A stretch of DNA of 63,835 nucleotides, taken from IMG/VR virus record IMGVR_UViG_3300024432_000013, positions 1-63,835 of that record. The stretch is one strand, 5' to 3'. Shown here piece after piece: positions 1 to 63,835 of the stretch. A program made the position numbers and the translations under genes. The notes under the pieces were generated by a model that saw only the letters and a list, made by a program, of their open reading frames with translations, had not been told where the DNA came from and made no database searches. Every line of letters starts with the position of its first letter. Within the stretch, counting starts at the first letter, position 1. The stretch is from a virus.

Positions 1-519
1 TTGCCGCCCGGTAAATCTTGCTTAAATTGTAAAGAATGCTACAAGACTTGTTACGCGAGGAAAGCTTATAGGCAATATCCTAATGTAAAGATATCCTGGG
101 ATTATAACCTTAGCATTGCCCGGAATGATCCAGAGTATTTATTTGATTTGTTAGTCCTACAATTGAAGGGCACTAAAAAGAATATAATCAGAATCCACAG
201 CAGCGGGGATTTCTTTAGTCAAGAGTATATTGATCTATGGGAAAGGATAATACTTCTTTTCCCGGATAAAAAGTTTTATGCCTATACCAAGGTAAACAAT
301 ATTCTAAACTTTAATAAAATAAACAAGCTTAAAAACTTCAATCTAATAGAATCTTTTATTGATGGATATCTAAACTATGGACCAACTGATTATTGTAAGA
401 AATTAGTTAAGAATAACAAAGCTTTCCCATGCCCGGCAACCAAGGGAAAGGATGTAACTTGCGGCCAGGATTGTAATTACTGTGTAACAGGATCCCGGCC
501 AGTGTTTATAATTCACTAA
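1..519 (+). CDS. GP88-like phage protein (5' end missing)
   Basis: The 172 residues visible resemble the phage 'gene product 88' family. They carry an N-terminal Cys cluster (CLNCKECYKTCYARKAY), the motif IRIHSSGDFFSQEY near residue 65, FYAYTKV near residue 92 and a C-terminal Cys-rich CPATKGKDVTCGQDCNYC. The family is common in phages and has no established biochemical role; the Cys spacing suggests metal binding. The frame is open to the first base, where a TTG sits, so the true start is probably upstream of the window. The family assignment rests on motif recall. Confidence 0.75.
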   Translation: MPPGKSCLNCKECYKTCYARKAYRQYPNVKISWDYNLSIARNDPEYLFDLLVLQLKGTKKNIIRIHSSGDFFSQEYIDLWERIILLFPDKKFYAYTKVNNILNFNKINKLKNFNLIESFIDGYLNYGPTDYCKKLVKNNKAFPCPATKGKDVTCGQDCNYCVTGSRPVFIIH

Positions 520-530
520 AAGGTGGCAAC

Positions 531-668
531 ATGAAAAAAGAAAAAGATGAAACAATGATGGTTACCATTACCCCTCAGGAGCTCCAGTTGTTGAAGCTGG
601 GGCTGAAAGAGCGCACTAAGGTCAGGCGTCGCCAAGAGAAAAAAAGGCGAAAGCAATACTTTAAATAA
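531..668 (+). CDS. small basic hypothetical protein (45 aa)
   Basis: ATG preceded by AAAGGTGG at good spacing, 11 bases after the GP88-like gene. The peptide has a short acidic head, the segment VTITPQELQLLKLGLKER and a very basic tail (RRRQEKKRRKQYFK). It is probably a small helical nucleic-acid-associated protein; no family recognised. Confidence 0.5.
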   Translation: MKKEKDETMMVTITPQELQLLKLGLKERTKVRRRQEKKRRKQYFK

Positions 669-678
669 GGAGACGAAT

Positions 679-891
679 ATGAAAAGAAAAATTTTAACAA
701 AAAAACAAATACGTAAAGCTACCGCGCTGGAGTTGGTCTTTAGAATGAATTGCCTGCATGCAGAGAGCGCACGTAGGCCACAGGATGCAGGTGTGCCTAT
801 GGCTGATATTCGGGAAGCTTCGAACATAGCTAAGGAACTACGACACAGGCTAGGAAGGCTCGGTATTTTTTACGCAGGAGAAAGCAAATGA
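679..891 (+). CDS. hypothetical protein (70 aa)
   Basis: A ribosome binding site (AAGGAGACG) precedes the ATG. The protein is basic and helical. Its reading frame overlaps the next gene by an ATGA junction, so the two are translationally coupled. Its central part (ADIREASNIAKELRHRL) resembles a segment of the next protein (TDAREILWIEDILHERL), suggesting the pair arose by duplication. Function unknown. Confidence 0.6.
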   Translation: MKRKILTKKQIRKATALELVFRMNCLHAESARRPQDAGVPMADIREASNIAKELRHRLGRLGIFYAGESK

Positions 892-1334
892 ACAAATTAT
901 TAAAAAAGGAAATTAAATTACTCTCGACCGAGGAATTGAACATACGGTATTGCCGTATATTGGAAAGGGGCGAAACGCTGGATGCAAATGATATCCCGGT
1001 TACCGACGCAAGGGAGATTCTCTGGATTGAAGATATATTGCACGAGCGATTAATCAAGGCAGTTGGCCATGATTTCTACCCGCCTGATCGTATTGAGGAA
1101 ATCAAACCTGCGGAAAAGCTTCCGAGCAACTGCATAAAATCGCTTCTGAGGCCGAGCAAGCCAAAAACGAATGTGGGCAGAAGAATCAAGTTCAATGTCG
1201 TCGTTACTTCTTCTATCGGTCACAAAGTGGCAGAGTTCGGTGTGGATGTAGATACGAAACTCGAAGCTGATAAGAAAGCTCGCCAAACGATAAGGCAGTT
1301 AGGACTTCAAAGAGTCACATACAAAATCAGTTAA
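888..1334 (+). CDS. hypothetical protein (148 aa)
   Basis: Coupled to the preceding gene through ATGA. The N-terminal half is helical and related to the upstream small protein. The C-terminal half (about residues 100-148) is predicted beta-rich, with a strand pattern RIKFNVVVTSSIG followed by a helix and a final strand, like a small RNA- or DNA-binding fold. No family recognised. Confidence 0.6.
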   Translation: MNKLLKKEIKLLSTEELNIRYCRILERGETLDANDIPVTDAREILWIEDILHERLIKAVGHDFYPPDRIEEIKPAEKLPSNCIKSLLRPSKPKTNVGRRIKFNVVVTSSIGHKVAEFGVDVDTKLEADKKARQTIRQLGLQRVTYKIS

Positions 1335-1344
1335 GGAGGCAAGA

Positions 1345-1662
1345 ATGAAAGCCGAAGAATATTTAGAAAAGTTCGAGAAAGATTTTCAAGAGGTTGGAGA
1401 TATGCAAGCAACAACAAATTTGGTAAATATGTTCATTGGTGAGATCAAAGACATGATCGTGGTAAGACATGCTACCACAGAAGGAGCAGTAGTAAGCATA
1501 TTGCGAGAGTTGAATCAGAAGTGGAATGCTCTTTGTAGACTGGATGGAAAGGGAAGATTTAAACCAGATGGATTCATCAAGTATGTGAAGCATAGAGCTA
1601 TGAAAGTGATGCCCAGCATACTGCTTACTCTGAATAAAAATATGAAGGAGATATTGAGATGA
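1345..1662 (+). CDS. hypothetical helical protein (105 aa)
   Basis: ATG follows AAGGAGGC. The protein is almost entirely helical and rich in charged residues, with no recognised motif. The stop overlaps a tiny 17-codon reading frame (1659-1712, containing CKECGK), which may couple it to the next gene. Confidence 0.6.
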   Translation: MKAEEYLEKFEKDFQEVGDMQATTNLVNMFIGEIKDMIVVRHATTEGAVVSILRELNQKWNALCRLDGKGRFKPDGFIKYVKHRAMKVMPSILLTLNKNMKEILR

Positions 1663-1695
1663 GACAAATGAAATGCAAAGAGTGTGGGAAGGTCG

Positions 1696-1857
1696 ATGGC
1701 AAAGAAGCGTAGGGGACGACTGCCAGCCAAGAAAGCGACGTATAAGCATTGTATCGGGTGCTTGTCTCAGTATTCCGGAATCGAACGGGATGGTAAAACC
1801 GGAGCCGTGTTAAGAACATTTAACTGTAAAACACATTGCCAAAGGAAGTCATTTTAA
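1696..1857 (+). CDS. small zinc-finger-like protein (53 aa)
   Basis: Basic N-terminus (MAKKRRGRLPAKKA) followed by CIGCLSQY and a second pair of cysteines (FNCKTHC), an arrangement able to bind one zinc. The stop TAA abuts the ATG of the next gene. A 17-codon frame starting at 1659 overlaps its start and could serve only to keep ribosomes coupled. It resembles the other small Cys-cluster proteins in this window only in general character. Confidence 0.5.
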   Translation: MAKKRRGRLPAKKATYKHCIGCLSQYSGIERDGKTGAVLRTFNCKTHCQRKSF

Positions 1858-2142
1858 ATGGTAACAATAACCGAGAACGGTTATAGCGAAATGTGTAGGA
1901 TAATCCTTGCGGGATTGACCGCACTCCATTTGGAGGTCGGTATTCCCGCTCGGATGTATAAGAAGGCTATGGAGTTTTCGGAAAAAGCGGATAGGGAGAT
2001 GGTAAGACGCTTGAATGAATACTTAAATTGTACGGCGACGAGGAAGCGTGTGATATGGAGTCTTAACCCGAAGACAGGGTCATTTACTCGTTATCCTACT
2101 CGAGTAGGCTGTCGTAAAAAAAAATTTAAAAATAAAACTTGA
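1858..2142 (+). CDS. hypothetical protein (94 aa)
   Basis: ATG directly follows the previous stop (TTTTAAATG). Helical N-terminal two thirds, basic C-terminus ending in a lysine-rich tail. The final codons overlap a perfect TTGACA hexamer that may be the promoter of the next gene. No family recognised. Confidence 0.55.
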   Translation: MVTITENGYSEMCRIILAGLTALHLEVGIPARMYKKAMEFSEKADREMVRRLNEYLNCTATRKRVIWSLNPKTGSFTRYPTRVGCRKKKFKNKT

Positions 2143-2165
2143 CAAAACTGTAAAAAAAATAAAAT
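2139..2165 (+). promoter_or_regulatory. candidate sigma70-type promoter for the sigma-like gene
   Basis: A perfect TTGACA at 2139-2144 is followed after 15 bp by TAAAAT (2160-2165); alternatives at longer spacing are AAATAT and TATAGA. The region is very AT-rich and lies 46 bp upstream of the next start codon. This site belongs to the TTGACA class rather than the GTGAC/TGACAA class found elsewhere in the early region. Confidence 0.4.
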
Positions 2166-2210
2166 ATAGATAGGAAGAAAAATTTAAGTCCTCATTGGGA
2201 GGTTAACAAG

Positions 2211-2783
2211 ATGAGCATTCCAAAAAAGCGTATCATGATCATTATTCAAATCGTGGCCTCAAAACAAATGTATGACCCTATCTCACAACAGTTTAGGGAT
2301 GAACTTATAAATGAAGCCTATCTTGGGGTTATGGAAGCCATGCAAAAAGCTAAAACAAGGATGACTGAGGCAACGATTTTTACAATCGCTAAACGCAGAC
2401 TCCTGCAGTATAAGTGTAAGAATACAAGTCCGTTGCACGTTCCCATGAACTCAGCATATTGGTGGGGTTATAAACAGAAGCGTGGTGGTGGAATTGGACT
2501 AGAATTAAAGGAGGAGTTAATCCCCATTCAGAGAAACTGGAAGGATGAGGAAGTTCATAAAGATTTGAAAATGATAGCCGAAAGGGTATATAAGCAATTG
2601 AGTCGAGTTGAACGTCGGGTTCAGCAAGGGTTACTCAGGGGGGAAACACTCAAAGCTGTTTGGTTAGAGCTTCGGCTGCTTAAGATTAAGAACATTAAGC
2701 GGAGAGTATACGCAGCTCCTGAACAGATTCGAAAAACATGGGAAAAAGAATTAGGAGGGAAATATGAATCCTGTCAAAAATGA
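2211..2783 (+). CDS. divergent sigma-70-like factor (190 aa)
   Basis: Residues about 25-70 (FRDELINEAYLGVMEAMQKA, then FTIAKRRLLQYK and PLHVP) follow the pattern of sigma-70 region 2: an acidic 'DLIQEGYLGL'-like helix and an aromatic/basic helix. Residues about 125-185 (LSRVERRVQQGLLRGETLKA, then LRLLKIKNIKRRVYAAPEQIRK) follow region 4, with a helix-turn-helix and a C-terminal basic helix. At 190 residues it fits short alternative or phage sigma factors. It probably redirects host RNA polymerase to phage promoters. Similarity is weak, so it could be another helix-turn-helix protein. It is preceded by its own TTGACA site. Confidence 0.45.
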   Translation: MSIPKKRIMIIIQIVASKQMYDPISQQFRDELINEAYLGVMEAMQKAKTRMTEATIFTIAKRRLLQYKCKNTSPLHVPMNSAYWWGYKQKRGGGIGLELKEELIPIQRNWKDEEVHKDLKMIAERVYKQLSRVERRVQQGLLRGETLKAVWLELRLLKIKNIKRRVYAAPEQIRKTWEKELGGKYESCQK

Positions 2784-3030
2784 GGTAATGGATGCTCTGA
2801 ATCAGTCTTTCATTCATCCGCCACTTATTTTAAATGGAAAAGAAAAGGATGAGTTGGCAACAGTCATACTTCAGTCAACACTCAACGTCTTTAACGTATT
2901 AAGAAAAGTCGGGGCAGGTCAGCGAGAAGCAAAGAAAGTAATGGATATGGGAAAGGACATTGTCGTCGAAGCTATCGGTCGGAGAAAAAGACGCCCATCC
3001 TGCTACAAGGTTAGTTGGGATGCTTTTTAA
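2764..3030 (+). CDS. hypothetical helical protein (88 aa)
   Basis: ATG with AGGAGGGA upstream lies inside the 3' end of the sigma-like gene (20-base overlap), so the two are co-translated. Mostly helical, with a basic C-terminus (GRRKRRP). No family recognised. Its stop TAA overlaps the ATG of the primase gene. Confidence 0.6.
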   Translation: MNPVKNEVMDALNQSFIHPPLILNGKEKDELATVILQSTLNVFNVLRKVGAGQREAKKVMDMGKDIVVEAIGRRKRRPSCYKVSWDAF

Positions 3031-3824
3031 TGACGGGAGAGATTATTCTCACATGTCCATTCCCGAACTGCGATGATAGAAACAAGGGGCACAATCATTT
3101 ATATGTAAACGCAGAGAAAGGGGTGTTTCAGTGTTGGCTTTGCGGACATTCAGGTAGAGTTTCGTATTTATTAGGCAGGTTCCCAGAGCTATCAGTTAGA
3201 ATAGGGTTTGCCGAAACTTTTCCTCGAACAGAACAACCCGGTAGAACACGGACGTTTATAAAGCTAATTTATGCAAAATCAATTCTGGCTCAGAAAGCTT
3301 GGACATATTTAATGAATAGGGGAATGACAGAGGAGGAAATCAAGGAAGCAGACGTGCATTTGTGTTATGAACTCTCCAATCGTGCAATTTTCCCTCATCC
3401 AACCGGTGTCAATTATTTCTGGTCAGGACGTGCAGTTATTATGAAGAGTCCGTCGTGGTTATTCCCCCGAAGAGGTGATACGATTCTTACTAAGAGCCAG
3501 TGCTTATGGGGCTTGGAATCGGTAGAGGAACAGGAAGAGAAAGTCGTGTGGATTACAGAGGGTATATTTGATGCTATCGTCACGAATGGTATCTGCGTTT
3601 ACGGTAAAATCCCATCAGCAATCCAGCTTCGAGCAGTTATGGCTTTGAAACCCGAAAAGGTTGTAATAGCGTTCGATAGAGATGCAATGACAGAGGCTTT
3701 GGCTGTTCAGAAGCGGTTGCATCCGTTTGTTCCAACGTATGTGAAGCGTCCGCAAGCTTCTGATTATGGTACGTATATGAAGGAGGGCAGACGCAGAGAA
3801 AAAGGAGAGATGGACTTCACGTGA
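3030..3824 (+). CDS. DnaG-type DNA primase
   Basis: Synthesises RNA primers at the phage replication fork. The N-terminal zinc-binding domain shows Cys9, Cys14, Cys35 and Cys38 (CPFPNC and FQCWLCGHSG). The C-terminal half holds a TOPRIM domain with the glutamate motif VVWITEGIFDAI and the DxD motif VVIAFDRDA. At 264 residues it is a minimal zinc-finger plus TOPRIM enzyme without a helicase-binding domain; helicase is supplied by the separate DnaB gene. The ATG at 3030 overlaps the preceding stop (TTTAATG); a TTG at 3015 is an alternative start. A GTGAAA/TGACAA element begins at its stop codon. Confidence 0.88.
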   Translation: MTGEIILTCPFPNCDDRNKGHNHLYVNAEKGVFQCWLCGHSGRVSYLLGRFPELSVRIGFAETFPRTEQPGRTRTFIKLIYAKSILAQKAWTYLMNRGMTEEEIKEADVHLCYELSNRAIFPHPTGVNYFWSGRAVIMKSPSWLFPRRGDTILTKSQCLWGLESVEEQEEKVVWITEGIFDAIVTNGICVYGKIPSAIQLRAVMALKPEKVVIAFDRDAMTEALAVQKRLHPFVPTYVKRPQASDYGTYMKEGRRREKGEMDFT

Positions 3825-3850
3825 AAGAATCGGGCCAATGACAATATAGA
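3821..3850 (+). promoter_or_regulatory. GTGA/TGACAA element, copy 1
   Basis: GTGAAA (3821-3826), 18-bp spacer ending in TGACAA, then TATAGA (3845-3850), followed by AGGAGG and the ATG at 3871. The first hexamer contains the stop codon of the primase gene. One of ten sites of identical geometry in the window. Confidence 0.6.
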
Positions 3851-3870
3851 GGAAAGAATAGGAGGAAAAA

Positions 3871-4131
3871 ATGAAAACGATTTACAAGTACGAAGTGCCC
3901 ATGGGAGACGTCTCAAGCATCCGCATGCCCCAGGGAGCGACAGTGCTGTCTTTTCAGATGCAGAACGGAACGCCCTTCATTTGGGCACTCATCAATGAAG
4001 ACGTGCCGGAAGCGGAGAGACAATTCGTTCTCGTCGGAACTGGCCACCCTATCGATGACTCCTGGAGCCTCAAGTTCATAGGCACTACACAGCAAGGCCC
4101 GTTCGTTTGGCACTTGTTTGAAAGGAGGTAA
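3871..4131 (+). CDS. DUF7352-like phage protein (86 aa)
   Basis: The sequence follows a widespread small phage protein pattern: MKTIYKYEV, PQGATVLSFQMQNG, FIWALINED, VGTGHPI and GPFVWHLFE. Such proteins are small beta-rich folds of unknown role, often near phage replication genes. First gene downstream of a GTGA/TGACAA element, with AGGAGG before the ATG. Confidence 0.75.
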   Translation: MKTIYKYEVPMGDVSSIRMPQGATVLSFQMQNGTPFIWALINEDVPEAERQFVLVGTGHPIDDSWSLKFIGTTQQGPFVWHLFERR

Positions 4132-4133
4132 AA

Positions 4134-4454
4134 ATGAAGATGCCGAAGAGAATGAAAAAGGAAGACTTGAAACAGCTTGCTTGTGATATGAACAAGGGTC
4201 TGGTCTTTACGGATAGGGAGGTTCAACCCCCTCGTCTAATACTGACAGTGTTCATGCCGTTGCTGTTCTTAGACGGGGATAAGAAGTGGTCAGATCAGGT
4301 CGGTCTGATATACGAGTACTATGATAAAGCAGGACCTCGAGGTGTTAACGGGATGCCAACGTTTATGAGCATGAGAGTCGTGCCGAAAGAGGATATGTCA
4401 GCGTTAGTTGAATATATGCAAAAGTATCGGGAGGCAGAGCTCGCTGTCAAATGA
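4134..4454 (+). CDS. hypothetical protein (106 aa)
   Basis: Begins two bases after the previous stop with AAGGAGG inside the previous coding end. A central hydrophobic stretch (LILTVFMPLLFL) could be a buried strand or a weak membrane segment. Ends in an ATGA overlap with the helicase gene, suggesting a stoichiometric link with it. Function unknown. Confidence 0.55.
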   Translation: MKMPKRMKKEDLKQLACDMNKGLVFTDREVQPPRLILTVFMPLLFLDGDKKWSDQVGLIYEYYDKAGPRGVNGMPTFMSMRVVPKEDMSALVEYMQKYREAELAVK

Positions 4455-5866
4455 TAAAAGTCATAAAAGACAATGTCTTCACAAAGGTCGAGCATTTCGA
4501 TGAAGACATAGAAGAAAGAGCACTCAAAGCAAGTTTAACGTTTCAAGTGCCGAATTTTTGGTTCATGAAATCATATAGGAATAGGGTATGGGACGGCAGG
4601 TATTCATTCTATAATGCGTATTCAAAGAAGTTTCCGACAGGGTTAATTCCGATTCTGCCAGAGAAATTGCAACGCTTACTTCTCATAGTGGATGCCAGGA
4701 AAAAACCAAAAGCGAAGTTTGAAGATCCGACACTCATCGGAATAGAACTCAGGGATTATCAGGTAAAGGCAATTCAAGATGCAGTGGCCAAAGAACGTTG
4801 TATTCTGACCGCTCCGACAAATGCGGGGAAGACAGAATGCGGTGCGTCGATAATGAAAGTACTGCGGCCGTTAAAAGTGCTATGGTTAACTCATCGAGGA
4901 AATCTCATGTATCAAACACGGGATAGACTGGCAGAACGGTTGGACGAAGATATAGGTGTTATTCACAGGGATACATTCGATACCAAGCGAGTCACGGTGG
5001 GTATGGTTCAGACTATTTATCACAGGCTTCGGAGCAAAAAGATGGATGTTAGAAAGTTCTTTGGTAATTGGCTCAGTCATGATGTTGATGTGCTCATGAT
5101 TGATGAATGCCATCATCAATCAGCAGGATCGTGGAAAAACGTGGCAAAGAAGTGTAATGCATATTATAGAATTGGGCTGAGCGCAACTCCGTTGATGAGA
5201 GAAGAAATACAGAATCTCTGGCTCGTCGGATTGACGGGTGATGAGATAAAGACAGTAAGGAATATAGATTTAATACGTAGAGGAATTTCTGCCCGTCCGA
5301 GGATTGTGCGGATAAAGAATTGGTCGATGAAGTTTGTTCAGCAGTCAAATTATAGGCTCTCATATAGGTTTGGAATCGAGGAGAACAATGATAGGAATAA
5401 GACTATAGCAGGGTTAATTAGAATTCATAAAGGACGGGGTGAACCCATTCTAGTTTTGATAAATACAATAAAGCATGGAAAAGAAATATTGAAACGTGCT
5501 CCCGAGGGAACAATATTCTTGCACGGAATCCTTGACTTGGATTATCGAGATGAAATATTAAATAAGTTTAAACAAGGAGAAGTTCCTTGCATTATAGCGA
5601 CTCCAATTTTCGATGAGGGAGTTGACGTCCCGATAGTAAGGGCAATGGTATTAGGAGGTGCAGGAGCTTCACATTTACGCCTGTTACAAAGGGTTGGACG
5701 GGTTATGAGAAAGAATCCGACAGGAGACAATGTAGTAACTGTTTACGATTTTGAAGACCAAGGCGATAAATACCTGTCTGGGCACAGTACATATCGACTT
5801 CAATTGTATCGCAAAGAAGGATTCGATGTAATTCCAACGACAATAAAGTTTGGAGCAAGAGTATGA
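4451..5866 (+). CDS. superfamily 2 DNA helicase (UvsW/DEAD-like)
   Basis: ATP-dependent DNA helicase or translocase. Motif I is APTNAGKT at residues 121-128, motif II DECHH from residue 218, motif III SATP about 25 residues later, and motif VI QRVGRVMR near residue 415. A Q-motif-like RDYQVKAI precedes motif I. The 471-residue length and N-terminal extension resemble T4 UvsW-type recombination helicases, which unwind branched DNA and help replication switch modes. Located just after the primase block and coupled to its neighbours by ATGA overlaps on both sides. Confidence 0.88.
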   Translation: MIKVIKDNVFTKVEHFDEDIEERALKASLTFQVPNFWFMKSYRNRVWDGRYSFYNAYSKKFPTGLIPILPEKLQRLLLIVDARKKPKAKFEDPTLIGIELRDYQVKAIQDAVAKERCILTAPTNAGKTECGASIMKVLRPLKVLWLTHRGNLMYQTRDRLAERLDEDIGVIHRDTFDTKRVTVGMVQTIYHRLRSKKMDVRKFFGNWLSHDVDVLMIDECHHQSAGSWKNVAKKCNAYYRIGLSATPLMREEIQNLWLVGLTGDEIKTVRNIDLIRRGISARPRIVRIKNWSMKFVQQSNYRLSYRFGIEENNDRNKTIAGLIRIHKGRGEPILVLINTIKHGKEILKRAPEGTIFLHGILDLDYRDEILNKFKQGEVPCIIATPIFDEGVDVPIVRAMVLGGAGASHLRLLQRVGRVMRKNPTGDNVVTVYDFEDQGDKYLSGHSTYRLQLYRKEGFDVIPTTIKFGARV

Positions 5867-6039
5867 CAGGAAAACAGTTATCTCATGAGCTAAAAGCCGA
5901 TAGAGCTCAGCATATTATTGATCTCGTCGACCGTCTGGGCGTAAAGTTCCCAGAGATAGGGGAAAGGCTTGGTATGGCTACGGAGCAAGTCCGAGCTTTA
6001 TACGCCAAAGCCAAACGGATTAGAAATGATAGTCTATAA
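5863..6039 (+). CDS. small helix-turn-helix protein (58 aa)
   Basis: Starts in an ATGA overlap with the helicase gene. The segment IIDLVDRLGVKFPEIGERLG followed by MATEQVRALYAKAKR has the spacing of a helix-turn-helix, like sigma region 4 or resolvase C-termini. It is probably a small DNA-binding protein. It shares 14 bases with the next gene. Confidence 0.55.
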   Translation: MTGKQLSHELKADRAQHIIDLVDRLGVKFPEIGERLGMATEQVRALYAKAKRIRNDSL

Positions 6040-6238
6040 GGTATATGAAATAACAAAGTATGCTGCTTTTGTAAGTATATTGACTCGTGTGGAGTGTATG
6101 AGTAAATTGAGTGAAGCTAAGTTAAATTCAAACTTCCGAATTGAAGTATTGTTAATGTCTAATGAGGAGTTTAAAGTAGCAAAAGAAGCGGCATCAGAAG
6201 TGAATAAAGCGACCATAGCGGGATGGAAGAAACGATGA
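6026..6238 (+). CDS. hypothetical protein (70 aa)
   Basis: ATG at 6026 lies inside the end of the previous gene; an upstream in-frame start at 5969 would overlap much more and is less likely. Two predicted strands and two helices; no family recognised. Ends in an ATGATAG junction with the next gene. Confidence 0.5.
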   Translation: MIVYKVYEITKYAAFVSILTRVECMSKLSEAKLNSNFRIEVLLMSNEEFKVAKEAASEVNKATIAGWKKR

Positions 6239-6432
6239 TAGGTCCGCCACTTAAACCCTGTAAACGGTTCAGAAAAATCGTTAGGAGTTGTGGTACATGT
6301 GGATTGTTTGATAAATCTACTCCCGCAGTCAAAGATGCATATTGTCTCAGACCCGACGGTCCAGCATGGAATAAGCGGAGTAAGGCAGGACCGCTTCAAT
6401 TTGTTTGTAAGGGATGGAGGAAACCAAAATGA
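6235..6432 (+). CDS. small Cys-cluster protein (65 aa)
   Basis: Contains RKIVRSCGTCGLF, a later single Cys before RPDGPAW, and a final FVCKGWRKPK. Four cysteines in C-x2-C...C...C spacing suggest one structural zinc. The protein at 18310-18525 has the same skeleton (REIVRSCATC, RRPGGPKW, YVCDRWRKKK), so the two are paralogues about 12 kb apart. Start 6235 is chosen for the ATGA overlap. Confidence 0.6.
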   Translation: MIGPPLKPCKRFRKIVRSCGTCGLFDKSTPAVKDAYCLRPDGPAWNKRSKAGPLQFVCKGWRKPK

Positions 6433-6629
6433 CAGCCAAAGAATTGGTATTGGAGTTAGTAAAAAGACAGAGTAAGAAAGCCGTTCTTGATGAGTGTTGG
6501 GATAAATTAGAGCCCGACATTGAAGTGGATAAGTATGGGCGTACGGATATTTGTTTCCCCTCAGTAGCCATAGGCTTTGCATTTGATAAGCAGGGGAGGT
6601 TTCTCGGAATTTTTAACTGGAGGGAGTAA
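6429..6629 (+). CDS. hypothetical protein (66 aa)
   Basis: ATG at 6429 overlaps the previous stop. Mixed alpha/beta small protein ending GFAFDKQGRFLGIFNW, a strand-turn-strand. No family recognised. Adjacent genes overlap by one base at 6629. Confidence 0.55.
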   Translation: MTAKELVLELVKRQSKKAVLDECWDKLEPDIEVDKYGRTDICFPSVAIGFAFDKQGRFLGIFNWRE

Positions 6630-6892
6630 TGAGATTAAAATTAGATGAAGTAATTAAAAAATTGGAAAAGATGGAAGCCCAAAGTACGAGAGAAGGGTAT
6701 GGCGGTGACGCAGCCCGTACCGCAGCCCAAAGACACACTCTGATATTACTGAGCAAGATCGCTCAGAAAGCGATTAAGCCCAGAAGAAAGCCGTCAGCGT
6801 GGAATATCTTCATGTCTTCATATCTGAGACAGGGTAAGACAATAAAAGAAGCATCTCGAGATTGGGCAAAGAAAAAAGAGCGAGGTATATAG
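6629..6892 (+). CDS. small protein with AWNxF...GKxxxEAxxxW motif (87 aa)
   Basis: The C-terminal half (SAWNIFMSSYLRQGKTIKEA then DWAKKK) matches a short helical motif seen in many phage proteins, reminiscent of HMG-box/YABBY-like three-helix DNA-binding segments. The N-terminal half is a charged helix. Likely nucleic-acid-associated; inference only. Confidence 0.55.
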   Translation: MRLKLDEVIKKLEKMEAQSTREGYGGDAARTAAQRHTLILLSKIAQKAIKPRRKPSAWNIFMSSYLRQGKTIKEASRDWAKKKERGI

Positions 6893-6893
6893 A

Positions 6894-7043
6894 ATGGATA
6901 CACGAATTAAATCAGGAATAACGAACGTAGGATTAGCAGGTGTCGCATTGGTTATGATCGGGTTGTCTTATAGGCTTATTGGATTTGAACATACCGTGCT
7001 AGGCGTCTTAACTCTTTATCTATGGAGATGGTTCAAGGAATGA
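6894..7043 (+). CDS. small membrane protein (49 aa)
   Basis: Two hydrophobic segments (VGLAGVALVMIGLSY and TVLGVLTLYLW) separated by a short polar turn, so a two-pass inner-membrane peptide. Begins one base after the previous stop. Function unknown. Confidence 0.5.
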   Translation: MDTRIKSGITNVGLAGVALVMIGLSYRLIGFEHTVLGVLTLYLWRWFKE

Positions 7044-7046
7044 TGT

Positions 7047-7076
7047 GTGACACGAAACTACTTGTGACAATAAAGA
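7047..7076 (+). promoter_or_regulatory. GTGA/TGACAA element, copy 2
   Basis: GTGACA (7047-7052), 18-bp spacer ending TGACAA, then TAAAGA (7071-7076), followed by GAGGAGG and the ATG at 7092. Confidence 0.55.
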
Positions 7077-7091
7077 CGAGGAGGGCTTAAA

Positions 7092-7244
7092 ATGAGATGG
7101 ACTTTGTGGCTAATTCTTATGGTATTAATGGGTATTTTTTATGAAATTGCAGAGAAGGAAGTTGAACTTGAGCTACTGGCCATCCTTGGAATCAGCGCTG
7201 CAATGTTACTTATGGATTATTTCAAAAAGAGGAGAATAGGATGA
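7092..7244 (+). CDS. small membrane protein (50 aa)
   Basis: GAGGAGG precedes the ATG. Hydrophobic segment MRWTLWLILMVLMGIFY, an acidic connector, a second hydrophobic segment LLAILGISAAMLLM and a basic tail. Two-pass membrane peptide coupled by ATGA to the next gene. It is the first gene after a GTGA/TGACAA element. Confidence 0.5.
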   Translation: MRWTLWLILMVLMGIFYEIAEKEVELELLAILGISAAMLLMDYFKKRRIG

Positions 7245-7630
7245 AAAAGCTGTTAAAACAGGACGTAATCAGTCGGACAGTAGAGTCCCTGATTTCAAGG
7301 TCATTTGCAGAGATGGTATTCACACTTCCCGATGGTCTGTATTACTGGGGTTTATACGAGGGTATGAGGCGTGTGCTCGAGACAATGTTTGAGCAGAAAG
7401 AATTGGCTGAAATGTTAAGAGACTCAAACCCCTTAGACAATCCTTGGGCCGATGCGAAAGTCATGGGAGAACTCTTGCAATCCGCACGAATTGAACTTGC
7501 AAATGCAGGTATGAGGTCTCGTGAGATGGTAAAAGCGTTTGACTTTGGAGGACCAGCCGGCAAGCAAAAGTTTGTGAACCTGATTACTGATTTGCTTAAG
7601 GGTTGGAGTCCATCAGGAGGAGAAAAATGA
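7241..7630 (+). CDS. hypothetical protein (129 aa)
   Basis: Soluble, largely helical protein sandwiched between two tiny membrane proteins with ATGA overlaps on both sides, suggesting a membrane-associated complex. No motif recognised. Confidence 0.6.
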   Translation: MKKLLKQDVISRTVESLISRSFAEMVFTLPDGLYYWGLYEGMRRVLETMFEQKELAEMLRDSNPLDNPWADAKVMGELLQSARIELANAGMRSREMVKAFDFGGPAGKQKFVNLITDLLKGWSPSGGEK

Positions 7631-7734
7631 TAGACATCGACGCAGGAGCTTTGGTAGCCGCAGGAGGATTATTGATAGCTGTAGTTACGGTATGCGTTTT
7701 TTGGATACTGGCCATGAAGAAATTATTTAAGTAA
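7627..7734 (+). CDS. single-pass membrane peptide (35 aa)
   Basis: ATGA overlap with the previous gene. One transmembrane segment (ALVAAGGLLIAVVTVCVFWI) with an acidic outside and basic inside end (KKLFK). Function unknown. Confidence 0.5.
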   Translation: MIDIDAGALVAAGGLLIAVVTVCVFWILAMKKLFK

Positions 7735-7745
7735 GGAAGTGAAAA

Positions 7746-8162
7746 ATGAAAGAAGAAATAATCAAATCTCAGTTTCCATCCGGGTTCAAACCGGTTAGCA
7801 GGTACTCGGGGAAGTATAGGTCAGGTTTCCATCCCAAACCACCGGCCATGACTATAGCTAAGAACGGGTATATAATCTTCAACGTCCCTGCATCAGCAAG
7901 ACTGACCACAGGAGATAAGAAAGCTATAAGCATAGCGTTCTTCACATCGAAGCGTCAGATTGCGTTCAAACCCGAGAGAACTCATATCAAACCCCCCCTG
8001 ACCTATAAGCTGACTACATCAGGGCTTTATAAGCGGCATGTATCTGTAGCGTTTAAGACCTTAGCACGAATCTGGAACATTGCGTTAGACGGCAAACATT
8101 ATCTGCTGAGATGGAATGAAAAGAGCGGTGTTATGATAGCGAATTTGAATGACCCGTATTAA
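7746..8162 (+). CDS. hypothetical protein (138 aa)
   Basis: AAGGAAGTG precedes the ATG. Basic, beta-rich protein with repeated aromatic and basic residues; the segment NGYIIFNVPASARL suggests an antiparallel sheet. No family recognised. Last gene before a 221-bp noncoding segment. Confidence 0.6.
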   Translation: MKEEIIKSQFPSGFKPVSRYSGKYRSGFHPKPPAMTIAKNGYIIFNVPASARLTTGDKKAISIAFFTSKRQIAFKPERTHIKPPLTYKLTTSGLYKRHVSVAFKTLARIWNIALDGKHYLLRWNEKSGVMIANLNDPY

Positions 8163-8383
8163 AGAAAATTTCCGGAAGCTCTGCCTTCAAGGACTCTATT
8201 ACTACGTAATAGAGGCCGTGAAGACAATAACAATTCTAAATCTTAGTATAAAAAAGAGTGTTAACGTATTTAAAATCTTAGGTCCGAGCTATTAGAAGAG
8301 TATTACCTTTAGGTAATACGAAGACTAATAGCGAGGAGGCAACCACTCGAGAGCGCGTGAACCGGTGGTTTAAGGAGGATGAC
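8163..8383 (+). other. hairpin-rich noncoding segment (221 bp)
   Basis: No credible gene. Hairpin A (8185-8223): CTTCA-AGGA-CTCTATTAC-TAC-GTAATAGAG-GCCG-TGAAG, with a perfect 9-bp inner stem and 5-bp outer stem. Hairpin B (8288-8332): outer 8-bp stem GCTATTAG/CTAATAGC and perfect inner stem GTATTACCT/AGGTAATAC, separated by purine-rich internal loops. Hairpin C (8341-8370): AACCAC/GTGGTT. Between A and B is an AT-rich stretch with direct repeats AAATCTTAG (8238-8246, 8273-8281) and a TATAAA-like box. It could be a regulatory RNA leader for the regulator operon, a replication origin or a processed small RNA. Confidence 0.6.
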
Positions 8384-8761
8384 ATGAAATTCACCAAAGA
8401 AGAAAAAAGCCTGTGCAAGCAGGTGGCGGAGAAGCATAAGAAGGAGGTTAAGTATGGGGACTGGATTTTATATGGGAATAATAAGCCTCGGCTCATAACA
8501 GAACAACCTAAAGAAATCCAAGAGGCTTGCTATTCTTTAATGGATGCTTTTATTCCCCTCTGGACTATATCCGACTGCTTGGAGTTTTTGAGGGAAAAAG
8601 GTTATCGAGTCAAAACTGATGATACTGGATATAAGGTTAATCCATTTCATGTGAATTGCTATAGACACAAAACCAAAATAGCTTTTTTCACGTGTGCCAT
8701 GACTCGACTCGAAGCCTGCCTGAAAGCCGTATTAGCCGTGTTCGAGGAGGAGGGAAAATGA
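8384..8761 (+). CDS. hypothetical protein (125 aa)
   Basis: ATG at 8384 is preceded by TAAGGAGGAT; an in-frame GTG at 8357 lies within hairpin C and is rejected. Charged helical N-terminus, central helical part (SLMDAFIPLWTISDCLEFL) and C-terminal MTRLEACLKAVLAVFEE helix. First gene after the hairpin-rich segment and coupled to the XRE regulator. Function unknown. Confidence 0.65.
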   Translation: MKFTKEEKSLCKQVAEKHKKEVKYGDWILYGNNKPRLITEQPKEIQEACYSLMDAFIPLWTISDCLEFLREKGYRVKTDDTGYKVNPFHVNCYRHKTKIAFFTCAMTRLEACLKAVLAVFEEEGK

Positions 8762-9069
8762 GCGAAAGAGCAATTCTAGGAAAAAACATTAAGAGCCTTA
8801 GACAGGCCAAAGGATTGACACAGAAAGAGCTGGCGAGAAAAGTAGGCCTGACCAGCGACACAATTTCCAAGATTGAATCAGAAAAACAAGAGAACATCGG
8901 CTCGAAACATCTAATCTCGATCTGCCGGGAACTAGATGTCAGTATGGAGGAGCTTTTTATGGCGGACCCCGAGACGAAGTTCATAAAGCTTGTGTTCTCA
9001 AAGCAGAACATCCGGAGCGTGGAAAGAATAATCAATGAAATCAAAAGCATTTTGGTGAAAAAGAAATAA
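8758..9069 (+). CDS. XRE/Cro-C1 family transcriptional regulator
   Basis: Residues 7-62 form a classic HTH_3 domain: LGKNIKSLRQAKGLTQKELA then KVGLTSDTISKIESEK, ending in the helix ICRELDVSMEELF. The C-terminal 40 residues are helical and could dimerise. It may control the phage's own gene blocks. Start 8758 overlaps the preceding stop; a longer frame from 8692 runs into the previous gene. Confidence 0.85.
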   Translation: MSERAILGKNIKSLRQAKGLTQKELARKVGLTSDTISKIESEKQENIGSKHLISICRELDVSMEELFMADPETKFIKLVFSKQNIRSVERIINEIKSILVKKK

Positions 9070-9620
9070 TGTTCTATCTGCTTTACCGATATTCTCTCGC
9101 CGATCAAAAGAAACTTTATCAAGAATTCAAATCCAAAGAGGAGCTAATTAAGTTCATCGAGAAGAAAAAGGATGAGATAGAAATCGATAAAATAATCAAA
9201 GCGGGGAGAGAATTTAAACTCAACTGGATATTAAAACTCGATGAAATTAACAAGCCAGAACCTCAAAAACGAGGCAGACCGAGAAAAGAGAAAGCCGAAT
9301 CAGAGAAATTGGATCAAGAAGGATCCGAACCCGAATCTGAACCCGAACCAGAATTAGAGCATAAAGAAGAAGAACCCGAGAAAGAAGAAGATCTTATGAA
9401 AAGAGGTAACAATGCGATCGAAGCAGCCAAAAAAGAGCACGAAGATAAGATAATAAAGTGGGAATTATGCGTTAAGTGCGGAAAAAATAAAGTAGTTAGT
9501 TCGAAGTCGAGAAAAATCTGTAGTGATTGCCTGCAAAAAGAAAAGAAGCTCGCTTCGAGTAAGAGAAAGAAGGAAATTCTTCTGAATTATGAGAGCAGTG
9601 CCAAATCAAAGGAGGAGTGA
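9069..9620 (+). CDS. AT-hook and zinc-ribbon protein (183 aa)
   Basis: N-terminal alpha/beta region (residues 1-70), an AT-hook (KRGRPRKEK) near residue 75, an acidic Glu/Pro repeat (EPESEPEPELE), then a C-terminal zinc ribbon with CVKCGKNK and CSDCLQ. Such modular proteins bind DNA through the AT-hook in the minor groove. It shares one base with the XRE regulator gene and may act with it. Function otherwise unknown. Confidence 0.6.
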   Translation: MFYLLYRYSLADQKKLYQEFKSKEELIKFIEKKKDEIEIDKIIKAGREFKLNWILKLDEINKPEPQKRGRPRKEKAESEKLDQEGSEPESEPEPELEHKEEEPEKEEDLMKRGNNAIEAAKKEHEDKIIKWELCVKCGKNKVVSSKSRKICSDCLQKEKKLASSKRKKEILLNYESSAKSKEE

Positions 9621-9749
9621 ATGAAAATTTTATTCAGAATACCCTTAAGTATTTATTGGCTTTGTTGGAATGAAGATTTTAAGAAATTTTGTTTGGCGAC
9701 AAAGCAACTTAATGCTGGAACGGGCTATTACTTTAAGCAGTTAATTTAA
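9621..9749 (+). CDS. hypothetical small protein (42 aa)
   Basis: GGAGGAGTGA lies directly before the ATG. Hydrophobic N-terminus (ILFRIPLSIYWLCW) and basic polar remainder. Possibly membrane-associated; no family recognised. Confidence 0.45.
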   Translation: MKILFRIPLSIYWLCWNEDFKKFCLATKQLNAGTGYYFKQLI

Positions 9750-9762
9750 CCAGGGAGGAGTG

Positions 9763-10155
9763 ATGTGTAAATGGGGAACATACGCTAAAGTCGAATTATG
9801 TGAACTCGATTTAAGGAACCTCAACAGAGAACAGAATAAATTGAGGGCAAGAAAACTGGGCTTGTCAGAAAAGGGAGAGCTTATTGATTCATGCATAGCG
9901 CCTCTAGTTCAGATGCTGAATGACCATGAAATAAAGACGGTAAGCAGCTGTTGCGGGCACGGAAAATTAGATTATTCTGTCATTGAGATTCATCCTAAAT
10001 ATTTTAAGCTCACGACATTTGGGTTTACGAAATTCTATTATAGGTATTTGGTAAGAATTTTTTCATATATTATAAAAAAATTAGTAATTTACAATAGGCA
10101 ATTTTGCTTGGAGTTAAAATTCCCATATAAGGGAGTACCGAGGAGGAGTGAGTGA
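9763..10155 (+). CDS. CCGHG-motif phage protein (130 aa)
   Basis: Carries the signature VDxCIAxLV-like stretch (LIDSCIAPLVQMLNDHEIKT) followed by SCCGHGK, seen in many small phage proteins of unknown function. The N-terminal CKWGTYA matches the same family. The Cys-Cys-His cluster may bind metal. ATG 9763 is preferred over the overlapping GTG at 9760. Confidence 0.6.
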   Translation: MCKWGTYAKVELCELDLRNLNREQNKLRARKLGLSEKGELIDSCIAPLVQMLNDHEIKTVSSCCGHGKLDYSVIEIHPKYFKLTTFGFTKFYYRYLVRIFSYIIKKLVIYNRQFCLELKFPYKGVPRRSE

Positions 10156-10568
10156 AAAAAACCCATAAAAAAGGAACCTATTGGCTTGATTTGGCTGACA
10201 ATGGCTATTGGCTGATTAAAAATGAGGCTGGTTATAGAGAATGTGTAGGAGTTGGAGATGAAGGGAAAAAAGCAGCGCTTGAAAAAATTGAAAGATTAAA
10301 CAAAGGAAGCCAAATGAGCAAATTGAAGGAAAGGGAACTTTTGAAATGGTTTAAAGATTTATATGACGCCGCACCTTATGTGTTGGGTGGGAGTAAGGAT
10401 GAACAAGCCTACCAGCAAATAAAAGAGATGATACAGAAGGAGTCAAGGGTGAGCATGGCAGAAGTCGAAAATATTGTATCGGCAATCAGAAAACATCCAA
10501 ACTTTATAGAAGCTACGGCAGGATTATCTGCATGGCTCGAAGTCAAGGCAGGAGTGCGTGTCGCATAA
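10152..10568 (+). CDS. hypothetical protein (138 aa)
   Basis: GTG start overlapping the previous stop, with AGGAGGAGTG upstream. The N-terminal 50 residues look like a small beta domain (GTYWLDLADNGYWLI); the rest is helical. No family recognised. Confidence 0.55.
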   Translation: MKKTHKKGTYWLDLADNGYWLIKNEAGYRECVGVGDEGKKAALEKIERLNKGSQMSKLKERELLKWFKDLYDAAPYVLGGSKDEQAYQQIKEMIQKESRVSMAEVENIVSAIRKHPNFIEATAGLSAWLEVKAGVRVA

Positions 10569-10592
10569 GAATATGTCAACTAGGAGATGAGG

Positions 10593-11093
10593 ATGAAAGA
10601 ATTAACTCACGATGATTTAATTAAAATAGCCAAAAAATGGCTATGGAAAAGATGTGTTGTTGTGGTTACGGAAATGAAAATAGCTCGTGAGGAACCAGAG
10701 GTTGTAGATGCTATTGGTTGGGAATATGGAGGGTGGTCAATGGTCGTTGAATGTAAAACAACGAGGGCAGATTTTTTAAGAGAAAAAAGAAAAAGACACC
10801 ACAAAGAAAAGGAGGGGGGCATGGGAAATAAGAAGTATTTTCTTATGCCCAAGGGTTTAATAACAACCGATGATCTTCCAACGGGATGGGGATTGCTTGA
10901 ATGTGTGGATAAAAAAAGAACGCCAACAATAATTAGATACCCGCTGTTAAAAGAAGACATAAATCATGGGCGAGAAATTCTCTTGCTAGTTTCATGCCTT
11001 CGTAGAATTGGAGGACTGAGTGATGGCATAAGCGTAAGGTGCTATCAAATTCATTCAAAGAACAGAGCCACTCTTGGCATAAAGGAGGAGTGA
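10593..11093 (+). CDS. MmcB-like PD-(D/E)XK nuclease-fold protein
   Basis: Shows the restriction-endonuclease-like core: EPEVVDAIGW (acidic residue), SMVVECKTTRADF (E-x-K) and a following basic helix with KKYFLMPKGLI. This order matches the MmcB family of putative DNA-repair nucleases, which turn up in many phages, sometimes mislabelled as other enzymes. It would cut DNA with metal ions at the D...ExK centre. ATG 10593 fits GGAG at six-base spacing; ATG 10587 is an alternative. Confidence 0.7.
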   Translation: MKELTHDDLIKIAKKWLWKRCVVVVTEMKIAREEPEVVDAIGWEYGGWSMVVECKTTRADFLREKRKRHHKEKEGGMGNKKYFLMPKGLITTDDLPTGWGLLECVDKKRTPTIIRYPLLKEDINHGREILLLVSCLRRIGGLSDGISVRCYQIHSKNRATLGIKEE

Positions 11094-11426
11094 ATGGCGA
11101 TAAGAGTAAGAAAAATTGAGAACAAAAACGCTACGGGTGGTTTTAGTTATATCGCTCTCTGTGCGGCAGAAACGAAGCCGGAACCTGGAGACCTTTATCT
11201 GGACGACAGTGTTCATCACGCTCTCAGTGGCAAGTTCTACGATGACCACGTGAAGATGGGATTTATAAAGAAGCCCACCGTAACCGAGGAGTTTGTGGGG
11301 ATGTTGCGGGATAGATTAATGGCAATTCCAATAAGAGAATACTTTATACCTAATAGGCGTAAAGTTATTGCTGATAGAATTGCTAAAGAACTTATTAAAA
11401 ATGGTGTGGAGGTGATGGAGAAATGA
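11094..11426 (+). CDS. small conserved phage protein (110 aa)
   Basis: The pattern ALCAAETKPEPGDLYLDD followed by HHALSGKFYDDHVKMGFI occurs in many small phage proteins next to DUF4031 genes. No biochemical function is known. The C-terminal helices are specific to this copy. ATGA-type overlap with the DUF4031 gene. Confidence 0.65.
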   Translation: MAIRVRKIENKNATGGFSYIALCAAETKPEPGDLYLDDSVHHALSGKFYDDHVKMGFIKKPTVTEEFVGMLRDRLMAIPIREYFIPNRRKVIADRIAKELIKNGVEVMEK

Positions 11427-11656
11427 TTTTAATAGATTACGGGGGACACATGGTTGCGACAGAAAGCGAAATGGAGCTTCATATATTCGCTAAAAAAATT
11501 GGTCTGAAAAGGAAATGGTATCAGACTGCTGGACGATTTCCTCATTATGATTTAACCACAAAGAGGAAGATCACCAAAGCGCTCGAGATGGGAGCAAAGC
11601 AAATACCAATAAAGGACCTTATGACCAAAGCCTGGTGGGCAAAGGAGAAGAAATGA
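11423..11656 (+). CDS. DUF4031 domain protein (77 aa)
   Basis: Matches the DUF4031 pattern: HMVATESEMELHIFAKKIGL, KRKWYQ, FPHYDLT, and a final helix with ALEMGAKQI. The family is short, present in phages and bacteria, and of unknown function, though invariant His and Tyr residues suggest catalysis or nucleotide binding. Length is typical of a complete protein. Confidence 0.8.
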   Translation: MILIDYGGHMVATESEMELHIFAKKIGLKRKWYQTAGRFPHYDLTTKRKITKALEMGAKQIPIKDLMTKAWWAKEKK

Positions 11657-11919
11657 GATTACATTGCAACGATTGCGGAAAAGTAGTTTCAACCGAGGTA
11701 CCGGACAAAACAGTAGTACGGGGATGGACACAGTGCCCGGAGTGTGTTGAGAAGCTAATGTGTGATGAAAAACAGGCGTTGGATTTGACAGATGAATGGC
11801 GTCGGAGTTGGGGCGTTGAGTCACATCGTTATGATATTGCATCAGCTCATACGGCAGCCATCAGGTTCGTTACATGGCTTTATAAAAAGAGAAACATTAC
11901 TCTGGTAAAATCTCAGTGA
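11653..11919 (+). CDS. zinc-ribbon hypothetical protein (88 aa)
   Basis: N-terminal ribbon CNDCGK...CPECVEKLMC binds one zinc in all likelihood. The C-terminal helix-rich part (DIASAHTAAIRFVTWLYKK) is unrecognised. ATG 11653 gives an ATGA overlap. The stop codon is part of the following GTGACC/TGACAA element. Confidence 0.55.
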   Translation: MRLHCNDCGKVVSTEVPDKTVVRGWTQCPECVEKLMCDEKQALDLTDEWRRSWGVESHRYDIASAHTAAIRFVTWLYKKRNITLVKSQ

Positions 11920-11945
11920 CCGATTCACATCGGTGACAATAACAC
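11916..11945 (+). promoter_or_regulatory. GTGA/TGACAA element, copy 3
   Basis: GTGACC (11916-11921), 18-bp spacer ending TGACAA, then TAACAC (11940-11945). An inverted repeat CCGAT/ATCGG lies inside the spacer. Located directly upstream of the DnaB operon. Confidence 0.55.
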
Positions 11946-11961
11946 ATTGAAGGAGAACTCA

Positions 11962-12750
11962 TTGGAGGGATTTTTAGATGACAAAGAATTTTTTAAAGCA
12001 CTGGCTGTAAAGGTCTGTTATGAGGCAGCGGCACGGGACTTGACAGGTTCTAGAAAAAAGTTTAATGTAGACGAGCTTTCACATAAGGGCAGAGTTAATT
12101 TAGACCATTTCAAGGAAATTTCCAGGAAACTTCAGGTAATGGAAGTAACTGTCGAAGACTTTATCGGAGTGATGTTCAATCACTATAAATGGCCACGAAA
12201 AATGGCAGGCAGACTCTTCAATTACCCCTATCTCTCGTTCCTCGCATCAGACGGAGCAATGTCAATGTTCAGGCGGGGATATAGGGAGCTTAAATCATCA
12301 TACGGACATATAAAAATGTTTAGACGAGTAATTCGGTCAGGCGAGGGCGGGAGCCTTGAAATAAAATTCGGCGGCTGTTTCTATACGGGGTTTGACTATT
12401 TGTATTCGGCAGTAGAACAGTTCGGATTCGCATACTTTGAACGCCCGATAAATCTGCTCTCTTTCTTCTTTGCAAATAACGAGATGTTCTCACCCGAGTT
12501 CATCTGTTTGCATAAATCGTTTCGGAAAATGCTAAAACAACAGGAAAGCTTGCTCGGCGTAGAAAGGAAATTAGCTCATGTAATATGTGAGTATGTATCG
12601 GCAGTAAGACGCAGGGCACGCACCGATAACCATTATCATAGACGGCTCGGTCGAGCATATCGAGCCGTAAGAGAGAAAGAAGGAGGAGACATCGAAAAGC
12701 AAAGGAAGAATCTCAGGAACTGGAAGCGCGTATGGCTCCTTCTGAGATAA
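11962..12750 (+). CDS. hypothetical protein upstream of DnaB (262 aa)
   Basis: TTG at 11962 follows AAGGAG at six-base spacing; an earlier TTG (11947) precedes that site. The protein is helical with an acidic start and a strongly basic C-terminal quarter. Its 3' end overlaps the DnaB start by 19 bases. Position and length would suit a helicase loader or accessory factor, but no loader motif or ATP site is visible, so this is only contextual. Confidence 0.6.
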   Translation: MEGFLDDKEFFKALAVKVCYEAAARDLTGSRKKFNVDELSHKGRVNLDHFKEISRKLQVMEVTVEDFIGVMFNHYKWPRKMAGRLFNYPYLSFLASDGAMSMFRRGYRELKSSYGHIKMFRRVIRSGEGGSLEIKFGGCFYTGFDYLYSAVEQFGFAYFERPINLLSFFFANNEMFSPEFICLHKSFRKMLKQQESLLGVERKLAHVICEYVSAVRRRARTDNHYHRRLGRAYRAVREKEGGDIEKQRKNLRNWKRVWLLLR

Positions 12751-15125
12751 GTACGTTAGAGACCAGTGTTCTCCCGTCAGCAATGCAGCTTGAGGTCTTG
12801 TCATTCCTTGTCCGTGATAGGGAAACGATGGTTCGGTTCATAGAGTCGATAACCGAGAGAAACTTTGAGAACCCGGTGCACAGGGTAATCTATAACATCG
12901 CACGCAGGTATTTCCTCGCCTATCTACGACCGCCACCACGCAGGATATTAGAACGTGAGTTAGATCGTTGGATTCATGCCAATGAAGACTCGCAGGTAGT
13001 AGGACCCGATTATTTCTGGACCGAAGTAGACAGGCTCTATAACATTCCACTTACAGAACGGCAGTACCTGTTAGATAAAGTAACCGATTTCCTGGTCAGG
13101 TATGAATGCGGAAAGTTGGGAGAGCAGGCAATCCAGGCAGTAAGGGTCGATACGTTCAATGCCGATAGTGTTATGCGGGCTATAACAGCGTTCATATCAG
13201 TGCAGTCGGGACAGATGAAATCGAGGATGGAGTATCTGTTAAAAGACGCAGAAACCCGGGTGCGGGAAGAACCAACGGCTCATAGAATTAGTACGGGGTT
13301 GCGTACCTTGGATAAAGTGTTGGGCGGAGGTCTCGACGTCGGGGAACTTGGCATAGTCTTGGGGCCGACAGGCATGGGAAAATCACACTTGTTAATAACC
13401 TTTGGGTCACATGGAATGCAGCAACGTCATAGGGTTCTGCACGTAACACTTGAGCTATCGAAAGAGAAAGTACTGGGCAGGTATGAAGCGTTCCACACCC
13501 GTATTCCAAAAGCAGAGCTCTTTGATAAGATGGATGATGTTGTCAGGCATCTAACACGGATGAGAAGCTTGGTTCAGCCTGCAGATGTGCTTGTTATAGA
13601 GTACCCGACTCGCGGTTTGACAGTAGACGAATTCCGAGCAGCAGTATCGCAGGCCGCAGTAGGACAGTCGTTCATACCCGACTTAATAATACTCGATTAT
13701 GCAGACATACTCAGACCGTCAAAGGAAGAACGGAGCGAGAAGCGGTATGAAGTACTCATGGCTATGTATGAACGTCTCAGAGGCTTGGCACAGGAATTCC
13801 ATGTTCCGATATGGACGGGATGTTTGCGAGGAAACGTTGAGGTCGCTCTTCCCGAGGGAAATGTTCCGATAGGAGAGTTAGAGGGAAAACGGGATTTTTG
13901 GATATGGGCGTGGGATATACCAATGAATAAACCGAAGGTGGCAAAGGCGAGTAAGTGTGTAAAAACAGGCACAAATGTATCGTTAGTGCGAGTGGGCTTT
14001 GATGACGGAAGTCATGTTGAGTGTACGGAAGATCATAAGTTTTTACTTCGAGATGGATATAAAGAAGCTCGTCATCTTCAGGAGGGAGATTCTTGTCGAA
14101 TTATTGTTCGAGATGAGTATAAGCATCGGCGTTCGATATATAACAGACTGCGAATAAAAAGAAAGTGGATATCAGAACATCGGTTTGTGTGGGAGCAGAT
14201 TCATGGTAGAAAAGTAAGAAAGACCGAGGCTATTCATCATAAGGATTTTAATCCCAAGAATAATCATCCAGAAAACTTGGTTTGTATGTTGGGAAAGCGT
14301 CATCAACGGTTTCATAAGGAGTTAGCAGATGGTTTGTTTAATGCAGGACGGAGCGAGAGAAATAAGAAGATGTTAAGCGAATTGAGAAGGGTGGATAATC
14401 CCATGTGGAAATCGGGAGTCAAGGAGAAAATGATAAGGAGTAAATTAAAGTTTTATGAGGGTTTGACAAAAGAGCAGAGGCAAAGGATGTGTTCGAATAG
14501 GACGACCCTTAGGAAGGGAGGATCAAATCCGTATGATTTAGTAGTGGTGAGAGAGAAGACGAGCAAAACAGTTAAGAATCAGTGGGCGAGTATGACCGCA
14601 GAGGAGAAATCAAAGAAGTTGAGAGGTGTGAGAGGTTGTTGGGGGAGGGTTCGAAAGAGAGATCGCAGCACAGGCAGGTTTGTTTCTCAGAATCATAAGG
14701 TTCTCTATGTTCGGAGAATAGGACGAGGAAATGTGTATGATATTGAAGTTCCAGAGACTTCAAATTTTATTTTGGGAAATAGAGTGGTAGTTCACAACAG
14801 TCAAGCCCGTCGTACCGCGCTGGGGAAGAAAGTAATAACAATAGCAGACATAGGAGAGTCGTTTGGTAAAGCACAGGTGGCCGACGTTGTACTTTGCATT
14901 TGCAAAACGAAGACAGAAGAAGAAATGAATTGTGGCCGTTTTTACGTGGGCAAGAACAGGGATAATCCGGGTCACATCGTAATTCCGTTCCGGCAGGATT
15001 TAGATTATAGCAGATTTTCTGAGCCGGCGGACGCTCATGCCCAGGAGATGGCGCCGTCAGAGGTTGAGTACGATGTGGCCCGGTATGAACAAAAACCCGA
15101 TGACGACGAGCAAGTGCCATTTTGA
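12732..15125 (+). CDS. dnaB: replicative DNA helicase DnaB, interrupted by an intein
   Basis: Hexameric 5'-3' helicase that opens the phage replication fork. The N-terminal domain (residues 1-150) matches DnaB-N. The RecA-like motor has Walker A GPTGMGKS near residue 213, the THEL-like VTLELSKEKV, and Walker B LIILDYADI. The motor is split after VPIWTG by a 326-residue in-frame intein (C364 to N689). The host protein resumes with SQARRTALGKK and an ADIGESFGKAQVADVV motif, giving 471 residues after splicing, a normal DnaB size. The C-terminus ends acidic (DDDEQVPF). Co-translated with the upstream 262-residue protein. Confidence 0.9.
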   Translation: MAPSEISTLETSVLPSAMQLEVLSFLVRDRETMVRFIESITERNFENPVHRVIYNIARRYFLAYLRPPPRRILERELDRWIHANEDSQVVGPDYFWTEVDRLYNIPLTERQYLLDKVTDFLVRYECGKLGEQAIQAVRVDTFNADSVMRAITAFISVQSGQMKSRMEYLLKDAETRVREEPTAHRISTGLRTLDKVLGGGLDVGELGIVLGPTGMGKSHLLITFGSHGMQQRHRVLHVTLELSKEKVLGRYEAFHTRIPKAELFDKMDDVVRHLTRMRSLVQPADVLVIEYPTRGLTVDEFRAAVSQAAVGQSFIPDLIILDYADILRPSKEERSEKRYEVLMAMYERLRGLAQEFHVPIWTGCLRGNVEVALPEGNVPIGELEGKRDFWIWAWDIPMNKPKVAKASKCVKTGTNVSLVRVGFDDGSHVECTEDHKFLLRDGYKEARHLQEGDSCRIIVRDEYKHRRSIYNRLRIKRKWISEHRFVWEQIHGRKVRKTEAIHHKDFNPKNNHPENLVCMLGKRHQRFHKELADGLFNAGRSERNKKMLSELRRVDNPMWKSGVKEKMIRSKLKFYEGLTKEQRQRMCSNRTTLRKGGSNPYDLVVVREKTSKTVKNQWASMTAEEKSKKLRGVRGCWGRVRKRDRSTGRFVSQNHKVLYVRRIGRGNVYDIEVPETSNFILGNRVVVHNSQARRTALGKKVITIADIGESFGKAQVADVVLCICKTKTEEEMNCGRFYVGKNRDNPGHIVIPFRQDLDYSRFSEPADAHAQEMAPSEVEYDVARYEQKPDDDEQVPF
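13821..14798 (+). mobile_element. HNH homing-endonuclease intein within DnaB
   Basis: Splicing block A starts at Cys364 (CLRGNVEVALPEG). Block B contains CTEDHKFLL, with the His expected of the TxxH motif. The C-terminal blocks are VYDIEVPETSNFILGN and VVVHN, followed by Ser as +1 residue. The middle third holds an HNH-type endonuclease core (AIHHKDFNPKNNHPENLVCM then KRHQRFHKE), so the element could home into intein-less alleles. Boundaries come from the first Cys and the terminal HN|S junction and restore an uninterrupted DnaB. Confidence 0.9.
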
Positions 15126-15134
15126 GGAGGAAAA

Positions 15135-15350
15135 ATGGCTAAACTAAGTTTTAAGCAACAGTGTTTAGATCAGTGTAAGAAGAAAATGAATTTTCCGAGG
15201 ATGAAAATTCCGAAGATAAGGATATCAGAACACGAACAAAATCTAGAAATGATAACGAGTGAGGATGAGGACTATATATGGCTCTTCAAATTCGGATTCA
15301 TAGCGAAGAACGATTTGATTGACTTGCTGAGTGGGGAGAAAAGTCTGTGA
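15135..15350 (+). CDS. hypothetical protein (71 aa)
   Basis: GAGGAGG precedes the ATG, nine bases after the DnaB stop. Short basic helix then beta/alpha C-terminal part. No family recognised. Its stop is inside the first hexamer of the next GTGA/TGACAA element. Confidence 0.5.
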   Translation: MAKLSFKQQCLDQCKKKMNFPRMKIPKIRISEHEQNLEMITSEDEDYIWLFKFGFIAKNDLIDLLSGEKSL

Positions 15351-15376
15351 CAGGTTTCAGCCTGTGACAATAGAAT
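15347..15376 (+). promoter_or_regulatory. GTGA/TGACAA element, copy 4
   Basis: GTGACA (15347-15352), 18-bp spacer ending TGACAA, then TAGAAT (15371-15376). The spacer contains CAGG...CCTG. Directly upstream of the lipoprotein gene. A partial GTGACAGG follows at 15378, overlapping the ribosome binding site. Confidence 0.6.
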
Positions 15377-15393
15377 AGTGACAGGAGAATTCG

Positions 15394-15786
15394 ATGGAAA
15401 GTAAAATGAAAATAAAGATTTTAAGTTTAATGGTGATCGGTTTAATGTTTATGGGTTGTGTTGCAACTCTTCGTAGTATTAACCCACATCTTTATCCACC
15501 AACGGTAAAAGAACGAAAGGCTTATATAGAGGCGAATCCGCAATTAATGCTTGTAATGAAAACAATGATTCTGGGTGGTGAAGTTATTATCGGAATGACG
15601 GGGGAAGAAGTTATAGCAAGTAGAGGACGTCCTTACAAAGTGAATAGAACGAGTACAGTCTATGGAATACATGAACAGTGGATTATGGGACCTATGGATG
15701 TCATGGCACATATACCTAAGAAATGCAAACAGTATTTCTACATTTATTTTGAGAATGGTAAAGTGACTTCCTGGCAAAATTGGTAA
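15394..15786 (+). CDS. BamE/SmpA-like lipoprotein
   Basis: Signal peptide with basic start (ESKMKIK), hydrophobic core (LSLMVIGLMF) and lipobox MGC, so the mature protein would begin at a lipid-modified Cys near residue 22. The mature part contains GMTGEEVIASRGRPYKVNRT, then GIHEQWIM and YIYFENGKVTSW, the pattern of small BamE/SmpA-type outer-membrane lipoproteins. A phage lipoprotein of this sort could act in superinfection exclusion or envelope modification. First gene after a GTGA/TGACAA element, which suggests regulated expression. Confidence 0.7.
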   Translation: MESKMKIKILSLMVIGLMFMGCVATLRSINPHLYPPTVKERKAYIEANPQLMLVMKTMILGGEVIIGMTGEEVIASRGRPYKVNRTSTVYGIHEQWIMGPMDVMAHIPKKCKQYFYIYFENGKVTSWQNW

Positions 15787-15808
15787 AAAATAAGAAATAA
15801 GAAATAAG

Positions 15809-16258
15809 ATGACAGTTACAAAGTTTAAAATGAAGAATTATACAACAGAGGTCACTCCCGAGCGGAGTATTGCAGAGATAGAAAAAATGTTAGCACTCTT
15901 CGGCGCAACAGCAATTATGAAGGAGTTCACGCCAGATGGCAGAGTCTTTGACCTAGCATTCAAAATTCAGGATAAGGCATTCAAACTTCCAGCCCATGTT
16001 GATGGGGTGAAGAAGGTGTTGTTCGAAGGCTCACGCCCACCAACGTCAAAGGATATTGAAAGGCGACGGGAGGATAGAGCTAATAGAGTGGCGTGGAGGA
16101 TTATAAAAGATTGGATTCATGCTCAGCTAAGTCTCATAGCATCAGGGCAGGCACATCCACATGAAGTCTTCCTTCCGTATATGTTTGATGGGAAGAAGAC
16201 GCTCTATCAGACGTATACAGACGGACTGCTTTTAGGTCCGAAGGTGAAAAATGAGTAG
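15809..16258 (+). CDS. conserved phage hypothetical protein (149 aa)
   Basis: N-terminal part with ERSIAEIEKMLALFGATAIM and a beta stretch FDLAFKIQDKAFKLP, then a helix WRIIKDWIHAQLSLI and EVFLPYMF. This pattern recurs in phage proteins near replication genes, but the role is unknown. Overlaps the following gene by eight bases. Confidence 0.65.
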   Translation: MTVTKFKMKNYTTEVTPERSIAEIEKMLALFGATAIMKEFTPDGRVFDLAFKIQDKAFKLPAHVDGVKKVLFEGSRPPTSKDIERRREDRANRVAWRIIKDWIHAQLSLIASGQAHPHEVFLPYMFDGKKTLYQTYTDGLLLGPKVKNE

Positions 16259-16496
16259 AACATTGAGTGAAGCATTGATAAAGATTCCCTCGTTAAGTCC
16301 GCATACGTGTATGAAAATGTTAGAGATGATTTCCGCTTTGAAAAAGAAGGCAAAGGAAGAGCCAGACTGTGAAATAAAGGAGCAATTATTAGCATATAGT
16401 AAAGCTTTGGATAGCGTATGTTTTTATTCAGCAATCCATCAAGGAGTAGTATTAAAGGCTTTTTCTGCGATGATAAAGAAGATGCAGAAAGGATAA
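16251..16496 (+). CDS. hypothetical helical protein (81 aa)
   Basis: Begins in the end of the previous gene. Wholly helical with one Cys pair; no family recognised. Confidence 0.55.
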   Translation: MSRTLSEALIKIPSLSPHTCMKMLEMISALKKKAKEEPDCEIKEQLLAYSKALDSVCFYSAIHQGVVLKAFSAMIKKMQKG

Positions 16497-16500
16497 AATA

Positions 16501-16626
16501 ATGATGATAGCAAATTATGAAGGCATTCCCACCATTAAATTGGTTCCCATCAATTACCCCCCTTTTGCTGACATCTATGCCGGTTTTTGGTGTCTTCCCC
16601 GGCGCTATCATCATTTCAATAAATAA
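16501..16626 (+). CDS. small hypothetical protein (41 aa)
   Basis: Complete frame beginning five bases after the previous stop and ending 14 bases before the ParB-like start. Proline- and aromatic-rich (KLVPINYPPFADIYAGFW). It is in a different frame from the 5' extension of the ParB-like gene and explains this stretch better. It has no strong ribosome binding site. Confidence 0.4.
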   Translation: MMIANYEGIPTIKLVPINYPPFADIYAGFWCLPRRYHHFNK

Positions 16627-16639
16627 AGGAGAAAGAAAA

Positions 16640-17812
16640 ATGGAAGTAAAAATTAAAGATTTAGAGCCTAATCCATTCAGGGATATTAAGAATTATCCCA
16701 TAGACTCGGCAAAGGTTGAGAGCTTGGCAAAGTCAATTACCCAGACAGGGTTTTGGGATAATATCCTCGGACGATTGGGAAAGAAAGGGCATTTCTTGGG
16801 CTATGACGGCGATGAACTTGTCGGAGAGTTTGACAGGGATTTCAAGTCAATTAAGATTCTGAATGGTGGTGAGGTAACACGGTATGAGTGGGTAGGCAAA
16901 GTAGAGATTGCTTATGGTCATCATCGCCTCATGGCTTTGTTAAGAAACTGTGCTCCTGATTTTGTCGTTGATATTCCAGTCAAGGATTTGGACGATGCCA
17001 CGATGATTAGAATCATGGCAAATGAGAATGATGAGAGTTGGGCGTTACTACCAGGGATAATTCATGAGACGGTTCGTGTGACATATGAGTATTTAAAAAA
17101 ATTTTCTCCCCTAGAGAAGAAAATTCCAGAAAAAGCCGGAAGACCAACTCAAATGTTTAAAAATTTGCCATTACCAGAAAAGGGTGAGTCTAGGCTTTCA
17201 TTGATCGCTTGGCAAATCTCAGAGTGGCTTCGTGGTAATTGGTCAGAGAAAAGAGTTTATCATTCTCTTGATAGGCTTGGACTTATCGAAAAAGGAGAAC
17301 TTGACAAAGAGGCGGTCGAATCCTTACCAACAGAAAAAGCCGCAAGGGATTTTACAGCAGCGGTTAAGGTGACGAAGGCGACCAAGGTGACACAGAAGAA
17401 AGTGGCGAAGAAGATTGTTGAGAGCAGGAAGAAGGAAGGTACGGAGGAGGGGGAAATCAAAGGTAAATATAGGATAGAAGAGGAATTTTTCAAAGAGGAA
17501 CATGGAGCCGAAGAAAAGGCACGAAAAGCGAGGGCAAAAGCTGACAAGGAAGTAAGGCGTCTGCAGTTCGAGAACTATCTTACACGGGTTAGGGATGAAG
17601 CAGATAGTCTGAAACGTATGCTCAGGACGCTTCTGGAGTATCAGGACTATTTACTTTCCGAGCATTATCAGAAGTCAAAAGAGGGACAGGCGTTCGTGCT
17701 CGCAATGGCTGAGCTGTTCGATACGTTTCGAATTCTAATGGGGAAAAAGAAATCAGCCGATTTGGTTGAAAGCTTTAAGCTCTTGGTAGAGTCCAAGAAG
17801 GGAAAAAAATGA
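16640..17812 (+). CDS. ParB/Spo0J-like nuclease-domain protein
   Basis: The N-terminal domain shows LEPNPFRDI, VESLAKSITQTGFWDNILGR and EIAYGHHRLMALL, the ParB/sulfiredoxin-fold pattern. The central part (residues 170-250) is helical and could be the DNA-binding portion. The C-terminal third is a long highly charged coiled coil. ParB-like proteins bind DNA and CTP and serve in segregation or regulation; in phages the role is usually unknown. Start 16640 has AAGGAG upstream. A second, shorter ParB-like gene is at 34801. Confidence 0.8.
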   Translation: MEVKIKDLEPNPFRDIKNYPIDSAKVESLAKSITQTGFWDNILGRLGKKGHFLGYDGDELVGEFDRDFKSIKILNGGEVTRYEWVGKVEIAYGHHRLMALLRNCAPDFVVDIPVKDLDDATMIRIMANENDESWALLPGIIHETVRVTYEYLKKFSPLEKKIPEKAGRPTQMFKNLPLPEKGESRLSLIAWQISEWLRGNWSEKRVYHSLDRLGLIEKGELDKEAVESLPTEKAARDFTAAVKVTKATKVTQKKVAKKIVESRKKEGTEEGEIKGKYRIEEEFFKEEHGAEEKARKARAKADKEVRRLQFENYLTRVRDEADSLKRMLRTLLEYQDYLLSEHYQKSKEGQAFVLAMAELFDTFRILMGKKKSADLVESFKLLVESKKGKK

Positions 17813-18285
17813 GAGATAGAATCGTCGCAGGGATTGTTAGGAAGCTTGAGGCCAGGTATAGAGAGGTCATAACAGCGGAGCTTGAGACTCAGTATCGGGA
17901 TATGGATGAGTTTGACGGCATGCTGAGAGAAGAACGGGAAACACTCATCAAGTCGAAGTATTATCCCGCGAGAAAGGAGATGAAGCGGAGGAAGATTCCG
18001 GTCCGTCGCATATGGTCCGGAAATGGTGTTATCGGCAGATTCGTAGATGGGTTAAAGCGGGTGAATCCAAATAGTGAAGTTGATGTTGCTCTTTGGAAAG
18101 GTGACGTAGAGATTGATAGACTTAAAGCAAGAGGCATGGGAGAAGCGCATGACGAGCGGATAGAAATAGGATTGGGTAAGCAGTTGTTGCCTCGTCGGGA
18201 AGCCAAGCGCATTCAGTTGTTCGGTGGAGAGGGTAAGCCAGTTAAATTGTTAGCTTCGAAGGATGTGAAGAAAAAGGATAAATGA
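17809..18285 (+). CDS. hypothetical protein (158 aa)
   Basis: ATGA overlap with the ParB-like gene. Basic and helical with a central glycine-containing turn (WSGNGVIGRFVDGL). Could be a partner of the ParB-like protein by position only. Confidence 0.6.
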   Translation: MRDRIVAGIVRKLEARYREVITAELETQYRDMDEFDGMLREERETLIKSKYYPARKEMKRRKIPVRRIWSGNGVIGRFVDGLKRVNPNSEVDVALWKGDVEIDRLKARGMGEAHDERIEIGLGKQLLPRREAKRIQLFGGEGKPVKLLASKDVKKKDK

Positions 18286-18294
18286 CAATAGATA
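18265..18294 (+). promoter_or_regulatory. GTGA/TGACAA element, copy 5
   Basis: GTGAAG (18265-18270), 18-bp spacer ending TGACAA, then TAGATA (18289-18294). The first hexamer is inside the end of the preceding gene and the TGA of TGACAA is its stop codon. Confidence 0.5.
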
Positions 18295-18309
18295 TAGTGA
18301 GGAAAGAAA

Positions 18310-18525
18310 GTGCCCATATCCAAATTTAAGCCAGCACGACGCCTCAGAGAAATTGTCAGGAGCTGTGCAACGTGTAATATGCTTATCCTTCCAAATGATA
18401 AGCTTGTCATTTCAAAAAAAGACGAGAAGGCGTGTCGAAGACCGGGCGGACCAAAGTGGAGCGATAGGAGAAAGAACGGCTCTCCGTTACGTTACGTTTG
18501 TGATAGATGGAGAAAGAAGAAATGA
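18310..18525 (+). CDS. small Cys-cluster protein, paralogue of 6235-6432
   Basis: GTG start after a GAGGAAAG ribosome binding site. REIVRSCATC, a later Cys before RRPGGPKW and a final YVCDRWRKKK reproduce the skeleton of the protein at 6235-6432, so the two derive from a common ancestor. Probable zinc knuckle. It is immediately followed by another Cys-rich protein. Confidence 0.6.
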   Translation: MPISKFKPARRLREIVRSCATCNMLILPNDKLVISKKDEKACRRPGGPKWSDRRKNGSPLRYVCDRWRKKK

Positions 18526-18794
18526 AAAAGGTAGATAGGTCCCAAATAGAAATAGGGACCCTTGGAAAAACAAAGGAGGCTTGCGCTTATGGCGGTGGTT
18601 ATTGTTTAGTCTCATATCATGTAGATGATAACGCCATTGAGTTAATGTATTGTTTGAGAGCGAAACAAATAAGCAGACCCTGGTTTGGACAAGAGAAGTT
18701 GTTGCGGAGGGCAGGATGTCCAGAACCTCGTAGGAATGTCTTTGATACGTGGAAATGCAGATATGCGGATGGCGGTACACACCGAGTAAGTTGA
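18522..18794 (+). CDS. Cys-rich hypothetical protein (90 aa)
   Basis: ATGA overlap with the preceding paralogue. Six cysteines spread as CAYGGGYC, YCLRAK, GCPEPRR and WKCRY, suggesting one or two metal sites. No family recognised. Confidence 0.55.
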   Translation: MKKVDRSQIEIGTLGKTKEACAYGGGYCLVSYHVDDNAIELMYCLRAKQISRPWFGQEKLLRRAGCPEPRRNVFDTWKCRYADGGTHRVS

Positions 18795-18801
18795 AAAGGA
18801 G

Positions 18802-18993
18802 ATGAGAATACGAAGCCTGTTGAGTTGCCGATTTGGTCGATTGAATCCTTTCCGTCTTTTCACGAGACGGTTGAGAAAGGAGATAGTAGACTTGAAAGAC
18901 GAGAAGTCCAAGCTATCAAACACGGTTCGGGAGAAGCAGGCAATTATCGATGGGCTACGCCGCAAAGTTCGCAGGCTTGAGAGGACCAAATGA
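18802..18993 (+). CDS. small coiled-coil protein (63 aa)
   Basis: AAAAGGAG before the ATG. Basic N-terminal 25 residues followed by a heptad-rich helix (LRKEIVDLKDEKSKLSNTV). Probably an oligomeric adaptor or DNA-binding peptide. ATGA overlap with the next gene. Confidence 0.5.
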   Translation: MRIRSLLSCRFGRLNPFRLFTRRLRKEIVDLKDEKSKLSNTVREKQAIIDGLRRKVRRLERTK

Positions 18994-19574
18994 AAAAAAG
19001 TTATTATGATTATCTTGAAAAGAACAGTATCGAAACAGGAGAAATTCTGGGTTATAAGTATTGGATAACCGAATCTCCGATGATGAAAGATGGGTTTGGC
19101 GGGTATAACGGATACATTCAGTTCAAAAAGAGGCCGGCCAGAGAGAAAGACTATCAGGGAATCCTGACTTATGTCCCTGTTCATGGCGGGATCACACTTG
19201 CACGGCCAGATGGCAAAATCACTTTTTCCATCCTTCCTTTATTTATGGCAAAGCCTTATCTGGGGATGATTTATGGATTTGATACTGGTCATTGTGATTC
19301 CGAAAAATTTCCAAGAGCAGACAAGACTTGGATTAAGAAACAAATAGGCTTGATGTTAAGAGGGATTTTAAGGGCAAGGATAGTCGAAATCCCCTATTTA
19401 TTGGCAGGATATTTATCCGATTTTCTTGCGAGGTTCGACTCTTTGCGTATTTTTCATAGATGGGCAAAATGCATCCAAGCCCATTGTGTTCAATTTGTAT
19501 GGGACACGGATAAGAAGCATGAGAACGAGCTCAATTTGGGCACGATGATGAATATCCTTTGCGGAAAGATTTAA
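18990..19574 (+). CDS. conserved phage hypothetical protein (194 aa)
   Basis: Contains TYVPVHGGITLARPDGKIT and IYGFDTGHCDSE, a pattern recurrent in phage proteins of unknown role, with conserved His and Asp that could coordinate metal. A helical stretch DKTWIKKQIGLMLRGILRA follows. The C-terminal 60 residues are not recognised. Confidence 0.65.
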   Translation: MKKSYYDYLEKNSIETGEILGYKYWITESPMMKDGFGGYNGYIQFKKRPAREKDYQGILTYVPVHGGITLARPDGKITFSILPLFMAKPYLGMIYGFDTGHCDSEKFPRADKTWIKKQIGLMLRGILRARIVEIPYLLAGYLSDFLARFDSLRIFHRWAKCIQAHCVQFVWDTDKKHENELNLGTMMNILCGKI

Positions 19575-19588
19575 TCGAGAGGTAAGAC

Positions 19589-19768
19589 ATGAAAAACTTG
19601 CGTCCATGTATTGAAGGTGGAGAACGGAGGAAGGACCCGAAGCGAATTAGAAAAGATTTAAGTGGGGCGTTCGAAGTTCCGATTTGGGCACATAAGCCGA
19701 TGAAGCGGTTCGGATTTAATCCCAATTCAGCCGAGGATTGGCACATGTTCATGGAGCATTGCGAATGA
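19589..19768 (+). CDS. small hypothetical protein (59 aa)
   Basis: GAGAGGTAAG precedes the ATG. Basic N-terminal half with many Arg/Lys (RRKDPKRIRKDL), then aromatic C-terminal half. ATGA overlap with the next gene. Confidence 0.5.
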   Translation: MKNLRPCIEGGERRKDPKRIRKDLSGAFEVPIWAHKPMKRFGFNPNSAEDWHMFMEHCE

Positions 19769-20073
19769 AGAAAGAAAATCGTAACCGTACTGACCCAGGG
19801 CTTCAAAAAACTTTTGATACATGGGACAAAGGTGAGCATACATATGATGGGGCAATGGATGATTTGGTTAAACTAAAGCCCCTTTCAGGAAAGAAAATCG
19901 GAGACATCTTGAAGGATTGTACGATTTGTCCAGTAGGAAATGGAACGTGCTTCTCTTTCATGACGATTTCAGTTTACGGGTTTTGTCCAGGAAAACCAGG
20001 CAAGAATGTCGAGCTTATGGTCTGCGCTCTTGGAATTGGAGGCGATGGAAAGAAGTGTCCGTTAAACAAATAA
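19765..20073 (+). CDS. Cys-rich hypothetical protein (102 aa)
   Basis: ATG overlaps the previous stop. The C-terminal half has IGDILKDCTICPVGNGTC, GFCPGKPG, VCALG and a last CPLNK: six cysteines, likely a small metal-stabilised domain. General resemblance to the other small Cys-cluster proteins at 6.2 and 18.3 kb. Confidence 0.55.
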   Translation: MKKENRNRTDPGLQKTFDTWDKGEHTYDGAMDDLVKLKPLSGKKIGDILKDCTICPVGNGTCFSFMTISVYGFCPGKPGKNVELMVCALGIGGDGKKCPLNK

Positions 20074-20223
20074 TGGAGGGAAGTATGACTCTGGGGGAAT
20101 CCCAGGGATGATATGGAGTCCGAGGCTTCATGGAGCCAGCGACTATAAACCTAAAGTCAGCCATGACGTACTTTCCTTCTTTGGATAAGCCAATGAGAAA
20201 ATAAAATAAATGAGAATATACAT
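20074..20223 (+). other. 150-bp spacer before DNA polymerase
   Basis: Holds a short hairpin (CTGGG/CCCAG, 20091-20105), a 26-codon frame (20108-20188) without a clear ribosome binding site, and an AT-rich run before the polymerase start. No recognised promoter. The short frame is not called as a gene. Confidence 0.35.
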
Positions 20224-22548
20224 ATGATTCCAGTCAAAAAAGGATGTTCAACGTGTCCATTTTTAGGGCGTTCAGTCGTTCCACCATCAGGCGATGTCAG
20301 CAAAGCAAAAGTAATCATTATCGGTCAAGCTCCCGGAAGAGAAGAAATTCCGGCGATGCGTCCGTTTGTCGGTAACGCAGGCAGGCTTTTGTGGAAAGAG
20401 TTCGAGACGTTAGGCATTCATCGGTCCGATTGTTATGTGACAAATGTAGCAAAGTGTCGCCCAGACCCAAAACCCGAAGGAGGAGACGAAGCCCCACCAA
20501 CAACTGTGAGAAAGCATTGTTCCGTGCAGTTTGAAGAGGAGTGGAAAGCCGTCAAAGCTCGAAAAATAATAATCGTTCTTTTCGGGAATCCCGCAACGAG
20601 TCACTTTTTGGGCCGAGCAGGGTCTACGGTAAGGGCGAGGGTTATTACTCATAAAGGAAATGATTATTACCCGTTATGGCATCCAGCTTTTCTCACGAGG
20701 AAAGAGGGAGCTATTCCAGTATGGAGAAGGCATCTTTCAATCCTTCCATCGCTAATGAAGAAAGTGAAAGCACATAAAACAATCAAGTATGATGTCATCA
20801 CCTCTCCAATTGTATTTGAAGAATGTGTTGGGTATTTTCTAGCTTGTAAAGAATTTGCGTTCGATATAGAGACGACGACCAAGCGTCCCACAGATGCGGG
20901 AGCAAGGATACTTACGATGTCAATATCCGATGGTGTTAGGACCTCGGTAGTTGATTTAGAGAAATTGGGAAATTCGGTCGATGCTCATTTAAAACGTCTA
21001 CTTGTATCAAAGCCAGGAAAGATAGCGCAGAATGCGAAGTTCGAATTAGTGTGGATGGCCATTAAGAAGCATTTTCTTGTTCAACCCATAGTATTCGACC
21101 CGTCAATAGCTCAGTATCTCATAGCGGAGGGTACAGGAGCAGGAGTGGCGTTAAAACAGATGGTATGGACGTATATGCCCGAGTTCGGAGGTTATGATAG
21201 CGGTATTGACAAGGATAACATGGCGGGTATGGATAGAAAGAAAGTCTATGAGTATAATGCCATAGATTCTTACGTCACGGCCAAGCTGACGGATATTCTC
21301 AGACCATTGATAGAGAAGGGCGGGTTCTCATATGTTATGAACAGTGTAATGCTTCCAGGAATTTTTCCAGTGACAGAGATGGAGGTGTCAGGTCTTAAGG
21401 TAGATGTACCCGGGATGGATAAGCAGAAGTTAGTGTTAGAGGATATGTTGAAAAAGACTCACGCTGCAGTTTTAAAACTTCCCGCAGTGAAGAAGGTTGA
21501 GGATTTTTCCATAACATCAACGCCCGCATTGCGTCGCTTGTTTTACGGCGAGTTAGGTTATCGGATTACAGCGAGAACAGCTAAGTCCAAAGTTCCAGCG
21601 TTGACAAAGGATATGATAGAGCGGTGGGCAGTCGATGGAAATACCGAGGCCGTCATGCTTCAAACGTATAAAAAGACACGAAAGGTACTTAAGACTTATT
21701 ACGAGAATTATAAGAAGATGATTACTCGCAGAGGGTATCTTCATCCAGTGTATAACATGACAATTTCAAAAGGAGGGAGATTGAGTTCGGGATCACCCAA
21801 CATTCATAATGTGCCAGTTCCAGTCAGGCATATCTTCGTTTCAAGGTTTCCAGGGGGCGTCATTCTTCAAGCAGATTTTAAGCAGATAGAATTGAGGGTT
21901 ATAGCGTTTCTGGCTAACGATGAGAAGATGTTAGACATTTTCCGTTCGGGCAAAGATCCGCATCGTGCTGTAGCAGCCGAGATTTTCAATGTGCCATATG
22001 AAGATGTTACGAAAGAGCAAAGGAGCGCGGGTAAGAATATAGGGTTCGGAATGTCTTATGGAATGGGTCCCGAATACTTGGCTGATAAAGAGAGAAAGTC
22101 GTTAGCGTGGGCAAAAAAGTTTCATGATAATTATTTCAGGAAGTTCTATAAAATAAGAGAGTGGCAACAGAGACAACAGGCAATAGCAGAGAGCGGTGTA
22201 GCAAAGCGGCGCTCATTGTTTGGTAGGGTCAGGGACATGTCAGCCTACTCAGGGATGGATAGAGTGAAAAGATTTTATAACTTTCCAGTTCAGTCAGCGG
22301 CGTCAGATATTAATCTTTTTGCTATCGGCGCAATATGGGAAATCATGAGGAGTGAGAAACTTAAATCACGGATGATAGCCACTGTCCATGATAGTCTGGT
22401 TGTAGATTGCGTGAAAGAAGAAGTGGAGAGAGTAAAGGAGATAATGGTGTTAGTCGTAGCGTCCCTTGATGGTATATTTGATTGGATGACTGCTCCCATG
22501 GAAATTGACCTGACGACAGGTAAAAACTGGAGCGAGGCATCGGGATGA
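20224..22548 (+). CDS. DNA polymerase I fused to a uracil-DNA-glycosylase-like domain
   Basis: Residues 1-185 look like a family-4-type UDG-superfamily domain: CSTCPF, KVIIIGQAPGREE, RPFVGNAGRLLW, YVTNVAKCRPD and LWHPAFL. Residues 205-365 form a 3'-5' exonuclease with FDIETTT at Asp214 and a final YNAIDSYVT. Residues 400-774 form a family A polymerase: motif A DFKQIELRV (Asp551), motif B RSAGKNIGFGMSYG (Lys604, Phe608) and motif C VHDS (His722, Asp723, Ser724, replacing the Glu of bacterial Pol I). Phe608 equals the E. coli Phe762 position. It is the phage replicative polymerase. The UDG-like part may read or exclude uracil, or be structural. Confidence 0.92.
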   Translation: MIPVKKGCSTCPFLGRSVVPPSGDVSKAKVIIIGQAPGREEIPAMRPFVGNAGRLLWKEFETLGIHRSDCYVTNVAKCRPDPKPEGGDEAPPTTVRKHCSVQFEEEWKAVKARKIIIVLFGNPATSHFLGRAGSTVRARVITHKGNDYYPLWHPAFLTRKEGAIPVWRRHLSILPSLMKKVKAHKTIKYDVITSPIVFEECVGYFLACKEFAFDIETTTKRPTDAGARILTMSISDGVRTSVVDLEKLGNSVDAHLKRLLVSKPGKIAQNAKFELVWMAIKKHFLVQPIVFDPSIAQYLIAEGTGAGVALKQMVWTYMPEFGGYDSGIDKDNMAGMDRKKVYEYNAIDSYVTAKLTDILRPLIEKGGFSYVMNSVMLPGIFPVTEMEVSGLKVDVPGMDKQKLVLEDMLKKTHAAVLKLPAVKKVEDFSITSTPALRRLFYGELGYRITARTAKSKVPALTKDMIERWAVDGNTEAVMLQTYKKTRKVLKTYYENYKKMITRRGYLHPVYNMTISKGGRLSSGSPNIHNVPVPVRHIFVSRFPGGVILQADFKQIELRVIAFLANDEKMLDIFRSGKDPHRAVAAEIFNVPYEDVTKEQRSAGKNIGFGMSYGMGPEYLADKERKSLAWAKKFHDNYFRKFYKIREWQQRQQAIAESGVAKRRSLFGRVRDMSAYSGMDRVKRFYNFPVQSAASDINLFAIGAIWEIMRSEKLKSRMIATVHDSLVVDCVKEEVERVKEIMVLVVASLDGIFDWMTAPMEIDLTTGKNWSEASG

Positions 22549-22919
22549 GCTTAACCCAAAAAACTCTGGCTGTGGATTTGGATGGGGTGATTTTCACGTT
22601 TCCTGAGATTTTTGGCATTGACCGGTTTGGAGAACCCGTTGAAGGTGTGAAGAAGTCTCTGCGGTATTTAAAGTACTCGTTGGGGTATAGGATTGAGATT
22701 TACACGTGCCGAATGAATAAAGTTTTGAATGAAGGTTATACCAAGACACAATTACGAAGAAAAATAGCGGAGGCTTTATTGAAGCATAAGATTCCCTTTG
22801 ATGGCATATCATTGGCAAAACCCATAGCTGAGTTTTATATTGATGACAGAGGGATTAGGTTTAAGAGTTGGGAAGGTACGGTTAGATTTATTAAGAAACA
22901 TAGGTGTCAGGATGAATGA
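22545..22919 (+). CDS. HAD-superfamily phosphatase-like protein
   Basis: Motif I LAVDLDGVIF gives the nucleophile and acid/base aspartates; motif II is RIEIYTCR; a Lys (KPIAEF) and the final acidic motif YIDDRGIRF complete the set. At 124 residues it is a minimal HAD core without a cap, similar to phage 5'-nucleotidase or polynucleotide-phosphatase-like proteins. ATGA overlap with the polymerase gene suggests a role in nucleotide metabolism or DNA ends. Confidence 0.75.
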   Translation: MSLTQKTLAVDLDGVIFTFPEIFGIDRFGEPVEGVKKSLRYLKYSLGYRIEIYTCRMNKVLNEGYTKTQLRRKIAEALLKHKIPFDGISLAKPIAEFYIDDRGIRFKSWEGTVRFIKKHRCQDE

Positions 22920-23175
22920 AGAAAAGAAGTTTTTGATAAAAGCTCGGCTTGACGTCAGAGTATGTAGGTCGAGGATGGAGCATCAGGTTATCATAATGGT
23001 CATCTTCTGCTTTTTGGGGATGTTTGTCCTAGGGTTGGAGGCGACTTTATCTCTTTGGCATATCGGCGCCGTGTTAGGAGCTTGTGTATCTGCAGTGATT
23101 CTGTTGGGCATTCGGATAGTTGAGTTATTGGATGCTGAGAAATTGGTGAAGCGATGGAGCGAAGGAGATAAATAA
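22912..23175 (+). CDS. two-pass membrane protein (87 aa)
   Basis: ATG 22912 overlaps the HAD gene end; an earlier frame start at 22840 lies too deep in it. Two hydrophobic segments (VIIMVIFCFLGMFVLGL and IGAVLGACVSAVILLGI) with a charged N-terminus. Function unknown. Confidence 0.55.
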   Translation: MNEEKKFLIKARLDVRVCRSRMEHQVIIMVIFCFLGMFVLGLEATLSLWHIGAVLGACVSAVILLGIRIVELLDAEKLVKRWSEGDK

Positions 23176-23177
23176 TA

Positions 23178-23207
23178 GTGACAGGATTTAATCTGTGACA
23201 ATAGAAT
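23178..23207 (+). promoter_or_regulatory. GTGA/TGACAA element, copy 6
   Basis: GTGACA (23178-23183), 18-bp spacer ending TGACAA, then TAGAAT (23202-23207). AAGGAGG starts two bases after the last hexamer. It shares an extended match with copy 4, including CAGG and CTGTGACAATAGAATA. Confidence 0.6.
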
Positions 23208-23221
23208 AAAGGAGGAATAGA

Positions 23222-23737
23222 ATGTCTGAAACAGGTTTTACAGAATCGGGCAACATCGTAATTAAGCTCGGTACAGATACGTACCGAGGTAATTATCTTA
23301 AGGATTTAGAAATCTTAGAAGCACGACTCAATGAAATGCTTATGACTCAGCCGGCAAAGTATGTTTTCTGGGCGAGGATGTGGGCAGTTCAACGAGTTAT
23401 CCACGAAAAACGAAAGTTTGATTTAGAGAAGTATAGTGCTCAGATATACACGTTCATACGCAATGAAAAAGAGAGTGCAGGAGAAAAGGTAACAGAAAAG
23501 ATAGTAGAAATGGCAATGCTTCGTGACACAAAGTACGAGGAGATGAAGAATGCGGTTATGAGGGAGAGGTTGAGGCTTGATCATTTGACAGCGGTCAGGG
23601 ATGCGTTTTCACAGCGGAAAGATTGTCTGATGAGTTTGTCCGCAAATCTGCGGGAAGAGTATGATTCAACGCTTGCCCTGAAGGAAAAGCAGTTTGCGGA
23701 TGAACGATTAAAACGAACCATGGCGAAGAAAGAATGA
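23222..23737 (+). CDS. hypothetical protein, possible recombination accessory (171 aa)
   Basis: Long helical protein with heptad patterns in residues 25-70 and 100-170. Its place between polymerase and the recombination block, and its length, would suit a UvsY-like mediator that loads RecA/UvsX on SSB-covered DNA, but no diagnostic motif is seen. Preceded by GTGA/TGACAA element copy 6 and AAGGAGG. Confidence 0.55.
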   Translation: MSETGFTESGNIVIKLGTDTYRGNYLKDLEILEARLNEMLMTQPAKYVFWARMWAVQRVIHEKRKFDLEKYSAQIYTFIRNEKESAGEKVTEKIVEMAMLRDTKYEEMKNAVMRERLRLDHLTAVRDAFSQRKDCLMSLSANLREEYDSTLALKEKQFADERLKRTMAKKE

Positions 23738-23780
23738 ATATAGTGTTTACGGTGCGGTATGGTAGGACGAGGTGTGGTTT

Positions 23781-25181
23781 GTGAGCGAGATGAAAGTTAG
23801 AAAGATTTGTGAGCAGTGTGGAAAGGAATTTGAGGCTTTCCCATATAAGATTAAGGTGGGCAAGGGAAAGTTTTGCTCAAAAAAATGTTCTGATTTAGCT
23901 CAAACTGGTCCGGTTATCGAATTAAGGTGTTTGAATTGTAAGAAGGAGTTTGAGGTTAGTTCTTATAATAGCCAACGTAAGTTTTGTTCGAGGAGGTGTA
24001 TGGGTCAGTATAAGAGAGGAGAAAAACATCCGAATTGGATTGGTGGGGAAATAGAGGTTTTGTGTAGCAATTGTGGTAAGGGAGTCAAGAGGTATGCGAG
24101 GCAAGTAGCAAAAAGGAAATGGAATTTTTGTAGTCGTGCTTGTCAGAAGGAGTATTTTAGTAGGAGGGGATTGAGCATATCGGGTTGCGGTCCAGCAAAA
24201 TGGGGGAAGGTCGAGAAAGAATGTATTCAGTGTGGCCGAGAATTTCAGGTGCGTTCGTCTGAAAGCTTCCGTAAGTTTTGTTCGCGGGAATGTTATTTTT
24301 CGTGGCGTCGTACAAGTGAAGGGCGAAGGATGATTCGTTCAAGATGGAAAAGTCCGGAGTACAAGGAGAATTGGAAGAGGAAGGTGGCATTGGTCAGGGA
24401 CAAAATGAGTAGAAAACAGTCGAAGACAATGAAATTGGTGTGGGGAAGGCCGGGATATAGGGTAGCTACGGTTGAGAAAATGAAGCGGGCATGTGCGAAC
24501 CCACAAACAAAGCTGAGAAGGGCCGAGGCCATTAAGGGGAATTGGCAAGATTCCAATTATTTGTTCAGTTATTATAAGGGTCAGATTTTTGGGCGGGGGT
24601 TTGATGACGCTTTATTGATGGAGTTGGACAGGGAATTGATTCAGGCGAAGGTTCAATTGCATGGTATTTGTCAGGGAATTAAGGAATTGGTTTGCAAGTA
24701 CTGTGGGAGGGAGTTTGAGGTTTCCGGTGATGATCAGGTAGTAAGAAAAGAGTATTGTTCCAGGGAGTGTGCGAATTTGAGCAGGAGGTTGCCAGGGGTT
24801 GTTTTAAGGTGTCTGGGTTGTGGGAAAGAGTTTGAGACTACAATGAGTCTTGCTGTTCGGTATCATCGTAGATTTTGCTCTCGGAAGTGTTCTGCTCAGT
24901 TTTTGCGGGGAGAAAATCATTCGAACTGGAAGGGGGGAATGGCAGTAGTTGCTTGTGCATATTGTGGGAGGCAGTTGAAACGATATCCTCAACGGTTAAA
25001 GCAGACGGAGAGGAGTTTTTGTAATGCAAAGTGCCGATCGGCGTATTTCTTGGAAAGGGGATTGCATATTAGTGGCGAACCCAGGATCACAGGCAACCCA
25101 GGGTTAGATAGGGAAATAATTCGGGCGCAAGTCCGATTATTTAAATCCAATAAAAAGGAGGTCAGTCATGAATCAAGCTAG
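23781..25181 (+). CDS. seven-zinc-finger, homing-endonuclease-like protein
   Basis: About 466 residues with seven CxxC...(F/Y)C(S/N)xxC units, for example CEQCGKEF...FCSKKC, CLNCKKEF...FCSRRC and CAYCGRQL...FCNAKC. Four units lie in the N-terminal half and three in the C-terminal half. The halves are partly duplicated: NWIGGEIEVLCSNCGKGVKR with RGLSISG matches NWKGGMAVVACAYCGRQLKR with RGLHISG, and LDRELIQAKVQL matches LDREIIRAQVRL. The central basic region resembles modular DNA-binding segments (NUMOD type) of homing endonucleases. No nuclease active site is obvious. GTG 23781 forms a GTGA overlap with a 16-codon leader frame (23734-23784); GTG 23772 and ATG 23790 are alternatives. Confidence 0.6.
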   Translation: MSEMKVRKICEQCGKEFEAFPYKIKVGKGKFCSKKCSDLAQTGPVIELRCLNCKKEFEVSSYNSQRKFCSRRCMGQYKRGEKHPNWIGGEIEVLCSNCGKGVKRYARQVAKRKWNFCSRACQKEYFSRRGLSISGCGPAKWGKVEKECIQCGREFQVRSSESFRKFCSRECYFSWRRTSEGRRMIRSRWKSPEYKENWKRKVALVRDKMSRKQSKTMKLVWGRPGYRVATVEKMKRACANPQTKLRRAEAIKGNWQDSNYLFSYYKGQIFGRGFDDALLMELDRELIQAKVQLHGICQGIKELVCKYCGREFEVSGDDQVVRKEYCSRECANLSRRLPGVVLRCLGCGKEFETTMSLAVRYHRRFCSRKCSAQFLRGENHSNWKGGMAVVACAYCGRQLKRYPQRLKQTERSFCNAKCRSAYFLERGLHISGEPRITGNPGLDREIIRAQVRLFKSNKKEVSHESS

Positions 25182-25488
25182 AGACTTGAGGATTGGGAAT
25201 TTGACCCCAGAGGCAAGTGATCAGATGCACAGTGCCATGCTGAACAGTTTGAAGCTCATCAATGAGTTCTTTGATTCTCCACGCCCACAGCGGAAAGAGT
25301 TTACACAGGAAATCAAGGTAGCGAACAGCGTGCTCAATTCCTTTGCTAAAATCAGACAAGCTGAAAGTGGAAACCAGATGGTATTGTTACAGATGGGAAA
25401 GATGCTGAGCGATAGCAAGAAAGAGTTCAGAGCGTTCATGTTCGAGAATTTGCCTCACTTGGTCGACTTCAAAAAGCTCAAGAAGTAG
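25168..25488 (+). CDS. hypothetical helical protein (106 aa)
   Basis: AAGGAGG before the ATG; overlaps the zinc-finger gene by 14 bases. Four predicted helices with the pattern EIKVANSVLNSFAKIRQAES, like small terminase-type or DNA-binding helical bundles. No family recognised. Followed by a terminator-like hairpin. Confidence 0.6.
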   Translation: MNQARDLRIGNLTPEASDQMHSAMLNSLKLINEFFDSPRPQRKEFTQEIKVANSVLNSFAKIRQAESGNQMVLLQMGKMLSDSKKEFRAFMFENLPHLVDFKKLKK

Positions 25489-25495
25489 GTTTATG

Positions 25496-25527
25496 GGAGG
25501 CCGATAGCTCAATTGCCATCGGTCTCC
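25496..25527 (+). terminator. terminator-like hairpin
   Basis: A 10-bp stem (GGAGGCCGAT with ATCGGTCTCC, one G-T pair) closes a 12-base loop. The run after it is AT-rich but not a clean T tract, so termination may be weak or factor-dependent. It separates the zinc-finger operon from the Tas-like gene. Confidence 0.5.
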
Positions 25528-25541
25528 GATTAAATCTGTTT

Positions 25542-25571
25542 GTGAAGGTATCTGCTAGGTGACAATAGTAA
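25542..25571 (+). promoter_or_regulatory. GTGA/TGACAA element, copy 7
   Basis: GTGAAG (25542-25547), 18-bp spacer ending TGACAA, then TAGTAA (25566-25571). AGGAGGTGA follows, then the Tas-like start at 25592. It would drive the Tas-like gene and the downstream array. Confidence 0.55.
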
Positions 25572-25591
25572 TATAGGAGGTGAGTAAGAAA

Positions 25592-26392
25592 ATGGAAACT
25601 AATGGTTTTAGTACGTTGGCAAATGCCCTCTATTTTATCCAGAAGGCGAGGGTAGCGTCTCAGGTGAGAAAGACGCATCTTGCACTGAGGAAAGAAACTT
25701 GCAGTGTTACCGAAGAAGTGTTAGAGAGGACAGCAGATGTAGAAACGTGGCTTAACAACAAGGTAAAGGAATTAGTTAAATCGCACCCCGCTTATCCCTG
25801 GTTCAAGAACGTAAAGGGTATAGGCGATCTGAATATCGGCAAGGTCGTTAGCCTTATCGATATTGAGAAAGCGAGTTTAGTAAGTAAACTGTGGAGGTAC
25901 GCGGGAATGGCACCGGGCCCCGATGGCAAAGCAGAACGACAGGTCTCAGGACAGAAGCTCCATTATAATAAGGTTCTTAAGTCTATGTGCTGGCGGGTAG
26001 CCAAGAGCTTAATCAGGGCAAAAGGTTCGTATTATGAGTACTATCGCGAGCAGAAAACAAAGATACTGGCCCGGTTGAAGCGAGAGGGTTATACAGTCGT
26101 CCCATCGTTAGAGTTACCAATAGAAAAGGATCCGAAAACGGGCAGGAAGAAGCACGTTGAGAAAGATGGGTTTTTCGGGCTGGGTCACGCGGACGGCATG
26201 GCTCAACGCAAGATGATAAAGCTTTTTCTCTCCCACTTATGGTTAGAATGGAGAACGGCGGAAAAGCTTCCCATTTCAAAACCATACGCCCATGCTATTC
26301 AAGGTCATTCCGATTATCGACCGCCAGAGGATTTTATTGAGATAAAGGAGGTAACCAAAGCCAAAACCGATGAGAAATCCACATCTCCCTAG
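25592..26392 (+). CDS. Tas-like (Nop/IS110 C-terminal domain) protein
   Basis: The 266-residue protein has an N-terminal helical/coiled-coil part (residues 1-70) and then VKGIGDLNIGKVVSLIDIEK, SKLWRYAGMAPG, SGQKLHYNKVLKSMCWRVAK and a GSYYEYYREQK helix. This is the pattern annotated as the IS116/IS110/IS902 transposase C-terminal domain, which is related to the Nop domain that binds box C/D-like RNA. The DEDD/RuvC N-terminal catalytic domain of true IS110 recombinases is absent, and the usual Ser of their G-x-(I/L)-S-K-x-G motif appears to be Lys. It is therefore unlikely to transpose. With the 36-bp two-repeat array beginning inside its last codons, it best fits a nuclease-less Tas (TasA-like) protein of a TIGR-Tas system. 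Start chosen for AGGAGGTGA spacing. Confidence 0.72.
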   Translation: METNGFSTLANALYFIQKARVASQVRKTHLALRKETCSVTEEVLERTADVETWLNNKVKELVKSHPAYPWFKNVKGIGDLNIGKVVSLIDIEKASLVSKLWRYAGMAPGPDGKAERQVSGQKLHYNKVLKSMCWRVAKSLIRAKGSYYEYYREQKTKILARLKREGYTVVPSLELPIEKDPKTGRKKHVEKDGFFGLGHADGMAQRKMIKLFLSHLWLEWRTAEKLPISKPYAHAIQGHSDYRPPEDFIEIKEVTKAKTDEKSTSP

Positions 26393-27409
26393 CGAGCTGT
26401 TATCATTGAGTAATCCAGAGTATTTGAGCGAGCCAGATTATGAGAGAAATCCACATGCAATGAGCGAGCTATTAATATCGAGAAATCCACGATTTCTGAG
26501 CGAGCTATGTATTGTAAGAAATCCCTAACATATGAGCGAGCCGATGATATGGAGAAATCTGAGATACAAAAGCGAGCCACAATGCAATGAGAATTCCATT
26601 ATTCGAAAAGCGAGCTAACAAGAATGAGAAGCCCACGGCATACGAGCGAGCCTGCGAGTGGAAGAAACCCATTTGGCTTAAGCGAGCTACTCTTAAAGAG
26701 AAACCCAGGTCAATCAAGCGAGCTAACATAATTAAGGAATCCAGAAATTATAAGCGAGCTTTCGATAGCAAGAAATCCTCGGTTAAAGAGCGAGCTACCT
26801 TTAAAGAGAATTCCATTGTTTATGAGCGAGCTATTGACATGGAGAAACCCTTGTAGCAAGAGCGAGCTATCGCATGAGAGAAGTCCAAATAACCGAAGCG
26901 AGCTATTTGAAAGAAGAAATCCGATAAAGAGGAGCGAGCCTCAATAGTTGAGAAATCCAACTGAGTAAAACGAGCCAATCAATGTGAGAATTCCAATGTC
27001 AACGAGCGAGCCAGCATTGAAGAGAAATCCACGCAGAACGAGCGAGCTAATCTAGGTGAGAAACCCAATAAGAAAGAGCGAGCTAGTCAACTTGAGGAAT
27101 CCAAAGATTTCAAGCGAGCTGTAGGTCATAAGTAATCCATTATGGTAAAGCGAGCCTTTGATAATTAGAAATCCGAGAAATCTAAGCGAGCTAACCGCGG
27201 GGAGAAATCCAATTTCCTTGAGCGAGCTAATTGATATGAGAAATTCATTCATGGGGAGCGAGCCAAGACCGAAGAGGAATCCAGTCCTTCAGAGCGAGCT
27301 AATTGAGCGGAGAAACCCACATTAGTAGAGCGAGCTACCATTTTTGAGAAACCCATTGAATTGAAGCGAGCCAAAATGAATGAGAAACCCGTTGAGATTA
27401 AGCGTATTA
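26372..27409 (+). repeat. TIGR-like array: two alternating 10-bp repeats with 8-bp variable segments
   Basis: Period 36 bp throughout, except one 38-bp unit near 26572. Each unit is repeat R1 (consensus RAGCGAGCYA), 8 variable bases, repeat R2 (consensus RAGAAAYCCA), 8 variable bases. I count 28 good R1 copies (core GCGAGC from 26392 to 27366; one has ACGAGC) plus one decayed terminal copy at 27400, and 29 R2 copies, the first at 26372-26381 within the Tas-like coding end. The roughly 57 variable 8-mers show no similarity to one another. Several stop codons interrupt every frame, so it is noncoding. CRISPR arrays have a single repeat and long spacers, so this is not CRISPR. The 36-bp dual-repeat, dual-spacer layout matches TIGR arrays, whose transcripts are cut into about 36-nt guide RNAs. 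Confidence 0.85.
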
Positions 27410-27454
27410 AGCAAATGTTTTAAAATTTAAATATCCATTTAAGGAGGTAAGGTG

Positions 27455-28384
27455 ATGGATAGAGATGAACAAATGGCAAGGGATGCTAAACGAATTAGCG
27501 AAGCTCGGCAAAGGGCCGGGTTGAATTGGTGGCGTCCAAAGGTAGGATCCAACATAGTCCGAATCCTTCCGCATTGGTCAAAGGGTGTAGGCGCTCTGTT
27601 TTATAAGAGCATTCGACGACACTTTGGCATTGGCCCGGAGAACGGTAATATCATCTGTCGGAAGACCGATGGTAAGGATCAGGATTGTCCGATCTGCGAC
27701 TACGTGCAGGAATTGAGAAATTCGGGCAAAAAAGAAGACGCAACCGCCGCATCTGATATGGGTTCAAAAGAAAGATTCGTTGTGAATGTTATCGACAGAA
27801 ATAACCCGCAGGACGGAGTGCAGATTTGGGAGATGGGTGTCATGCTTTTCAATGACATCCTCGCACTTTTTCTCGATCGAGAGTGGGGGAAAATTGATTC
27901 TCTTACTGAGGGCAGGTATGTAAAAGTCAAACGCACGGGCGAGGGGAAATTTGATACCCGCTATTTTCCGACACCGGCACCCAATATAACAAAGGTAGAT
28001 CCTGCTGTGATGAAGAAAGCTCATAATCTCGATGAGATTTTCAAGACTCCGACAGTTGATGAAGTCTTTGGAATGTTAGAAGGCGAGGAGCCAGAACCCG
28101 AAAAGGAAGAAGATGTGAGTGAGTTCTTAGGCCCGGAGGAAGAAGCAGCTGATATTGGAAAAGATGAGAAAGTTGCAGACGAGGAAGTTCCCGCAGCCGA
28201 GGAAGTTGTCGAAGAAGAGGAAGTATTAACAATTCCCATGGATGATGTTGAGGAGAAGAAACCCGCTCCCGCAGAAAAAGCAGCGGACAAAGAAAAGGCA
28301 AAGGAGGAGAAAGGTCCGAAGTCCTCACCAGATAGGGCTAAAGAAATGGCAAGAATGCGCGCTAAGTTGAAGAAGAAGTCGTGA
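27455..28384 (+). CDS. single-stranded DNA-binding protein, T4 gp32-like
   Basis: Coats single-stranded DNA at forks and recombination intermediates. Residues 25-125 match the gp32-type core: GSNIVRILPHW, HFGIG, a zinc site with CRKTDGKDQDCPICDY, and RFVVNVIDRNNPQDG. The C-terminal third is an extremely acidic tail, the part that in gp32 recruits partner proteins, but it ends with a basic patch (RMRAKLKKKS). ATG 27455 has AAGGAGG at eight-base spacing. First gene after the array and coupled to RecA. Confidence 0.82.
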   Translation: MDRDEQMARDAKRISEARQRAGLNWWRPKVGSNIVRILPHWSKGVGALFYKSIRRHFGIGPENGNIICRKTDGKDQDCPICDYVQELRNSGKKEDATAASDMGSKERFVVNVIDRNNPQDGVQIWEMGVMLFNDILALFLDREWGKIDSLTEGRYVKVKRTGEGKFDTRYFPTPAPNITKVDPAVMKKAHNLDEIFKTPTVDEVFGMLEGEEPEPEKEEDVSEFLGPEEEAADIGKDEKVADEEVPAAEEVVEEEEVLTIPMDDVEEKKPAPAEKAADKEKAKEEKGPKSSPDRAKEMARMRAKLKKKS

Positions 28385-29412
28385 CAAGCGAGGAGAGAAA
28401 AGCAAGAGAATTAGAACGGCTTCGAAGCGACCTGTCCACAATAGACCTGAGCGAGCTTAACGAAAACATACGCTGCATATCGACAGGTGTTGTAGCATTC
28501 GACTTGGCAATGGGCGGAGGTTGGCCGGAGTCCCGGTTCTCAGAAATATTCGGGGAGTGGCAGTCGGGCAAGAGTTTAATAATGTATCAGTCTATCAAGG
28601 AGTGTCAGGCAGCAGGTGGGTTAGCGTTTCTCGATGACAGTGAACGGGCATTTGACAAGCGTTGGGCGAGAGCTTTGGGAATAAATCTTGACGAGCTGTT
28701 TTACTTTATTTCGACTTCAATAGAACATGGATTCGAGCATCTTGAAAAAGTGTGCCATGAAGTTCGTAAATCCCCCGAATTCCGAGACGTTCCGATTCTC
28801 TATGTGAAGGATAGTCTTGCCGCTTCAATAGCCAAAGAAGAAGCAGACATGACATTCGAGAAGACAGGCATCGCCCTACAAGCAAGGGCGGTGTCCAAGG
28901 GATTGAGAAGGCTTACAAATCTCATCGCAGACCAAAGAGTAGCAGTAGTATTCGTGAATCAAATCAGGACGAAAGTCGGGGTTATGTTCGGACCATCATC
29001 AGAATCAACAGGTGGCAGGGCTCCTAAATTCTATGCAGGCATGAGAATCGGACTCTATAAGAAGTCTAAGATAAAGAGAGCAGGCAGGATAGTGGGAATG
29101 GGTGGATTATTTGATGTAGTAAAGAGCAAAATCGGTGTTCCGTGGAGGCAGGTGAAGTTTCAGATGCTATTAAAAACGGGCGTTCATGCATTGAGCGGGT
29201 TATTCGAATACTTCATATCGGAAAGTGTTATAAAACAGCTCACAACACGCTCGTTCGAGTTTGCAGGAGACAGATTTAAGCGACAGGATTTTCCCGCTAT
29301 GTGGGCGGACGCAGGGAAGAGAGAAGCGCTGCTCATGGAGTATAAGAGAGTTCAAGAAGAAGGAGTTGATGAGGAGCCACAAGTTGCAGAAGGGTCATCC
29401 GAGGAGGAGTAA
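28381..29412 (+). CDS. RecA/UvsX-family recombinase
   Basis: Strand-exchange protein. N-terminal STGVVAFDLAMGGGWPESR, Walker A GEWQSGKS near residue 58, Walker B ILYVKDS, and loop L2 region VVFVNQIRTKVGVMFGPSSE followed by STGGRAPKFYA, all in RecA order. The 343-residue length is typical of phage RecA. GTG start overlaps the SSB stop (GTGA). With SSB, SbcCD and the UvsW-like helicase it forms a recombination-dependent replication set. Confidence 0.92.
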   Translation: MTSEERKARELERLRSDLSTIDLSELNENIRCISTGVVAFDLAMGGGWPESRFSEIFGEWQSGKSLIMYQSIKECQAAGGLAFLDDSERAFDKRWARALGINLDELFYFISTSIEHGFEHLEKVCHEVRKSPEFRDVPILYVKDSLAASIAKEEADMTFEKTGIALQARAVSKGLRRLTNLIADQRVAVVFVNQIRTKVGVMFGPSSESTGGRAPKFYAGMRIGLYKKSKIKRAGRIVGMGGLFDVVKSKIGVPWRQVKFQMLLKTGVHALSGLFEYFISESVIKQLTTRSFEFAGDRFKRQDFPAMWADAGKREALLMEYKRVQEEGVDEEPQVAEGSSEEE

Positions 29413-29517
29413 ATGGTTATTGCATGGATATTTATTATATCTCTAATTATTCTTGACATGAGAATTGAGCACATAAGAGTTAATGAACAGCTTAAGAGGA
29501 GGAACGATGGTAGATAA
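29413..29517 (+). CDS. single-pass membrane peptide (34 aa)
   Basis: GAGGAGG before the ATG; begins at the RecA stop. Hydrophobic stretch VIAWIFIISLIIL then a basic tail. Overlaps the nuclease gene by 11 bases. Function unknown. Confidence 0.45.
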   Translation: MVIAWIFIISLIILDMRIEHIRVNEQLKRRNDGR

Positions 29518-30118
29518 AGTAAAATCCAAACTATCAGCCGAAGAAAAGAGTAGACGGGGCAAGATGTCAAAGAGGAAAGGTAGGTCAGGAGAACAGCAAG
29601 CGGCAAAGCTATTGACGAAGATTATGTATCCGAATGCTGACGGAGAAGTCAGGAGAACCCCGATGTCAGGAGCATGGCATGGGGTTGCATCACTCACAGG
29701 TGATTTAATCTGTCTCAAGGACGAAGCCATAGACGAGAGGTTCCCGTTCTATTGGTCAGTGAAGTGGCATAAGCGTGAAACCATTCCGGCATTTGCGATA
29801 CTCGCCGGTAATTTCAGTGTGTTAAAGAAGTGGCTCGGGCAAGCGAAGGCTATGATTCCCACGCTTCTTTATTATACGCTCTTGTTTTGGAAGTCGGATG
29901 CAACAGAGTGGTATGTGTGCATGGATTTTCACGATTACGAGCAGTTGAAAGAAGTTTTCACTTGGCCAGTAGAATCAACAATTCTTATATCAAAGTTCTT
30001 CTCCGCTATCCCTCATCACCCGACGGGTCTGGTGAATATGCCGTTATCAACTTTCGGGGCTTGGATTACTCCAGGTCTTTTAGAGGGAGGAGTTTTTGCG
30101 AAGAAACAATCAGTATGA
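29507..30118 (+). CDS. PD-(D/E)XK nuclease, Holliday-junction-resolvase-like
   Basis: N-terminal KRKGRSGEQQAAKLL places a Glu at the usual Hjc/VRR-NUC position; GDLICL supplies the Asp and FYWSVKWHK the x-x-K catalytic strand. This E...D...VK layout, and its place between RecA and SbcCD, suggest a structure-specific endonuclease that trims or resolves recombination intermediates. Start 29507 has GAGGAGG upstream; a longer frame from 29483 is unlikely. Confidence 0.68.
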   Translation: MVDKVKSKLSAEEKSRRGKMSKRKGRSGEQQAAKLLTKIMYPNADGEVRRTPMSGAWHGVASLTGDLICLKDEAIDERFPFYWSVKWHKRETIPAFAILAGNFSVLKKWLGQAKAMIPTLLYYTLLFWKSDATEWYVCMDFHDYEQLKEVFTWPVESTILISKFFSAIPHHPTGLVNMPLSTFGAWITPGLLEGGVFAKKQSV

Positions 30119-30127
30119 CAATAGATA
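30098..30127 (+). promoter_or_regulatory. GTGA/TGACAA element, copy 8
   Basis: GCGAAG (30098-30103; GTGAAG in other copies), 18-bp spacer ending TGACAA, then TAGATA (30122-30127). The TGA of TGACAA is the stop of the nuclease gene. Confidence 0.45.
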
Positions 30128-30141
30128 AAGTGGAGGTAACT

Positions 30142-30384
30142 ATGCGAGTAGGAGATAAACTTCAGGTATGGGATGAAGAAAAAGTGGTGTGCCTCGGATG
30201 GGGTAAGATAATTCTGATTGCAATTCATCATTTCGATGGTGAACAGATTCCCTTTATCCAGCTTGAAAGCGGGAAGAAGTTATGGGGAACAGAATGTCAT
30301 TATATTTCAGAGAAGAAAGCCATAGGCATAGGGGCCCGACTTTTTAGGAATATTATGAGGGGACGAAGCAATAATGGTAAGTGA
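30142..30384 (+). CDS. hypothetical protein (80 aa)
   Basis: GGAGG before the ATG, just after a GTGA/TGACAA element. Beta-rich first half (GDKLQVWDEEKVVCLGWGKI) suggests a small SH3-like barrel; basic helical tail. An open frame extends far upstream but out of step with the nuclease gene and is not used. Confidence 0.55.
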   Translation: MRVGDKLQVWDEEKVVCLGWGKIILIAIHHFDGEQIPFIQLESGKKLWGTECHYISEKKAIGIGARLFRNIMRGRSNNGK

Positions 30385-30475
30385 ATTCTGGATGGGGCAG
30401 GTGATAATCCTCCTTATAGTACAGCTCATCTGGATTGCTTGTCCCGTCCTTTATATCAAGGAGAAAAGATATTGA
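30374..30475 (+). CDS. single-pass membrane peptide (33 aa)
   Basis: Hydrophobic core VIILLIVQLIWIACPVLYI with a basic end. Its stop overlaps the TTG start of the SbcD-like gene, so it may serve for translational coupling. Confidence 0.45.
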   Translation: MVSEFWMGQVIILLIVQLIWIACPVLYIKEKRY

Positions 30476-31590
30476 GATTGTTGGCTTTTAGTGATTTGCA
30501 TTTACACCCGTATAAGACGTTTGCGGATTTCCGTTCGGGGGATAATTCGAGGCGAGTTGAAATACTTAAGCGGTTAGATGACGTTATAACGAAAGCAAAC
30601 TCAGGGTCCAAAGATGGTCCCTATGATTGTCTCGTATTTACAGGAGATTTCTTTCACGAGCGGAGAAAGGTAGATGTCATATCAATGGTAGAAGCGAGGA
30701 ATTCGTTATCAAAGCTAGATATTCCGTTCGTGGCGTGTTCAGGAACGCACGATGTCACTCGGTCAGGGCATTCGTCCCTCACTGCATTTGAGGAATTGAA
30801 GGAAGTGATGGAGGAGCAGAATCCAGCGTTTTCTGTTGACCGCTCCGTTCAAATATGGGATGAGAACATGATCGCATGGACGTTTCTCTGTATCCCAGAT
30901 CCGTTAGATCATTATCAGCATCAGAAGAAAGTAGAGGAAGCATTGGCTTTGTGTCAGTCGGCTGATAATCTTATTCTTGTCACTCACGGCAATGTATTAG
31001 GCGATGAGTATGGTATGCAGGAGTGGATGGATGGTGGACTGGACCCTGCATTTCTTAGAGATAAGTTTCTTTTTTCAATAGTCGGCCATTATCATATTCC
31101 TTTTTACAGTGACAGGGTGTTAGTGCCCGGTGCAGTAATTCCCCACGGCTTCGGTGACGAATGTGGTGGTGGTAATATGTGGGATGTAAAACTCGAAATG
31201 CAGAATAATGGAGCATGTGATGCCACAGTTACGACTTTATCTTTTCCATCACCGGCGTTTGTGTCTCTCTACGGCAATGAGTGGGATAGCGGGTTGTCAA
31301 AGGATAATTATTACAGGATTTACACATCAAATCGAGACGTAAGGATTCCAGCAGGTGTTAAGCACATTCTTATATTTGAAGAAGAAGCGGTCGAAAGAGT
31401 GCGGGCACGTGCGGATATACAGATAGCAGATTCAAAGGAGAGTCTCGTAAATAAATTTATCGAAGTGGCACATTCATCAATCTTCAAAGTAAGCAAGGCT
31501 CAGTTAGAAGCAATCGGAAGAATCCTTGTTGGAGGAGAAGATAAAGTTCCGAGCGAAGATGAGCTTAAGGAAATAGAAAAGGTATTTTAG
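30472..31590 (+). CDS. SbcD/Mre11-like nuclease (T4 gp47 type)
   Basis: Calcineurin-like phosphoesterase with FSDLHLH, FTGDFFHE, SGTHDV (in place of GNHD), LVTHGN and GHYHIP, the metal-binding motifs in order. Partner of the SbcC-like ATPase encoded directly downstream; together they process DNA ends and hairpins during recombination. TTG 30472 follows AAGGAG and overlaps the upstream stop; an earlier TTG (30439) lies within the membrane-peptide gene. Confidence 0.88.
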   Translation: MRLLAFSDLHLHPYKTFADFRSGDNSRRVEILKRLDDVITKANSGSKDGPYDCLVFTGDFFHERRKVDVISMVEARNSLSKLDIPFVACSGTHDVTRSGHSSLTAFEELKEVMEEQNPAFSVDRSVQIWDENMIAWTFLCIPDPLDHYQHQKKVEEALALCQSADNLILVTHGNVLGDEYGMQEWMDGGLDPAFLRDKFLFSIVGHYHIPFYSDRVLVPGAVIPHGFGDECGGGNMWDVKLEMQNNGACDATVTTLSFPSPAFVSLYGNEWDSGLSKDNYYRIYTSNRDVRIPAGVKHILIFEEEAVERVRARADIQIADSKESLVNKFIEVAHSSIFKVSKAQLEAIGRILVGGEDKVPSEDELKEIEKVF

Positions 31591-33474
31591 ATGGCATTGA
31601 TTGAGTTTAAAGAAATAACTTTTCTGGATTTTATGTCGTTTCAGGAAGCCAAGCTTTCAATTCATTCAACAGGACTGCATTTTATTTATGGTGAGGTTGA
31701 CGGGCTAACAGCCGATTCAAATGGTGCAGGCAAAAGTGTTCTACTAGCGGAAGGATTGGCATGGGGGTTGTTCGGGGAGACGCTTCGTGGATGCAAAGCC
31801 GATGATGTCGTTCGTACTAATGGTAGTGGAAGTTGTGCGGTTACAATTATTTTTAAAAAAGAGGATAAGCGGTATATGGTGACGAGGCTCAGGAATGACC
31901 CTCAGTTTGGCAACAAAGTGACGTTCGTTCAGTTGGCAGATCAAGGCCAGGGGTTGTTTCTGACAGGCTCGGCAAATCGAGAAACGGATGAGAAAATAGT
32001 AGATGTTCTAGGGTTTTCATTCGACTTGTTTAAGAATTCAATTTGTCATGGTCAGGGGCTTCCTTATAGATTTACACAGGCAACGGATGCAGAGAAGAAG
32101 GATGTCCTTGAGGAGATTATGGCTCTTGGATGGCTTGAATTGGCACGGACTCGAGCAAGGGAAGCGAAGACAAAATATAAAGATGTAGAACTTAATATCC
32201 TCGGAGAGATTTCAGGGAAGAATACTCAAGTTAAAGCCTCGCAGGATAGAATTTTTGGTTTAGAACAAAGGTTAGTGGAAGTAACGGGCAAAGCATTAGC
32301 GACTGCCATTCCAACGTATGACTCAACAGAAGATAGGAAGCAGGTGAAGAAGCTGCGGCTTCGAAGGGACAGACTTCAAGCAGATGCAGACACATTGGAT
32401 GAAGAACATCTAAAAGCCTCAGAAGAGTGGAATAAGGTATCACAAAAGGTAGATGCGGCTATGATGGAGATGGATCGGGTAAATATCGAGGTAGCAGAAC
32501 AGAAGCAGATAATATCCAAGAATGAGAAGCTTGTTGGCAAACCGTGTCCGACATGTGGGAGAATTATCGAGAAGGCGGTTTTAAAGGATGTCTTATTTAA
32601 TACGAAGAAGGATTACAATGATCTGATCTTGCAGCAGACAGTAGCTCAAGAATCGCATAAGATGTTGGCAGAGGTGTCCGTACAGACACAGGAGAAGCTA
32701 GAATCGGTTGAACAGGCAGCGGCTTTGAAACGTGAGCATGTGTTGAAAGCCGATAATGAGTTAAGTCATCTCGTAGAGTCGGTGCGAGTAAAGGAAATGG
32801 AAGCAGAAAGCGCAAAAAAGGCGCACGAAGAAGCAACAAAAGAGAAGACCGAATGGATAGAGGTAGAGTTGCTCGCAGTTAAGAAAGAGGTCGAAGTGGC
32901 ACAAGAGGGGATACGGAATTTGAAAGGTTTGGGAGAGTGCACGAGCAATATAATCCAGGCATTAGAGTTTTGGGTTGAAGGATTTAGTAATCGAGGCATC
33001 AAATCGATCGTATTAGACAATGTAGTTCCGTATCTCAATGCTGCGGCAGCGAGATACGCAGCGTTGCTCACAGACGGAGATATTAAGATAGAGTTTAAAA
33101 CTCAGTCAACGACTCAGGCAGGGGAAGTCAGGGATAAGTTTGAGGTAGCAGTACAATATAAAGATAGGGCGAGCTATACGACGGCGTCGGGTGGTGAAAA
33201 GCGCAGGGTAGATGTTATAGTCCTTCTGGCATTGCATGATTTAATCGCATGGCAGCGAGGAGTAGATACGAATATTCAAATCTTTGACGAGGTCGTTGAG
33301 TCCTTAGATTCGACAGGAACAGAACGGCTCGTAGCGCTGCTCAAAGAAAGGGCGAAGACAAAAGGAATTTACATAATTTCGCATGACTCCGATTTGCGGT
33401 TAGAGTATGATACTGCAATCAGGGTGCATAAGGATGCAAACGGCGTATCATATATTGATGCGAGGGAAGTTTGA
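31591..33474 (+). CDS. SbcC/Rad50-like ATPase (T4 gp46 type)
   Basis: Walker A region DSNGAGKSVLL near residue 45, long coiled coils, a zinc hook KPCPTCGR near residue 317, signature TASGGEKRR near residue 531 and Walker B IQIFDEVVESLD. The 627-residue length is compact, as in phage gp46. It tethers DNA ends and controls the SbcD nuclease, and begins the base after the SbcD stop. Confidence 0.9.
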   Translation: MALIEFKEITFLDFMSFQEAKLSIHSTGLHFIYGEVDGLTADSNGAGKSVLLAEGLAWGLFGETLRGCKADDVVRTNGSGSCAVTIIFKKEDKRYMVTRLRNDPQFGNKVTFVQLADQGQGLFLTGSANRETDEKIVDVLGFSFDLFKNSICHGQGLPYRFTQATDAEKKDVLEEIMALGWLELARTRAREAKTKYKDVELNILGEISGKNTQVKASQDRIFGLEQRLVEVTGKALATAIPTYDSTEDRKQVKKLRLRRDRLQADADTLDEEHLKASEEWNKVSQKVDAAMMEMDRVNIEVAEQKQIISKNEKLVGKPCPTCGRIIEKAVLKDVLFNTKKDYNDLILQQTVAQESHKMLAEVSVQTQEKLESVEQAAALKREHVLKADNELSHLVESVRVKEMEAESAKKAHEEATKEKTEWIEVELLAVKKEVEVAQEGIRNLKGLGECTSNIIQALEFWVEGFSNRGIKSIVLDNVVPYLNAAAARYAALLTDGDIKIEFKTQSTTQAGEVRDKFEVAVQYKDRASYTTASGGEKRRVDVIVLLALHDLIAWQRGVDTNIQIFDEVVESLDSTGTERLVALLKERAKTKGIYIISHDSDLRLEYDTAIRVHKDANGVSYIDAREV

Positions 33475-33492
33475 TAAAAGGAGGTGATAAGA

Positions 33493-33690
33493 ATGGAAAA
33501 GGATAAAAGACGGATTGTAGGTGCAAATGCACAGATTCTCCTTGAAGCAAAAGAGGCATTAAGACAGGCAGACCTTTTAAAAGCGCATTTAGGCAGACGA
33601 ATGAAAAAGGACGGTGTGTTGAAAACTGGATTTAATCTTCTTGAGGCAACTGTTGGCGGTATAATAGCATCGATTGAAGCGATGGAATAG
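33493..33690 (+). CDS. hypothetical helical protein (65 aa)
   Basis: AGGAGGTGA at good spacing to ATG 33493. Helical, basic, ending GGIIASIEAME. Its stop codon is in the left arm of a perfect 10-bp inverted repeat. Confidence 0.5.
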   Translation: MEKDKRRIVGANAQILLEAKEALRQADLLKAHLGRRMKKDGVLKTGFNLLEATVGGIIASIEAME

Positions 33691-33707
33691 GAAATTGTTC
33701 CTATTCC
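33684..33707 (+). terminator. perfect hairpin (10-bp stem, 4-base loop)
   Basis: GGAATAGGAA, loop ATTG, TTCCTATTCC. The left arm includes the TAG stop of the preceding gene. There is no T tract after it, so it may be an RNA-stability or regulatory hairpin rather than a terminator. Confidence 0.45.
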
Positions 33708-33764
33708 TGACAAACCTAATCCAGCGCTGATTGATTATCAAACTAAAGAAGGAGGTGATTAAGT

Positions 33765-33923
33765 GTGGAGATAACTCTTAAAAGGATTAGCAATGGTTGG
33801 ATTATCAACATTACAAGTAGTACGGAAGCCGTGCAGGGATATGCGTCTTTTCCAATCGAGCATTTCGAGCCAACTTTTGATAAGGCGGTTGCTTTTATCA
33901 AAGAAACAACCGGCGAGAAATAA
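33765..33923 (+). CDS. small hypothetical protein (52 aa)
   Basis: GTG at 33765 with GGAGGTGA upstream; the overlapping GTG at 33763 gives a stop after three codons. Beta-hairpin-like start (LKRISNGWIINI) then helix. No family recognised. Confidence 0.5.
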   Translation: MEITLKRISNGWIINITSSTEAVQGYASFPIEHFEPTFDKAVAFIKETTGEK

Positions 33924-33938
33924 AGGAGGCGAGGGACT

Positions 33939-34136
33939 ATGAGAACAGCCAAGAAACTGAACTCAGGAATTGTATGGCTTGAGTCTCCCAGAGGGAAATT
34001 TTATCCTGTCTCCTTCGAAATTTCAGGCGATGGAGTGCCAGAGAAAGAGCTTGAGGAGTTTGTACGGAAGCAGTGTCCTTCCTGCAAGTCGGTTATCTTT
34101 ACTGAGAAGAAGCCCGAGTTTGAGGTGGAGAAATGA
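33939..34136 (+). CDS. small hypothetical protein (65 aa)
   Basis: AAAGGAGGC before the ATG. Beta-rich with a CPSC pair near residue 45. ATGA overlap with the next gene. Confidence 0.5.
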   Translation: MRTAKKLNSGIVWLESPRGKFYPVSFEISGDGVPEKELEEFVRKQCPSCKSVIFTEKKPEFEVEK

Positions 34137-34261
34137 AGAACGAGGAGATGCTTTATCGGATCAGAGATGTGTTTAGAAGGATCGCAGAGGATCAGATCCG
34201 AAGGAAGAAGTCTTTGTTTTGGGCAAAGCTTCACTATCTGTTATCAAAGAAATTGGGATGA
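34133..34261 (+). CDS. small basic helical protein (42 aa)
   Basis: ATGA overlaps on both sides. One amphipathic basic helix (YRIRDVFRRIAEDQIRRKK). Function unknown. Confidence 0.45.
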   Translation: MKNEEMLYRIRDVFRRIAEDQIRRKKSLFWAKLHYLLSKKLG

Positions 34262-34791
34262 GAATCCGGTTATCTGAACTGAGCGAGGAGGAGCGACGGC
34301 TTCGTCGCAACAGGTTGGAGAGAGAATGGAAGAGACGAAATCCCGATAAAATTCGTGCTATTCGGAAGAGGTATTATGAGGCACATAAGGAGCAGATAAA
34401 AGAGGCGGGACGACTTTATCATCAACGTCCAGGCGTGGTTGAGCGGAAAAGAATTGCACATAATAGGTGGGCCGATAAGAATCCTCATTTGAGGTGGGCA
34501 CATACGAGTATGTATTCTCATAAGCGTCGTGGCTTTCGGTTGTTGTTTTCTTATCAGGAGTTGAAGATGTTGGCGGAGCAGACGATGGAGTGTGGGTATT
34601 GTGGAGGGAAGTTATTATATAATCGGCAAACATCTCTTATGGAGCGTCCAACGTTGGATAGAACCGAGGGTGATATTGTTGTGAGGTTGGAGGATGTGCA
34701 GATAATTTGTCATAGGTGTAATGTGTCAAAATCTAATCGAACTCATAGTGAGTTTGTTCATTTTTGCAAGCTCATCGCTATGAAATTTTAG
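34258..34791 (+). CDS. HNH endonuclease (177 aa)
   Basis: Long basic N-terminal helix (residues 5-65) precedes a zinc/HNH module: CGYCGGKL, PTLDRTEGD and IICHRCNVSKSNRTH. This arrangement is usual in freestanding phage homing endonucleases. Start 34258 is coupled to the preceding gene. No split gene is visible next to it. Confidence 0.8.
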   Translation: MRIRLSELSEEERRLRRNRLEREWKRRNPDKIRAIRKRYYEAHKEQIKEAGRLYHQRPGVVERKRIAHNRWADKNPHLRWAHTSMYSHKRRGFRLLFSYQELKMLAEQTMECGYCGGKLLYNRQTSLMERPTLDRTEGDIVVRLEDVQIICHRCNVSKSNRTHSEFVHFCKLIAMKF

Positions 34792-34800
34792 GAGGTTGTA

Positions 34801-35421
34801 ATGAGTGAGAGACGTCATTCGATGGAAATCGTAGAGTTTCCAATAGAGAAGCTCAAGTTACTCAGAAACCCAAAAATCCACCCCGAAGAGCAGGTACTTG
34901 ACGTAATGGAATCGTTGAAGAAGTATGCATTTGTCGAAGCGGCCGTTGTCGCAAAACATGATAATACGCTGCTTGGAGGTTACTGCAGGTTAGAGGCGAC
35001 GAAGAGGTTGGGACTGAAGACTATGGAGTGCCGGTTCGTGGATTTGAAACCGGAAGAGTATCTCCCCTGGATTTTCACGGAGTATCGAACCGGTGAGAAA
35101 GGCAGCTTAGATTATGAAATTGCAATAGAGTGGTTTATGGACGATGCGAACAAGGCGTTAAGGGATAATGTGGTCGGATGGGACCCAGAACAGATAGACG
35201 ATATGATACGTATGCACGAGGAACAAGCTCAGTCAGTAGATTTAGCCGCAATGGATAGGGGAGATGAAGTAGCTCCATTGGCTCCGTCAAAAGTAGATGT
35301 TGTTATATCAGTCCCATTGTCAATTTGGGAGAAAGAACAGAGTGAAATTCAGGGAGTATTTGCCGATCTTTGTCTTCGGTTCAAGGGCATTAAGCAGAGT
35401 CAGCCAAAAGTAAAACATTAA
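34801..35421 (+). CDS. ParB-like nuclease-domain protein (206 aa)
   Basis: IEKLKLLRNPKIHPEEQV, VMESLKKYAFVEAAVV and LLGGYCRLEATKRLG match the ParB N-terminal fold. The remainder has a helical part (YEIAIEWFMDDANKALRDNV) and an acidic linker. It stands before the ubiquitin-like operon; ParB-like genes also accompany PRTRC-type Ubl systems, so a functional link is possible. AGGAGG lies before the ATG. Confidence 0.72.
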   Translation: MSERRHSMEIVEFPIEKLKLLRNPKIHPEEQVLDVMESLKKYAFVEAAVVAKHDNTLLGGYCRLEATKRLGLKTMECRFVDLKPEEYLPWIFTEYRTGEKGSLDYEIAIEWFMDDANKALRDNVVGWDPEQIDDMIRMHEEQAQSVDLAAMDRGDEVAPLAPSKVDVVISVPLSIWEKEQSEIQGVFADLCLRFKGIKQSQPKVKH

Positions 35422-35425
35422 ACAA

Positions 35426-35455
35426 GTGACCGTTCCGCTCGGATGACAATATAAG
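35426..35455 (+). promoter_or_regulatory. GTGA/TGACAA element, copy 9
   Basis: GTGACC (35426-35431), 18-bp spacer ending TGACAA, then TATAAG (35450-35455). Five bases after the ParB-like stop. Confidence 0.6.
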
Positions 35456-35470
35456 AGAGAGGAAACTCGA

Positions 35471-36052
35471 ATGGAACTTGAATTGAAGACTGGTATCACG
35501 GATGAGATGTCCGAGCTTTATAAGGCGTTAGAGTTATTTTGTGCGAACCCTGGCCGAGAAGCTCTCAGCTCTCTTATCTATTTTTATCAGGCAGCGTTGA
35601 AGAAACAATTACTCAATCCAGATTCCCAGAAGGTCGAAACCGCTAGGTCTGTGTGGTATGATCTTGTGCGTAGAATCGCAGCATATAGAGTGGCAAGGAT
35701 GAGGTCGATTTCGTCCAGACCGCATTTGTGGACGTTAGAAGTGCTGTTTCTCATGGCCGCATCAAATCCCTGGTGTAATTATTCAATGACGTTCGGACTT
35801 GACTGCAATAATTGTCCGTTGTCAGAAGCAGGCGGTATTAAGTTTAATTCGTTACCATTGTTGACAGGCGTAAATTGTTATTCAAAGTGTGCGTTAGCCA
35901 ATCCAGAGTATTTAACCATGAGAAAAGCGTTTACGAATAGGGATTTTTATCTGTTCAGGAAGACGGTTCAAAAACAGGTGTTTAAAAATTCTTCGGTCAA
36001 TGTTTGGGAAGTATTCAAAAAGAAGGTCGAGAAGCATAGGAGATATTCGTGA
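35471..36052 (+). CDS. Cys-rich hypothetical protein (193 aa)
   Basis: Helical N-terminal half; C-terminal half with CNYSMTFGLDCNNCPLSEAG and GVNCYSKC, six cysteines likely to hold metal or an iron-sulfur cluster. No family recognised. Its stop overlaps the GTG of the next gene. Located in the block leading to the ubiquitin-like genes. Confidence 0.6.
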   Translation: MELELKTGITDEMSELYKALELFCANPGREALSSLIYFYQAALKKQLLNPDSQKVETARSVWYDLVRRIAAYRVARMRSISSRPHLWTLEVLFLMAASNPWCNYSMTFGLDCNNCPLSEAGGIKFNSLPLLTGVNCYSKCALANPEYLTMRKAFTNRDFYLFRKTVQKQVFKNSSVNVWEVFKKKVEKHRRYS

Positions 36053-36375
36053 GTGAGAAGACGGTAGAGTATAAAAGAGTGTTAGAGCGCACGCCTCAAT
36101 TACACACAGCGTATGAAAGGGCGTGTTATCTTCTCGCTCTGTATAAGGGCGCGATAGTCGTTCTTGATGGCGGTAAGACTATGAAAGAGATAACTCTCGC
36201 TCATTTAATAGAGTCAATAGTCGTAGGCCAGGAAATGGTTCTTGCTGAATGGGAGAAGAATCAGGAAATACCATACGAGGCGAAGGCAGCAGAAGTGATT
36301 AAGCAGGTAGGCTCGAGTAATCATATGATAGACGTAGCGAGCTTTCTTTCAATAATGAGGAAAGAAGTTCTGTGA
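36049..36375 (+). CDS. hypothetical helical protein (108 aa)
   Basis: GTG start in a GTGA overlap. Wholly helical with hydrophobic face LACYLLALYKGAIVVL-like stretches. No family recognised. Its TGA stop lies in the GTGAAC hexamer of element copy 10. Confidence 0.55.
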   Translation: MSEKTVEYKRVLERTPQLHTAYERACYLLALYKGAIVVLDGGKTMKEITLAHLIESIVVGQEMVLAEWEKNQEIPYEAKAAEVIKQVGSSNHMIDVASFLSIMRKEVL

Positions 36376-36401
36376 ACGTTTTGAACCTATGACAATATAA
36401 T
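36372..36401 (+). promoter_or_regulatory. GTGA/TGACAA element, copy 10 (perfect TATAAT)
   Basis: GTGAAC (36372-36377), 18-bp spacer ending TGACAA, then TATAAT (36396-36401). It is the best copy for a promoter interpretation. AGGAGG and the start of the ubiquitin-like gene follow within 16 bases. Confidence 0.65.
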
Positions 36402-36416
36402 AGTAGGAGGAACAAA

Positions 36417-36692
36417 ATGACCGATGAAAATGAAAGAGATGAAACAGAAGTTACCAATGACGAAGTAGGGTTATCCAGAGGAACAGTAAAAGTGGCCGCT
36501 CTCGGGCGTCCCCCTAAAATCGTCACGCTCCCTGATGACAGGGAAGCAACAATTGCAGACCTCATCGATAGAGGATTTCTGCAGGGCGGGGATGATGTTC
36601 AGTATTTCTTAAATTCTCGGCAGGTCGATACCGATGCCATAGTCAAAAATGGTGACATGATCGTCAGCATAGACAACATCGATGCGGGATGA
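36417..36692 (+). CDS. ubiquitin-like (beta-grasp) protein
   Basis: After a 20-residue acidic disordered start, VKVAALGRPPKIVTLPDD, a helix ATIADLIDRGFL, strand VQYFLNSRQVD and NGDMIVSI follow the beta-grasp order of ubiquitin-like proteins in PRTRC-type and other bacterial Ubl systems. The protein ends in Ala-Gly, so a C-terminal glycine is available for activation, though not a Gly-Gly pair. Its gene overlaps the E2-like gene, and E1-like and JAMM genes follow, making it the probable conjugated modifier. Confidence 0.75.
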   Translation: MTDENERDETEVTNDEVGLSRGTVKVAALGRPPKIVTLPDDREATIADLIDRGFLQGGDDVQYFLNSRQVDTDAIVKNGDMIVSIDNIDAG

Positions 36693-38307
36693 ATTTGACC
36701 CAATATTTCATGTCCCGAATGTATATCTTGGGGAGTTAACAGGAATGAACAGACAAGAATGGGCTAACATAACAGTTGCAGAGGGCAGTGGAATAGATGC
36801 TCTGCAGTTAGAGTCTGGTCAAATAATCTCCAAGCTAGGCAGAGCAGCAAAGAGTCAAGGTCTGTTAGTCGTTCCATCGGCAACTAATAAACAGGTAATA
36901 GTACATAAGGATAGTGTGAATGGATTTCTGCAGCTTTGTGCTAGTAAAGGTTTGGTAGGCAGGATAGTAGGCGATTTTGTTAGCCAGGCTCCAAGATCCA
37001 CAGAGGATGCCGAATCTCAGGTCGCCGAAGAACGTACTCCGGTAGGAGATGTTATCGCTGAGTTCTTTGAAGAGGCAATATTGGGTCCTGGACGACCCGG
37101 TGCAATGCCGTCCCCAGGAGATAAAATCGATTGGGACACGAGGTTAGGACTCGCAGATGCAGTAAAGGGAGCAAAGACCCGAGAAGCAATGATGGAAGCG
37201 TTAAACAAGCTTCAGCTCAGGGCCCCCGTAGCTTCCGCCGTTCCTGTTCATGGGGATATTGGTATTGCAAAAGACGGAAGTTTGAAATTGGATGAGTCAG
37301 AGTCTCGGAAGCGATTAATATCTGCGCAGACTGATAAGGTTAAGAAAGCCGAGGAAGAAGTCAGGCAATATTTAGGAAGTGTTAGAGTCGACAAATCTAT
37401 CGTTCAGAAAGCTGCAGACGTTCTATTATCAAGCTCGGATAATATGATACTTAAGTTGAAGGATGAAATTAATCAGCTTGCAGAACGGTATAATCAGTCG
37501 ATTAACCTCGTACAGTCATCCATTGGAATTTATCAGGCAGAGAAGTTTTTGTCTGAATCTTATAAAGCGTTAAAGGATAGTTTAAATGGGAATCCAGAAG
37601 CGAAGAAAGCCCGGCAGACAGTGTTCAGACAGTACGGACGATTGTTCGGGAAGAATATGGTGTATTATGAGTCCGTGTTTGAACAGAGCGTGAATGTAGT
37701 GTTAGAAAAGCTTGAGGAAATGGCCCCGGTTGGTAAGCATATGGAAGGTATAATCGGTAATTCAGTAAAGCTTGCAGGAGAACTTGAAGTAAAGAAAAAA
37801 TTGCTCGACACTTCTACAAGTGATAGACGCTTGGCATTGCAAAAACAGATAGAGGATCAGTTTAACGAGATTGTGAATTTTGAATTTGTGAAAAGTTTGG
37901 ATGTAGATCGTAATAATCTTGTTGTCACAACAGCGGATGCGACTATAAAATCCGATTCTAAGTATTATAATATAGGAGGGTTCACAATAAAAATTGGCAT
38001 GACAGCCCCAAGAACAATTAATATTAGGAATACAAAATGGGGCATGAAAACGAAGTATCAGCATCCTCATATAACCGACGGTGGACGTTCAGTTTGTTGG
38101 GGTTCTATTAGAAAAGGAATCAATCAGCTCAAGGCTGATTGGAATTGGTTATTACTCGTTCAAGTAATTTGGAATTTTTGCAATTCTTATAATCCAGATG
38201 ATTCGTACACGACAGTAACGAATCTTATATCTGGGCAGGGACGAACTTTAGCAGAAGCGACAAAGCGGGCACCAAGGAGAAAATCTCAGCCAAGTGAGGT
38301 ATTATGA
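36682..38307 (+). CDS. E2-like conjugating domain fused to a long helical region
   Basis: Residues 380-520 show an E2/UBC-RWD-like pattern: YYNIGGFTIKIG, KYQHPHI (His461, His463), DGGRSVCWG with the candidate catalytic Cys472, then a helix and FCNSYNPDDSY, matching bacterial E2-like proteins with HPH and G-x-x-C-x-G motifs. Residues 1-110 are a small alpha/beta domain and residues 190-380 a coiled coil, parts not normally present on E2s. It would accept the Ubl from the E1-like protein and transfer it to targets; the coiled coil may select them. The first 11 bases overlap the Ubl gene. Confidence 0.68.
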   Translation: MRDEFDPIFHVPNVYLGELTGMNRQEWANITVAEGSGIDALQLESGQIISKLGRAAKSQGLLVVPSATNKQVIVHKDSVNGFLQLCASKGLVGRIVGDFVSQAPRSTEDAESQVAEERTPVGDVIAEFFEEAILGPGRPGAMPSPGDKIDWDTRLGLADAVKGAKTREAMMEALNKLQLRAPVASAVPVHGDIGIAKDGSLKLDESESRKRLISAQTDKVKKAEEEVRQYLGSVRVDKSIVQKAADVLLSSSDNMILKLKDEINQLAERYNQSINLVQSSIGIYQAEKFLSESYKALKDSLNGNPEAKKARQTVFRQYGRLFGKNMVYYESVFEQSVNVVLEKLEEMAPVGKHMEGIIGNSVKLAGELEVKKKLLDTSTSDRRLALQKQIEDQFNEIVNFEFVKSLDVDRNNLVVTTADATIKSDSKYYNIGGFTIKIGMTAPRTINIRNTKWGMKTKYQHPHITDGGRSVCWGSIRKGINQLKADWNWLLLVQVIWNFCNSYNPDDSYTTVTNLISGQGRTLAEATKRAPRRKSQPSEVL

Positions 38308-39005
38308 CCGAAAAAAAGCCAAATTATAAAAGGCAGAAAGACATTTTTGACCCCGAAACATATAACGGCAGACGTATCGAAGTAGTCGGGGCAGGTGGTA
38401 TCGGCTCGTTTACAGTCGTCGCCCTTGCTAAGTTGGGGTTGAAAAACATTAGAGTGTGGGATGGAGATAAGGTAGAAGATCATAACGTACCCAATCAGTT
38501 TCATATTCTTACAGCAGTCGGTCATCCAAAAGTGCGGGCATTAGCAGGGCTGACAGAATTGTTGACCGGTACGAAAATAAAGACGAAGAATAAGTTTTGG
38601 GATTGGGATGATGACAAGCTCAAGGGCATAGTTATAGCCGCAGTAGATAGTATGGAGTCCACAGAAAAGGACCCAAGGTGTGGTAGAAAAGAGCTTTGGG
38701 AGTCAATGAAAGCAGACCCCGAGGTAGAGTTGTTCATAGATGCCCGGTTGGGCGGAGAGACAATAAGAGTGTTATCACTTCAACCAGTGAACGATTCGAT
38801 GAAGTATGATTGGTATGAGAAAAGTTTGTTCAGTCCGGGCGAGATAAAGGAACTACCATGCACCGCTCGGTCAATAATAGATGTCGGTTATCAGGTTGCC
38901 GCCGTCATTACCAACTTGGTCAGAAAGTTTTTGAAAGATGGCGAAGTGACCCATGATATAGCAATAAGTATGAAAGATTTGTCAATAATGAAATTAGAAG
39001 TGTAA
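38304..39005 (+). CDS. E1/ThiF-like Ubl-activating enzyme
   Basis: Rossmann fold with RRIEVVGAGGIGSFTVVALA at residues 23-42 (ATP site), DGDKVEDHNVPNQF, and AAVDSME with a following Arg-rich loop. The candidate catalytic cysteine is Cys186 in ELPCTARSIIDVGY. The 233-residue length is that of minimal ThiF/PRTRC E1s. It would adenylate the Ubl C-terminal Gly and pass it to the E2-like Cys. ATGA overlap with the E2-like gene. Confidence 0.85.
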   Translation: MTEKKPNYKRQKDIFDPETYNGRRIEVVGAGGIGSFTVVALAKLGLKNIRVWDGDKVEDHNVPNQFHILTAVGHPKVRALAGLTELLTGTKIKTKNKFWDWDDDKLKGIVIAAVDSMESTEKDPRCGRKELWESMKADPEVELFIDARLGGETIRVLSLQPVNDSMKYDWYEKSLFSPGEIKELPCTARSIIDVGYQVAAVITNLVRKFLKDGEVTHDIAISMKDLSIMKLEV

Positions 39006-39015
39006 GGAGGTATAA

Positions 39016-40230
39016 ATGGCCAAGAAAAAGAAAAAGGGTAAGCTCGAGAGGATTAATGTCGCCGAAGCGTTGACCGCAAAGGAGAAAGCGATAGAGAAAG
39101 AACGGTGTGTTATATGTGCTTTCGTATATTCATGCATCGATAAGGTAGGAGATGCGTGTTTAGGATGTGGGAATCCCAAGGCGGCGAAGAATGGACAAAT
39201 CGTTGACCCGGATAATCATTGTGGGTATTTCGGTAAATTGGAGCCATTGAAAAAGGAGAAAGGGGAGGAAGAGATCAAAGTGAAAGTAGAGGAAGAGGAA
39301 AAGGAAGATGATTTAGCCGAAGCTGAAATTGTCGACCCTACCCGATGGAGAATCATGCTTACACGGGAAGCATATGAAACGATGTTGCTTTTGGCTAGGA
39401 TGGCCAAACCCCGTGAGGTTCAAATGCTCACAGAAGTTGAGCGAGAGATAAATACGTTTCATGTCATCAAGGTTCATCTTATTAAACAAACAGCAGATGC
39501 CGGGAGTGCGTCTTTTAATCATGACGCAATGAATAAGTTTGTCGTTGATGATTTAGATAGGGCAGCGCGGATTCATGGTTGGGTTCATAGTCATGTTGAG
39601 ATGGGAAATTTTTGGTCGGGCATAGACGAAGATACAATCAAACGCTTGGTGAAGACAGGCGGATGGTTAGTAAGTATCGTGATGTGTGTTGATGGTCGAA
39701 TGAGAGGCAGAGTAGATGTAGGGGTAGATGCGAGCACGAGAGGACGTATAATGAAATCGATTAATGAAAGCAAGGACGAGAGTCACATTGACGCTGAGTT
39801 GCTGTCTATGATTCCGATGACTCGCACGTGGGATGAGATTCCTATTGAAGTTGAGTATGTTATGGCAAAGAAGAAAAGGGAAGGTCTCAAAGCTGAATTT
39901 GAGGAGAAAGTGGGCCATCGTCGTCATGTGGTCGAACCTTTTACGATAGGGAAACCGTTCGACAGGGAACATTCATTACACGATGAAGGCAGGTTGTTTG
40001 GAGGACTTGGGAAGCATATTCAAAGAGACATGGCCGAACGTCCAGACGATGAATTTCCAGTGGAAGAAACAGAGGACGTTGGAGGCGAGGAAGATGCTCT
40101 TGTGCAGTGTGTTAATTGTGAATTTGATTGCGCTAGTGGGTCGGGAATTTGTGAGAAGGGCATAGACAGGGACGATCCCGAAGTGCGTGGAAAGTGTCTG
40201 GTCTTTTCTCCTATTAGTCCGAGTAAGTAA
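39016..40230 (+). CDS. JAMM (JAB/MPN+) metalloprotease, deubiquitinase-like
   Basis: The zinc signature H-x-H-x7-S-x2-D is intact: GWVHSHVEMGNFWSGID gives His191, His193, Ser201 and Asp204, and an upstream Glu lies in REVQMLTEVE. N-terminal cysteines (CVICAFVYSCID, CLGCGN) and a C-terminal cluster (CVNCEFDCASGSGIC) flank the domain and may form zinc fingers that bind Ubl. Such enzymes process Ubl precursors or remove the modifier. AAGGAGG before the ATG. Confidence 0.88.
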   Translation: MAKKKKKGKLERINVAEALTAKEKAIEKERCVICAFVYSCIDKVGDACLGCGNPKAAKNGQIVDPDNHCGYFGKLEPLKKEKGEEEIKVKVEEEEKEDDLAEAEIVDPTRWRIMLTREAYETMLLLARMAKPREVQMLTEVEREINTFHVIKVHLIKQTADAGSASFNHDAMNKFVVDDLDRAARIHGWVHSHVEMGNFWSGIDEDTIKRLVKTGGWLVSIVMCVDGRMRGRVDVGVDASTRGRIMKSINESKDESHIDAELLSMIPMTRTWDEIPIEVEYVMAKKKREGLKAEFEEKVGHRRHVVEPFTIGKPFDREHSLHDEGRLFGGLGKHIQRDMAERPDDEFPVEETEDVGGEEDALVQCVNCEFDCASGSGICEKGIDRDDPEVRGKCLVFSPISPSK

Positions 40231-40244
40231 GGAGGCGAAGGTTT

Positions 40245-40448
40245 ATGAAAGTAAAAATAGTAAGTGACGGTAAGGCGATGAACACGAAGGTCATCAATGT
40301 AGAAACAGGTGAGATGTTAGAGCATGTCATAGGCATTGAATGGCGGATGGGCATGAAGCAGGACGAAGCCGAGGCGACAATCACATTGATGCAGGTTCCG
40401 ATAGAAGTAATAGCCAAAGCGAATACGTATAAGAGGAAGAAGCCATGA
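40245..40448 (+). CDS. small conserved phage protein (67 aa)
   Basis: Beta-rich: VKIVSDGKAMNTKVINVETG, IGIEWRMG and ATITLMQVPIEVIAK resemble small phage proteins of unknown role that carry an I-x-W-R strand. AAGGAGG upstream. Stop overlaps the next ATG. Confidence 0.55.
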   Translation: MKVKIVSDGKAMNTKVINVETGEMLEHVIGIEWRMGMKQDEAEATITLMQVPIEVIAKANTYKRKKP

Positions 40449-40657
40449 AAGATAAGACAACTCGTACTTTGACTCGGCTACTTATGTGGACAATTATGGC
40501 GTCTTGTGCCATCATGTTGGTCGTGGCATGGACACCAATAGTAATGTTTAGACCAGAGTGGGAGCCAACAGGGCGGTTTATTTTATCGATAATGTTTATA
40601 GGTTATGCCTTTTCGGTTTTCTGGATCGGTAAAGTATTAGGTATGTTTAGCCGATGA
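40445..40657 (+). CDS. two-pass membrane protein (70 aa)
   Basis: Two hydrophobic segments (LLMWTIMASCAIMLVVAW and FILSIMFIGYAFSVFWIG). ATGA overlaps on both sides. Function unknown; could belong to a holin-like or envelope-associated set with its neighbour. Confidence 0.55.
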   Translation: MKDKTTRTLTRLLMWTIMASCAIMLVVAWTPIVMFRPEWEPTGRFILSIMFIGYAFSVFWIGKVLGMFSR

Positions 40658-40701
40658 GTAAATGGCGCGTATTTAAACTTCGATTCAAAAGGAGGGTGAA
40701 A

Positions 40702-41001
40702 ATGGCAAAAAGAGAGGTCAAAAAGTCCGTCATCTTGCCTATAGTCCTTATCTGGGTTTTCATACTCACAGTTACGACAATCACATTAATAGTAAATGTC
40801 TTCACGCTCACACACTATATGAATCAAATCTGCATAGTTATAAAGAATGAACTTATGCCCATAAGTGAAAAACTGGATAAGATAATGCCGATTGTTAATA
40901 GGTATGAGCAGGCAATGACCCCGCCAGACACACAATCTCATCAGTACGGTGTTGGAGATAGCAGAGAAAAGGTAGAGCCAGAAGATAATGAAAAGAAATG
41001 A
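40702..41001 (+). CDS. single-pass membrane protein (99 aa)
   Basis: ATG 40702 has the strong site AAAAGGAGGGTGAAA; ATG 40654 overlaps the previous stop and is an alternative that adds 16 basic residues. One transmembrane segment (ILPIVLIWVFILTVTTITL) and a polar coiled-coil C-terminus. Function unknown. Confidence 0.55.
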   Translation: MAKREVKKSVILPIVLIWVFILTVTTITLIVNVFTLTHYMNQICIVIKNELMPISEKLDKIMPIVNRYEQAMTPPDTQSHQYGVGDSREKVEPEDNEKK

Positions 41002-41281
41002 AATGTGACGAGGAGGCGAAGATCGTCTTGGTCATAACTTCCCCCTTAAGATTGATTAACGCTTGTGTAAACGCACAGGTAAGAAGGTTTGTGCCCATAC
41101 ACAAACCTGTCTCCCGTCACATTAGGCGCCGTCCAAAGCGTCGTTTTACCGACGTCCGAGGCCGAACACGGATTGCTTGGGCGGCGTCTTGATAATAATG
41201 TTGGAGCCTGCCCGGGTTGCTATGTTTGGGTTCAAATCTCTAGGTGGGCTCCGGCGATAATAAAGACAAGGAGGTGAAGGT
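41002..41281 (+). other. structured noncoding segment (280 bp)
   Basis: A 64-codon frame (40998-41192) exists but has arginine-rich, low-complexity content and overlaps hairpins, so I do not call it. Hairpin 1: AGGTTTGTG, loop CCCATA, CACAAACCT (41085-41108), perfect. Hairpin 2: CGTCG, loop TTTTAC, CGACG, possibly enclosed by a longer GGCGCCG/CGGCGTC pairing. Hairpin 3: GGAGCCTGCC with GGTGGGCTCC (41203-41212, 41243-41252), 10 bp with two wobble pairs around a 30-base loop. The last resembles a tRNA acceptor/T-loop but is too short for a tRNA. Confidence 0.5.
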
Positions 41282-41710
41282 ATGTTAGGCAATGAACAAC
41301 AAAAAAAGTCTAGCGTCACACGATGGGTAATTGTAGGAATTGTTGCTCTGATAATAACAATTACTCTCGGTATGTGGGGATGTCCCACGTACAATGTCTG
41401 GCAGAAAGAGCTTAAAGGGAAGGCTCAGCTGAAGCAGGCAGAGTGGAATCGTCAAATTGCGATCCAGGAAGCGGAAGCCAAGAAAGAGTCAGCAACGTTG
41501 TTGGCGGTAGCGGAAGTAGAGAGGGCAAAGGGCGTAGCCGAGGCCAACAAAATTATCGGCGAGAGTTTGAAAAAGAATGAAGCGTACTTACGGTATCTCT
41601 GGATTCAGGGGCTTCATGACGGGTCAAGTGAAATCATATATGTCCCGACAGAAGCGAATCTGCCCATTTTAGAAGCGACGAGGAAGCTTCAAAAGAAGAA
41701 ACCAAAGTAA
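41282..41710 (+). CDS. membrane-anchored coiled-coil protein (142 aa)
   Basis: N-terminal transmembrane segment (WVIVGIVALIITITLGMW), then YNVWQKELKGKAQLKQAEWN and an Ala/Glu-rich helix (QEAEAKKESATLLAVAEVER), ending with IIYVPTEANLPILEA. The pattern is that of the C-terminal half of SPFH/band-7 proteins and of small phage membrane proteins. Possibly an envelope-associated lysis or assembly factor. GGAGGTGAAGG lies before the ATG. Confidence 0.6.
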   Translation: MLGNEQQKKSSVTRWVIVGIVALIITITLGMWGCPTYNVWQKELKGKAQLKQAEWNRQIAIQEAEAKKESATLLAVAEVERAKGVAEANKIIGESLKKNEAYLRYLWIQGLHDGSSEIIYVPTEANLPILEATRKLQKKKPK

Positions 41711-41742
41711 TCAACTGTCAATGAGACGGTGATTTGTCCTCT

Positions 41743-41827
41743 GGGTGCCGTCGGCGTGTGAAAGTTCTTGAATCGTCGCCGGAACGAGTAACGCCCATAA
41801 TCGGCGGCACCCTTATCTTTTTGTTAC
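41743..41827 (+). terminator. probable transcription terminator with branched stem
   Basis: GGGTGCCG (41743-41750) pairs with CGGCACCC (41805-41812), followed by the T-rich TTATCTTTTTGTTAC. The 54 bases between can form an inner CGGCG/CGCCG stem. Placed after the membrane protein and before the packaging operon, it would separate early/middle from late transcription. Confidence 0.6.
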
Positions 41828-41947
41828 TTTTTCATCAATTTTTATTTCTTCCCAATCCAACTGCATTCGTAATTCTACTTTTTCAGGGTAGAATTTGTTC
41901 CCATTTATATCAAAAGATAGTAAATTCCTGTCAAAAGTAACAAAAAG
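41817..41947 (+). repeat. 15-bp perfect inverted repeat flanking a 101-bp T-rich segment
   Basis: CTTTTTGTTACTTTT at 41817-41831 and its exact complement AAAAGTAACAAAAAG at 41933-41947. The enclosed segment holds a second perfect inverted repeat, AATTCTAC/GTAGAATT (41871-41878, 41888-41895). The top strand is T-rich here, unlike the purine-rich strand elsewhere. No gene is supported. It ends three bases before the TTGACA promoter of the terminase operon. Possible packaging site, origin or regulatory element. Confidence 0.6.
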
Positions 41948-41950
41948 CGC

Positions 41951-41980
41951 TTGACACACGTTAAGCTCGTCACTTAGAAT
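41951..41980 (+). promoter_or_regulatory. sigma70-type promoter of the packaging operon
   Basis: TTGACA (41951-41956), 18-bp spacer, TAGAAT (41975-41980); with 17 bp the box would be TTAGAA. The ATG of the terminase small subunit is 30 bp downstream. No TGACAA precedes the -10, so it differs from the early-region family. Confidence 0.6.
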
Positions 41981-42010
41981 CGGACTCAGACCGATAAAGG
42001 AGACTGACGA

Positions 42011-42754
42011 ATGGTAGAGTCCTCTTCAACCACGGGAGAATCTCCCGAAGTATCAGAGGCAGACTTAAGTCAATATCCATTCCACGTAGAGTCGTTTGAA
42101 ACCTATTATTATCTGGGTGAGGGCAGAACTTTACGCGAAACAGCTATCCAAAGATTCCCGTATTTAGTTCCCGACTGTCCTGTAGATAGTACAGATTACC
42201 CCAAAAAATTTGAATCTTTTTACACGAAGATCAAAAGGTGGGCTACGAAAGAAGGATGGAAAGAGTGGGTAAAACGGAAAGAAATAACAGAACGTCAGGC
42301 TCGAGAAGAGGATATGAGGGACAGAATAATCAGGTCGCAGAAGAATTTAGTTTATTATCGGGGCATGTTACAACAGGGGTTGTCAGCATTTGGTCGTAAG
42401 GTATCGGCATCAACACGTTTGATTAATCGAATCATCAAGCTTGAAGAGGAGTATTCCGCCACTACAAATGAGCAAATCAAAGAGAATTTACTAATTCAAA
42501 TGCAACAGCTCAAAACCGAGGTTGAAGCAAAAGGCGTGGAGATAAAGAACTTCAAAGAAGCGAAGGAAATAATAGAGCTTGATCAAGCGTTGGGCAAGCA
42601 TCTTGATCAGCTCCCAGAGATTCAGACACCGGACAGGATGCGATTAGATGAAATAGATGCTAAGAAAATCGATGATGTTATGGAATTCTTCCGCCGACAT
42701 TCAAAAGAACCAGGTGAACTAGCGAAGGAGAAGGATAATAAAAGAACGGCCTAA
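42011..42754 (+). CDS. terminase small subunit-like protein
   Basis: Residues 25-95 contain YYYLGEGRTLRETAIQRFPY and FYTKIKRWATKEGWKEWV, a helix-turn-helix followed by the basic helix usual in small terminases; the rest is coiled coil (GRKVSASTRLINRIIKLEEE). It would recognise the packaging site and oligomerise. Position upstream of the large terminase and behind its own promoter supports the call. Confidence 0.72.
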   Translation: MVESSSTTGESPEVSEADLSQYPFHVESFETYYYLGEGRTLRETAIQRFPYLVPDCPVDSTDYPKKFESFYTKIKRWATKEGWKEWVKRKEITERQAREEDMRDRIIRSQKNLVYYRGMLQQGLSAFGRKVSASTRLINRIIKLEEEYSATTNEQIKENLLIQMQQLKTEVEAKGVEIKNFKEAKEIIELDQALGKHLDQLPEIQTPDRMRLDEIDAKKIDDVMEFFRRHSKEPGELAKEKDNKRTA

Positions 42755-42992
42755 AGGATTCGCCAGAAAAGTCACTAAGATTCGTCATAGAATCGGCAAG
42801 GGCGCAAAGAAACTATTATTAACACCCGATGAAGAGCTCGATGACGATAGGTTAGTGGCGAAGATGGCGTTAGAAGATAGGATGGATGATATGGCATTGA
42901 CCAAGGAGGAAAAACGTGAGCAAGAACAAGCAGACAGGGATGCCGATGCAGGCAAGGAAAGCTCAGATGAAGAAGAAAGCGGATGCCTTTAG
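42738..42992 (+). CDS. open frame without a standard start codon (about 84 aa)
   Basis: A frame open from 42723 to the TAG at 42990-42992 bridges the gap between the small terminase gene and the next gene. It encodes KGFARKVTKIRHRIGKGAKK, then LLLTPDEELDDDRL and an acidic helix. No ATG/GTG/TTG opens it; AAGGAG (42725-42730) is well placed for an ATA at 42738. The only later starts are GTG near 42855 and ATG near 42861. Alternatives are a +1 frameshift near the end of the small terminase gene or a sequencing error. Confidence 0.35.
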   Translation: MKERPKGFARKVTKIRHRIGKGAKKLLLTPDEELDDDRLVAKMALEDRMDDMALTKEEKREQEQADRDADAGKESSDEEESGCL

Positions 42993-43332
42993 TGAGTTAC
43001 AAGAGCTATTGGGTTCGATAGGGTTTAGAACAGTATTATATAGAGATGTGATGGAAGAATCTCGTAATCAATTAAAGAAAGCAGGGAGGCTTCAGCAAAA
43101 GGAATCGTATGTGCTTGATCTTCAGATAAAGACGGTAGATGCAATCCTTTCAACGTGCATGGGTGTTCCCGAAATAATGAAGAAGGAATATAGAGCGATG
43201 AGAAAGAAAGAGGATTTCGACAAAGAGGTGAAGTCAATGATGGATGTAATAGCACCGATAATCATTCACGGACTAACTCGAAAACCGGGTGTGTTTATAC
43301 TCCCAGTAAGAGGCAAAGGCAAGGATAATTGA
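42916..43332 (+). CDS. hypothetical protein between terminase genes (138 aa)
   Basis: GTG start after CCAAGGAGG. Helical protein with basic N-terminus (KNKQTGMPMQARKAQMKKKA). Its location between the two terminase genes suggests a packaging or head role. TGA overlaps the TTG of the large terminase. Confidence 0.6.
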   Translation: MSKNKQTGMPMQARKAQMKKKADAFSELQELLGSIGFRTVLYRDVMEESRNQLKKAGRLQQKESYVLDLQIKTVDAILSTCMGVPEIMKKEYRAMRKKEDFDKEVKSMMDVIAPIIIHGLTRKPGVFILPVRGKGKDN

Positions 43333-45389
43333 CGGCATCAAAATCACCAATGAAAATGCAGACATTTGACGAGTTGGACATGGTTCAAGCTGCATCCAGA
43401 GAGCTGAACTTGTCCCCGCAGGAGATAATGCGGTTGCTTATCTCTGCATCGGTCAGAACAGGCAATTCAAAGTATAGAAATCCATCATTATACATCAGGG
43501 ATAAATACGCATTTGAACCGGTGTCGTGCGTTAAATGGCTGAGCGACTATGCATACATGGGGCATCTCTCAGACACACTATGGGATGTAGTCAGGCAAGA
43601 TTTCCTGCGAGTCATGGAGGCACGTCCCAGACCAATCAGGGTTGTATTAAAGGGATCGATCGGATGGGGTAAGACATATCTATCAGCATTGCTCACAGCC
43701 AGAGAGTTATATGAGCTTCTATGTTTACGTAATCCGCAGACGTTTTATGGACTGAGTCCAGCGACACATATCTCATTTATGAACTTAGCTACGTCGGCAA
43801 CACATGCAAAGCGGATATTCTTCACAACCCTGCGTGATATGATAGATTCAAGTCAGTGGTTCCTCACGAAGTCGAGAAGGGATTTCGATTTGTCGAGCTA
43901 TTTAGTATGGCCACAGCGACAGGTATCATTAATACCAGGGTCGTCATCAGAGTTAGGACCGTTGGGTGAACATCTATTTGGCGGTATAATCGAAGAAGCG
44001 AACTGTATGCAGGTATCAACAACGAGCGTCAGGATCAGGAACCTCGCGGATCGGGAGTGGGATCAAGCGAAGAAGTTACATGATGCGGTATGGAGGCGTA
44101 TGGAATCACGGTATTTGAGATGGGGTAAAATTCCGGGTATGCTTATATTGAATTCATCGCCAGAGTATCCCGATGATTTCTTAGAAAAGATAGCAAAAGA
44201 GAATGATCCGAACACAATGGTTATAGAGCATGCAACATGGGAGACAAAGCCAGCATCAAGGTTTACGGGGCAGAAAGTATATGTATTTGTGGGCGATAAT
44301 GATCATGCTCCGAAGCTGTGCAAGACAGATGAGGAAAAAGAGCAGTGGGGGAGAATCGGTGTTGTGAAAGAAGTGCCAGCAGAGTATAAGTCTGACTTCG
44401 AGCGTGATTTGGAGGGAGCGGTGAGAGATATAATAGGTGTGAATGTAAGGTCAGTATCCCGCTTCTTTCCGTCGGATGAGAAGCTTGAAAAGATGGTAGA
44501 CGCGACAATTCCAATGCCGTTTCTGCCAGAGTATTCAGAGGGTGTACCATCTCACGAGATTTCAAAAGCATTATTATGGCATAAGTTCTTTTTACCACCG
44601 ACGGCAGCAGAGGAGAAAGCAGGCAGACGATTAACTCAGAAGAGACATTTTCTTCATCCGGGTGTAGTTAGGTATATGCATATCGATTTAGGCTTGGTAT
44701 CAGCCCCAACAGGGCTCGCCGTCGTTCATATTGGAGGGAGAAAGCCCGTGCATCGCAGGTTCGAGGATGTTGACGGCATATATGTAGAAGCAGTTCAAGC
44801 ACCAGTTATTTATGTTGATTTGGTATTGAGAATCATTCCGCCGATAACGGGAGAGATTCAAATATCCGAGGTACAGGAACTTGTATTCAAGCTCGTGGAC
44901 AAAGCAGGGTTTTCGATGGCAAAGATAACTTATGATCAGTTTCAGTCCAAACAATCACAGCAGACACTCATGCAGAGGTTCGGCGAGGACGTAGTGGGTC
45001 ATTTGTCGGTTGACAGGACGGCGGATCAGTATAATGTATTAAAGGAAGTTATCAATGAGGAAAGGCTTCACTCATACGGGTATAAGCCCATGTTCAGAGA
45101 ACTGCGACAATTGCAGTATGACCCACGGACATCAAAGGTAGATCATATTCCGAGCGGGTCGAAGGATGTAGCTGATGGTCTCGCAGGCGCCGTATGGAAT
45201 GCAATTACAAACGCACCGCTCGACATACGTACGGCTCCAACTAAGGGTATGGTAGATGAAGGGTTGTCAACTGAAGAGAAGGTCGCAAAGGATGCATTGG
45301 AATGGTTGAGAGATAAACCCGCAAGAAAGGAAGATGAAGAGGATGACGACTTTGAGCAGACTATAATAGTAGAGGATGAGGAAGATTAA
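43329..45389 (+). CDS. terL: terminase large subunit
   Basis: ATPase domain: Walker A GSIGWGKT at about residues 109-116, a Walker B-like LFGGIIEEAN near residue 220, and coupling motif ILNSSPEYP. The nuclease domain (residues 430-640) has MHIDLGLVSAPTGLAVVHI, ITYDQFQSKQSQQ and DVADGLAGAVWNA, giving the RNase H-like aspartates. The 686-residue length is large but normal. TTG 43329 overlaps the previous stop; ATG 43350 is an alternative. It pumps DNA into the prohead and cuts concatemers. Confidence 0.9.
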   Translation: MTASKSPMKMQTFDELDMVQAASRELNLSPQEIMRLLISASVRTGNSKYRNPSLYIRDKYAFEPVSCVKWLSDYAYMGHLSDTLWDVVRQDFLRVMEARPRPIRVVLKGSIGWGKTYLSALLTARELYELLCLRNPQTFYGLSPATHISFMNLATSATHAKRIFFTTLRDMIDSSQWFLTKSRRDFDLSSYLVWPQRQVSLIPGSSSELGPLGEHLFGGIIEEANCMQVSTTSVRIRNLADREWDQAKKLHDAVWRRMESRYLRWGKIPGMLILNSSPEYPDDFLEKIAKENDPNTMVIEHATWETKPASRFTGQKVYVFVGDNDHAPKLCKTDEEKEQWGRIGVVKEVPAEYKSDFERDLEGAVRDIIGVNVRSVSRFFPSDEKLEKMVDATIPMPFLPEYSEGVPSHEISKALLWHKFFLPPTAAEEKAGRRLTQKRHFLHPGVVRYMHIDLGLVSAPTGLAVVHIGGRKPVHRRFEDVDGIYVEAVQAPVIYVDLVLRIIPPITGEIQISEVQELVFKLVDKAGFSMAKITYDQFQSKQSQQTLMQRFGEDVVGHLSVDRTADQYNVLKEVINEERLHSYGYKPMFRELRQLQYDPRTSKVDHIPSGSKDVADGLAGAVWNAITNAPLDIRTAPTKGMVDEGLSTEEKVAKDALEWLRDKPARKEDEEDDDFEQTIIVEDEED

Positions 45390-45628
45390 TGTCAAAGTTT
45401 AAAATAACCGATGAATTAATGAACAGGGCCCTTGCAGTTTTTAAGGCAGAGGAGACCATTTATTCGGGTGAAGGACTGACGAGAAAAGAGTTAAGGGCTC
45501 TCGAACGGGCAGGCATGGTAAAAAGTGCCGAGGGTGGTGGTATTCATGGTCGTAAGCTTATTTGGAAGGCAAAGGAGGCATTATGGCAGACGACATCAAT
45601 ATTAAACCTATCGAGGGCGGATTTATAG
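45389..45628 (+). CDS. winged-helix-like small protein (79 aa)
   Basis: GLTRKELRALERAGMVKS followed by GGIHGRKLIWKAKE has the helix-helix-wing look of a small DNA-binding domain. Shares one base with the terminase stop and overlaps the next gene by 46 bases. Confidence 0.5.
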   Translation: MSKFKITDELMNRALAVFKAEETIYSGEGLTRKELRALERAGMVKSAEGGGIHGRKLIWKAKEALWQTTSILNLSRADL

Positions 45629-45759
45629 TAACGGTCGGTGGTATGGAACGGTTTTGTAAGACAGCCGATGAGGCGAATGCTTTGGTAAAGAAGCAGCTTA
45701 ACAAACCACGTGTATTCAAGGAGGTACCATCCGATGAGCCGTCCACGAACGAAGGATGA
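45583..45759 (+). CDS. small hypothetical protein (58 aa)
   Basis: AAAGGAGG before ATG 45583. Beta-hairpin (IKPIEGGFIVTVGGMERFC) followed by a helix (TADEANALVKKQL). Overlaps genes on both sides. Confidence 0.5.
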   Translation: MADDINIKPIEGGFIVTVGGMERFCKTADEANALVKKQLNKPRVFKEVPSDEPSTNEG

Positions 45760-45916
45760 GCAAATCTTCGAAGGCAAGGATTGTATGCGGTTGATGGAAA
45801 ATCATGGTATGACTATGGCGGCTGTGGCCAAGCGGAAGCATGTAGCGTTCAACACAGTGAAGCAGTGGGTTAAAGCCGTTAAGCATGACGAAGGAAGTAA
45901 GAGTGAGCCGGAGTAA
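45734..45916 (+). CDS. small helix-turn-helix protein (60 aa)
   Basis: DCMRLMENHGMTMAAVAKRK followed by HVAFNTVKQWVKA is a helix-turn-helix of transposase/resolvase type. Start 45734 follows AAGGAGG. Likely a DNA-binding regulator in the packaging operon. Confidence 0.55.
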   Translation: MSRPRTKDEQIFEGKDCMRLMENHGMTMAAVAKRKHVAFNTVKQWVKAVKHDEGSKSEPE

Positions 45917-46103
45917 TAAAGAGCTTCGGCGACTCGCTATGAGGAGTGAGGAGATATTAGATAAAGACCCAGGAATTTATATGTATAACCTGGCTAGTCG
46001 TCTTGGTATGAGTCAGAGTCGACTCAATGCCCTACGGCGACAGTTTGGTTGTCGACGGTTAAGGGATATACCAAGGAGGAAAGAATGTATGAGGTTACGG
46101 TAA
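45903..46103 (+). CDS. small helix-turn-helix protein (66 aa)
   Basis: MYNLASRLGMSQSRLNALRR is a second helix-turn-helix next to the first. GTG 45903 has AAGGA at seven-base spacing; ATG 45885 adds six residues. The pair may have arisen by duplication or act together. Confidence 0.5.
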   Translation: MSRSNKELRRLAMRSEEILDKDPGIYMYNLASRLGMSQSRLNALRRQFGCRRLRDIPRRKECMRLR

Positions 46104-46522
46104 CGAAACGGTTTTCAGCAGCCCATTATTATCACAAGGGGAGGACCTCTCCAGAGTCAAGTATGCATGGACATACGTTTGAGATTGTGGTTGTGTTCCA
46201 GCGAAAGAATCTTGGAGATGATGGCGTAGTTGGACTGTCCAGAGATTTGAATAAGGTTGTGGGCAGCGCTTATTCTGATTTTGCATACAAGACGATAAAT
46301 GATTTAGAGCCATTTGATGAGATAAATCCAACACCAGAGCAACTCGCTCGATATTTTTTTGAGTGGATTCAAACAGCCCTCAAGTGTGGAGCTCCAAAAG
46401 GATTGGAAGTCGCTCGTGTTAGTGTTAGCACAGGTGATAATCTGACGGCAACGTATTGGGCGTCTGCCATGAGTCGAAAAAGGTTATCAGTAAAGCCGGC
46501 GAAAAAGCCCTGCACAGGTTGA
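46085..46522 (+). CDS. 6-pyruvoyl-tetrahydropterin synthase/QueD-like protein
   Basis: YEVTVTKRFSAAHYYHKG and SMHGHTFEIVVVFQR match the PTPS fold with its zinc histidines (His14/15 region, His28, His30), and INPTPEQLARYFFEWI matches its dimer helix. In QueD the residue four before HGH is the catalytic Cys; here it is Glu24. The conserved catalytic Glu in the last strand (V-x-V-x-E-T) appears as VSVST. No other queuosine or 7-deazaguanine gene is in the window. The protein may make a different pterin or have lost catalysis. AAGGAGG before the ATG. Confidence 0.75.
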   Translation: MYEVTVTKRFSAAHYYHKGRTSPESSMHGHTFEIVVVFQRKNLGDDGVVGLSRDLNKVVGSAYSDFAYKTINDLEPFDEINPTPEQLARYFFEWIQTALKCGAPKGLEVARVSVSTGDNLTATYWASAMSRKRLSVKPAKKPCTG

Positions 46523-46547
46523 CAACCGCAATTACTCAAAGTATGGT
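46519..46547 (+). promoter_or_regulatory. promoter candidate of the portal operon
   Basis: TTGACA (46519-46524), 17-bp spacer, TATGGT (46542-46547). The first 14 bases, TTGACAACCGCAAT, recur almost unchanged at 50307 and 54290. Confidence 0.5.
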
Positions 46548-46608
46548 TATCTCAAAGTTTATAGAGCGAGGGTGCAGGTGTCATATGGAAGCGTTGTAGG
46601 AGGTATAA

Positions 46609-48249
46609 ATGCGCGGAGCTCAAGGTTCAGACACAGCAAAACGGGGACTCATTGACAAAATCACCGGCATGTTCAAGAAGGCAACGCCTGAATGGCTCGC
46701 TAATCTTTTAACAACAGAACGACAAACCTTCCGTATAGCAGATGCCGAAATCTTCGACCTTGGCCGTGCTCGTCTGTCTAAATATTCCGATTATGATCGT
46801 ATGGATATGGAGATGGTAGAGCTGTCGTCCGCAGTTGATCTGTACGCTGATTGGGTAACGCAAAGCGGGTCGGAAGCAGGTGAAGTCTTCATGCTTGAAC
46901 TGCCAGGCGGAGGTAAAGAACGAGAACGTAAAATTGTCAAGGCATTGGATAACCGGCTCGAATTAAAGGAACGGGTTTGGTTTATCGCTCGGAACACGGG
47001 TAAGTACGGAGATGCGTTTTATGAACTCGTGGCATCAAAGTTGATGATAATTAAGCTCATACATCTTCCCTGCAAGGAGATGTTCATTAACTATGATGAA
47101 GCTGGCAAGATAGATAGAGATATTCCATATTATCAGAAAGAATCAAGCACAGATAAACAAATAGCTCAGTTTGCACCGTGGGAAATCGTTCATTTTAAAA
47201 TAGGCGAGGAAGACTACGGAGTCAATTACTCTATCTTTTCAAAGCTCAGACGCACGTTCAGGGTACAGAAGATGCTTGAAGATTCAATGGTTATAACCCG
47301 AATGACAAGGGCAAATCAGCAGGGCGTTTACTATGTTGATTGTTCAGGGATGACAGAGCGGGAAGCAACGAGATATTTACGGCGTGTTAAGTTAATAAAT
47401 AGAAGGAAGCGGTATTTCGACACAGAAGGCAAGCTCAAGACGAAGTTCAATCCCCTGGCAGAGAATGAAGATCTCTATATTCCAGTAAGGAAAGGCAGTG
47501 GTGATAAGTTCGAGAAGATTGGAGGCGAGCGTCATCTCGGGGATATAAAAGACATCGAACATTTTCATAACAAGCTTTTTGCCGCAACAAAAGTGCCGAA
47601 AGCGTTTCTCGGATATGAAAGAGATGTCAACGCAAAAGCGACACTTGTCCAGCAGAACATAGCTTTTACCCGAGCAATTAAGCGTCAGAGATTTGCTTTA
47701 GCTCGCGGATTAAAAAAGATTTATCGGGTAGAGTTCATATGCAATGGGATTGATCCGGAGGCTCTTGACATGCAGATTCGGTTTCCGGCATTGGGTGAGG
47801 CAGACGAGGAAGCTAAGTGGACTATAGCAAAGCTCCGAGCAGAGACAACTAAGATTTACGGTGAGATAGGATTGCAACTGCCGGTAGAGTGGATAGTTAG
47901 AAAGATGCTCGATCTAACTACGGTAGAAGCAGATGAGCTAATCGCTTTGTTAGGAGTTGAAGGCGGAGAACCAACAACCACACCACCCGTCAAACCAATT
48001 TCAAAGGATAAACCACCACCCGAAAAACCAAAGTCTCCATCCCTTCATCCAGATAAGGATAAAGCAACAGATAAGGACAAGCAGACGAAGAAGCCCGGAG
48101 AAAGTGAATTCATAGGTGAGATTTCCGATAGTGAACTCGAGGCCATACTCGTGAAGGTTCAAGCCGACACGCATCTTCGAGCTATTATCAAGGCAGCAGA
48201 GACTGCAATTAAAAGTAACGTCGGCACGCGGAGATACGAGGTTTATTAA
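46609..48249 (+). CDS. portal protein (T4 gp20-like)
   Basis: Dodecameric portal through which DNA enters the head. RADAEIFDLGR-like start, MEMVELSSAVDLYADWV (the helical entry region), RNTGKYGDAFYELVAS, WEIVHFKIGEEDYGVNYSIF and KVPKAFLGYERDVNAKATL with a final FTRAIKRQRFALARGLKK follow the order seen in T4-type portals. The 546-residue length fits; the last 110 residues are a Pro/Lys-rich linker and a helix. Position right after the terminase supports the call. Confidence 0.85.
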   Translation: MRGAQGSDTAKRGLIDKITGMFKKATPEWLANLLTTERQTFRIADAEIFDLGRARLSKYSDYDRMDMEMVELSSAVDLYADWVTQSGSEAGEVFMLELPGGGKERERKIVKALDNRLELKERVWFIARNTGKYGDAFYELVASKLMIIKLIHLPCKEMFINYDEAGKIDRDIPYYQKESSTDKQIAQFAPWEIVHFKIGEEDYGVNYSIFSKLRRTFRVQKMLEDSMVITRMTRANQQGVYYVDCSGMTEREATRYLRRVKLINRRKRYFDTEGKLKTKFNPLAENEDLYIPVRKGSGDKFEKIGGERHLGDIKDIEHFHNKLFAATKVPKAFLGYERDVNAKATLVQQNIAFTRAIKRQRFALARGLKKIYRVEFICNGIDPEALDMQIRFPALGEADEEAKWTIAKLRAETTKIYGEIGLQLPVEWIVRKMLDLTTVEADELIALLGVEGGEPTTTPPVKPISKDKPPPEKPKSPSLHPDKDKATDKDKQTKKPGESEFIGEISDSELEAILVKVQADTHLRAIIKAAETAIKSNVGTRRYEVY

Positions 48250-48259
48250 GGAGGGTATC

Positions 48260-49000
48260 ATGAGCCCGGTTTATCTTTGTTCAAATGGCAAGTATCGTAT
48301 CGGCTCGGGTCCCTGTATGTATAAATCAAAGGCATCAGCAGAAAAAGCGTACGCAGGGTATCGAGCCAAAGGGAGGGAGATAATGACAAAGAAAGAAGTG
48401 GTCTATACCTGCGAGTGTATCGAGTGCGGGTGGACAACAAAAACAAGTGAGCATTGCAATACGATTAAGTGCGAGAAATGTGGTGGAACGATGAGACGGA
48501 AGGCACGACCTGGACCCGGTAAGGAATCAATGTTAGCAGAGCCCGGGATTGACCCCGGATCCAAGACAGCCAAGTATTACCGTGTGAGGCAGAAGTCGCC
48601 GGGTCAGTTTCAGAGGTTCAGACAGCAACCGTTTGGAAAGGTCACATTGGGAATTCAAGTTGTCTATGGATTCCATCGGAAGCTCAAGAAGATGCAGGTT
48701 CAGGCGTTGCTCTTTCTTAAAACGAAGTGGACCGTACCGAAGATCCGAGTGTGGATTAAGGCACACAAGTTCATTGTCATGCCGGAGAACTGGATGCATC
48801 TTCATAAGCTCAGTGTTGTTATGCGACGTACATTTAATTACAGACTTTCGCTCGCTTTAGAATGGCGGGAGTTTTATCTTCAAGCGTTGAAAGAAGACAA
48901 GCCCGATCCGAGAGTGTGGGCTTGGTATAAGTTTGAGTCAAAATACATGAAATCGGAGAGTGGCAGGTGGATACTCAGACAATATCCGAAAGCCAGTTAG
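48260..49000 (+). CDS. zinc-ribbon virion-region protein (246 aa)
   Basis: N-terminal SNGKYRIGSGPCMYKSKASA looks like a short phage tag. A zinc ribbon follows: CECIECGWTTK...HCNTIKCEKCGGTM. Then YYRVRQKSPGQFQRFRQQPF, GIQVVYGFHRK, QALLFLKTKWTVPKIRVWIK and HKF, a beta-rich motif set seen in phage head-gene neighbourhoods. No enzyme motif recognised. AAGGAGG before the ATG. Confidence 0.6.
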   Translation: MSPVYLCSNGKYRIGSGPCMYKSKASAEKAYAGYRAKGREIMTKKEVVYTCECIECGWTTKTSEHCNTIKCEKCGGTMRRKARPGPGKESMLAEPGIDPGSKTAKYYRVRQKSPGQFQRFRQQPFGKVTLGIQVVYGFHRKLKKMQVQALLFLKTKWTVPKIRVWIKAHKFIVMPENWMHLHKLSVVMRRTFNYRLSLALEWREFYLQALKEDKPDPRVWAWYKFESKYMKSESGRWILRQYPKAS

Positions 49001-50061
49001 ATAGAGAAATCTGGCTTGAGTCTCGTAAGTCAGTAATGGGCGCGGGGATGGTAACTGATATCGAGCGAGACATATTCACCCAAGCATACGCTTCAGTCGG
49101 AGGGTTTGATTTAGGAGCATATCGTAAATCAATTAGCTCGTATGCAAAGATGCGGACGGGATTCGAGAAACAACTTAAATCCCTCATTGCAAACTTCGAT
49201 GCAGGCAGATTATCACGTTCTGCAACCATAGCTCAATTCCGAACCATAGCGACCGAGACATATAGAGGTGCGTTTAGGCTTGGAGCAATGCGAGCGGGCA
49301 ATCCATTTTACAAGGATATAGGGTTAACCGCCGTAGATCGGAAGTTCGGGTTGATGGCAAGACAGACTGAAGAACGGTACTTCAGCAGGTTTCTTGACCA
49401 GCTTAGCGCGAAGAAGAGCAGGTTAGCACCAAGTGTCCGAGCGGGCAATTACGCTAAATCTCTCGATGCCCAGTACTGGAATGGCTTTACAGTAGGCACG
49501 GGCACAGCGTTTCTCATCCATTGGGAAATGGGTATGCCTTTCGGTCCTCATTGTGGAGACTGTGAAGATATAGCAGCGAGGTCTCCATATACGTCAAAGA
49601 CACTTCCCACAGTTCCTCGTGCGGGAGATACTGCGTGCAGGCATAATTGTTATTGTACGTTAGTATCAGTAAAACCTGGAAGAGGTGTAGAAGCTCCAGG
49701 TGGGTTCGATGGGTTAGGAGCAACAGGACCTGGGATTTCGAGAACAGGGTTAGAGGCTTCGGCATGCCTCGTTCAGACTCGGACGGGACAGGCTGTGTCC
49801 GGCGGTGTTCATAAAATGTTCGACGATTTGTATGCCCAGATGTATACGCTAAGAGCGAAGGTAGCGTTGTCAGCGGGAGAGGAACAGGCAATATTCATAG
49901 CTCAGAGAAAGTTAGTCAATGCCGAGTTAATAAAGTTGGCCAAGTCATATAACGTGCGGGTCATTCCTCGGTACAGCGTTAAAGAAGTTATAAAGATAGC
50001 CGAGAGCCTGAAGGCAAAGGGATTAGACTTAGTAAAAGGAATATGGTTATGCCCATTCTAA
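48967..50061 (+). CDS. Mu gpF/SPP1 gp7-like head morphogenesis protein
   Basis: Helical N-terminal two thirds and the Cys/His signature GPHCGDCEDIAARSPYT, TLPTVPRAGDTACRHNC and YCTLV of the phage head morphogenesis family. These proteins sit at the portal or inside the capsid, usually next to the portal gene as here. The C-terminal 100 residues are an extra helical extension. GTG start overlaps the preceding gene by 34 bases. Confidence 0.8.
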   Translation: MDTQTISESQLDREIWLESRKSVMGAGMVTDIERDIFTQAYASVGGFDLGAYRKSISSYAKMRTGFEKQLKSLIANFDAGRLSRSATIAQFRTIATETYRGAFRLGAMRAGNPFYKDIGLTAVDRKFGLMARQTEERYFSRFLDQLSAKKSRLAPSVRAGNYAKSLDAQYWNGFTVGTGTAFLIHWEMGMPFGPHCGDCEDIAARSPYTSKTLPTVPRAGDTACRHNCYCTLVSVKPGRGVEAPGGFDGLGATGPGISRTGLEASACLVQTRTGQAVSGGVHKMFDDLYAQMYTLRAKVALSAGEEQAIFIAQRKLVNAELIKLAKSYNVRVIPRYSVKEVIKIAESLKAKGLDLVKGIWLCPF

Positions 50062-50300
50062 GAGAAGTAAGGGTGCCGCCAGAATACATCCAGCAGTATA
50101 GGGCAATGGGTCCCTGCGTGAGAGTCGGTATGGAGGTATGGTTAATTGAGGGCAAACGACTTACAGTGGGAACGGTTCAAAGTATTGTCCCCGACAGTGG
50201 AATTTATATTGAACGAGCGGATGGAACTGTGTTCAGAACGCCAGGGGAGTCGGTAATAATGGGAGAACCCGAAGCAGCCATGAAGGTGGCGTTAAAATAA
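50043..50300 (+). CDS. hypothetical small virion-region protein (85 aa)
   Basis: Beta-rich (VGMEVWLIEGKRLTVGTVQS, IYIERADGTVF), likely an SH3-like or adaptor barrel. Starts within the end of the morphogenesis gene; ATG 50049 is an alternative start. Confidence 0.5.
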   Translation: MVMPILREVRVPPEYIQQYRAMGPCVRVGMEVWLIEGKRLTVGTVQSIVPDSGIYIERADGTVFRTPGESVIMGEPEAAMKVALK

Positions 50301-50306
50301 CGGTGC

Positions 50307-50336
50307 TTGGCAACTGCAATGTTTTAGGACACTATT
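50307..50336 (+). promoter_or_regulatory. TTGGCAACTGCAAT element
   Basis: TTGGCAACTGCAATGTTTT matches the elements at 46519 and 54290. With a 17-18-bp spacer the -10 would be CACTAT/ACTATT, a weak match. AAAGGAGGTG and the next start follow. Confidence 0.4.
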
Positions 50337-50354
50337 TAGTAAAGGAGGTGTTAG

Positions 50355-51035
50355 ATGACAGTTTCTTACAGGAATAATACGAGTATTCGGCAGGTCAGAT
50401 ATGATCAGTATGGCATTCCACATATGGCGGAACCGGGTGAGACTATAACATATGAGACAGATCCAGGAGGCGGAGCCCCTCGTGGGTATACAGGGGCGAC
50501 GTATCAATATCCGAGACTCGCTGCATCCTCTTTTGCTTTGATTACAGCGAGTATCATGCAAAATGCGGTACACGAAGGAAATGCGTTTATGGTAAGTCAG
50601 AGAACCGCCCTCGATGAATTTGATATGGACGCTCCATTAACATTTTACATCATAGTGCCAGACACTCTCAAATGGGCTCACCTAAGTATCTTTTGTGACG
50701 CGAATACTCCTGCGTATTGGGAATTGTTTGAAGATGGAGGCGATCCTTCTAAGTTTGATGTGTCGGGAGGAGTTGCCGTAGTGCCCGTAAATAGAAATAG
50801 AAATTTGAGCAGTGGCGAATCAGGGCTTACTATCACGAAGGGAGCCACAGTGGACAAGGCCGACGCTGCGTGTTGTATAGCAACTGAAGTAGCGGCAAAA
50901 GCGGCAGATGAGTCTCAGCGCGTCGGGGTTGTTCTAAAGCAGAATACGAAGTATTTGGTGAGGGCGATGTCTTATGCCGATAACAATGAGGGGAGTCTCA
51001 GATTGAAATGGAAGGAGATGACAGATATGGAATAA
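50355..51035 (+). CDS. putative virion protein with QVRYD...PGET motif (226 aa)
   Basis: Residues 3-32 carry the motif SYRNNTSIRQVRYDQYGIPH then PGET, shared with the proteins at 52430, 56941 and 57903. The rest is a beta-rich domain (LTFYIIVPDTLKWAHLSIFC, PAYWELFEDGG) like phage surface or neck proteins. No enzyme motif. GGAGGTG before the ATG. Confidence 0.6.
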   Translation: MTVSYRNNTSIRQVRYDQYGIPHMAEPGETITYETDPGGGAPRGYTGATYQYPRLAASSFALITASIMQNAVHEGNAFMVSQRTALDEFDMDAPLTFYIIVPDTLKWAHLSIFCDANTPAYWELFEDGGDPSKFDVSGGVAVVPVNRNRNLSSGESGLTITKGATVDKADAACCIATEVAAKAADESQRVGVVLKQNTKYLVRAMSYADNNEGSLRLKWKEMTDME

Positions 51036-51045
51036 TCGAGGAGGG

Positions 51046-51064
51046 CAGAGCGGTTGCGGCTCTG
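51046..51064 (+). terminator. short hairpin
   Basis: CAGAGC, loop GGTTGCG, GCTCTG. No T tract follows; weak terminator or RNA hairpin between the virion gene and the membrane cluster. Confidence 0.3.
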
Positions 51065-51117
51065 TGCATGATTTGGCATGAGCTCATTGATAGAGAATGA
51101 TTTCCAAAGGAGGAAAG

Positions 51118-51315
51118 ATGAAAAACAATGAAGAGAGAAACCGAAGGATTAAGATGGGGGTTCTGGCGTTAGTGCTCACGATAATTGCGTATGCACTTGC
51201 AAAAATTACAAACGACACATCGGGAGATTGGTTCAAGTTCTCGATACTATGCGTTGGGTTGGTTGGCATTATAGATGGTTGCCTGACATTTACTGATGTC
51301 TTGGGGAAGAAGTAA
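51118..51315 (+). CDS. two-pass membrane protein, holin candidate (65 aa)
   Basis: Two hydrophobic segments (MGVLALVLTIIAYALAKI and SILCVGLVGIIDGCLTF) with a basic N-terminus, size and layout of small holins. It shares its last base with the next membrane protein gene; the three genes form a membrane cluster. Lysis role is inferred from topology only. Confidence 0.45.
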   Translation: MKNNEERNRRIKMGVLALVLTIIAYALAKITNDTSGDWFKFSILCVGLVGIIDGCLTFTDVLGKK

Positions 51316-51686
51316 TGGAAATTAGCAGGACGGTAGCCGCAGTAATCGGAACAGGAATAGCGTTGTTGATTCTGAAAGAGGTGTTTAATTTCGTTCGTTG
51401 GATATTGAACAGGATGAGGAAGAATCCGGGGTCGGAAGCTGATGACCCACTGAAGAGAATTGAGGAGAAACTTGATGGCGTGAGTACTGATATGGGGCAG
51501 TGCAAGGTTGATCTGGGCATCGTGAAGACGCAGGTGGACTTTTTTGTTGCGAACAAGGAAACACAGCGGAAAGAGTTAAAGGAAGTGACAGACAAGCTAG
51601 CAGAAATTCCTCAGAAGTATGCCGACCAAGTGCTCAAATGTGAGAAGAGGTTTGGTAAGATTGAAAGTAAGAGGAAATCCAAATAG
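51315..51686 (+). CDS. membrane-anchored coiled-coil protein (123 aa)
   Basis: N-terminal membrane segment (TVAAVIGTGIALLILKEVF) and a charged coiled coil to the end. Could be a spanin-like or holin-regulating protein. No lysin gene is visible nearby. Confidence 0.5.
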   Translation: MEISRTVAAVIGTGIALLILKEVFNFVRWILNRMRKNPGSEADDPLKRIEEKLDGVSTDMGQCKVDLGIVKTQVDFFVANKETQRKELKEVTDKLAEIPQKYADQVLKCEKRFGKIESKRKSK

Positions 51687-51698
51687 GAGGTGAAGGCA

Positions 51699-52409
51699 AT
51701 GACAAAGAATATCAAACGTACGATCTTTGAAATTGCTGTCGTTGTGATCATACTCATCATTGGCTATTTCATTCTGAACAACATCAGCACCAAAGCGTAC
51801 GTGATGGAGGGCAGGGCTAAGGCTCTTCAGGAGAAGTATGATACCGATAAGGGGGCGTGGAAGAAGGAGAAAGCAGATATCAATACCAAGTTCAATGAAA
51901 AGCTCGAAGGCGTTACTCGTGTAGCAGATGAGATTGTGGCAAAAGCAAATGCCGAAAAAGAGGCAATCGAAGAAAAGTATGAGGAGTCCTTAGAAGCGAT
52001 TGCCGAAGCGGGCGATGATGAGGTCGTGTTTGAGCTGAACAAGGTTGTCGGCAATGAGTTCACGCTGACAAACTCGGGCTTCTTTTTATCGACCCGGAAG
52101 GGCGCAGAGCTGACGCTGGCCGTGTTCAAGGATAGGGGTAAGTACAAGGCTCTGTACGAGACGGAGTTGGAAACAACAGCCGGGTTGAGGCAGGAGATGG
52201 AGGAATTCAAGATAAGTGTTAAGAAGTCTTGGGACGAGAATAATGCGGCCTGGGCAAAAAGGTTGACGGATAGTGAGATTGTGCAGACGAATTGTGCGAT
52301 TGCGTTGAAAGCGAGCAAGCGTGCCCGGACAGCCTCTTTATTTAAGGGAGCAGGTGGAGGCGTTTTGCTCGTTGTGGTGGCAATTGCTGTGAAGTCACTT
52401 TTAGATTAG
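51699..52409 (+). CDS. membrane protein with coiled coil and two anchors (236 aa)
   Basis: N-terminal anchor IFEIAVVVIILIIGYFIL, a long charged helical region (residues 40-200), and a C-terminal hydrophobic end (GGGVLLVVVAIAVKSLL). Such two-anchor coiled-coil proteins can span the periplasm like unimolecular spanins. ATG 51699 has GGAGGTGA upstream; GTG 51690 is an alternative. Confidence 0.5.
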   Translation: MTKNIKRTIFEIAVVVIILIIGYFILNNISTKAYVMEGRAKALQEKYDTDKGAWKKEKADINTKFNEKLEGVTRVADEIVAKANAEKEAIEEKYEESLEAIAEAGDDEVVFELNKVVGNEFTLTNSGFFLSTRKGAELTLAVFKDRGKYKALYETELETTAGLRQEMEEFKISVKKSWDENNAAWAKRLTDSEIVQTNCAIALKASKRARTASLFKGAGGGVLLVVVAIAVKSLLD

Positions 52410-52429
52410 CAGACGCTTGGAGGTTAAAA

Positions 52430-52669
52430 CTGCTAAAAGAGTATAATAACGATACGCTGAGTCCACAGGTCTATTATGATCAGTGGATGAATCCACATAC
52501 GTTGCAACCGGGCGAGACAAAATGGCTGAGCATGGAGGACGAAGTTCCTCCCAATGGGGCTCCCACAGTGAAGTCCTATCCCCCGATCGGTATGCAAGCG
52601 GTAAAAAATTTCTATTGGAATCCAGAGACGAGGCGGTTTGAGGTGGTATTTGACGATACGCCGGTGTAG
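52430..52669 (+). CDS. QVYYD-motif protein with a probable CTG start (79 aa)
   Basis: GGAGG (52419-52423) is six bases from CTG 52430. The residues before the first ATG (52487) match the shared motif: YNNDTLSPQVYYDQW, then PHTLQPGET, so translation must begin upstream of that ATG. The remainder ends FYWNPETRRFEVVFDD. Probable virion component, function unknown. Confidence 0.5.
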   Translation: MLKEYNNDTLSPQVYYDQWMNPHTLQPGETKWLSMEDEVPPNGAPTVKSYPPIGMQAVKNFYWNPETRRFEVVFDDTPV

Positions 52670-52703
52670 GTTGGTTGACAAAATTTTATAAGGAGGCTTT
52701 AAA

Positions 52704-53201
52704 ATGGGTAAAATGACACTAGACCCAAATGCGCAGTCTTATACGGATGATGAGATCGTTGGAAAGGTTAACACCGCCGCCGTTCCTATTACCCGTGTGG
52801 ATGCGATTGAAGACCCCGCACTTAAAGAGAGCGCCGACTTCCAGAAGATCACAACGGTAAAAGAGACCAAGCTTGATGGTATCGAGGATGGCGCGCAAGT
52901 AGATCAGAGTGGAGCAGAGATCAAAACAGCTTATGAAGCAGAGCCAAACGCTTTTACCGACACCAAAGATACCAAGTTGACTGGAATCGAAGAGGGCGCA
53001 GAAGTAAGCCCGACTGACGATGAGGTAGTGGGGCAGATCAATACCGCCGCCGTTCCGATCACTCGTGAAGCTGCACTGAGTCCAGTTGACTTGAAGTTAG
53101 TCAAGTCCGAGCCGGTCGTAGGTGAACACAGAGTCAATTACATCGTTCGAAAAGCAGATGGCAAGATGGAAGCAGACTACGAAGACACACCTGAGTCTTA
53201 A
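52704..53201 (+). CDS. fibre-like repeat protein (165 aa)
   Basis: Contains two copies of DDE(I/V)VG(K/Q)(V/I)NTAAVPITR and two of TK(E/D)TKL(D/T)GIE(D/E)GA(Q/E)V, the short repeats typical of trimeric phage tail or head fibres. The last 35 residues (EHRVNYIVRKADGKMEADYE) are unique. AAGGAGGC before the ATG. Confidence 0.65.
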   Translation: MGKMTLDPNAQSYTDDEIVGKVNTAAVPITRVDAIEDPALKESADFQKITTVKETKLDGIEDGAQVDQSGAEIKTAYEAEPNAFTDTKDTKLTGIEEGAEVSPTDDEVVGQINTAAVPITREAALSPVDLKLVKSEPVVGEHRVNYIVRKADGKMEADYEDTPES

Positions 53202-53216
53202 TTTTAGTGAGGCTCG

Positions 53217-53663
53217 ATGGGCAAGGTCCTTTTTGGACATGCCGATTTGGTTGGTGGAGGATTAACAGACTTACATAGCCACGTAGGAATTGGAAGTGAC
53301 AGAGGATTCGGTATCTGTTTATTTGAGAGGGATGTATCCGTAAATATGGCCAATCCCGGGCCGACGATGTTTGTCGTCCCCACCGCCATGAACGGCATGA
53401 ATCTGGTTGCCGCTATAGCATCAGTGGGCAACAGCAAAGGGATAACTGGCTCTACAGATGTTCGACTGGCAAAGAGAAGGGAAGGGAGTAATTATTACAT
53501 GTTCATAACGAACATACAGATAGGCGACGTATGGTGGGCAGATAACTGTGAGATAGACCCGGCCCAGTCTGAAATCCTGACAGGAGATACAATCCGTGCC
53601 GACGTTGTTGCTGTGCATACGACACCGCCCAAAGGGCTGACCGTATCTGCGATTTTCATATAG
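53217..53663 (+). CDS. virion appendage protein, fibre C-terminus-like (148 aa)
   Basis: GLTDLHSHVGIGSDRGFG, NYYMFITNIQIGDVWWADN and the final DVVAVHTTPPKGLTVSAIF are typical of small beta-rich appendage proteins. A related but broken C-terminus (VAAVHTTPPKGLSITPTL) lies 530 bp downstream. Probably a spike or fibre tip unit. Confidence 0.6.
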   Translation: MGKVLFGHADLVGGGLTDLHSHVGIGSDRGFGICLFERDVSVNMANPGPTMFVVPTAMNGMNLVAAIASVGNSKGITGSTDVRLAKRREGSNYYMFITNIQIGDVWWADNCEIDPAQSEILTGDTIRADVVAVHTTPPKGLTVSAIFI

Positions 53664-53667
53664 TAAG

Positions 53668-54177
53668 ATGAGTCAAATAGCACGACCTAACAGTACGATA
53701 GACAGTGCTGGGTGGGCAGTGATCGGTGCGCCTACTCACCACGAAGCCGTGGACGATGAAATCAGAGACGACGATGCTTCGTATATTAAATGTGTTGAAG
53801 GAAATGGTTTGATAAAACTTGGTCTAAGCGAGGTCGAAGAGCCACGTGTAAGATCTAGTCCTGACCATATATTTACAATGTGGGCGAGGGCGATCGGTTC
53901 AGGAAAAGGTGAAAGTCTTGATGGATGGCTGTATCAAGGAGAAACATTGATTAAGCAGTTATACAGTAAGAAGGCGATGCCTAGGATAGACTACTCGTTT
54001 GACATCAGATCCGTATTGGGAGGAGAGGAGGCTGAGTTGATTACAGATTATTCCGCACTTGAGGTTCATTTTGCGTACAACATAATTGGAGCAGGCGAGG
54101 AGATTAGGATAACCTTGATGGAACTCGAAGTTCCCGATCCCAAAACATACAAGGGTCCAGTCATGATGATTATTTAA
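53668..54177 (+). CDS. minor structural protein-like (169 aa)
   Basis: RPNSTIDSAGWAVIGAPTHHEAVDDEI followed by DDDASYI is a recurrent start of phage minor structural proteins; the rest is a predicted jelly-roll-like sheet (IDYSFDIRSVLGG, ALEVHFAYNIIGAGEEIRI). Likely part of the particle surface. It begins four bases after the previous stop. Confidence 0.6.
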   Translation: MSQIARPNSTIDSAGWAVIGAPTHHEAVDDEIRDDDASYIKCVEGNGLIKLGLSEVEEPRVRSSPDHIFTMWARAIGSGKGESLDGWLYQGETLIKQLYSKKAMPRIDYSFDIRSVLGGEEAELITDYSALEVHFAYNIIGAGEEIRITLMELEVPDPKTYKGPVMMII

Positions 54178-54188
54178 AAGGAGGCTAA

Positions 54189-54257
54189 AATGTAGCTGCG
54201 GTCCACACAACCCCGCCGAAGGGGCTTTCTATAACGCCGACTTTGGAGATACCGTAA
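54189..54257 (+). pseudogene. remnant of a fibre-like gene
   Basis: After AAAGGAGGCTAAA comes ATG followed at once by TAG. In another frame, bases 54192-54257 encode VAAVHTTPPKGLSITPTLEI and a stop, matching the C-terminus of the protein at 53217-53663. A ribosome site and start codon thus remain joined out of frame to the 3' end of a deleted fibre-like gene. Confidence 0.6.
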
Positions 54258-54289
54258 GGTAGGAGGTTGACGGTTTATTTAGGAAAAGG

Positions 54290-54318
54290 TTGACAACTGC
54301 AATGTGTTCTGGAAATCT
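54290..54318 (+). promoter_or_regulatory. TTGACAACTGCAAT element before the head protease
   Basis: TTGACA (54290-54295) continuing as ACTGCAATGTGTT, the third copy of this late element. The -10 at 17-bp spacing would be AAATCT. The capsid assembly operon starts at 54339. Confidence 0.45.
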
Positions 54319-54338
54319 AACAGAAAGGAGGCTCACGC

Positions 54339-55640
54339 ATGGACGGTGAGAAGATTATAGAGATACGTGATATTTATTGGTCTGACTTGACGTTCGACGA
54401 GGAGGAAGATGAAGAGTCAGGCGAAAAACGTATGCGTGTACAGGGGGTTGTTCAAGAAGCTGAGATTGTAAATCAAAATAAGCGAAAGTATCCAAAAGCC
54501 GTTCTCGCCGAAGCTATGAGAGCGGCAAAGCAGAAGATGGCAAGTGGTCGTGTATTTGGCGAGGTAGATCATCCAGAATGGAGAGGAAAGTTAGGTGATT
54601 CATCCCATCTTCTCAGGAAATTGTGGTGGAAGGATGCAGAGTCAAACAAGTTGATGGGGGAAATGCTCGTTTTTAACACCCCACAGGGTGAAATTATTCA
54701 GGAAATATTGAGAGCTGGCGGAAGGCCAGGCTTCTCGTCTAGAGGTAAAGGACAGTCAAAATCAACTAAGATAAAAGGTGTAGGTGATGTTTCGGTAATA
54801 CAACTAGGGTATAGGTTTGATTCGATCGATTTTGTAATCGATCCTAGTGTGCGAAATGCCCGTGTAACAAAGGTCATTGAGCAGGCACTGGAACAAAATT
54901 TAGATACGGAGGAGACTCCAATGAAGAAAGAATTAAAAGATTTAACTGCCGATGAGCTGAGGAAGGAAAATCCCGATGCCTTAAAGGAAATCATCGAAGA
55001 AGAGCGCAAAACCATCAAGAAAGAGGTTGAAAAAGAGGCAGAGTCGACTGATGAGCAGAAAGCGATAACCAAGCTCGAAGGAGAAAAGACAGCATGCGAA
55101 ACTCGTATTACTGACCTTGAAGCCGAAGTGACAGAAAAGGATGCCGAAATAGAGCGTCATCTTGCAACCATTGAATCCATTGTTGACTTGCTTCGAAGCG
55201 GAGAATATCTTAAAGCAGAATCTGAAGGTGAGACAGAAGATGAAATCCTCGCAGCTGCAAAATTGAAGGTAGTAGAACTCGAGCGGGAGGCTGAAGCAAA
55301 CAAGGCGGCCTTAAAAACAAAGGAAGACAAACTCGCCGAACTCGAAAAAGAAAAGGCAAAGGATGAAGCCCAGGCTCATTTGTTAGTGAAAACCGAGAAG
55401 CATCCTCTCAAGGATGTGTTGAGGGATAAGTTGAAGGACTGCAAAACCATTGAGGACGTCGATGAGGGTCTCAAAACTTATACCGAACTCATCACAGCTC
55501 TTGAGAAGGAGAATGGTGAACCAAAGGGTAAAGGTAAAGGTGAACATGAAACCGAAGAGGAAGTAGCCGAAGGTGATGGCATTAAGGAGCGGGTTAAAGC
55601 TCGCGCCGGTATCAAATCCAAGAAGAAGGAGGAAAAATAA
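54339..55640 (+). CDS. prohead protease fused to a scaffold region
   Basis: Residues 1-190 match T4 gp21-type/U9 proteases: VNQNKRKYPKAVLAEAM, GRVFGEVDHPEW with catalytic His near residue 78, FNTPQGEIIQEILRAG, GFSSRGKG with candidate Ser at 133-134, and IDFVIDPSVRNARV. Residues 200-430 are a long charged coiled coil ending in a basic tail, the form of a capsid scaffold. One gene thus supplies protease and core, next to the major capsid gene. An internal ATG with an upstream GGAGG-like site (54921) could express the scaffold alone. Confidence 0.82.
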   Translation: MDGEKIIEIRDIYWSDLTFDEEEDEESGEKRMRVQGVVQEAEIVNQNKRKYPKAVLAEAMRAAKQKMASGRVFGEVDHPEWRGKLGDSSHLLRKLWWKDAESNKLMGEMLVFNTPQGEIIQEILRAGGRPGFSSRGKGQSKSTKIKGVGDVSVIQLGYRFDSIDFVIDPSVRNARVTKVIEQALEQNLDTEETPMKKELKDLTADELRKENPDALKEIIEEERKTIKKEVEKEAESTDEQKAITKLEGEKTACETRITDLEAEVTEKDAEIERHLATIESIVDLLRSGEYLKAESEGETEDEILAAAKLKVVELEREAEANKAALKTKEDKLAELEKEKAKDEAQAHLLVKTEKHPLKDVLRDKLKDCKTIEDVDEGLKTYTELITALEKENGEPKGKGKGEHETEEEVAEGDGIKERVKARAGIKSKKKEEK

Positions 55641-56857
55641 TGAAGCGATCAACAGCCACAGACAGATTCAAAGCCCGGTATGAATCTCAGATGGATGAGA
55701 ACCCCGAACTCGCATTGCTCAAGGAGGACCCCGTAAAATTCTTCGGTGACAGTTATGAAGCGTTGACAGAAGACCTCGATCAGAATGCTATCAGGGAGAA
55801 AGACCTCGATAGCAAGGATTATGTTCTAGCTCGGTGCTTGGAAAACCAAGCCAATGCCATGATCGACGAAGCAACCACATGGACGGGTGACATCTCTTCG
55901 TTCGTTACCATTGCTATGCCCCTTGTCAGAAAAATCTTTGCCAAGCTGATTGCCATGGATTTAGTGTCAATTCAGCCCATTTCTCAACCCGATGCTAAAA
56001 TTTTCTATCTCGACTTCACGTATACCACAGCACCATCAGGTGGAAGTGCTGCGGATTCCGTTGCCGATGTTCGTGACAAAGACTATGCCACCAGAGTCGA
56101 AACCAAAGCCGGAGCTGCCGTAAAAGAACTCGATCTGGAGATAACCGACGAAACCATCAGTGCAATTGAAAAGGCTCTGAAAGCGAAATGGACCATTGAG
56201 TTAGAGCAAGACTTAATGGCATATCACAGGCTCAGTGCAGAAACAGAACTTATGAAAGCTCTGCAGGATCAGATCATTCGAGAAATCGATGGTCTTGTTA
56301 TTGCCGCTCTCTTAGCAGGTGCAGGTGGAACTGGAAGTGGAAGTGGTACAGGTGCCGGAACCGTTACCTGGAACCCAAGTGGATGGCTCACTCAGGATGT
56401 CAAAACCATTGATCGAACAGCCTATAAGAAAACTCTGTATGAAGCAGTGTGTGACTGCTCAAATCTCATTTTCAAGAAACGCTACAGACCAGGAACTTGG
56501 ATCATCGGTCATCCCGATGACATTGTCAGGCTCGAAAAGCTCGAAGAGTTCAAATACACCGAATCACCAGACACAACCACAGGTTCGATTGGCAGAGTTT
56601 TAGAAGGAACACTCAATAACAGGTTCAACGTTTACAAAGATCCGTATTGGGCTAATCCAGGAACTATGCTGATGGGTTATAAAGGTTCGACTTGGACAGA
56701 TGCAGTTGGATTCTTCTCTCCGTACATTCCACTCTATATGACCCCGAAGATTGTTGACCCTAATGACTTCATCCCCCGCAAGGGATTGATGAGTCGATTT
56801 GCATACGGAACTCTTATCAAAGACGGCTTGGCAACTATCAACATATCCAGCTCGTAA
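55640..56857 (+). CDS. major capsid protein (T4 gp23-like HK97 fold)
   Basis: CLENQANAMIDEATTWTGDI, IAMPLVRKIFAKLIAMDLVS, ISQPDAKIFYLDFTYTT, KALKAKWTIELEQDL and VYKDPYWANPGTMLMGYKGS follow gp23-type capsid proteins, with the last motif before a PLYMTPKIVDPNDF segment. The 405-residue length is typical. A Gly/Ser-rich insert (residues 229-245) may be an exposed loop. Shares one base with the protease-scaffold gene; followed by a terminator. Confidence 0.88.
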   Translation: MKRSTATDRFKARYESQMDENPELALLKEDPVKFFGDSYEALTEDLDQNAIREKDLDSKDYVLARCLENQANAMIDEATTWTGDISSFVTIAMPLVRKIFAKLIAMDLVSIQPISQPDAKIFYLDFTYTTAPSGGSAADSVADVRDKDYATRVETKAGAAVKELDLEITDETISAIEKALKAKWTIELEQDLMAYHRLSAETELMKALQDQIIREIDGLVIAALLAGAGGTGSGSGTGAGTVTWNPSGWLTQDVKTIDRTAYKKTLYEAVCDCSNLIFKKRYRPGTWIIGHPDDIVRLEKLEEFKYTESPDTTTGSIGRVLEGTLNNRFNVYKDPYWANPGTMLMGYKGSTWTDAVGFFSPYIPLYMTPKIVDPNDFIPRKGLMSRFAYGTLIKDGLATINISSS

Positions 56858-56895
56858 GTTTAACCGAGTTTGAGTTCAGGCTTTTAAAAATAAGC

Positions 56896-56925
56896 GAGAG
56901 GACTTCTTTCGCAGGGAGTCCTCTC
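56896..56925 (+). terminator. terminator hairpin after the major capsid gene
   Basis: Perfect 9-bp stem GAGAGGACT/AGTCCTCTC with a 12-base loop, followed by TGCTATTT. It is flanked by a 10-bp direct repeat TTTAACCGAG at 56859-56868 and 56931-56940. Confidence 0.65.
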
Positions 56926-56940
56926 TGCTATTTAACCGAG

Positions 56941-57915
56941 GTGCTGGTGATTTACAACGGTAACGGTCTGCAGGTGTTTTATAATGAGAACAGAGAACCC
57001 ATTGAGGTTCCGCCACATTTTATTGTAGATATCCAGCCGTCACCGCCATCAATTCCAAATGTTCATCGTATTGATAAGATAACGCCCTATTTAAAACCAA
57101 ATTTAACGTATGTAATTGTTCGAAGCTATGCTTTGGGGGATATCCTTATGCTCATTCCTGTTATGCGGGAGTTCAAGGATAAATACTCGGGGTCAAAGGT
57201 AGTATTAGTCACAAGTGGGCGTTTCATGACGAGCATTATTCTAAGAGAGCTATCAGGAGATGTCTTTAATGCCATTTCCTACAGGATTTACACAAACCCC
57301 AAGCACTATGATGTGGGGATTATACTCAATGACATTTTAGAACGGGACCATCAAGACCCAAAATACTCAGTAAAGCACAGGGTTGACATCTATCGGGAAT
57401 TTCTTGGACTTAAATCGGGGGAGTTGCCCGTGTGGAACGAGGAAGAAATTTCACCGGGTAAGCATGGTGTGGTCTTCTGTTCTGCGGGCAATACACGTAA
57501 GAAAGCTTTGGAAGATGAAACAGCATCATACATTGAGAAAAAACTGGTTTCACGGTTTAACAAGGTTTGTCATATCAATCATAATCAACATATTCCAGAG
57601 CAAGAGTTATTGGATAAGATTAGGCAGGCACGAGCAGTTATAACTATGGACACGGCGCCGCTTTGGATTGCACATTTCTATCGTACCCCCGTTGTTTTCC
57701 TGTCAGGTCCGACCCGTGGGAAGGAACGGCTGTGTTATCATCCGCTCTTCCCCGACGGGGTATCTGAAGTGTCAATGAGTGAAATGGTGGGATGCACTCC
57801 ATGTTTTGAAAAGGCTGATACCTGTCATATGAATATCGACTGCATGAGAGTGCCGAAGGCAAAGGTTTGGGAAGCAGTAAATTCAGCATTGGAGAAAGTA
57901 ATGTGGAAAAGTTAG
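56941..57915 (+). CDS. GT9 (heptosyltransferase-like) glycosyltransferase
   Basis: Starts with the shared motif (YNGNGLQVFYNENREPIEVP), then a GT9 fold: VRSYALGDILMLIPVMREF (nucleotide-sugar entry loop), VVFCSAGNTRKKALE, and ITMDTAPLWIAHFYRTPVVF with LSGPT. The last motif matches the D-T-x-x-x-H-x-A signature of ADP-heptose transferases. It probably transfers a sugar to phage or host glycans. GTG 56941 is used; GTG 56947 is possible. Confidence 0.78.
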   Translation: MLVIYNGNGLQVFYNENREPIEVPPHFIVDIQPSPPSIPNVHRIDKITPYLKPNLTYVIVRSYALGDILMLIPVMREFKDKYSGSKVVLVTSGRFMTSIILRELSGDVFNAISYRIYTNPKHYDVGIILNDILERDHQDPKYSVKHRVDIYREFLGLKSGELPVWNEEEISPGKHGVVFCSAGNTRKKALEDETASYIEKKLVSRFNKVCHINHNQHIPEQELLDKIRQARAVITMDTAPLWIAHFYRTPVVFLSGPTRGKERLCYHPLFPDGVSEVSMSEMVGCTPCFEKADTCHMNIDCMRVPKAKVWEAVNSALEKVMWKS

Positions 57916-60716
57916 GAACGGAATTGGGAGCAAAAGGTACAGGTTTTTATCGGTCGTATAAGCGGTTATTATATGCAAATACGAGCAAAGCTCCACAGGT
58001 TTACTATGACTCTAATCGCGATCCGATAACAGTCATGCCCGGTGAGACAAAGTTCAAGGACACCGTGGAGAAGATGGATATTCCAGCTTACTTTGTCAGC
58101 CCCGAATTATGGAATGCCCAGAAGGACGCAGAAGCGATGCTTGATAGGAAAGGCAAAGTTACTGTTCTGCTTGAACGGACAGTGGGGAATAGAGGAGATC
58201 ATGTACTTGCGACAGCAATTCCAAAGGCATATAAGGATGTTTTAGGTGATCGAGCTATAGTTGATATTCGGATTCCAAGGTTATATCTGCCGTTTTGGAA
58301 GTTCAATCCATACGTTCGTGACATCTATATTATCGAAGAGGGGAAAACACCAAAGGGTTATGATGTCCTGCTTAACACAGATAATGTCAAGTTGAAGTGC
58401 GAACCGAAGGATTGGGAAAAGAAACGGCATAGAAAGAACAGGACGGCAATTTATTTAGCACAGCTAGGCTTATATCCAATAGATAAACGCCCGGTATACA
58501 TCGTGTCTTCAGCCGAGCGAAAATGGGCAAAAAAGTTTGTTGGAAAGCTGCGTCGCCCGTTAGTCGGAATTCAGACGAGAGCATCCGTTCGGTCAAAGAC
58601 ATATCCATTCATGGCTGACGTGGCTATGGAACTTAGCACACGGGATTATGGTGTGATTATTCTTGATGAAACGGGGGAAAAAGATTTTACTTTTAAATAT
58701 ACGATTAGAGAACTGGCAGCGTTAATAGAACAGTGTGATATTGTCGTCACTAATGATTCGCTTCACTCACACTTGGCAGGAGCACTGGACAAAAAGATTA
58801 TTGGCATTTACGGCCCGACAGATGGTCACATTTTCTGTGAGGATTATGAGAAGGCATCGGTTATTCAGGCACCATGCACAGTTAAATTAAAGAAGCAACC
58901 CTGCTGGCATAAACTCGACTGCATTCCAGGCAGGTCAACAAAAGAAAAAGAAGATGGTGGGTATTCGAAGTGTTTAGAGGCACTCGATCCAAGTACTGTG
59001 TTAGCGGAGATTGAACGGGTGAAGACAGATACACGGCGTGTACTGCTCGTAATGTTAACTTTCAATCTCTTATCTTTTACGAAGAAGGCAATAGCATCAA
59101 TTCGGTGTTGGCATGACTATGATCTGTTTGTTGTGGATAATGTGTCAACGGACGGCACTCAGGAATGGTTGAAAGAGAAGGGCATTAAGTTTGTGTCCAA
59201 GCAGTCGAGTGTCGCAAGCGCTCAGAATATCGGTATTGATGAGTGTTTGAAGGGCAATTACAAGTATATGATTTTGTTAAATAATGACCTCGTTCTTCGC
59301 TATGATACATTGGATGTCTTGATTAACGTAGCAGATAAGACTGGGTGTTTTGGATGTATGTCTAGTCCCATTAAAAATGTTCCTCCTTGGGCAGTTGATG
59401 AAGGCGTATCAGATGCGGATTGGGAGACGAAGGAAATTGTAGATATTCCTGCGGGTTCGTATTCAGCAACGCTCTTGTCAAGGGAGTGTCTTGAAAAAGT
59501 GGGTAAGTTTGATGAGAGCTTCACCCCAAGATACATCGAGGATAATGATTACACACTTCGAATTCGACTTGCTGGTCAGAAGTTTCTACATTCAAGTCAG
59601 GCTTTGTTTTATCATGCTCTCGGCGCCGTCGAATCAATGAATGTGGAGGCGAAGAGAACCAAGGATGTCACCTGGGCACGGAATATTAAGCGGTATAAGG
59701 AGAAGTGGGGATTTCTTCCTCACGAAGAGCAGAGGCTTGGAAATTTGGGCATTGAATGGCAGACTCGGGTGAAAGGGATGACCGTTATCGAAGAGATAAA
59801 TCAGATAATCGAGAGGGAGAAGAAGTGTCGTGTAATTGTCAGGCGCGCAATGGGCGGCTATGGCGACATCATTTTCATAACAGTTGTGGCAAGGGCGTTA
59901 AAGAAGCAGTTCGGACAGGCAGTCACAGTTATTTACGTAGTGCCAACTGAGTTCGTGACCCTTCTTCAATCTTATCCATATATTGATGAGGTGAGTGATA
60001 GTATTTCGAGACAAGTTGGCGACTATTCAATAGATTTGACAGATTTAGAATTCAGGGTAGAGCTTCAGGAGATGCAAAATTTTGGGCATATTCAGCGGCC
60101 GAGGACGCAGATTTATCTCGATATGTTGGGTGTCAAGGATGGACTAAAGCCAGATTATTTTGTCCTTCCGCATGAAGCACAGTGGGCGAGAGATATGTGG
60201 AAGACTCTGCCGAAGGGTCAGAAAGTTTGTATTACTCAGACCGCAAGCAACAAGCTGAAGACATGGCCATATATGAAAGAGTTAGTTAGGGCATTGAAGG
60301 ATGAGAGTCTATCTATTATTGTGCTTGATGAGAAAAAGAAGTTAATGTCTGGGGCTTATCCTTATTCATTCCGGCATGCTTCGGCACTCATTTCCGAGTG
60401 TGATTTTGTTATCGCCCCCGACACAGGTATATCAAACGTAGCAGGGGCTTTGGACAAGCCGGTCTTAACAATATTCAGTAATCGTGATGGCAGGGTATTT
60501 ATTAAGATGTTTCCTTCGATGATTCCGATTCAGGGTCATTGTCAAACATTGGAGGAAGATTTTTGTGATTTTTCGACATTGTGTTTTGGCGATGCTCCTC
60601 ATCGGGAGAAGGAGAATATTGATTATGCAGATTGTTTAAAGAGGTTATCAGTTGAAGAAGTGCTTAAAGAAGTGCGAAAATTGTCATTGGTTCTTAGTTC
60701 TTCCAACTTGCCTTGA
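57903..60716 (+). CDS. three-domain glycosyltransferase (GT9-GT2-GT9-like)
   Basis: GTG 57903 follows GGAG. The shared motif (NTSKAPQVYYDSNRDPITVM then PGET) occupies residues 20-45. Domain 1 (about 90-370) is GT9-like: RTVGNRGDHVLATAIPKAYK, VGIQTRASVRSKTYP, IVVTNDSLHSHLAGALDKKI, IYGPTDG. Domain 2 (390-640) is GT2: VLLVMLTFNLLSFTKKAI, VVDNVSTDGTQEWL, ILLNNDLVL, then YIEDNDYTLRIRLAG. Domain 3 (650-930) is again GT9-like: VRRAMGGYGDIIFITVVARA, VCITQTASNKLKTWP, VIAPDTGISNVAGALDKPVL. At 937 residues it could build a three-step glycan. Confidence 0.82.
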   Translation: MEKLGTELGAKGTGFYRSYKRLLYANTSKAPQVYYDSNRDPITVMPGETKFKDTVEKMDIPAYFVSPELWNAQKDAEAMLDRKGKVTVLLERTVGNRGDHVLATAIPKAYKDVLGDRAIVDIRIPRLYLPFWKFNPYVRDIYIIEEGKTPKGYDVLLNTDNVKLKCEPKDWEKKRHRKNRTAIYLAQLGLYPIDKRPVYIVSSAERKWAKKFVGKLRRPLVGIQTRASVRSKTYPFMADVAMELSTRDYGVIILDETGEKDFTFKYTIRELAALIEQCDIVVTNDSLHSHLAGALDKKIIGIYGPTDGHIFCEDYEKASVIQAPCTVKLKKQPCWHKLDCIPGRSTKEKEDGGYSKCLEALDPSTVLAEIERVKTDTRRVLLVMLTFNLLSFTKKAIASIRCWHDYDLFVVDNVSTDGTQEWLKEKGIKFVSKQSSVASAQNIGIDECLKGNYKYMILLNNDLVLRYDTLDVLINVADKTGCFGCMSSPIKNVPPWAVDEGVSDADWETKEIVDIPAGSYSATLLSRECLEKVGKFDESFTPRYIEDNDYTLRIRLAGQKFLHSSQALFYHALGAVESMNVEAKRTKDVTWARNIKRYKEKWGFLPHEEQRLGNLGIEWQTRVKGMTVIEEINQIIEREKKCRVIVRRAMGGYGDIIFITVVARALKKQFGQAVTVIYVVPTEFVTLLQSYPYIDEVSDSISRQVGDYSIDLTDLEFRVELQEMQNFGHIQRPRTQIYLDMLGVKDGLKPDYFVLPHEAQWARDMWKTLPKGQKVCITQTASNKLKTWPYMKELVRALKDESLSIIVLDEKKKLMSGAYPYSFRHASALISECDFVIAPDTGISNVAGALDKPVLTIFSNRDGRVFIKMFPSMIPIQGHCQTLEEDFCDFSTLCFGDAPHREKENIDYADCLKRLSVEEVLKEVRKLSLVLSSSNLP

Positions 60717-60849
60717 AAAGATGCGAGCTGAGTTCGGCGAGTGGTATTGTACGAACCATAAGGTGAGACGGAAGAAGGTAAGACCAACAATGTCGGCGTG
60801 CCGACATTGGAAGCGGGAGAGGAAAACATTATGGCCGAAGACGAGTTGA
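60652..60849 (+). CDS. small Cys-rich protein overlapping the glycosyltransferase end (65 aa)
   Basis: TTG 60652 with GAGG upstream. Eight Cys/His positions (KKCLKKCENCHWF, PTCLEKM, WYCTNHK, SACRHW) fit a zinc-binding protein, and the pattern resembles the window's other Cys-cluster proteins (aromatic-basic end KRERKTLW). The first 65 bases overlap the preceding gene in another frame. Confidence 0.45.
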   Translation: MKKCLKKCENCHWFLVLPTCLEKMRAEFGEWYCTNHKVRRKKVRPTMSACRHWKRERKTLWPKTS

Positions 60850-61649
60850 AGAGAATCTGGGAGTTCCCGGTTCACTTCATTCTTGGGTTCAACCGGAGTG
60901 GCACAACATTGCTCCTCTCCCTTCTTCGAGGACACGAAGAAATCGAAACCGGGTTTGAGGAGCCTGATCATCTTTATCGCTTGATCGCTAAGACAGCACG
61001 TTACGAAAGGCATTATGAGGAGACGCTTAAAATTCCAAAAGCGGAAATCAAAGCTTTGTATGATAGATCAACCGCTTTCTTTATTAAGCATTTCTATCGT
61101 GAATTGGCAGGGAGATTTGGCAAGAAAATGGCTGTACTGAAGCATCCATCTCTGTCTCCTTATTATCACCGTCTTGCCGAAATGTTTCCCGATGCCAAGT
61201 TCATTATCTTGCTTCGCCATCCTTACGATTTAACAGCTTCAGTTCTTCATCACATAGATAATGATCCGTGGGATCAGGCTAAGCACATTTTCCCGGGTGA
61301 GATACCTCAACTGTGTGATATGATAAAACGGTATCATCGGAAGGAACTGCTTCAAGCACTCCCTGACGGTAGATCGGTGAAGGTGAAATTCGAGGAGTTT
61401 TTGCTTCGGCCAATGGACACTCTTGGTCTTATCCTCGCACATTTCAAAGCTACTGCATCTTTAACTGCCATTAACCATATTCTTTTCCGGGCGGCAAAAG
61501 GCAAGCTTCCAGCTATGGGCCGGAAGATTACGAGTACGAAAATTGTGACACCTGTTAACAGGTTTTCCGCACTTGAGGAGGAGAAGAGGGTGGTGATCAA
61601 GGCAGAGATGAGTGGGTTTTGCAAGGAATTGGGGTACAAGACGAAATGA
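60831..61649 (+). CDS. sulfotransferase-like protein
   Basis: FPVHFILGFNRSGTTLLLSL (residues about 15-34) is the PAPS 5'-phosphosulfate loop, and FIILLRHPYDLTASVL the 3'-phosphate motif. The 273-residue length fits the family. With glycosyltransferases on both sides it probably sulfates a glycan. Start 60831 is preferred over an earlier frame start at 60798. Confidence 0.78.
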   Translation: MAEDELKRIWEFPVHFILGFNRSGTTLLLSLLRGHEEIETGFEEPDHLYRLIAKTARYERHYEETLKIPKAEIKALYDRSTAFFIKHFYRELAGRFGKKMAVLKHPSLSPYYHRLAEMFPDAKFIILLRHPYDLTASVLHHIDNDPWDQAKHIFPGEIPQLCDMIKRYHRKELLQALPDGRSVKVKFEEFLLRPMDTLGLILAHFKATASLTAINHILFRAAKGKLPAMGRKITSTKIVTPVNRFSALEEEKRVVIKAEMSGFCKELGYKTK

Positions 61650-62854
61650 ATTACATAGTTATCATGACGGATGGGATGAGGGCAGACTTTGCTCTCGACC
61701 CATTATTAATGCCCAATGTCTATAAATTTCTTAATCAGTTTGGGGGAATGGAGTTCACGAATGCCTATACTACGACGACGTGGACGCTTGCTGCTTTAAT
61801 GTCTCTTTACACAGGGAGATTGCCATCAAATAATGGTGTTGATGACATTACTTATTCAACACCCGAGCAGGCGATGAAAAAGGACCCGAGGTACTGGAGG
61901 GCAAGCAAGTGTCAGGATGCTGATTTTCTTCCTTGGAGACTTAAAATGTCTGGCTATCGCACCGTGCTTTTCTCAGTTGACCAAGTATCCAAATCGTTAG
62001 CTAATACTGCAAACCATCATTTTGCCAGGTATGTTCGTTGGGACTTCCGATATTTTCAGCCGTCAAAGTTTTTGAAAGAGCCTCACCCGTCACCCTTTTT
62101 CTATCATATTTACGATCATGATGGAGGGCACGATCCTTTTGGCAGGTATCCCCGTACAACGCTCAGCTCATGGATGAGGTGGAAGGAAACCCATCAGCCC
62201 ATCACTTACCTTCATTTGTGGAGGAACCGAGCAGAATGGAGTAAGGAGAGACTTTATGAATGTTGCTGTGAGCAGGTGAAGCAGTATGACGAGAAACTGG
62301 GGACGTTCCTTAACTGGTTGGTAGCAGTAAAGCTTCATGAGAACACGACAGTTATCCTTACGAGCGATCATGGGACCTGTTTGTGGGATCATAATTGGGT
62401 CGGACACGTACAGAATGTCTACGAGGAGATTGTGCGGGTGCCTCTGGTAGTTTGCACTCCTGAAGTGAAGGGCCTTCACACTGTTACTGATATTGTATCC
62501 ATCGTGGACATTGCTCCAACGATATTGGGGCAGGACAGGTTTGGCGATGGTGTTAATCTTTTTAACCGGCAGAAGGACAGAGCTGTGTTTTTTGAATTTA
62601 CCAGGGTGAAGGATCCAGCTGGTAACAAGGCGAAAGCCCTTGCCGATCCCCGGTATCCGAGGACGAGATGCGTGCGGGGAGTCAGGCATCAGAATTTCAA
62701 GTTCATTTTTAAGAAGACAATCAAAGACGAGGCAACGACGGAGCTTTACGATCTGTCTAACACCCATGTGGAGGATGATAGATCCCGTCTTCATAATAAG
62801 GTTTACGAAACAAAGTATCTAGCCATGCTAAAGGAAACATTTGGAGAGTTCTAA
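61646..62854 (+). CDS. alkaline-phosphatase-superfamily enzyme (sulfatase-like, Thr nucleophile)
   Basis: NYIVIMTDGMRADF gives the first metal Asp; TTWTLAALMSLYTGRLP aligns with the sulfatase C-x-P-S-R...L-x-T-G-x-x-P motif but has Thr at the Cys/Ser position; ILTSDHGTCLWDHNWVGH and VPLVVCTPE complete the sulfatase layout. Without a formylglycine precursor it is more likely a phosphodiesterase or phospho(glycerol/ethanolamine) transferase than a true sulfatase. ATG overlaps the sulfotransferase stop. Confidence 0.75.
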   Translation: MNYIVIMTDGMRADFALDPLLMPNVYKFLNQFGGMEFTNAYTTTTWTLAALMSLYTGRLPSNNGVDDITYSTPEQAMKKDPRYWRASKCQDADFLPWRLKMSGYRTVLFSVDQVSKSLANTANHHFARYVRWDFRYFQPSKFLKEPHPSPFFYHIYDHDGGHDPFGRYPRTTLSSWMRWKETHQPITYLHLWRNRAEWSKERLYECCCEQVKQYDEKLGTFLNWLVAVKLHENTTVILTSDHGTCLWDHNWVGHVQNVYEEIVRVPLVVCTPEVKGLHTVTDIVSIVDIAPTILGQDRFGDGVNLFNRQKDRAVFFEFTRVKDPAGNKAKALADPRYPRTRCVRGVRHQNFKFIFKKTIKDEATTELYDLSNTHVEDDRSRLHNKVYETKYLAMLKETFGEF

Positions 62855-63699
62855 TGAAAATCTATGTCGAGACGACTACGTACAACGAGGAATGTTTGAT
62901 TGGAGCCTGTCTGAAAAGCGTCTATGACCTTGTAGACGAGATCATAGTGGTTGACGGCTCTGCTCACGGTCCGTCCACTGACAGAACTGCTGAGATCGCT
63001 ACGGCTGTGGGGGAGAAGGTGAAGTTGTTCAAGGGAGCCTACCCACGGCCTATCGGAAGACCTGACGGAAGTATGTACATAGCATACGGTGAAAGGGACC
63101 ACAGGCAAGCTTGTATTGACAAGATGGAGAAGAGTTTTGATAACTGGTGCATTTTGCATGACTCAGATGAGATTTTTGACTCCAAATATCTGCGACGGTT
63201 GCTCGAACACATCAGGAACAACAATGCCGATCATCGCATTATGTCTTTTAGTTATCACGGAGTTACTTTTTATAGGTGTTTAAAGGGGACGCGCGTTTCA
63301 GGCGGGCCTCTCAATTGTCGTGCGTTCAGACTTGTCCCCGGAATTGCAGTGATAAGAAAGTCCTCAGTTGGCATTCCGGGGAAGTCAAACTGGAAGACGT
63401 CACCCAGCCCCGAGCGGACTGTTCTTAGTGACGTGTTCTTTTATCACTTCCACGATTTTGCGCCGTACGAGCGGAGGCTTTTCAAGGCGAAGTGTATGGT
63501 CGAAAGAGGAGGGAGCCAAGCGGCGGGGCGTGGGTACAAACCTTATGAGTGGGAGAGATTCAAGAAGGATAAACACCCGCTCTGGTTAAAAGGGGAAGGG
63601 GAGGTGAGTCAGGAGTTGGAGAGACTGAGCGTATCTTTGCCTCCACATCCAACGATGGAAGACCTAGCCCCGTGGATAGAAGCTTGGAAGAAAAAATGA
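62854..63699 (+). CDS. GT2-family glycosyltransferase (281 aa)
   Basis: VETTTYNEECLIGACLKSVY, DEIIVVDGSAHGPSTDRTAE and WCILHDSDEIFDSKYL (D-x-D) are the GT2 (WaaE/KdtX-like) motifs. Coupled by overlapping stop/start with the phosphatase-superfamily gene, so it belongs to the glycan cassette. Confidence 0.8.
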   Translation: MKIYVETTTYNEECLIGACLKSVYDLVDEIIVVDGSAHGPSTDRTAEIATAVGEKVKLFKGAYPRPIGRPDGSMYIAYGERDHRQACIDKMEKSFDNWCILHDSDEIFDSKYLRRLLEHIRNNNADHRIMSFSYHGVTFYRCLKGTRVSGGPLNCRAFRLVPGIAVIRKSSVGIPGKSNWKTSPSPERTVLSDVFFYHFHDFAPYERRLFKAKCMVERGGSQAAGRGYKPYEWERFKKDKHPLWLKGEGEVSQELERLSVSLPPHPTMEDLAPWIEAWKKK

Positions 63700-63835
63700 A
63701 CTATATCATAGTGACGACCGATGCTCTCAGGGCTGACCTCGCTAACGATCCGACTTTGATGCCCTGCTTTCATCGGTTTTTGTCTAAGTACGGTGGAATG
63801 AAATTTATGAACGCTTACTCGGTTGCTACGTGGAC
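63696..63835 (+). CDS. second sulfatase-like enzyme (3' end missing)
   Basis: The 46 visible codons (NYIIVTTDALRADLANDPTL, FLSKYGGMKFMNAYSVATW) match the start of the protein at 61646, so this is a tandem paralogue in the glycan cassette. The window ends just before the position of the nucleophile. ATGA overlap with the GT2 gene. Confidence 0.7.
   Translation, partial: MNYIIVTTDALRADLANDPTLMPCFHRFLSKYGGMKFMNAYSVATW

What the first reader, a model, noticed from the sequence alone, without database searches (positions are those of the whole stretch)
25592..27409. Phage-borne TIGR-Tas-like system: Nop/IS110-like protein plus 36-bp dual-repeat array
The sequence shows about 1 kb of strictly 36-bp units in which two distinct 10-bp repeats (RAGCGAGCYA and RAGAAAYCCA) alternate with two unrelated 8-bp variable segments, directly after a gene with an IS110 C-terminal/Nop-like domain. 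As I recall, TIGR-Tas systems reported in 2025 have this layout: edge and loop repeats, paired spacers, about 36-nt guide RNAs and a Nop-domain Tas protein. About 57 variable 8-mers would give about 28 dual-spacer guides.
Basis: partly seen in the sequence, partly recalled or inferred. Interest (0 to 1): 0.96.

Follow-up and report, generated by a model that had tools for sequence, protein, structure and literature searches.

The report
Phage TIGR-TasA locus with 29 guides
This phage carries a TIGR-Tas system, a recently described RNA-guided DNA-binding machine, in a form without a DNA-cutting domain and with an unusually long list of 29 guides; it is a clear new member of a known family, and a few of its guides are also carried by distantly related phages, which gives a handle on the unsolved question of what such guides target.

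Summary
After a 266-aa Nop/IS110-C-terminal-like gene (25592-26392) lies an array (26359-27404) of alternating 10-nt repeats RAGCGAGCYA (edge) and RAGAAAYCCA (loop): 29 dual-spacer units, all with 8-nt spacers except unit 7 (9+9). The protein matches NCBIfam TIGR_Tas_endo at 185 bits (cut-off 100); its AlphaFold model finds TasH/TasR cryo-EM structures as its ten best PDB matches; and 44 of 47 virus contigs retrieved by array pattern alone encode a Tas protein. The truncated edge repeats at both array ends predict RAGCG^AGCYA processing and guides of 36 nt (38 for unit 7). With no nuclease domain it is a TasA-type effector. TIGR-Tas is published (Faure et al. 2025, PMC12045711), including phage loci, so this is a new member, not a new kind. 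What I add concerns the guides: they turn over fast (tas 95% identical, 3 of 12 guides shared), yet a few persist between phages whose tas genes are saturated at synonymous sites. The guides do not match their own genome. I searched for targets in virus contigs and Cloacimonadota genomes and found none that withstood controls. Processing, DNA binding and function are inferred.

The parts
25592..26392 (+). tas gene, TasA type (Nop-domain RNA-binding protein, 266 aa, no nuclease domain); ATG start about 10 nt after AGGAGG; upstream in-frame GTG at 25580
   Evidence: NF052498 185 bits, E 1.7e-54; PF02371 just under cut-off, 20.3 of 21.3; PDB TasR/TasH by sequence and fold
26359..27404 (+). TIGR array: 29 units edge(RAGCGAGCYA)-spacer A-loop(RAGAAAYCCA)-spacer B
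26359..26363 (+). 5'-truncated edge repeat (AGCCA) that opens the array, inside the tas coding sequence
   Evidence: sequence; same AGCYR half-repeat opens the arrays of L002, L003, L004, L124
27400..27404 (+). 3'-truncated edge repeat (AAGCG) that closes the array; with the 5' half it predicts processing RAGCG^AGCYA and 36-nt guides (5+8+10+8+5)
   Evidence: RAGCG also closes the arrays of L003, L004, L073, L124
26431..26466 (+). guide 3 (GATTATGA/CATGCAAT), also in L003 and L002 with 2-3 changes
26721..26756 (+). guide 11 (ACATAATT/GAAATTAT), both spacers identical in L002
26829..26864 (+). guide 14 (TTGACATG/TGTAGCAA), in L002 with 2 changes
26973..27008 (+). guide 18 (ATCAATGT/ATGTCAAC), in L073 with 2 changes
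26570..26607 (+). unit 7, the only irregular unit: two 9-nt spacers (38 nt)

Best explanation
It is a phage-borne TIGR-Tas locus of the nuclease-less TasA type. The tas gene and array lie in one direction with the array starting inside the gene, so they are probably transcribed together (inferred). The transcript is cut in the middle of each edge repeat (RAGCG^AGCYA) into 29 guides, 36 nt each (38 for unit 7), with Tas needed and probably a host RNase cutting (by analogy with the published systems). A TasA dimer holds one guide; spacer A pairs with one DNA strand and spacer B with the adjacent stretch of the other, giving a 16-bp site, spacer A followed by the reverse complement of spacer B. 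Without a nuclease the complex should bind and bend the site and hinder its transcription or replication rather than cut it. The sites are probably not in the phage itself but in the host or in other mobile elements (inferred). Most guides are replaced quickly; a small core is kept.
For: Family. Array architecture and ends. Array predicts gene: 46 of 49 contigs have Tas, 44 of the 47 found by array pattern alone. No nuclease: only the Nop/IS110-C-terminal part matches. No stable fold of the predicted 36-mers (z -1.9 to +1.5), as the paper expects for naked dual-repeat guides. Not self-directed: no site with 0-1 mismatch in the own sequence at hand for about 1,300 guides in the right order. Conserved guides: window guides 3, 11, 14, 18 recur in L002, L003 or L073; 4 pairs with 2 or fewer of 16 differences against 0 in 200 re-pairings, while tas third codon positions are only 38% identical between window and L002. 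Mechanism of binding and processing: PMC12045711.
Against: No RNA or binding data exist for this locus. No rho-independent terminator was found after the array, whereas the paper calls one typical. No target was identified: guide 3's site in virus contigs lies in many unrelated genes, guide 14's gave 2 hits in unrelated contexts, guide 3 gave none in 147 Cloacimonadota genomes. A weak excess of exact sites in other TIGR phages (8, one an array artefact, against 0-3 for re-paired guides) is not convincing.
Confidence: 0.75

Rival explanations
1. The array is a set of protein-binding sites (iterons) with meaningless spacers, for example a replication origin near the SSB and UvsX genes, and Tas is a DNA-binding or transposase-like protein.
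For: The array lies in the replication/recombination module, between tas and an SSB gene.
Against: Spacers would then drift at random, but particular A/B pairs are kept across phages with saturated tas divergence. The protein belongs to an RNA-guided family with solved guide-RNA structures. Two different alternating repeats with 8-nt phased spacers and half-repeats at both ends are unlike iterons.
Confidence: 0.03
2. An IS110-family insertion sequence or its remnant beside an unrelated repeat.
For: Weak PF02371 match and PHROG label 'transposase'.
Against: No DEDD catalytic domain in the 266 aa. Fold and profile matches to TasH/TasR far exceed those to IS621 or ISCro4. The gene travels with such arrays in 46 of 49 contigs.
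Confidence: 0.01
3. A TIGR-TasA locus whose function is regulation of the phage's own genome or help to its own recombination, not action on foreign DNA.
For: TasA has no nuclease and the paper itself raises regulation or integrase assistance.
Against: No guide has a site with 0-1 mismatch in the own window or flanking contig sequence in the expected order. No integrase was seen among the genes checked.
Confidence: 0.12
4. Conserved guides are not under selection but were recently exchanged between phages by recombination of array units. (This concerns only the guide-conservation part and is compatible with the best explanation.)
For: Window unit 11 and its L002 counterpart share both spacers and the unusual loop AAGGAATCCA. 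Shared units are not always in the same order.
Against: Other shared guides carry 2-3 differences, and guides Y and Z keep the same three-unit spacing in L002, L073 and L124 with unrelated guides between them, which block exchange does not explain easily.
Confidence: 0.4

Closest known systems
TIGR-TasA dual-repeat systems (Faure et al. 2025, PMC12045711; e.g. FpTIGR of Flavonifractor plautii)
   Same: Single Nop-domain protein without nuclease, adjacent array of alternating edge and loop repeats, 36-nt units, truncated edge repeats at the ends, found in phages.
   Different: 8-nt spacers (18 nt combined in FpTIGR, 16 nt here); 29 units (paper: most often 5-15); no rho-independent terminator found; array starts inside the tas gene; box motifs RAG...CYA rather than TasR's UG...CCA.
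SpTIGR-TasH of Salicola phage CGphi29 and TasR 9mty
   Same: Same fold and guide layout; SpTIGR also has 16-nt combined spacers.
   Different: Those carry HNH or RuvC nuclease domains and cut DNA; the window protein lacks them. Identity in the shared part is about 19-25%.
Microcystis phage Mvi-JY20 (PP438412.1) hypothetical protein XAI95461.1
   Same: Closest isolate-phage relative by tblastn (32%); I found a similar unannotated array right after it (edge ATGCGAGCC, loop ACGAAACCC).
   Different: About ten units, followed by a terminator-like hairpin; different repeats.
L002, L003 (IMG/VR), L004 (Cloacimonadota MAG contig), L073, L124
   Same: 57-68% identical Tas, same edge and loop repeats, some shared guides.
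   Different: Array lengths from 12 to 22 units, mostly different guides; different neighbouring genes.
IS110-family bridge-RNA recombinases (IS621)
   Same: Nop-like RNA-binding domain homologous to Tas (TM about 0.49).
   Different: No DEDD domain and no bridge RNA here; guide array instead.

Membership tests
TIGR-Tas (dual-repeat type) | Tas protein with Nop domain | tested here: met
   NF052498 185 bits vs cut-off 100; fold match to TasH/TasR
TIGR-Tas (dual-repeat type) | Two distinct alternating 8-12-nt repeats | tested here: met
   10-nt edge and loop repeats, 29 units
TIGR-Tas (dual-repeat type) | Unique paired spacers of about 8-12 nt | tested here: met
   56 spacers of 8 nt and two of 9 nt, no duplicates
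TIGR-Tas (dual-repeat type) | 36-nt unit with truncated edge repeats at both ends | tested here: met
   AGCCA at 26359, AAGCG at 27400, unit 36 nt except unit 7
TIGR-Tas (dual-repeat type) | Array genetically linked to tas in relatives | tested here: met
   46 of 49 contigs
TIGR-Tas (dual-repeat type) | Rho-independent terminator after the array (typical, not defining) | tested here: not met
   None found between the array and the SSB gene
TIGR-Tas (dual-repeat type) | Transcription and processing to 36-nt tigRNAs bound by Tas | not testable with these tools
   Needs small-RNA sequencing
TIGR-Tas (dual-repeat type) | Tandem-spacer DNA binding on both strands | not testable with these tools
   Needs biochemistry; no natural target found
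TasA subtype | No HNH or RuvC domain fused to the Nop domain | tested here: met
   266 aa, matches only the Nop/IS110-C-terminal region
TasA with TasParB operon | ParB-like gene next to tasA | tested here: inconclusive
   Several neighbours were identified and none is ParB-like; the 106-aa upstream ORF has no significant match
IS110 transposon | N-terminal DEDD domain | tested here: not met
   No such domain; PF02371 match covers residues 72-151 only
CRISPR-Cas | One repeat type of 25-36 nt with long spacers | tested here: not met
   Two 10-nt repeats and 8-nt spacers

The most novel reading that the evidence does not exclude
Phage TIGR-TasA arrays combine a fast-changing set of guides with a small core kept by selection over long phage divergence, so that the core guides point to conserved targets in the host or in rival elements, and the arrays are renewed without any known adaptation gene, partly by replacing spacers in place.
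Probability: 0.35. Interest if true: 0.8.

Novelty: new member of a known kind. Interest (0 to 1): 0.5.

Why it matters
The discovery paper states that natural targets, the role of nuclease-less TasA and the way arrays grow are unknown. This locus has 29 guides, a well-defined predicted processing site and five relatives with the same repeats and partly the same guides. The conserved guides 3, 11, 14 and 18 are the natural first choices for a target hunt, and closely related pairs such as L002/L003 allow guide turnover to be measured.

Tried and rejected
Self-targeting: none. Tiling of one locus by several guides: not above re-paired controls (the TTGACAT overlap of guides 14 and 18 is within chance). 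Codon-like (synonymous) variation between shared guides as a sign of coding targets: 43 synonymous changes against 42 in the null, p 0.46. Kinase lead: guide X of L002/L124/L073 (TGYTCWGG + AGACATGT) hit five Cloacimonadota genomes, all in Ser/Thr kinase genes at YMSPEQ, but the same 16-mer in virus contigs falls in many unrelated genes, always as MSPEQ, and other guides show no kinase motifs; treated as a recurring peptide, not a target. Guides W and Y in 147 Cloacimonadota genomes: no hit. Guide 3 site in virus contigs: 31 hits in many unrelated genes. Shared guide GAAGGACA+CGTAAGGA in virus contigs: 1 hit. Rfam: nothing in the window. PADLOC: no defence-family match for tas and five neighbours. 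Mycobacteriophage hits: no phased repeat array seen near the one checked.

Full report
What is there. The window is the whole of one virus record of 63,835 bases, a tailed phage with a Pol I-type polymerase, gp32-like SSB, UvsX-like recombinase, SbcCD-like pair, terminase and portal genes. Between a 106-aa gene and the SSB gene lies a 266-aa gene (25592-26392) followed without gap by an array of 29 units (26359-27404). Each unit is edge repeat RAGCGAGCYA, 8-nt spacer A, loop repeat RAGAAAYCCA, 8-nt spacer B; only unit 7 has 9-nt spacers. Repeats are 80-85% alike among units, spacers about 27%, that is, unrelated. Exact edge repeats occur 20 times in the array and nowhere else; shuffles give 0.5. 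The first unit begins with half an edge repeat (AGCCA) and the last ends with the other half (AAGCG), as the discovery paper describes for TIGR arrays (PMC12045711). The two halves fix the likely processing site at RAGCG^AGCYA and the guide length at 5+8+10+8+5 = 36 nt (38 for unit 7).

What the protein is. It matches the NCBIfam equivalog TIGR_Tas_endo with 185 bits, cut-off 100, TasR and TasH by sequence, and its AlphaFold2 model (pLDDT 89, pTM 0.83) finds TasH and TasR complexes as its ten best PDB matches and IS110-family recombinases next. There is no HNH or RuvC domain, so it is of the TasA type. PHROGs call the family 'transposase', which is the usual mislabel.

Relatives. Five loci have Tas 57-68% identical and the same repeats: L002, L003, L073 and L124 (IMG/VR) and L004, a contig in a Cloacimonadota MAG. 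Only one other of 147 Cloacimonadota genomes holds even a distant Tas, so the host is not settled. A pattern made from the repeats alone retrieved 119 virus stretches (a capped list). Of 49 contigs tested, two of them found through the protein, 46 encode Tas. Microcystis phage Mvi-JY20 also has an unannotated array after its Tas gene.

Guides across phages. From about 109 arrays I compared about 1,200 guides. Between L002 and L003, tas is 95% identical in DNA, yet only 3 of 12 guides are shared; similar turnover is seen in other pairs such as L020/L038. Against this, window guides 3, 11, 14 and 18 recur in L002, L003 or L073, with guide 11's spacers identical in L002, although tas third codon positions of window and L002 are only 38% identical. 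Re-pairing spacers gives no such matches at 2 or fewer differences in 200 trials. In L002, L073 and L124 two other guides keep a three-unit spacing with unrelated guides in between. This argues that spacers carry information, against an iteron reading, and that arrays change partly in place. Selection and unit exchange are both possible causes. I found no mention of guide sharing between phages in the passages of the discovery paper I read or searched.

Targets. By the paper's rules (opposite strands, 8-nt 3' overhangs after cutting, gap 0-2) the site should read spacer A, then the reverse complement of spacer B; this order is my derivation. No guide has such a site with 0-1 mismatch in its own sequence at hand; for the window this covers the whole record. 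In 2.7 Mb of TIGR-phage DNA the expected order without gap gave 8 exact sites, one of them an array artefact, against 1-5 for other orders and gaps and 0-3 for re-paired guides: a hint at most. Searches of conserved guides in virus contigs and Cloacimonadota genomes gave no target that withstood controls. The window spacers are AT-richer than the phage (33% against 44% GC), and spacers of 58 arrays are on average 7 points below their contigs while correlating with them (r 0.60), which again speaks against an origin from the own genome, or for a preference for easily opened sites.

Mechanism. Shown here: gene family, fold, array anatomy, linkage of array and gene, guide turnover and partial conservation. 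Taken from the published systems: processing to 36-nt guides, one guide per Tas dimer, pairing of both spacers with opposite strands, strong bending of the site. Inferred: joint transcription of tas and array, silencing or blocking without cutting, and foreign targets. No terminator was recognised after the array, so the transcript may run on into the SSB gene.

Verdict. The locus is a clear, long-array member of the published TIGR-TasA group in a phage, hence not a new kind. Its value lies in the conserved guides and in the set of relatives that make target and array evolution testable.

Noticed in passing
window 12732-15125: DnaB-like helicase (residues 17-362) with an HNH endonuclease region at about 475-626 in the same frame: possible intein or homing-endonuclease fusion.
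   Followed up: no
window 23772-25181: 469-aa protein made of many CxxC zinc-ribbon-like repeats; PHROG label HNH endonuclease, but the match may cover only the zinc-ribbon parts. It lies two genes upstream of tas.
   Followed up: no
window 50395-50410 (-): Exact 16-nt site (TACTGATC+ATATCTGA) for a guide of another TIGR phage, L019; about 0.03-0.04 such exact hits expected for all guides tested (my estimate), so suggestive only.
   Followed up: partly
L004 2662-2915: Two units of one array (3 and 8) have the same spacer B (TCATCTTT) with different spacers A, so half-guides can be duplicated or swapped independently.
   Followed up: no
L162 3060-3405 (PP438412.1 about 22085-22430): Unannotated TIGR array of about ten units after hypothetical protein XAI95461.1 in the isolate Microcystis phage Mvi-JY20: a cultured host system for target tests.
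   Followed up: partly
58 arrays incl. window 26359-27404: Spacers are systematically AT-richer than the phage that carries them (mean -7 points GC, window -11 points).
   Followed up: partly
L019, L020, L065, L099, L122: Near-identical guides (1-3 differences) within one array, a sign of unit duplication followed by drift.
   Followed up: no

What the first reader, a model, noticed from the sequence alone, without database searches (positions are those of the whole stretch)
25592..26392. Tas-like protein lacks any nuclease and recombinase catalytic centre
Only the Nop/Transposase_20-like part is present. The DEDD/RuvC domain is missing and the Ser motif of IS110 recombinases appears altered (SGQKLHYNK region). 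A nuclease-less effector in a phage might silence transcription, mark targets, or recruit a partner nuclease; an HNH gene (34258), a PD-(D/E)XK gene (29507) and the zinc-finger protein (23781) are nearby candidates.
Basis: partly seen in the sequence, partly recalled or inferred. Interest (0 to 1): 0.75.

Follow-up and report, generated by a model that had tools for sequence, protein, structure and literature searches.

The report
Nuclease-less TIGR-TasA guide system in phage
This phage carries TasA, a published kind of RNA-guided DNA-binding protein that has no cutting domain, next to an array of 29 guides; what seems new is that a few of those guides recur almost unchanged in otherwise unrelated phages, which hints at a shared but still unidentified target.

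Summary
The protein at 25592-26392 is a lone Nop-type RNA-binding protein with no N-terminal nuclease or DEDD domain. It belongs to a known class: TasA of the TIGR-Tas systems (Faure et al. 2025, PMC12045711). It scores 185 bits against the curated NCBIfam TIGR-Tas model (cut-off 100), and its model superposes on TasR and TasH only after their nuclease domains. A dual-repeat TIGR array of 29 units (36 nt each, one of 38) follows directly; its first unit lies inside the tasA coding end and the stop codon lies in a repeat.

The partner-nuclease idea is not supported: the named PD-(D/E)XK, HNH and zinc-finger genes have no BLAST match in the stretches held around seven other tasA genes.

Not found in the passages I read of that paper: several guides recur at 15-18 of 18 bases in phages whose tasA genes are saturated at fourfold sites (17 same-orientation pairs, 1.0 expected). 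No target was found in the phage, its relatives, 147 Cloacimonadota genomes or IMG/VR scans; codon tests were negative.

Most likely it is an RNA-guided, non-cutting DNA binder that blocks a shared, still unknown target. New member of a known kind.

The parts
25592..26392 (+). tasA: Nop-only Tas protein, 266 aa, no nuclease domain
   Evidence: NCBIfam NF052498.1 185 bits vs cut-off 100; PDB profile hits TasR and TasH only; model Z 17.9 to TasR 109-321
26357..27404 (+). TIGR dual-repeat array, 29 units of 36 nt (one of 38), edge RAGCGAGCY and loop GAGAAAYCC with 9-nt spacers; ends in a truncated edge AAGCG
   Evidence: repeat search and unit parsing
26357..26389 (+). first array unit with truncated edge, inside the tasA coding end
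   Evidence: sequence; unit parsing
26390..26398 (+). edge repeat TAGCGAGCT whose first three bases are the tasA stop codon
   Evidence: the stop is near the first unit in 39 of 57 Tas loci that have a downstream array
26427..26461 (+). guide unit of shared family F1 (also in L002 and L003)
26717..26751 (+). guide unit of shared family F6, identical in L002
26825..26859 (+). guide unit of shared family F9 (also in L002)
26969..27003 (+). guide unit of shared family F3 (also in L019)
26499..26533 (+). guide unit whose two spacers resemble a L002 unit with A and B exchanged (14 of 18)
   Evidence: swapped pairs as a class are only 4 vs 1.1 expected

Best explanation
The locus is a TIGR-TasA system. 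The array is most likely transcribed as the 3' part of the tasA message and cut into tigRNAs of about 36 nt. A TasA dimer binds one tigRNA and uses its two spacers to open a DNA site of about 18 bp, bending it without cutting, and so blocks transcription or replication of the target. At least part of the guide set is aimed at something that several unrelated phages have in common, either a competing element or a host gene. Shown here: family membership, lack of a nuclease domain, array anatomy, overlap of array and tasA, recurrence of guides across unrelated phages. Inferred: processing, DNA binding and bending (from published TasR, TasH and TasA work), blocking, and the nature of the target.
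For: Curated TIGR-Tas model 185 bits vs 100. Sequence and fold matches to TasR and TasH without their nuclease parts. 29-unit dual-repeat array directly after tasA. Stop codon in or near the first unit in 8 of 8 loci first compared and in 39 of 57 loci with a downstream array. Guides shared between arrays: 17 same-orientation pairs at <=3/18 vs 1.0 expected, at most 4 in 200 shuffles, while tasA fourfold sites agree only at 9/53 to 19/53 between window, L002 and L019. The window phage and the L002 phage share little else. Published: TasA binds 36-nt tigRNAs; TasR and TasH target dsDNA with both spacers (PMC12045711).
Against: No target found in any search. Codon-level tests of shared guides were negative. 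No expression, binding or repression data for this protein. Shared guides could also reflect exchange of units between arrays. No terminator-like hairpin after the array.
Confidence: 0.6

Rival explanations
1. The RNP marks or bends DNA for a partner enzyme (an integrase, nuclease or replication protein) instead of blocking by itself.
For: TasR bends its target by nearly 180 degrees, and PMC12045711 suggests help to integrases or ParB-like partners. A PD-(D/E)XK, an HNH and a ParB-like gene lie within 10 kb.
Against: The PD-(D/E)XK, HNH and zinc-finger genes have no match in the stretches held around seven other tasA genes.
Confidence: 0.2
2. It acts on the phage's own genome, regulating phage genes or replication.
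For: It sits between the DNA polymerase gene and the SSB, UvsX and SbcCD genes.
Against: Own-genome matches in the published geometry do not exceed control geometries.
Confidence: 0.07
3. It is a box C/D-like guide protein that acts on RNA.
For: Nop fold shared with Nop5 (1nt2, Z 7.1); recurring guides would also fit a conserved RNA.
Against: TasR had no activity on RNA substrates (PMC12045711).
Confidence: 0.06
4. It is a decayed IS110 transposase, no longer part of any guided system.
For: Sub-threshold Transposase_20 match; PHROG family named transposase.
Against: Intact conserved Nop protein in many phages, each with a matching array; curated TIGR-Tas model passed.
Confidence: 0.03

Closest known systems
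TIGR-TasA (Faure et al. 2025, PMC12045711)
   Same: Solo Nop protein, adjacent dual-repeat array, 36-nt unit, two spacers of about 9 nt per unit, found in phages
   Different: 29 units against the 5 to 15 given as most common; repeats read AG...CYA where TasR arrays have UG...CCA; first unit overlaps the coding end of tasA; no clear terminator
TIGR-TasR (9mty) and TasH (9w04, 21kl and others)
   Same: Nop part: model aligns at Z 17.9 and about 17
   Different: Their N-terminal RuvC or HNH nuclease is absent here
IS110 family recombinases (IS621, ISCro4)
   Same: C-terminal part has a similar fold, Z about 12
   Different: No DEDD domain; linked to a guide array; no sequence-profile match to their PDB chains at E<=10
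Microcystis phage Mvi-JY20 locus (PP438412.1, L014)
   Same: Nop-only protein (34% in the alignment) followed directly by a TIGR array, stop codon in the first edge
   Different: Repeats ATGCGAGCC and ACGAAACCC, about nine units, clear hairpin terminator, known host

Membership tests
TIGR-Tas | Nop-domain protein of the Tas clade | tested here: met
   NF052498.1 185 bits vs cut-off 100; PDB profile hits only TasR and TasH; fold match
TIGR-Tas | Adjacent array of two alternating 8-12-nt repeats with spacers of about 9 nt | tested here: met
TIGR-Tas | Matching box D and box C motifs in edge and loop repeats | tested here: inconclusive
   Both repeats read AG...C(Y/C)A (column counts); covariation across loci was not counted
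TIGR-Tas | Array starts with a truncated edge and ends with a truncated edge and terminator | tested here: inconclusive
   Truncated edges at both ends by eye; no terminator-like site after the array
TIGR-Tas | Array processed into 36-nt tigRNAs bound by Tas | not testable with these tools
   needs RNA sequencing
TIGR-Tas | Guide-directed dsDNA binding with spacers A and B on opposite strands | not testable with these tools
   no target found
TasA subtype | No nuclease domain fused to the Nop part | tested here: met
IS110 family | N-terminal DEDD RuvC-like domain | tested here: not met
   model covers only residues from 126 on of IS621; no room upstream
IS110 family | Catalytic serine in the C-terminal domain (recalled, no call) | tested here: inconclusive
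   The suggested S119 is not conserved, but the IS621 serine was not mapped onto the model residue by residue

The most novel reading that the evidence does not exclude
TIGR-TasA arrays in these phages hold a slowly changing core of guides, kept by selection across unrelated phage backbones and saturated tasA divergence, sometimes with the two spacers exchanged. That would make them a standing programme against one shared dsDNA target (a common competitor or a host gene), and not a fast-turnover memory of past invaders.
Probability: 0.45. Interest if true: 0.7.

Novelty: new member of a known kind. Interest (0 to 1): 0.4.

Why it matters
The natural targets and the role of TasA are stated open questions in the discovery paper. 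A small set of guides shared by unrelated phages narrows the target search to a few 18-bp sites, and a cultured Microcystis phage with the same kind of locus offers a system with a known host. The nuclease-less state itself is already in print.

Tried and rejected
Target hunts that led nowhere. Own genome. Own and related contigs. IMG/VR exact scans with degenerate shared guides (5, 11, 30 and 36 stretches): two F1 hits (L031, L033) were homologous Stealth_CR2-like genes and one F3 hit lay in a gene that I read as terminase-like from its sequence, but other guides did not hit those contigs above control, and other clusters of homologous hits showed that such clumping arises anyway. L022 guides against 147 genomes of the phylum of a Cloacimonadota MAG gave only chance-like matches, while the 18-base positive control was recovered. 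Three Mvi-JY20 guides against cultured phages: no match. 1015 guides against 1.66 Mb of fetched sequence: no geometry stands out once contigs that were fetched with the same guide are set aside. One 18/18 match of a L149 guide lies in an integrase-like gene of L099, but with both spacers on one strand and a 1-nt gap, which is not the published geometry; I regard it as probable chance.

I first thought that differences between shared guides were synonymous codon changes. Three permutation tests did not support it and I dropped the idea. My first spacer phase (box C base included) may be off by one against the published phase; searches used the other phase. Partner genes: no co-occurrence. Plasmid records: no TasA match. 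PADLOC: no match for TasA. One sigma-70-like site (26378-26406) overlaps the start of the array, but the number of such sites is at chance level.

Limits. Of the 119 stretches of the array scan only 80 were listed and read. Loci L172, L211 and L223 were dropped as repeats of contigs already counted, and L014, L172 and L211. For one search mis-parsed units on a hand-written list of 13 places were removed and one 38-nt unit was added by hand. L002 and L003 are related phages. Many loci are fragments.

Full report
The gene. The ORF 25592-26392 encodes 266 aa. Pfam gives only a sub-threshold Transposase_20 match (E 7.5e-4, 20.3 bits, cut-off 21.3, residues 72-151); PHROGs gives a family called transposase (E 1.3e-35). 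NCBIfam's TIGR-Tas model NF052498.1 matches residues 8-221 at 185 bits, cut-off 100. A profile from seven proteins hits only two distinct sequences in the PDB: TasR (9mty, E 8.2e-39) and TasH (E 8.1e-22). The AlphaFold model (pLDDT 79.1) aligns to TasR 109-321 (Z 17.9), TasH 66-306 (Z 15.8 to 17.2), ISCro4 and IS621 126-322 (Z 11.9 to 12.5) and Nop5 (1nt2, Z 7.1); the rows between IS621 and Nop5 cover only about 60-75 residues of long helices. So the nuclease domain of TasR and TasH and the DEDD part of IS110 are missing. An upstream stop leaves no room for them in frame.

The array. A dual-repeat TIGR array runs from 26357 to 27404: edge RAGCGAGCY, spacer, loop GAGAAAYCC, spacer, 36 nt per unit, 29 units, one of them 38 nt. 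Edge columns that could form the two published base pairs are nearly invariant, and the loop keeps only one of them (column counts, which include three off-register sites; the reading is mine, by analogy with PMC12045711). The first unit has a truncated edge and lies inside the tasA coding sequence; the tasA stop TAG is part of the next edge repeat. In all eight loci first compared, the stop lies in or within 5 nt of the first unit, or in the edge that follows it (for L019, L020, L021 and L022 that table prints the last sense codon, and the stop is the next three bases). In a wider set of 67 Tas loci, 57 have an array near or downstream of the stop; in 39 of these the stop is within -10 to +40 of the first edge, 20 of them at +2 or +3. 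The array therefore looks like the 3' part of the tasA message. Promoter-like and terminator-like sites around it are at chance level. 'Stop codon' does not occur in the main text of the discovery paper.

What is known. Faure et al. (PMC12045711; I read parts 1-5 of 12, and passages) describe TasA as a solo Nop protein and the commonest TIGR effector, show that it binds 36-nt RNAs, show dsDNA targeting by TasR and TasH with spacer A on one strand and B on the other, and suggest blocking of transcription or replication, or help to integrases, for TasA. A review (PMC12385481) was seen only as a search listing. The finding's central point is thus in print.

Relatives. IMG/VR scans gave L002 and L003, L019, L020, L021 and L148, L149, L150. 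GTDB gave L022 on a 3.5-kb contig of a Cloacimonadota MAG. Cultured phages gave Microcystis phage Mvi-JY20 and, more distantly, 75 Mycobacterium phages among 82 records. The window is a T4-like phage (gp20 portal, gp23 capsid, S77 protease). With the L002 phage it shares mainly tasA (64%) and one 149-aa gene (65%), besides short ORFs in the array frame and two short weak matches. L149 shares nothing else with the window, L002, L003 or L019 over its 8.7 kb except array-frame and antisense ORFs. Of 91 held loci (two of them repeats of contigs already counted), 70 have a Tas ORF, 14 of them with 45 aa or more before the Nop part; I did not examine those extensions, some of which may only reflect the choice of start codon.

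Shared guides. Among 159 guides of 11 arrays, 17 same-orientation pairs from different arrays differ at <=3 of 18 bases; shuffling spacer B within arrays gives 1.0 on average and at most 4 in 200 shuffles. Three of the 17 are L002-L003, which are related phages. Families, written A/B: F1 AGAYTATGA/ACRTRCAAT (window, L002, L003); F2 ATGYTCWGG/RACATGTCT (L002, L019, L149); F3 AAYSAATGT/AATGTCAAC (window, L019); F4 with B = ACACGTTAT (L002, L019, L149); F5 RTGATTARG/RAGTAGTWG (L002, L019, L149); F6 AACATAATT/AGAAATTAT (window, L002); F7 AAAATAAAG/TACAACATG and F8 AAACACTRT/ACTAAAYAA (L002, L003); F9 ATTGACATG/WTGTARSAA (window, L002). The last four guides of L002 all have partners in the window: three in the same orientation and one, at 14 of 18, with A and B exchanged. 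Exchanged pairs overall are 4 vs 1.1 expected at <=4/18, so this class is only suggestive. TasR works with exchanged spacers. A pattern scan for this repeat family found 119 stretches, of which 80 were listed. In 1015 guides from 86 arrays there are 81 same-orientation pairs at <=2/16 vs 4.8 expected in 10 shuffles; 27 come from one locus pair, L171-L203, whose kinship I did not test. No guide of the window matched any of the 80 newly listed loci other than those already known (<=3/16). Fourfold sites of tasA agree at 11/56 (window-L002), 9/53 (window-L019) and 19/53 (L002-L019), near the random level, so these guides are kept far beyond neutral descent, or were exchanged or re-acquired. A common target is the simplest reading. 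The passages of the paper that I searched do not mention guides shared between arrays.

No target. Own genome, related contigs, fetched contigs, IMG/VR exact scans and 147 genomes of one phylum gave nothing above control geometries. Tests for synonymous change between shared guides were negative. The host is unknown.

Partner idea. The PD-(D/E)XK gene (PDDEXK_15, E 1.4e-13), the endonuclease VII-like HNH gene (phrog_1035, E 8.3e-10) and the FCS zinc-finger gene are real, but have no match in the stretches held around seven other tasA genes.

Verdict. A sound observation of a known class: new member of a known kind. The part worth following is the recurring guide set.

Noticed in passing
L014 (PP438412.1, Microcystis phage Mvi-JY20), 5842-6930: Unannotated TIGR-TasA locus in a cultured cyanophage, with about nine array units and a hairpin terminator; its tasA is recorded only as hypothetical protein.
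   Followed up: partly
L077 (MG944221.1, Mycobacterium phage Scowl), 3613-3953: Four or five stem-loops lie just upstream of the distant Tas-like gene 70, as in published stem-loop TIGR arrays; the next gene is a Cas4-type exonuclease.
   Followed up: partly
L188, L227, L218, L198, L162, L169, L196: A second cluster of arrays that share guides with each other but not with the window.
   Followed up: no
   Followed up: no
L099, 3846-3864: A L149 guide matches 18 of 18 in an integrase-like gene, but with both spacers on one strand and a 1-nt gap; probably chance.
   Followed up: partly
15809-16258: 149-aa gene of unknown function, 65% identical in the L002 phage and about 34% in L020, two other tasA phages.
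   Followed up: partly
12732-15125: DnaB-like helicase that carries an intein with an HNH domain.
   Followed up: no
57867-62854: Glycosyltransferase gene (families 9 and 2 in one ORF) and a sulfatase gene in a T4-like phage.
   Followed up: no
23772-25181: Protein with at least five FCS-type zinc fingers; PHROG hits named HNH endonuclease match only parts of those profiles.
   Followed up: partly
25592-26392: The NCBIfam model NF052498.1 calls its members RNA-guided endonuclease although this one has no nuclease domain, so annotation by that name will mislead.
   Followed up: no
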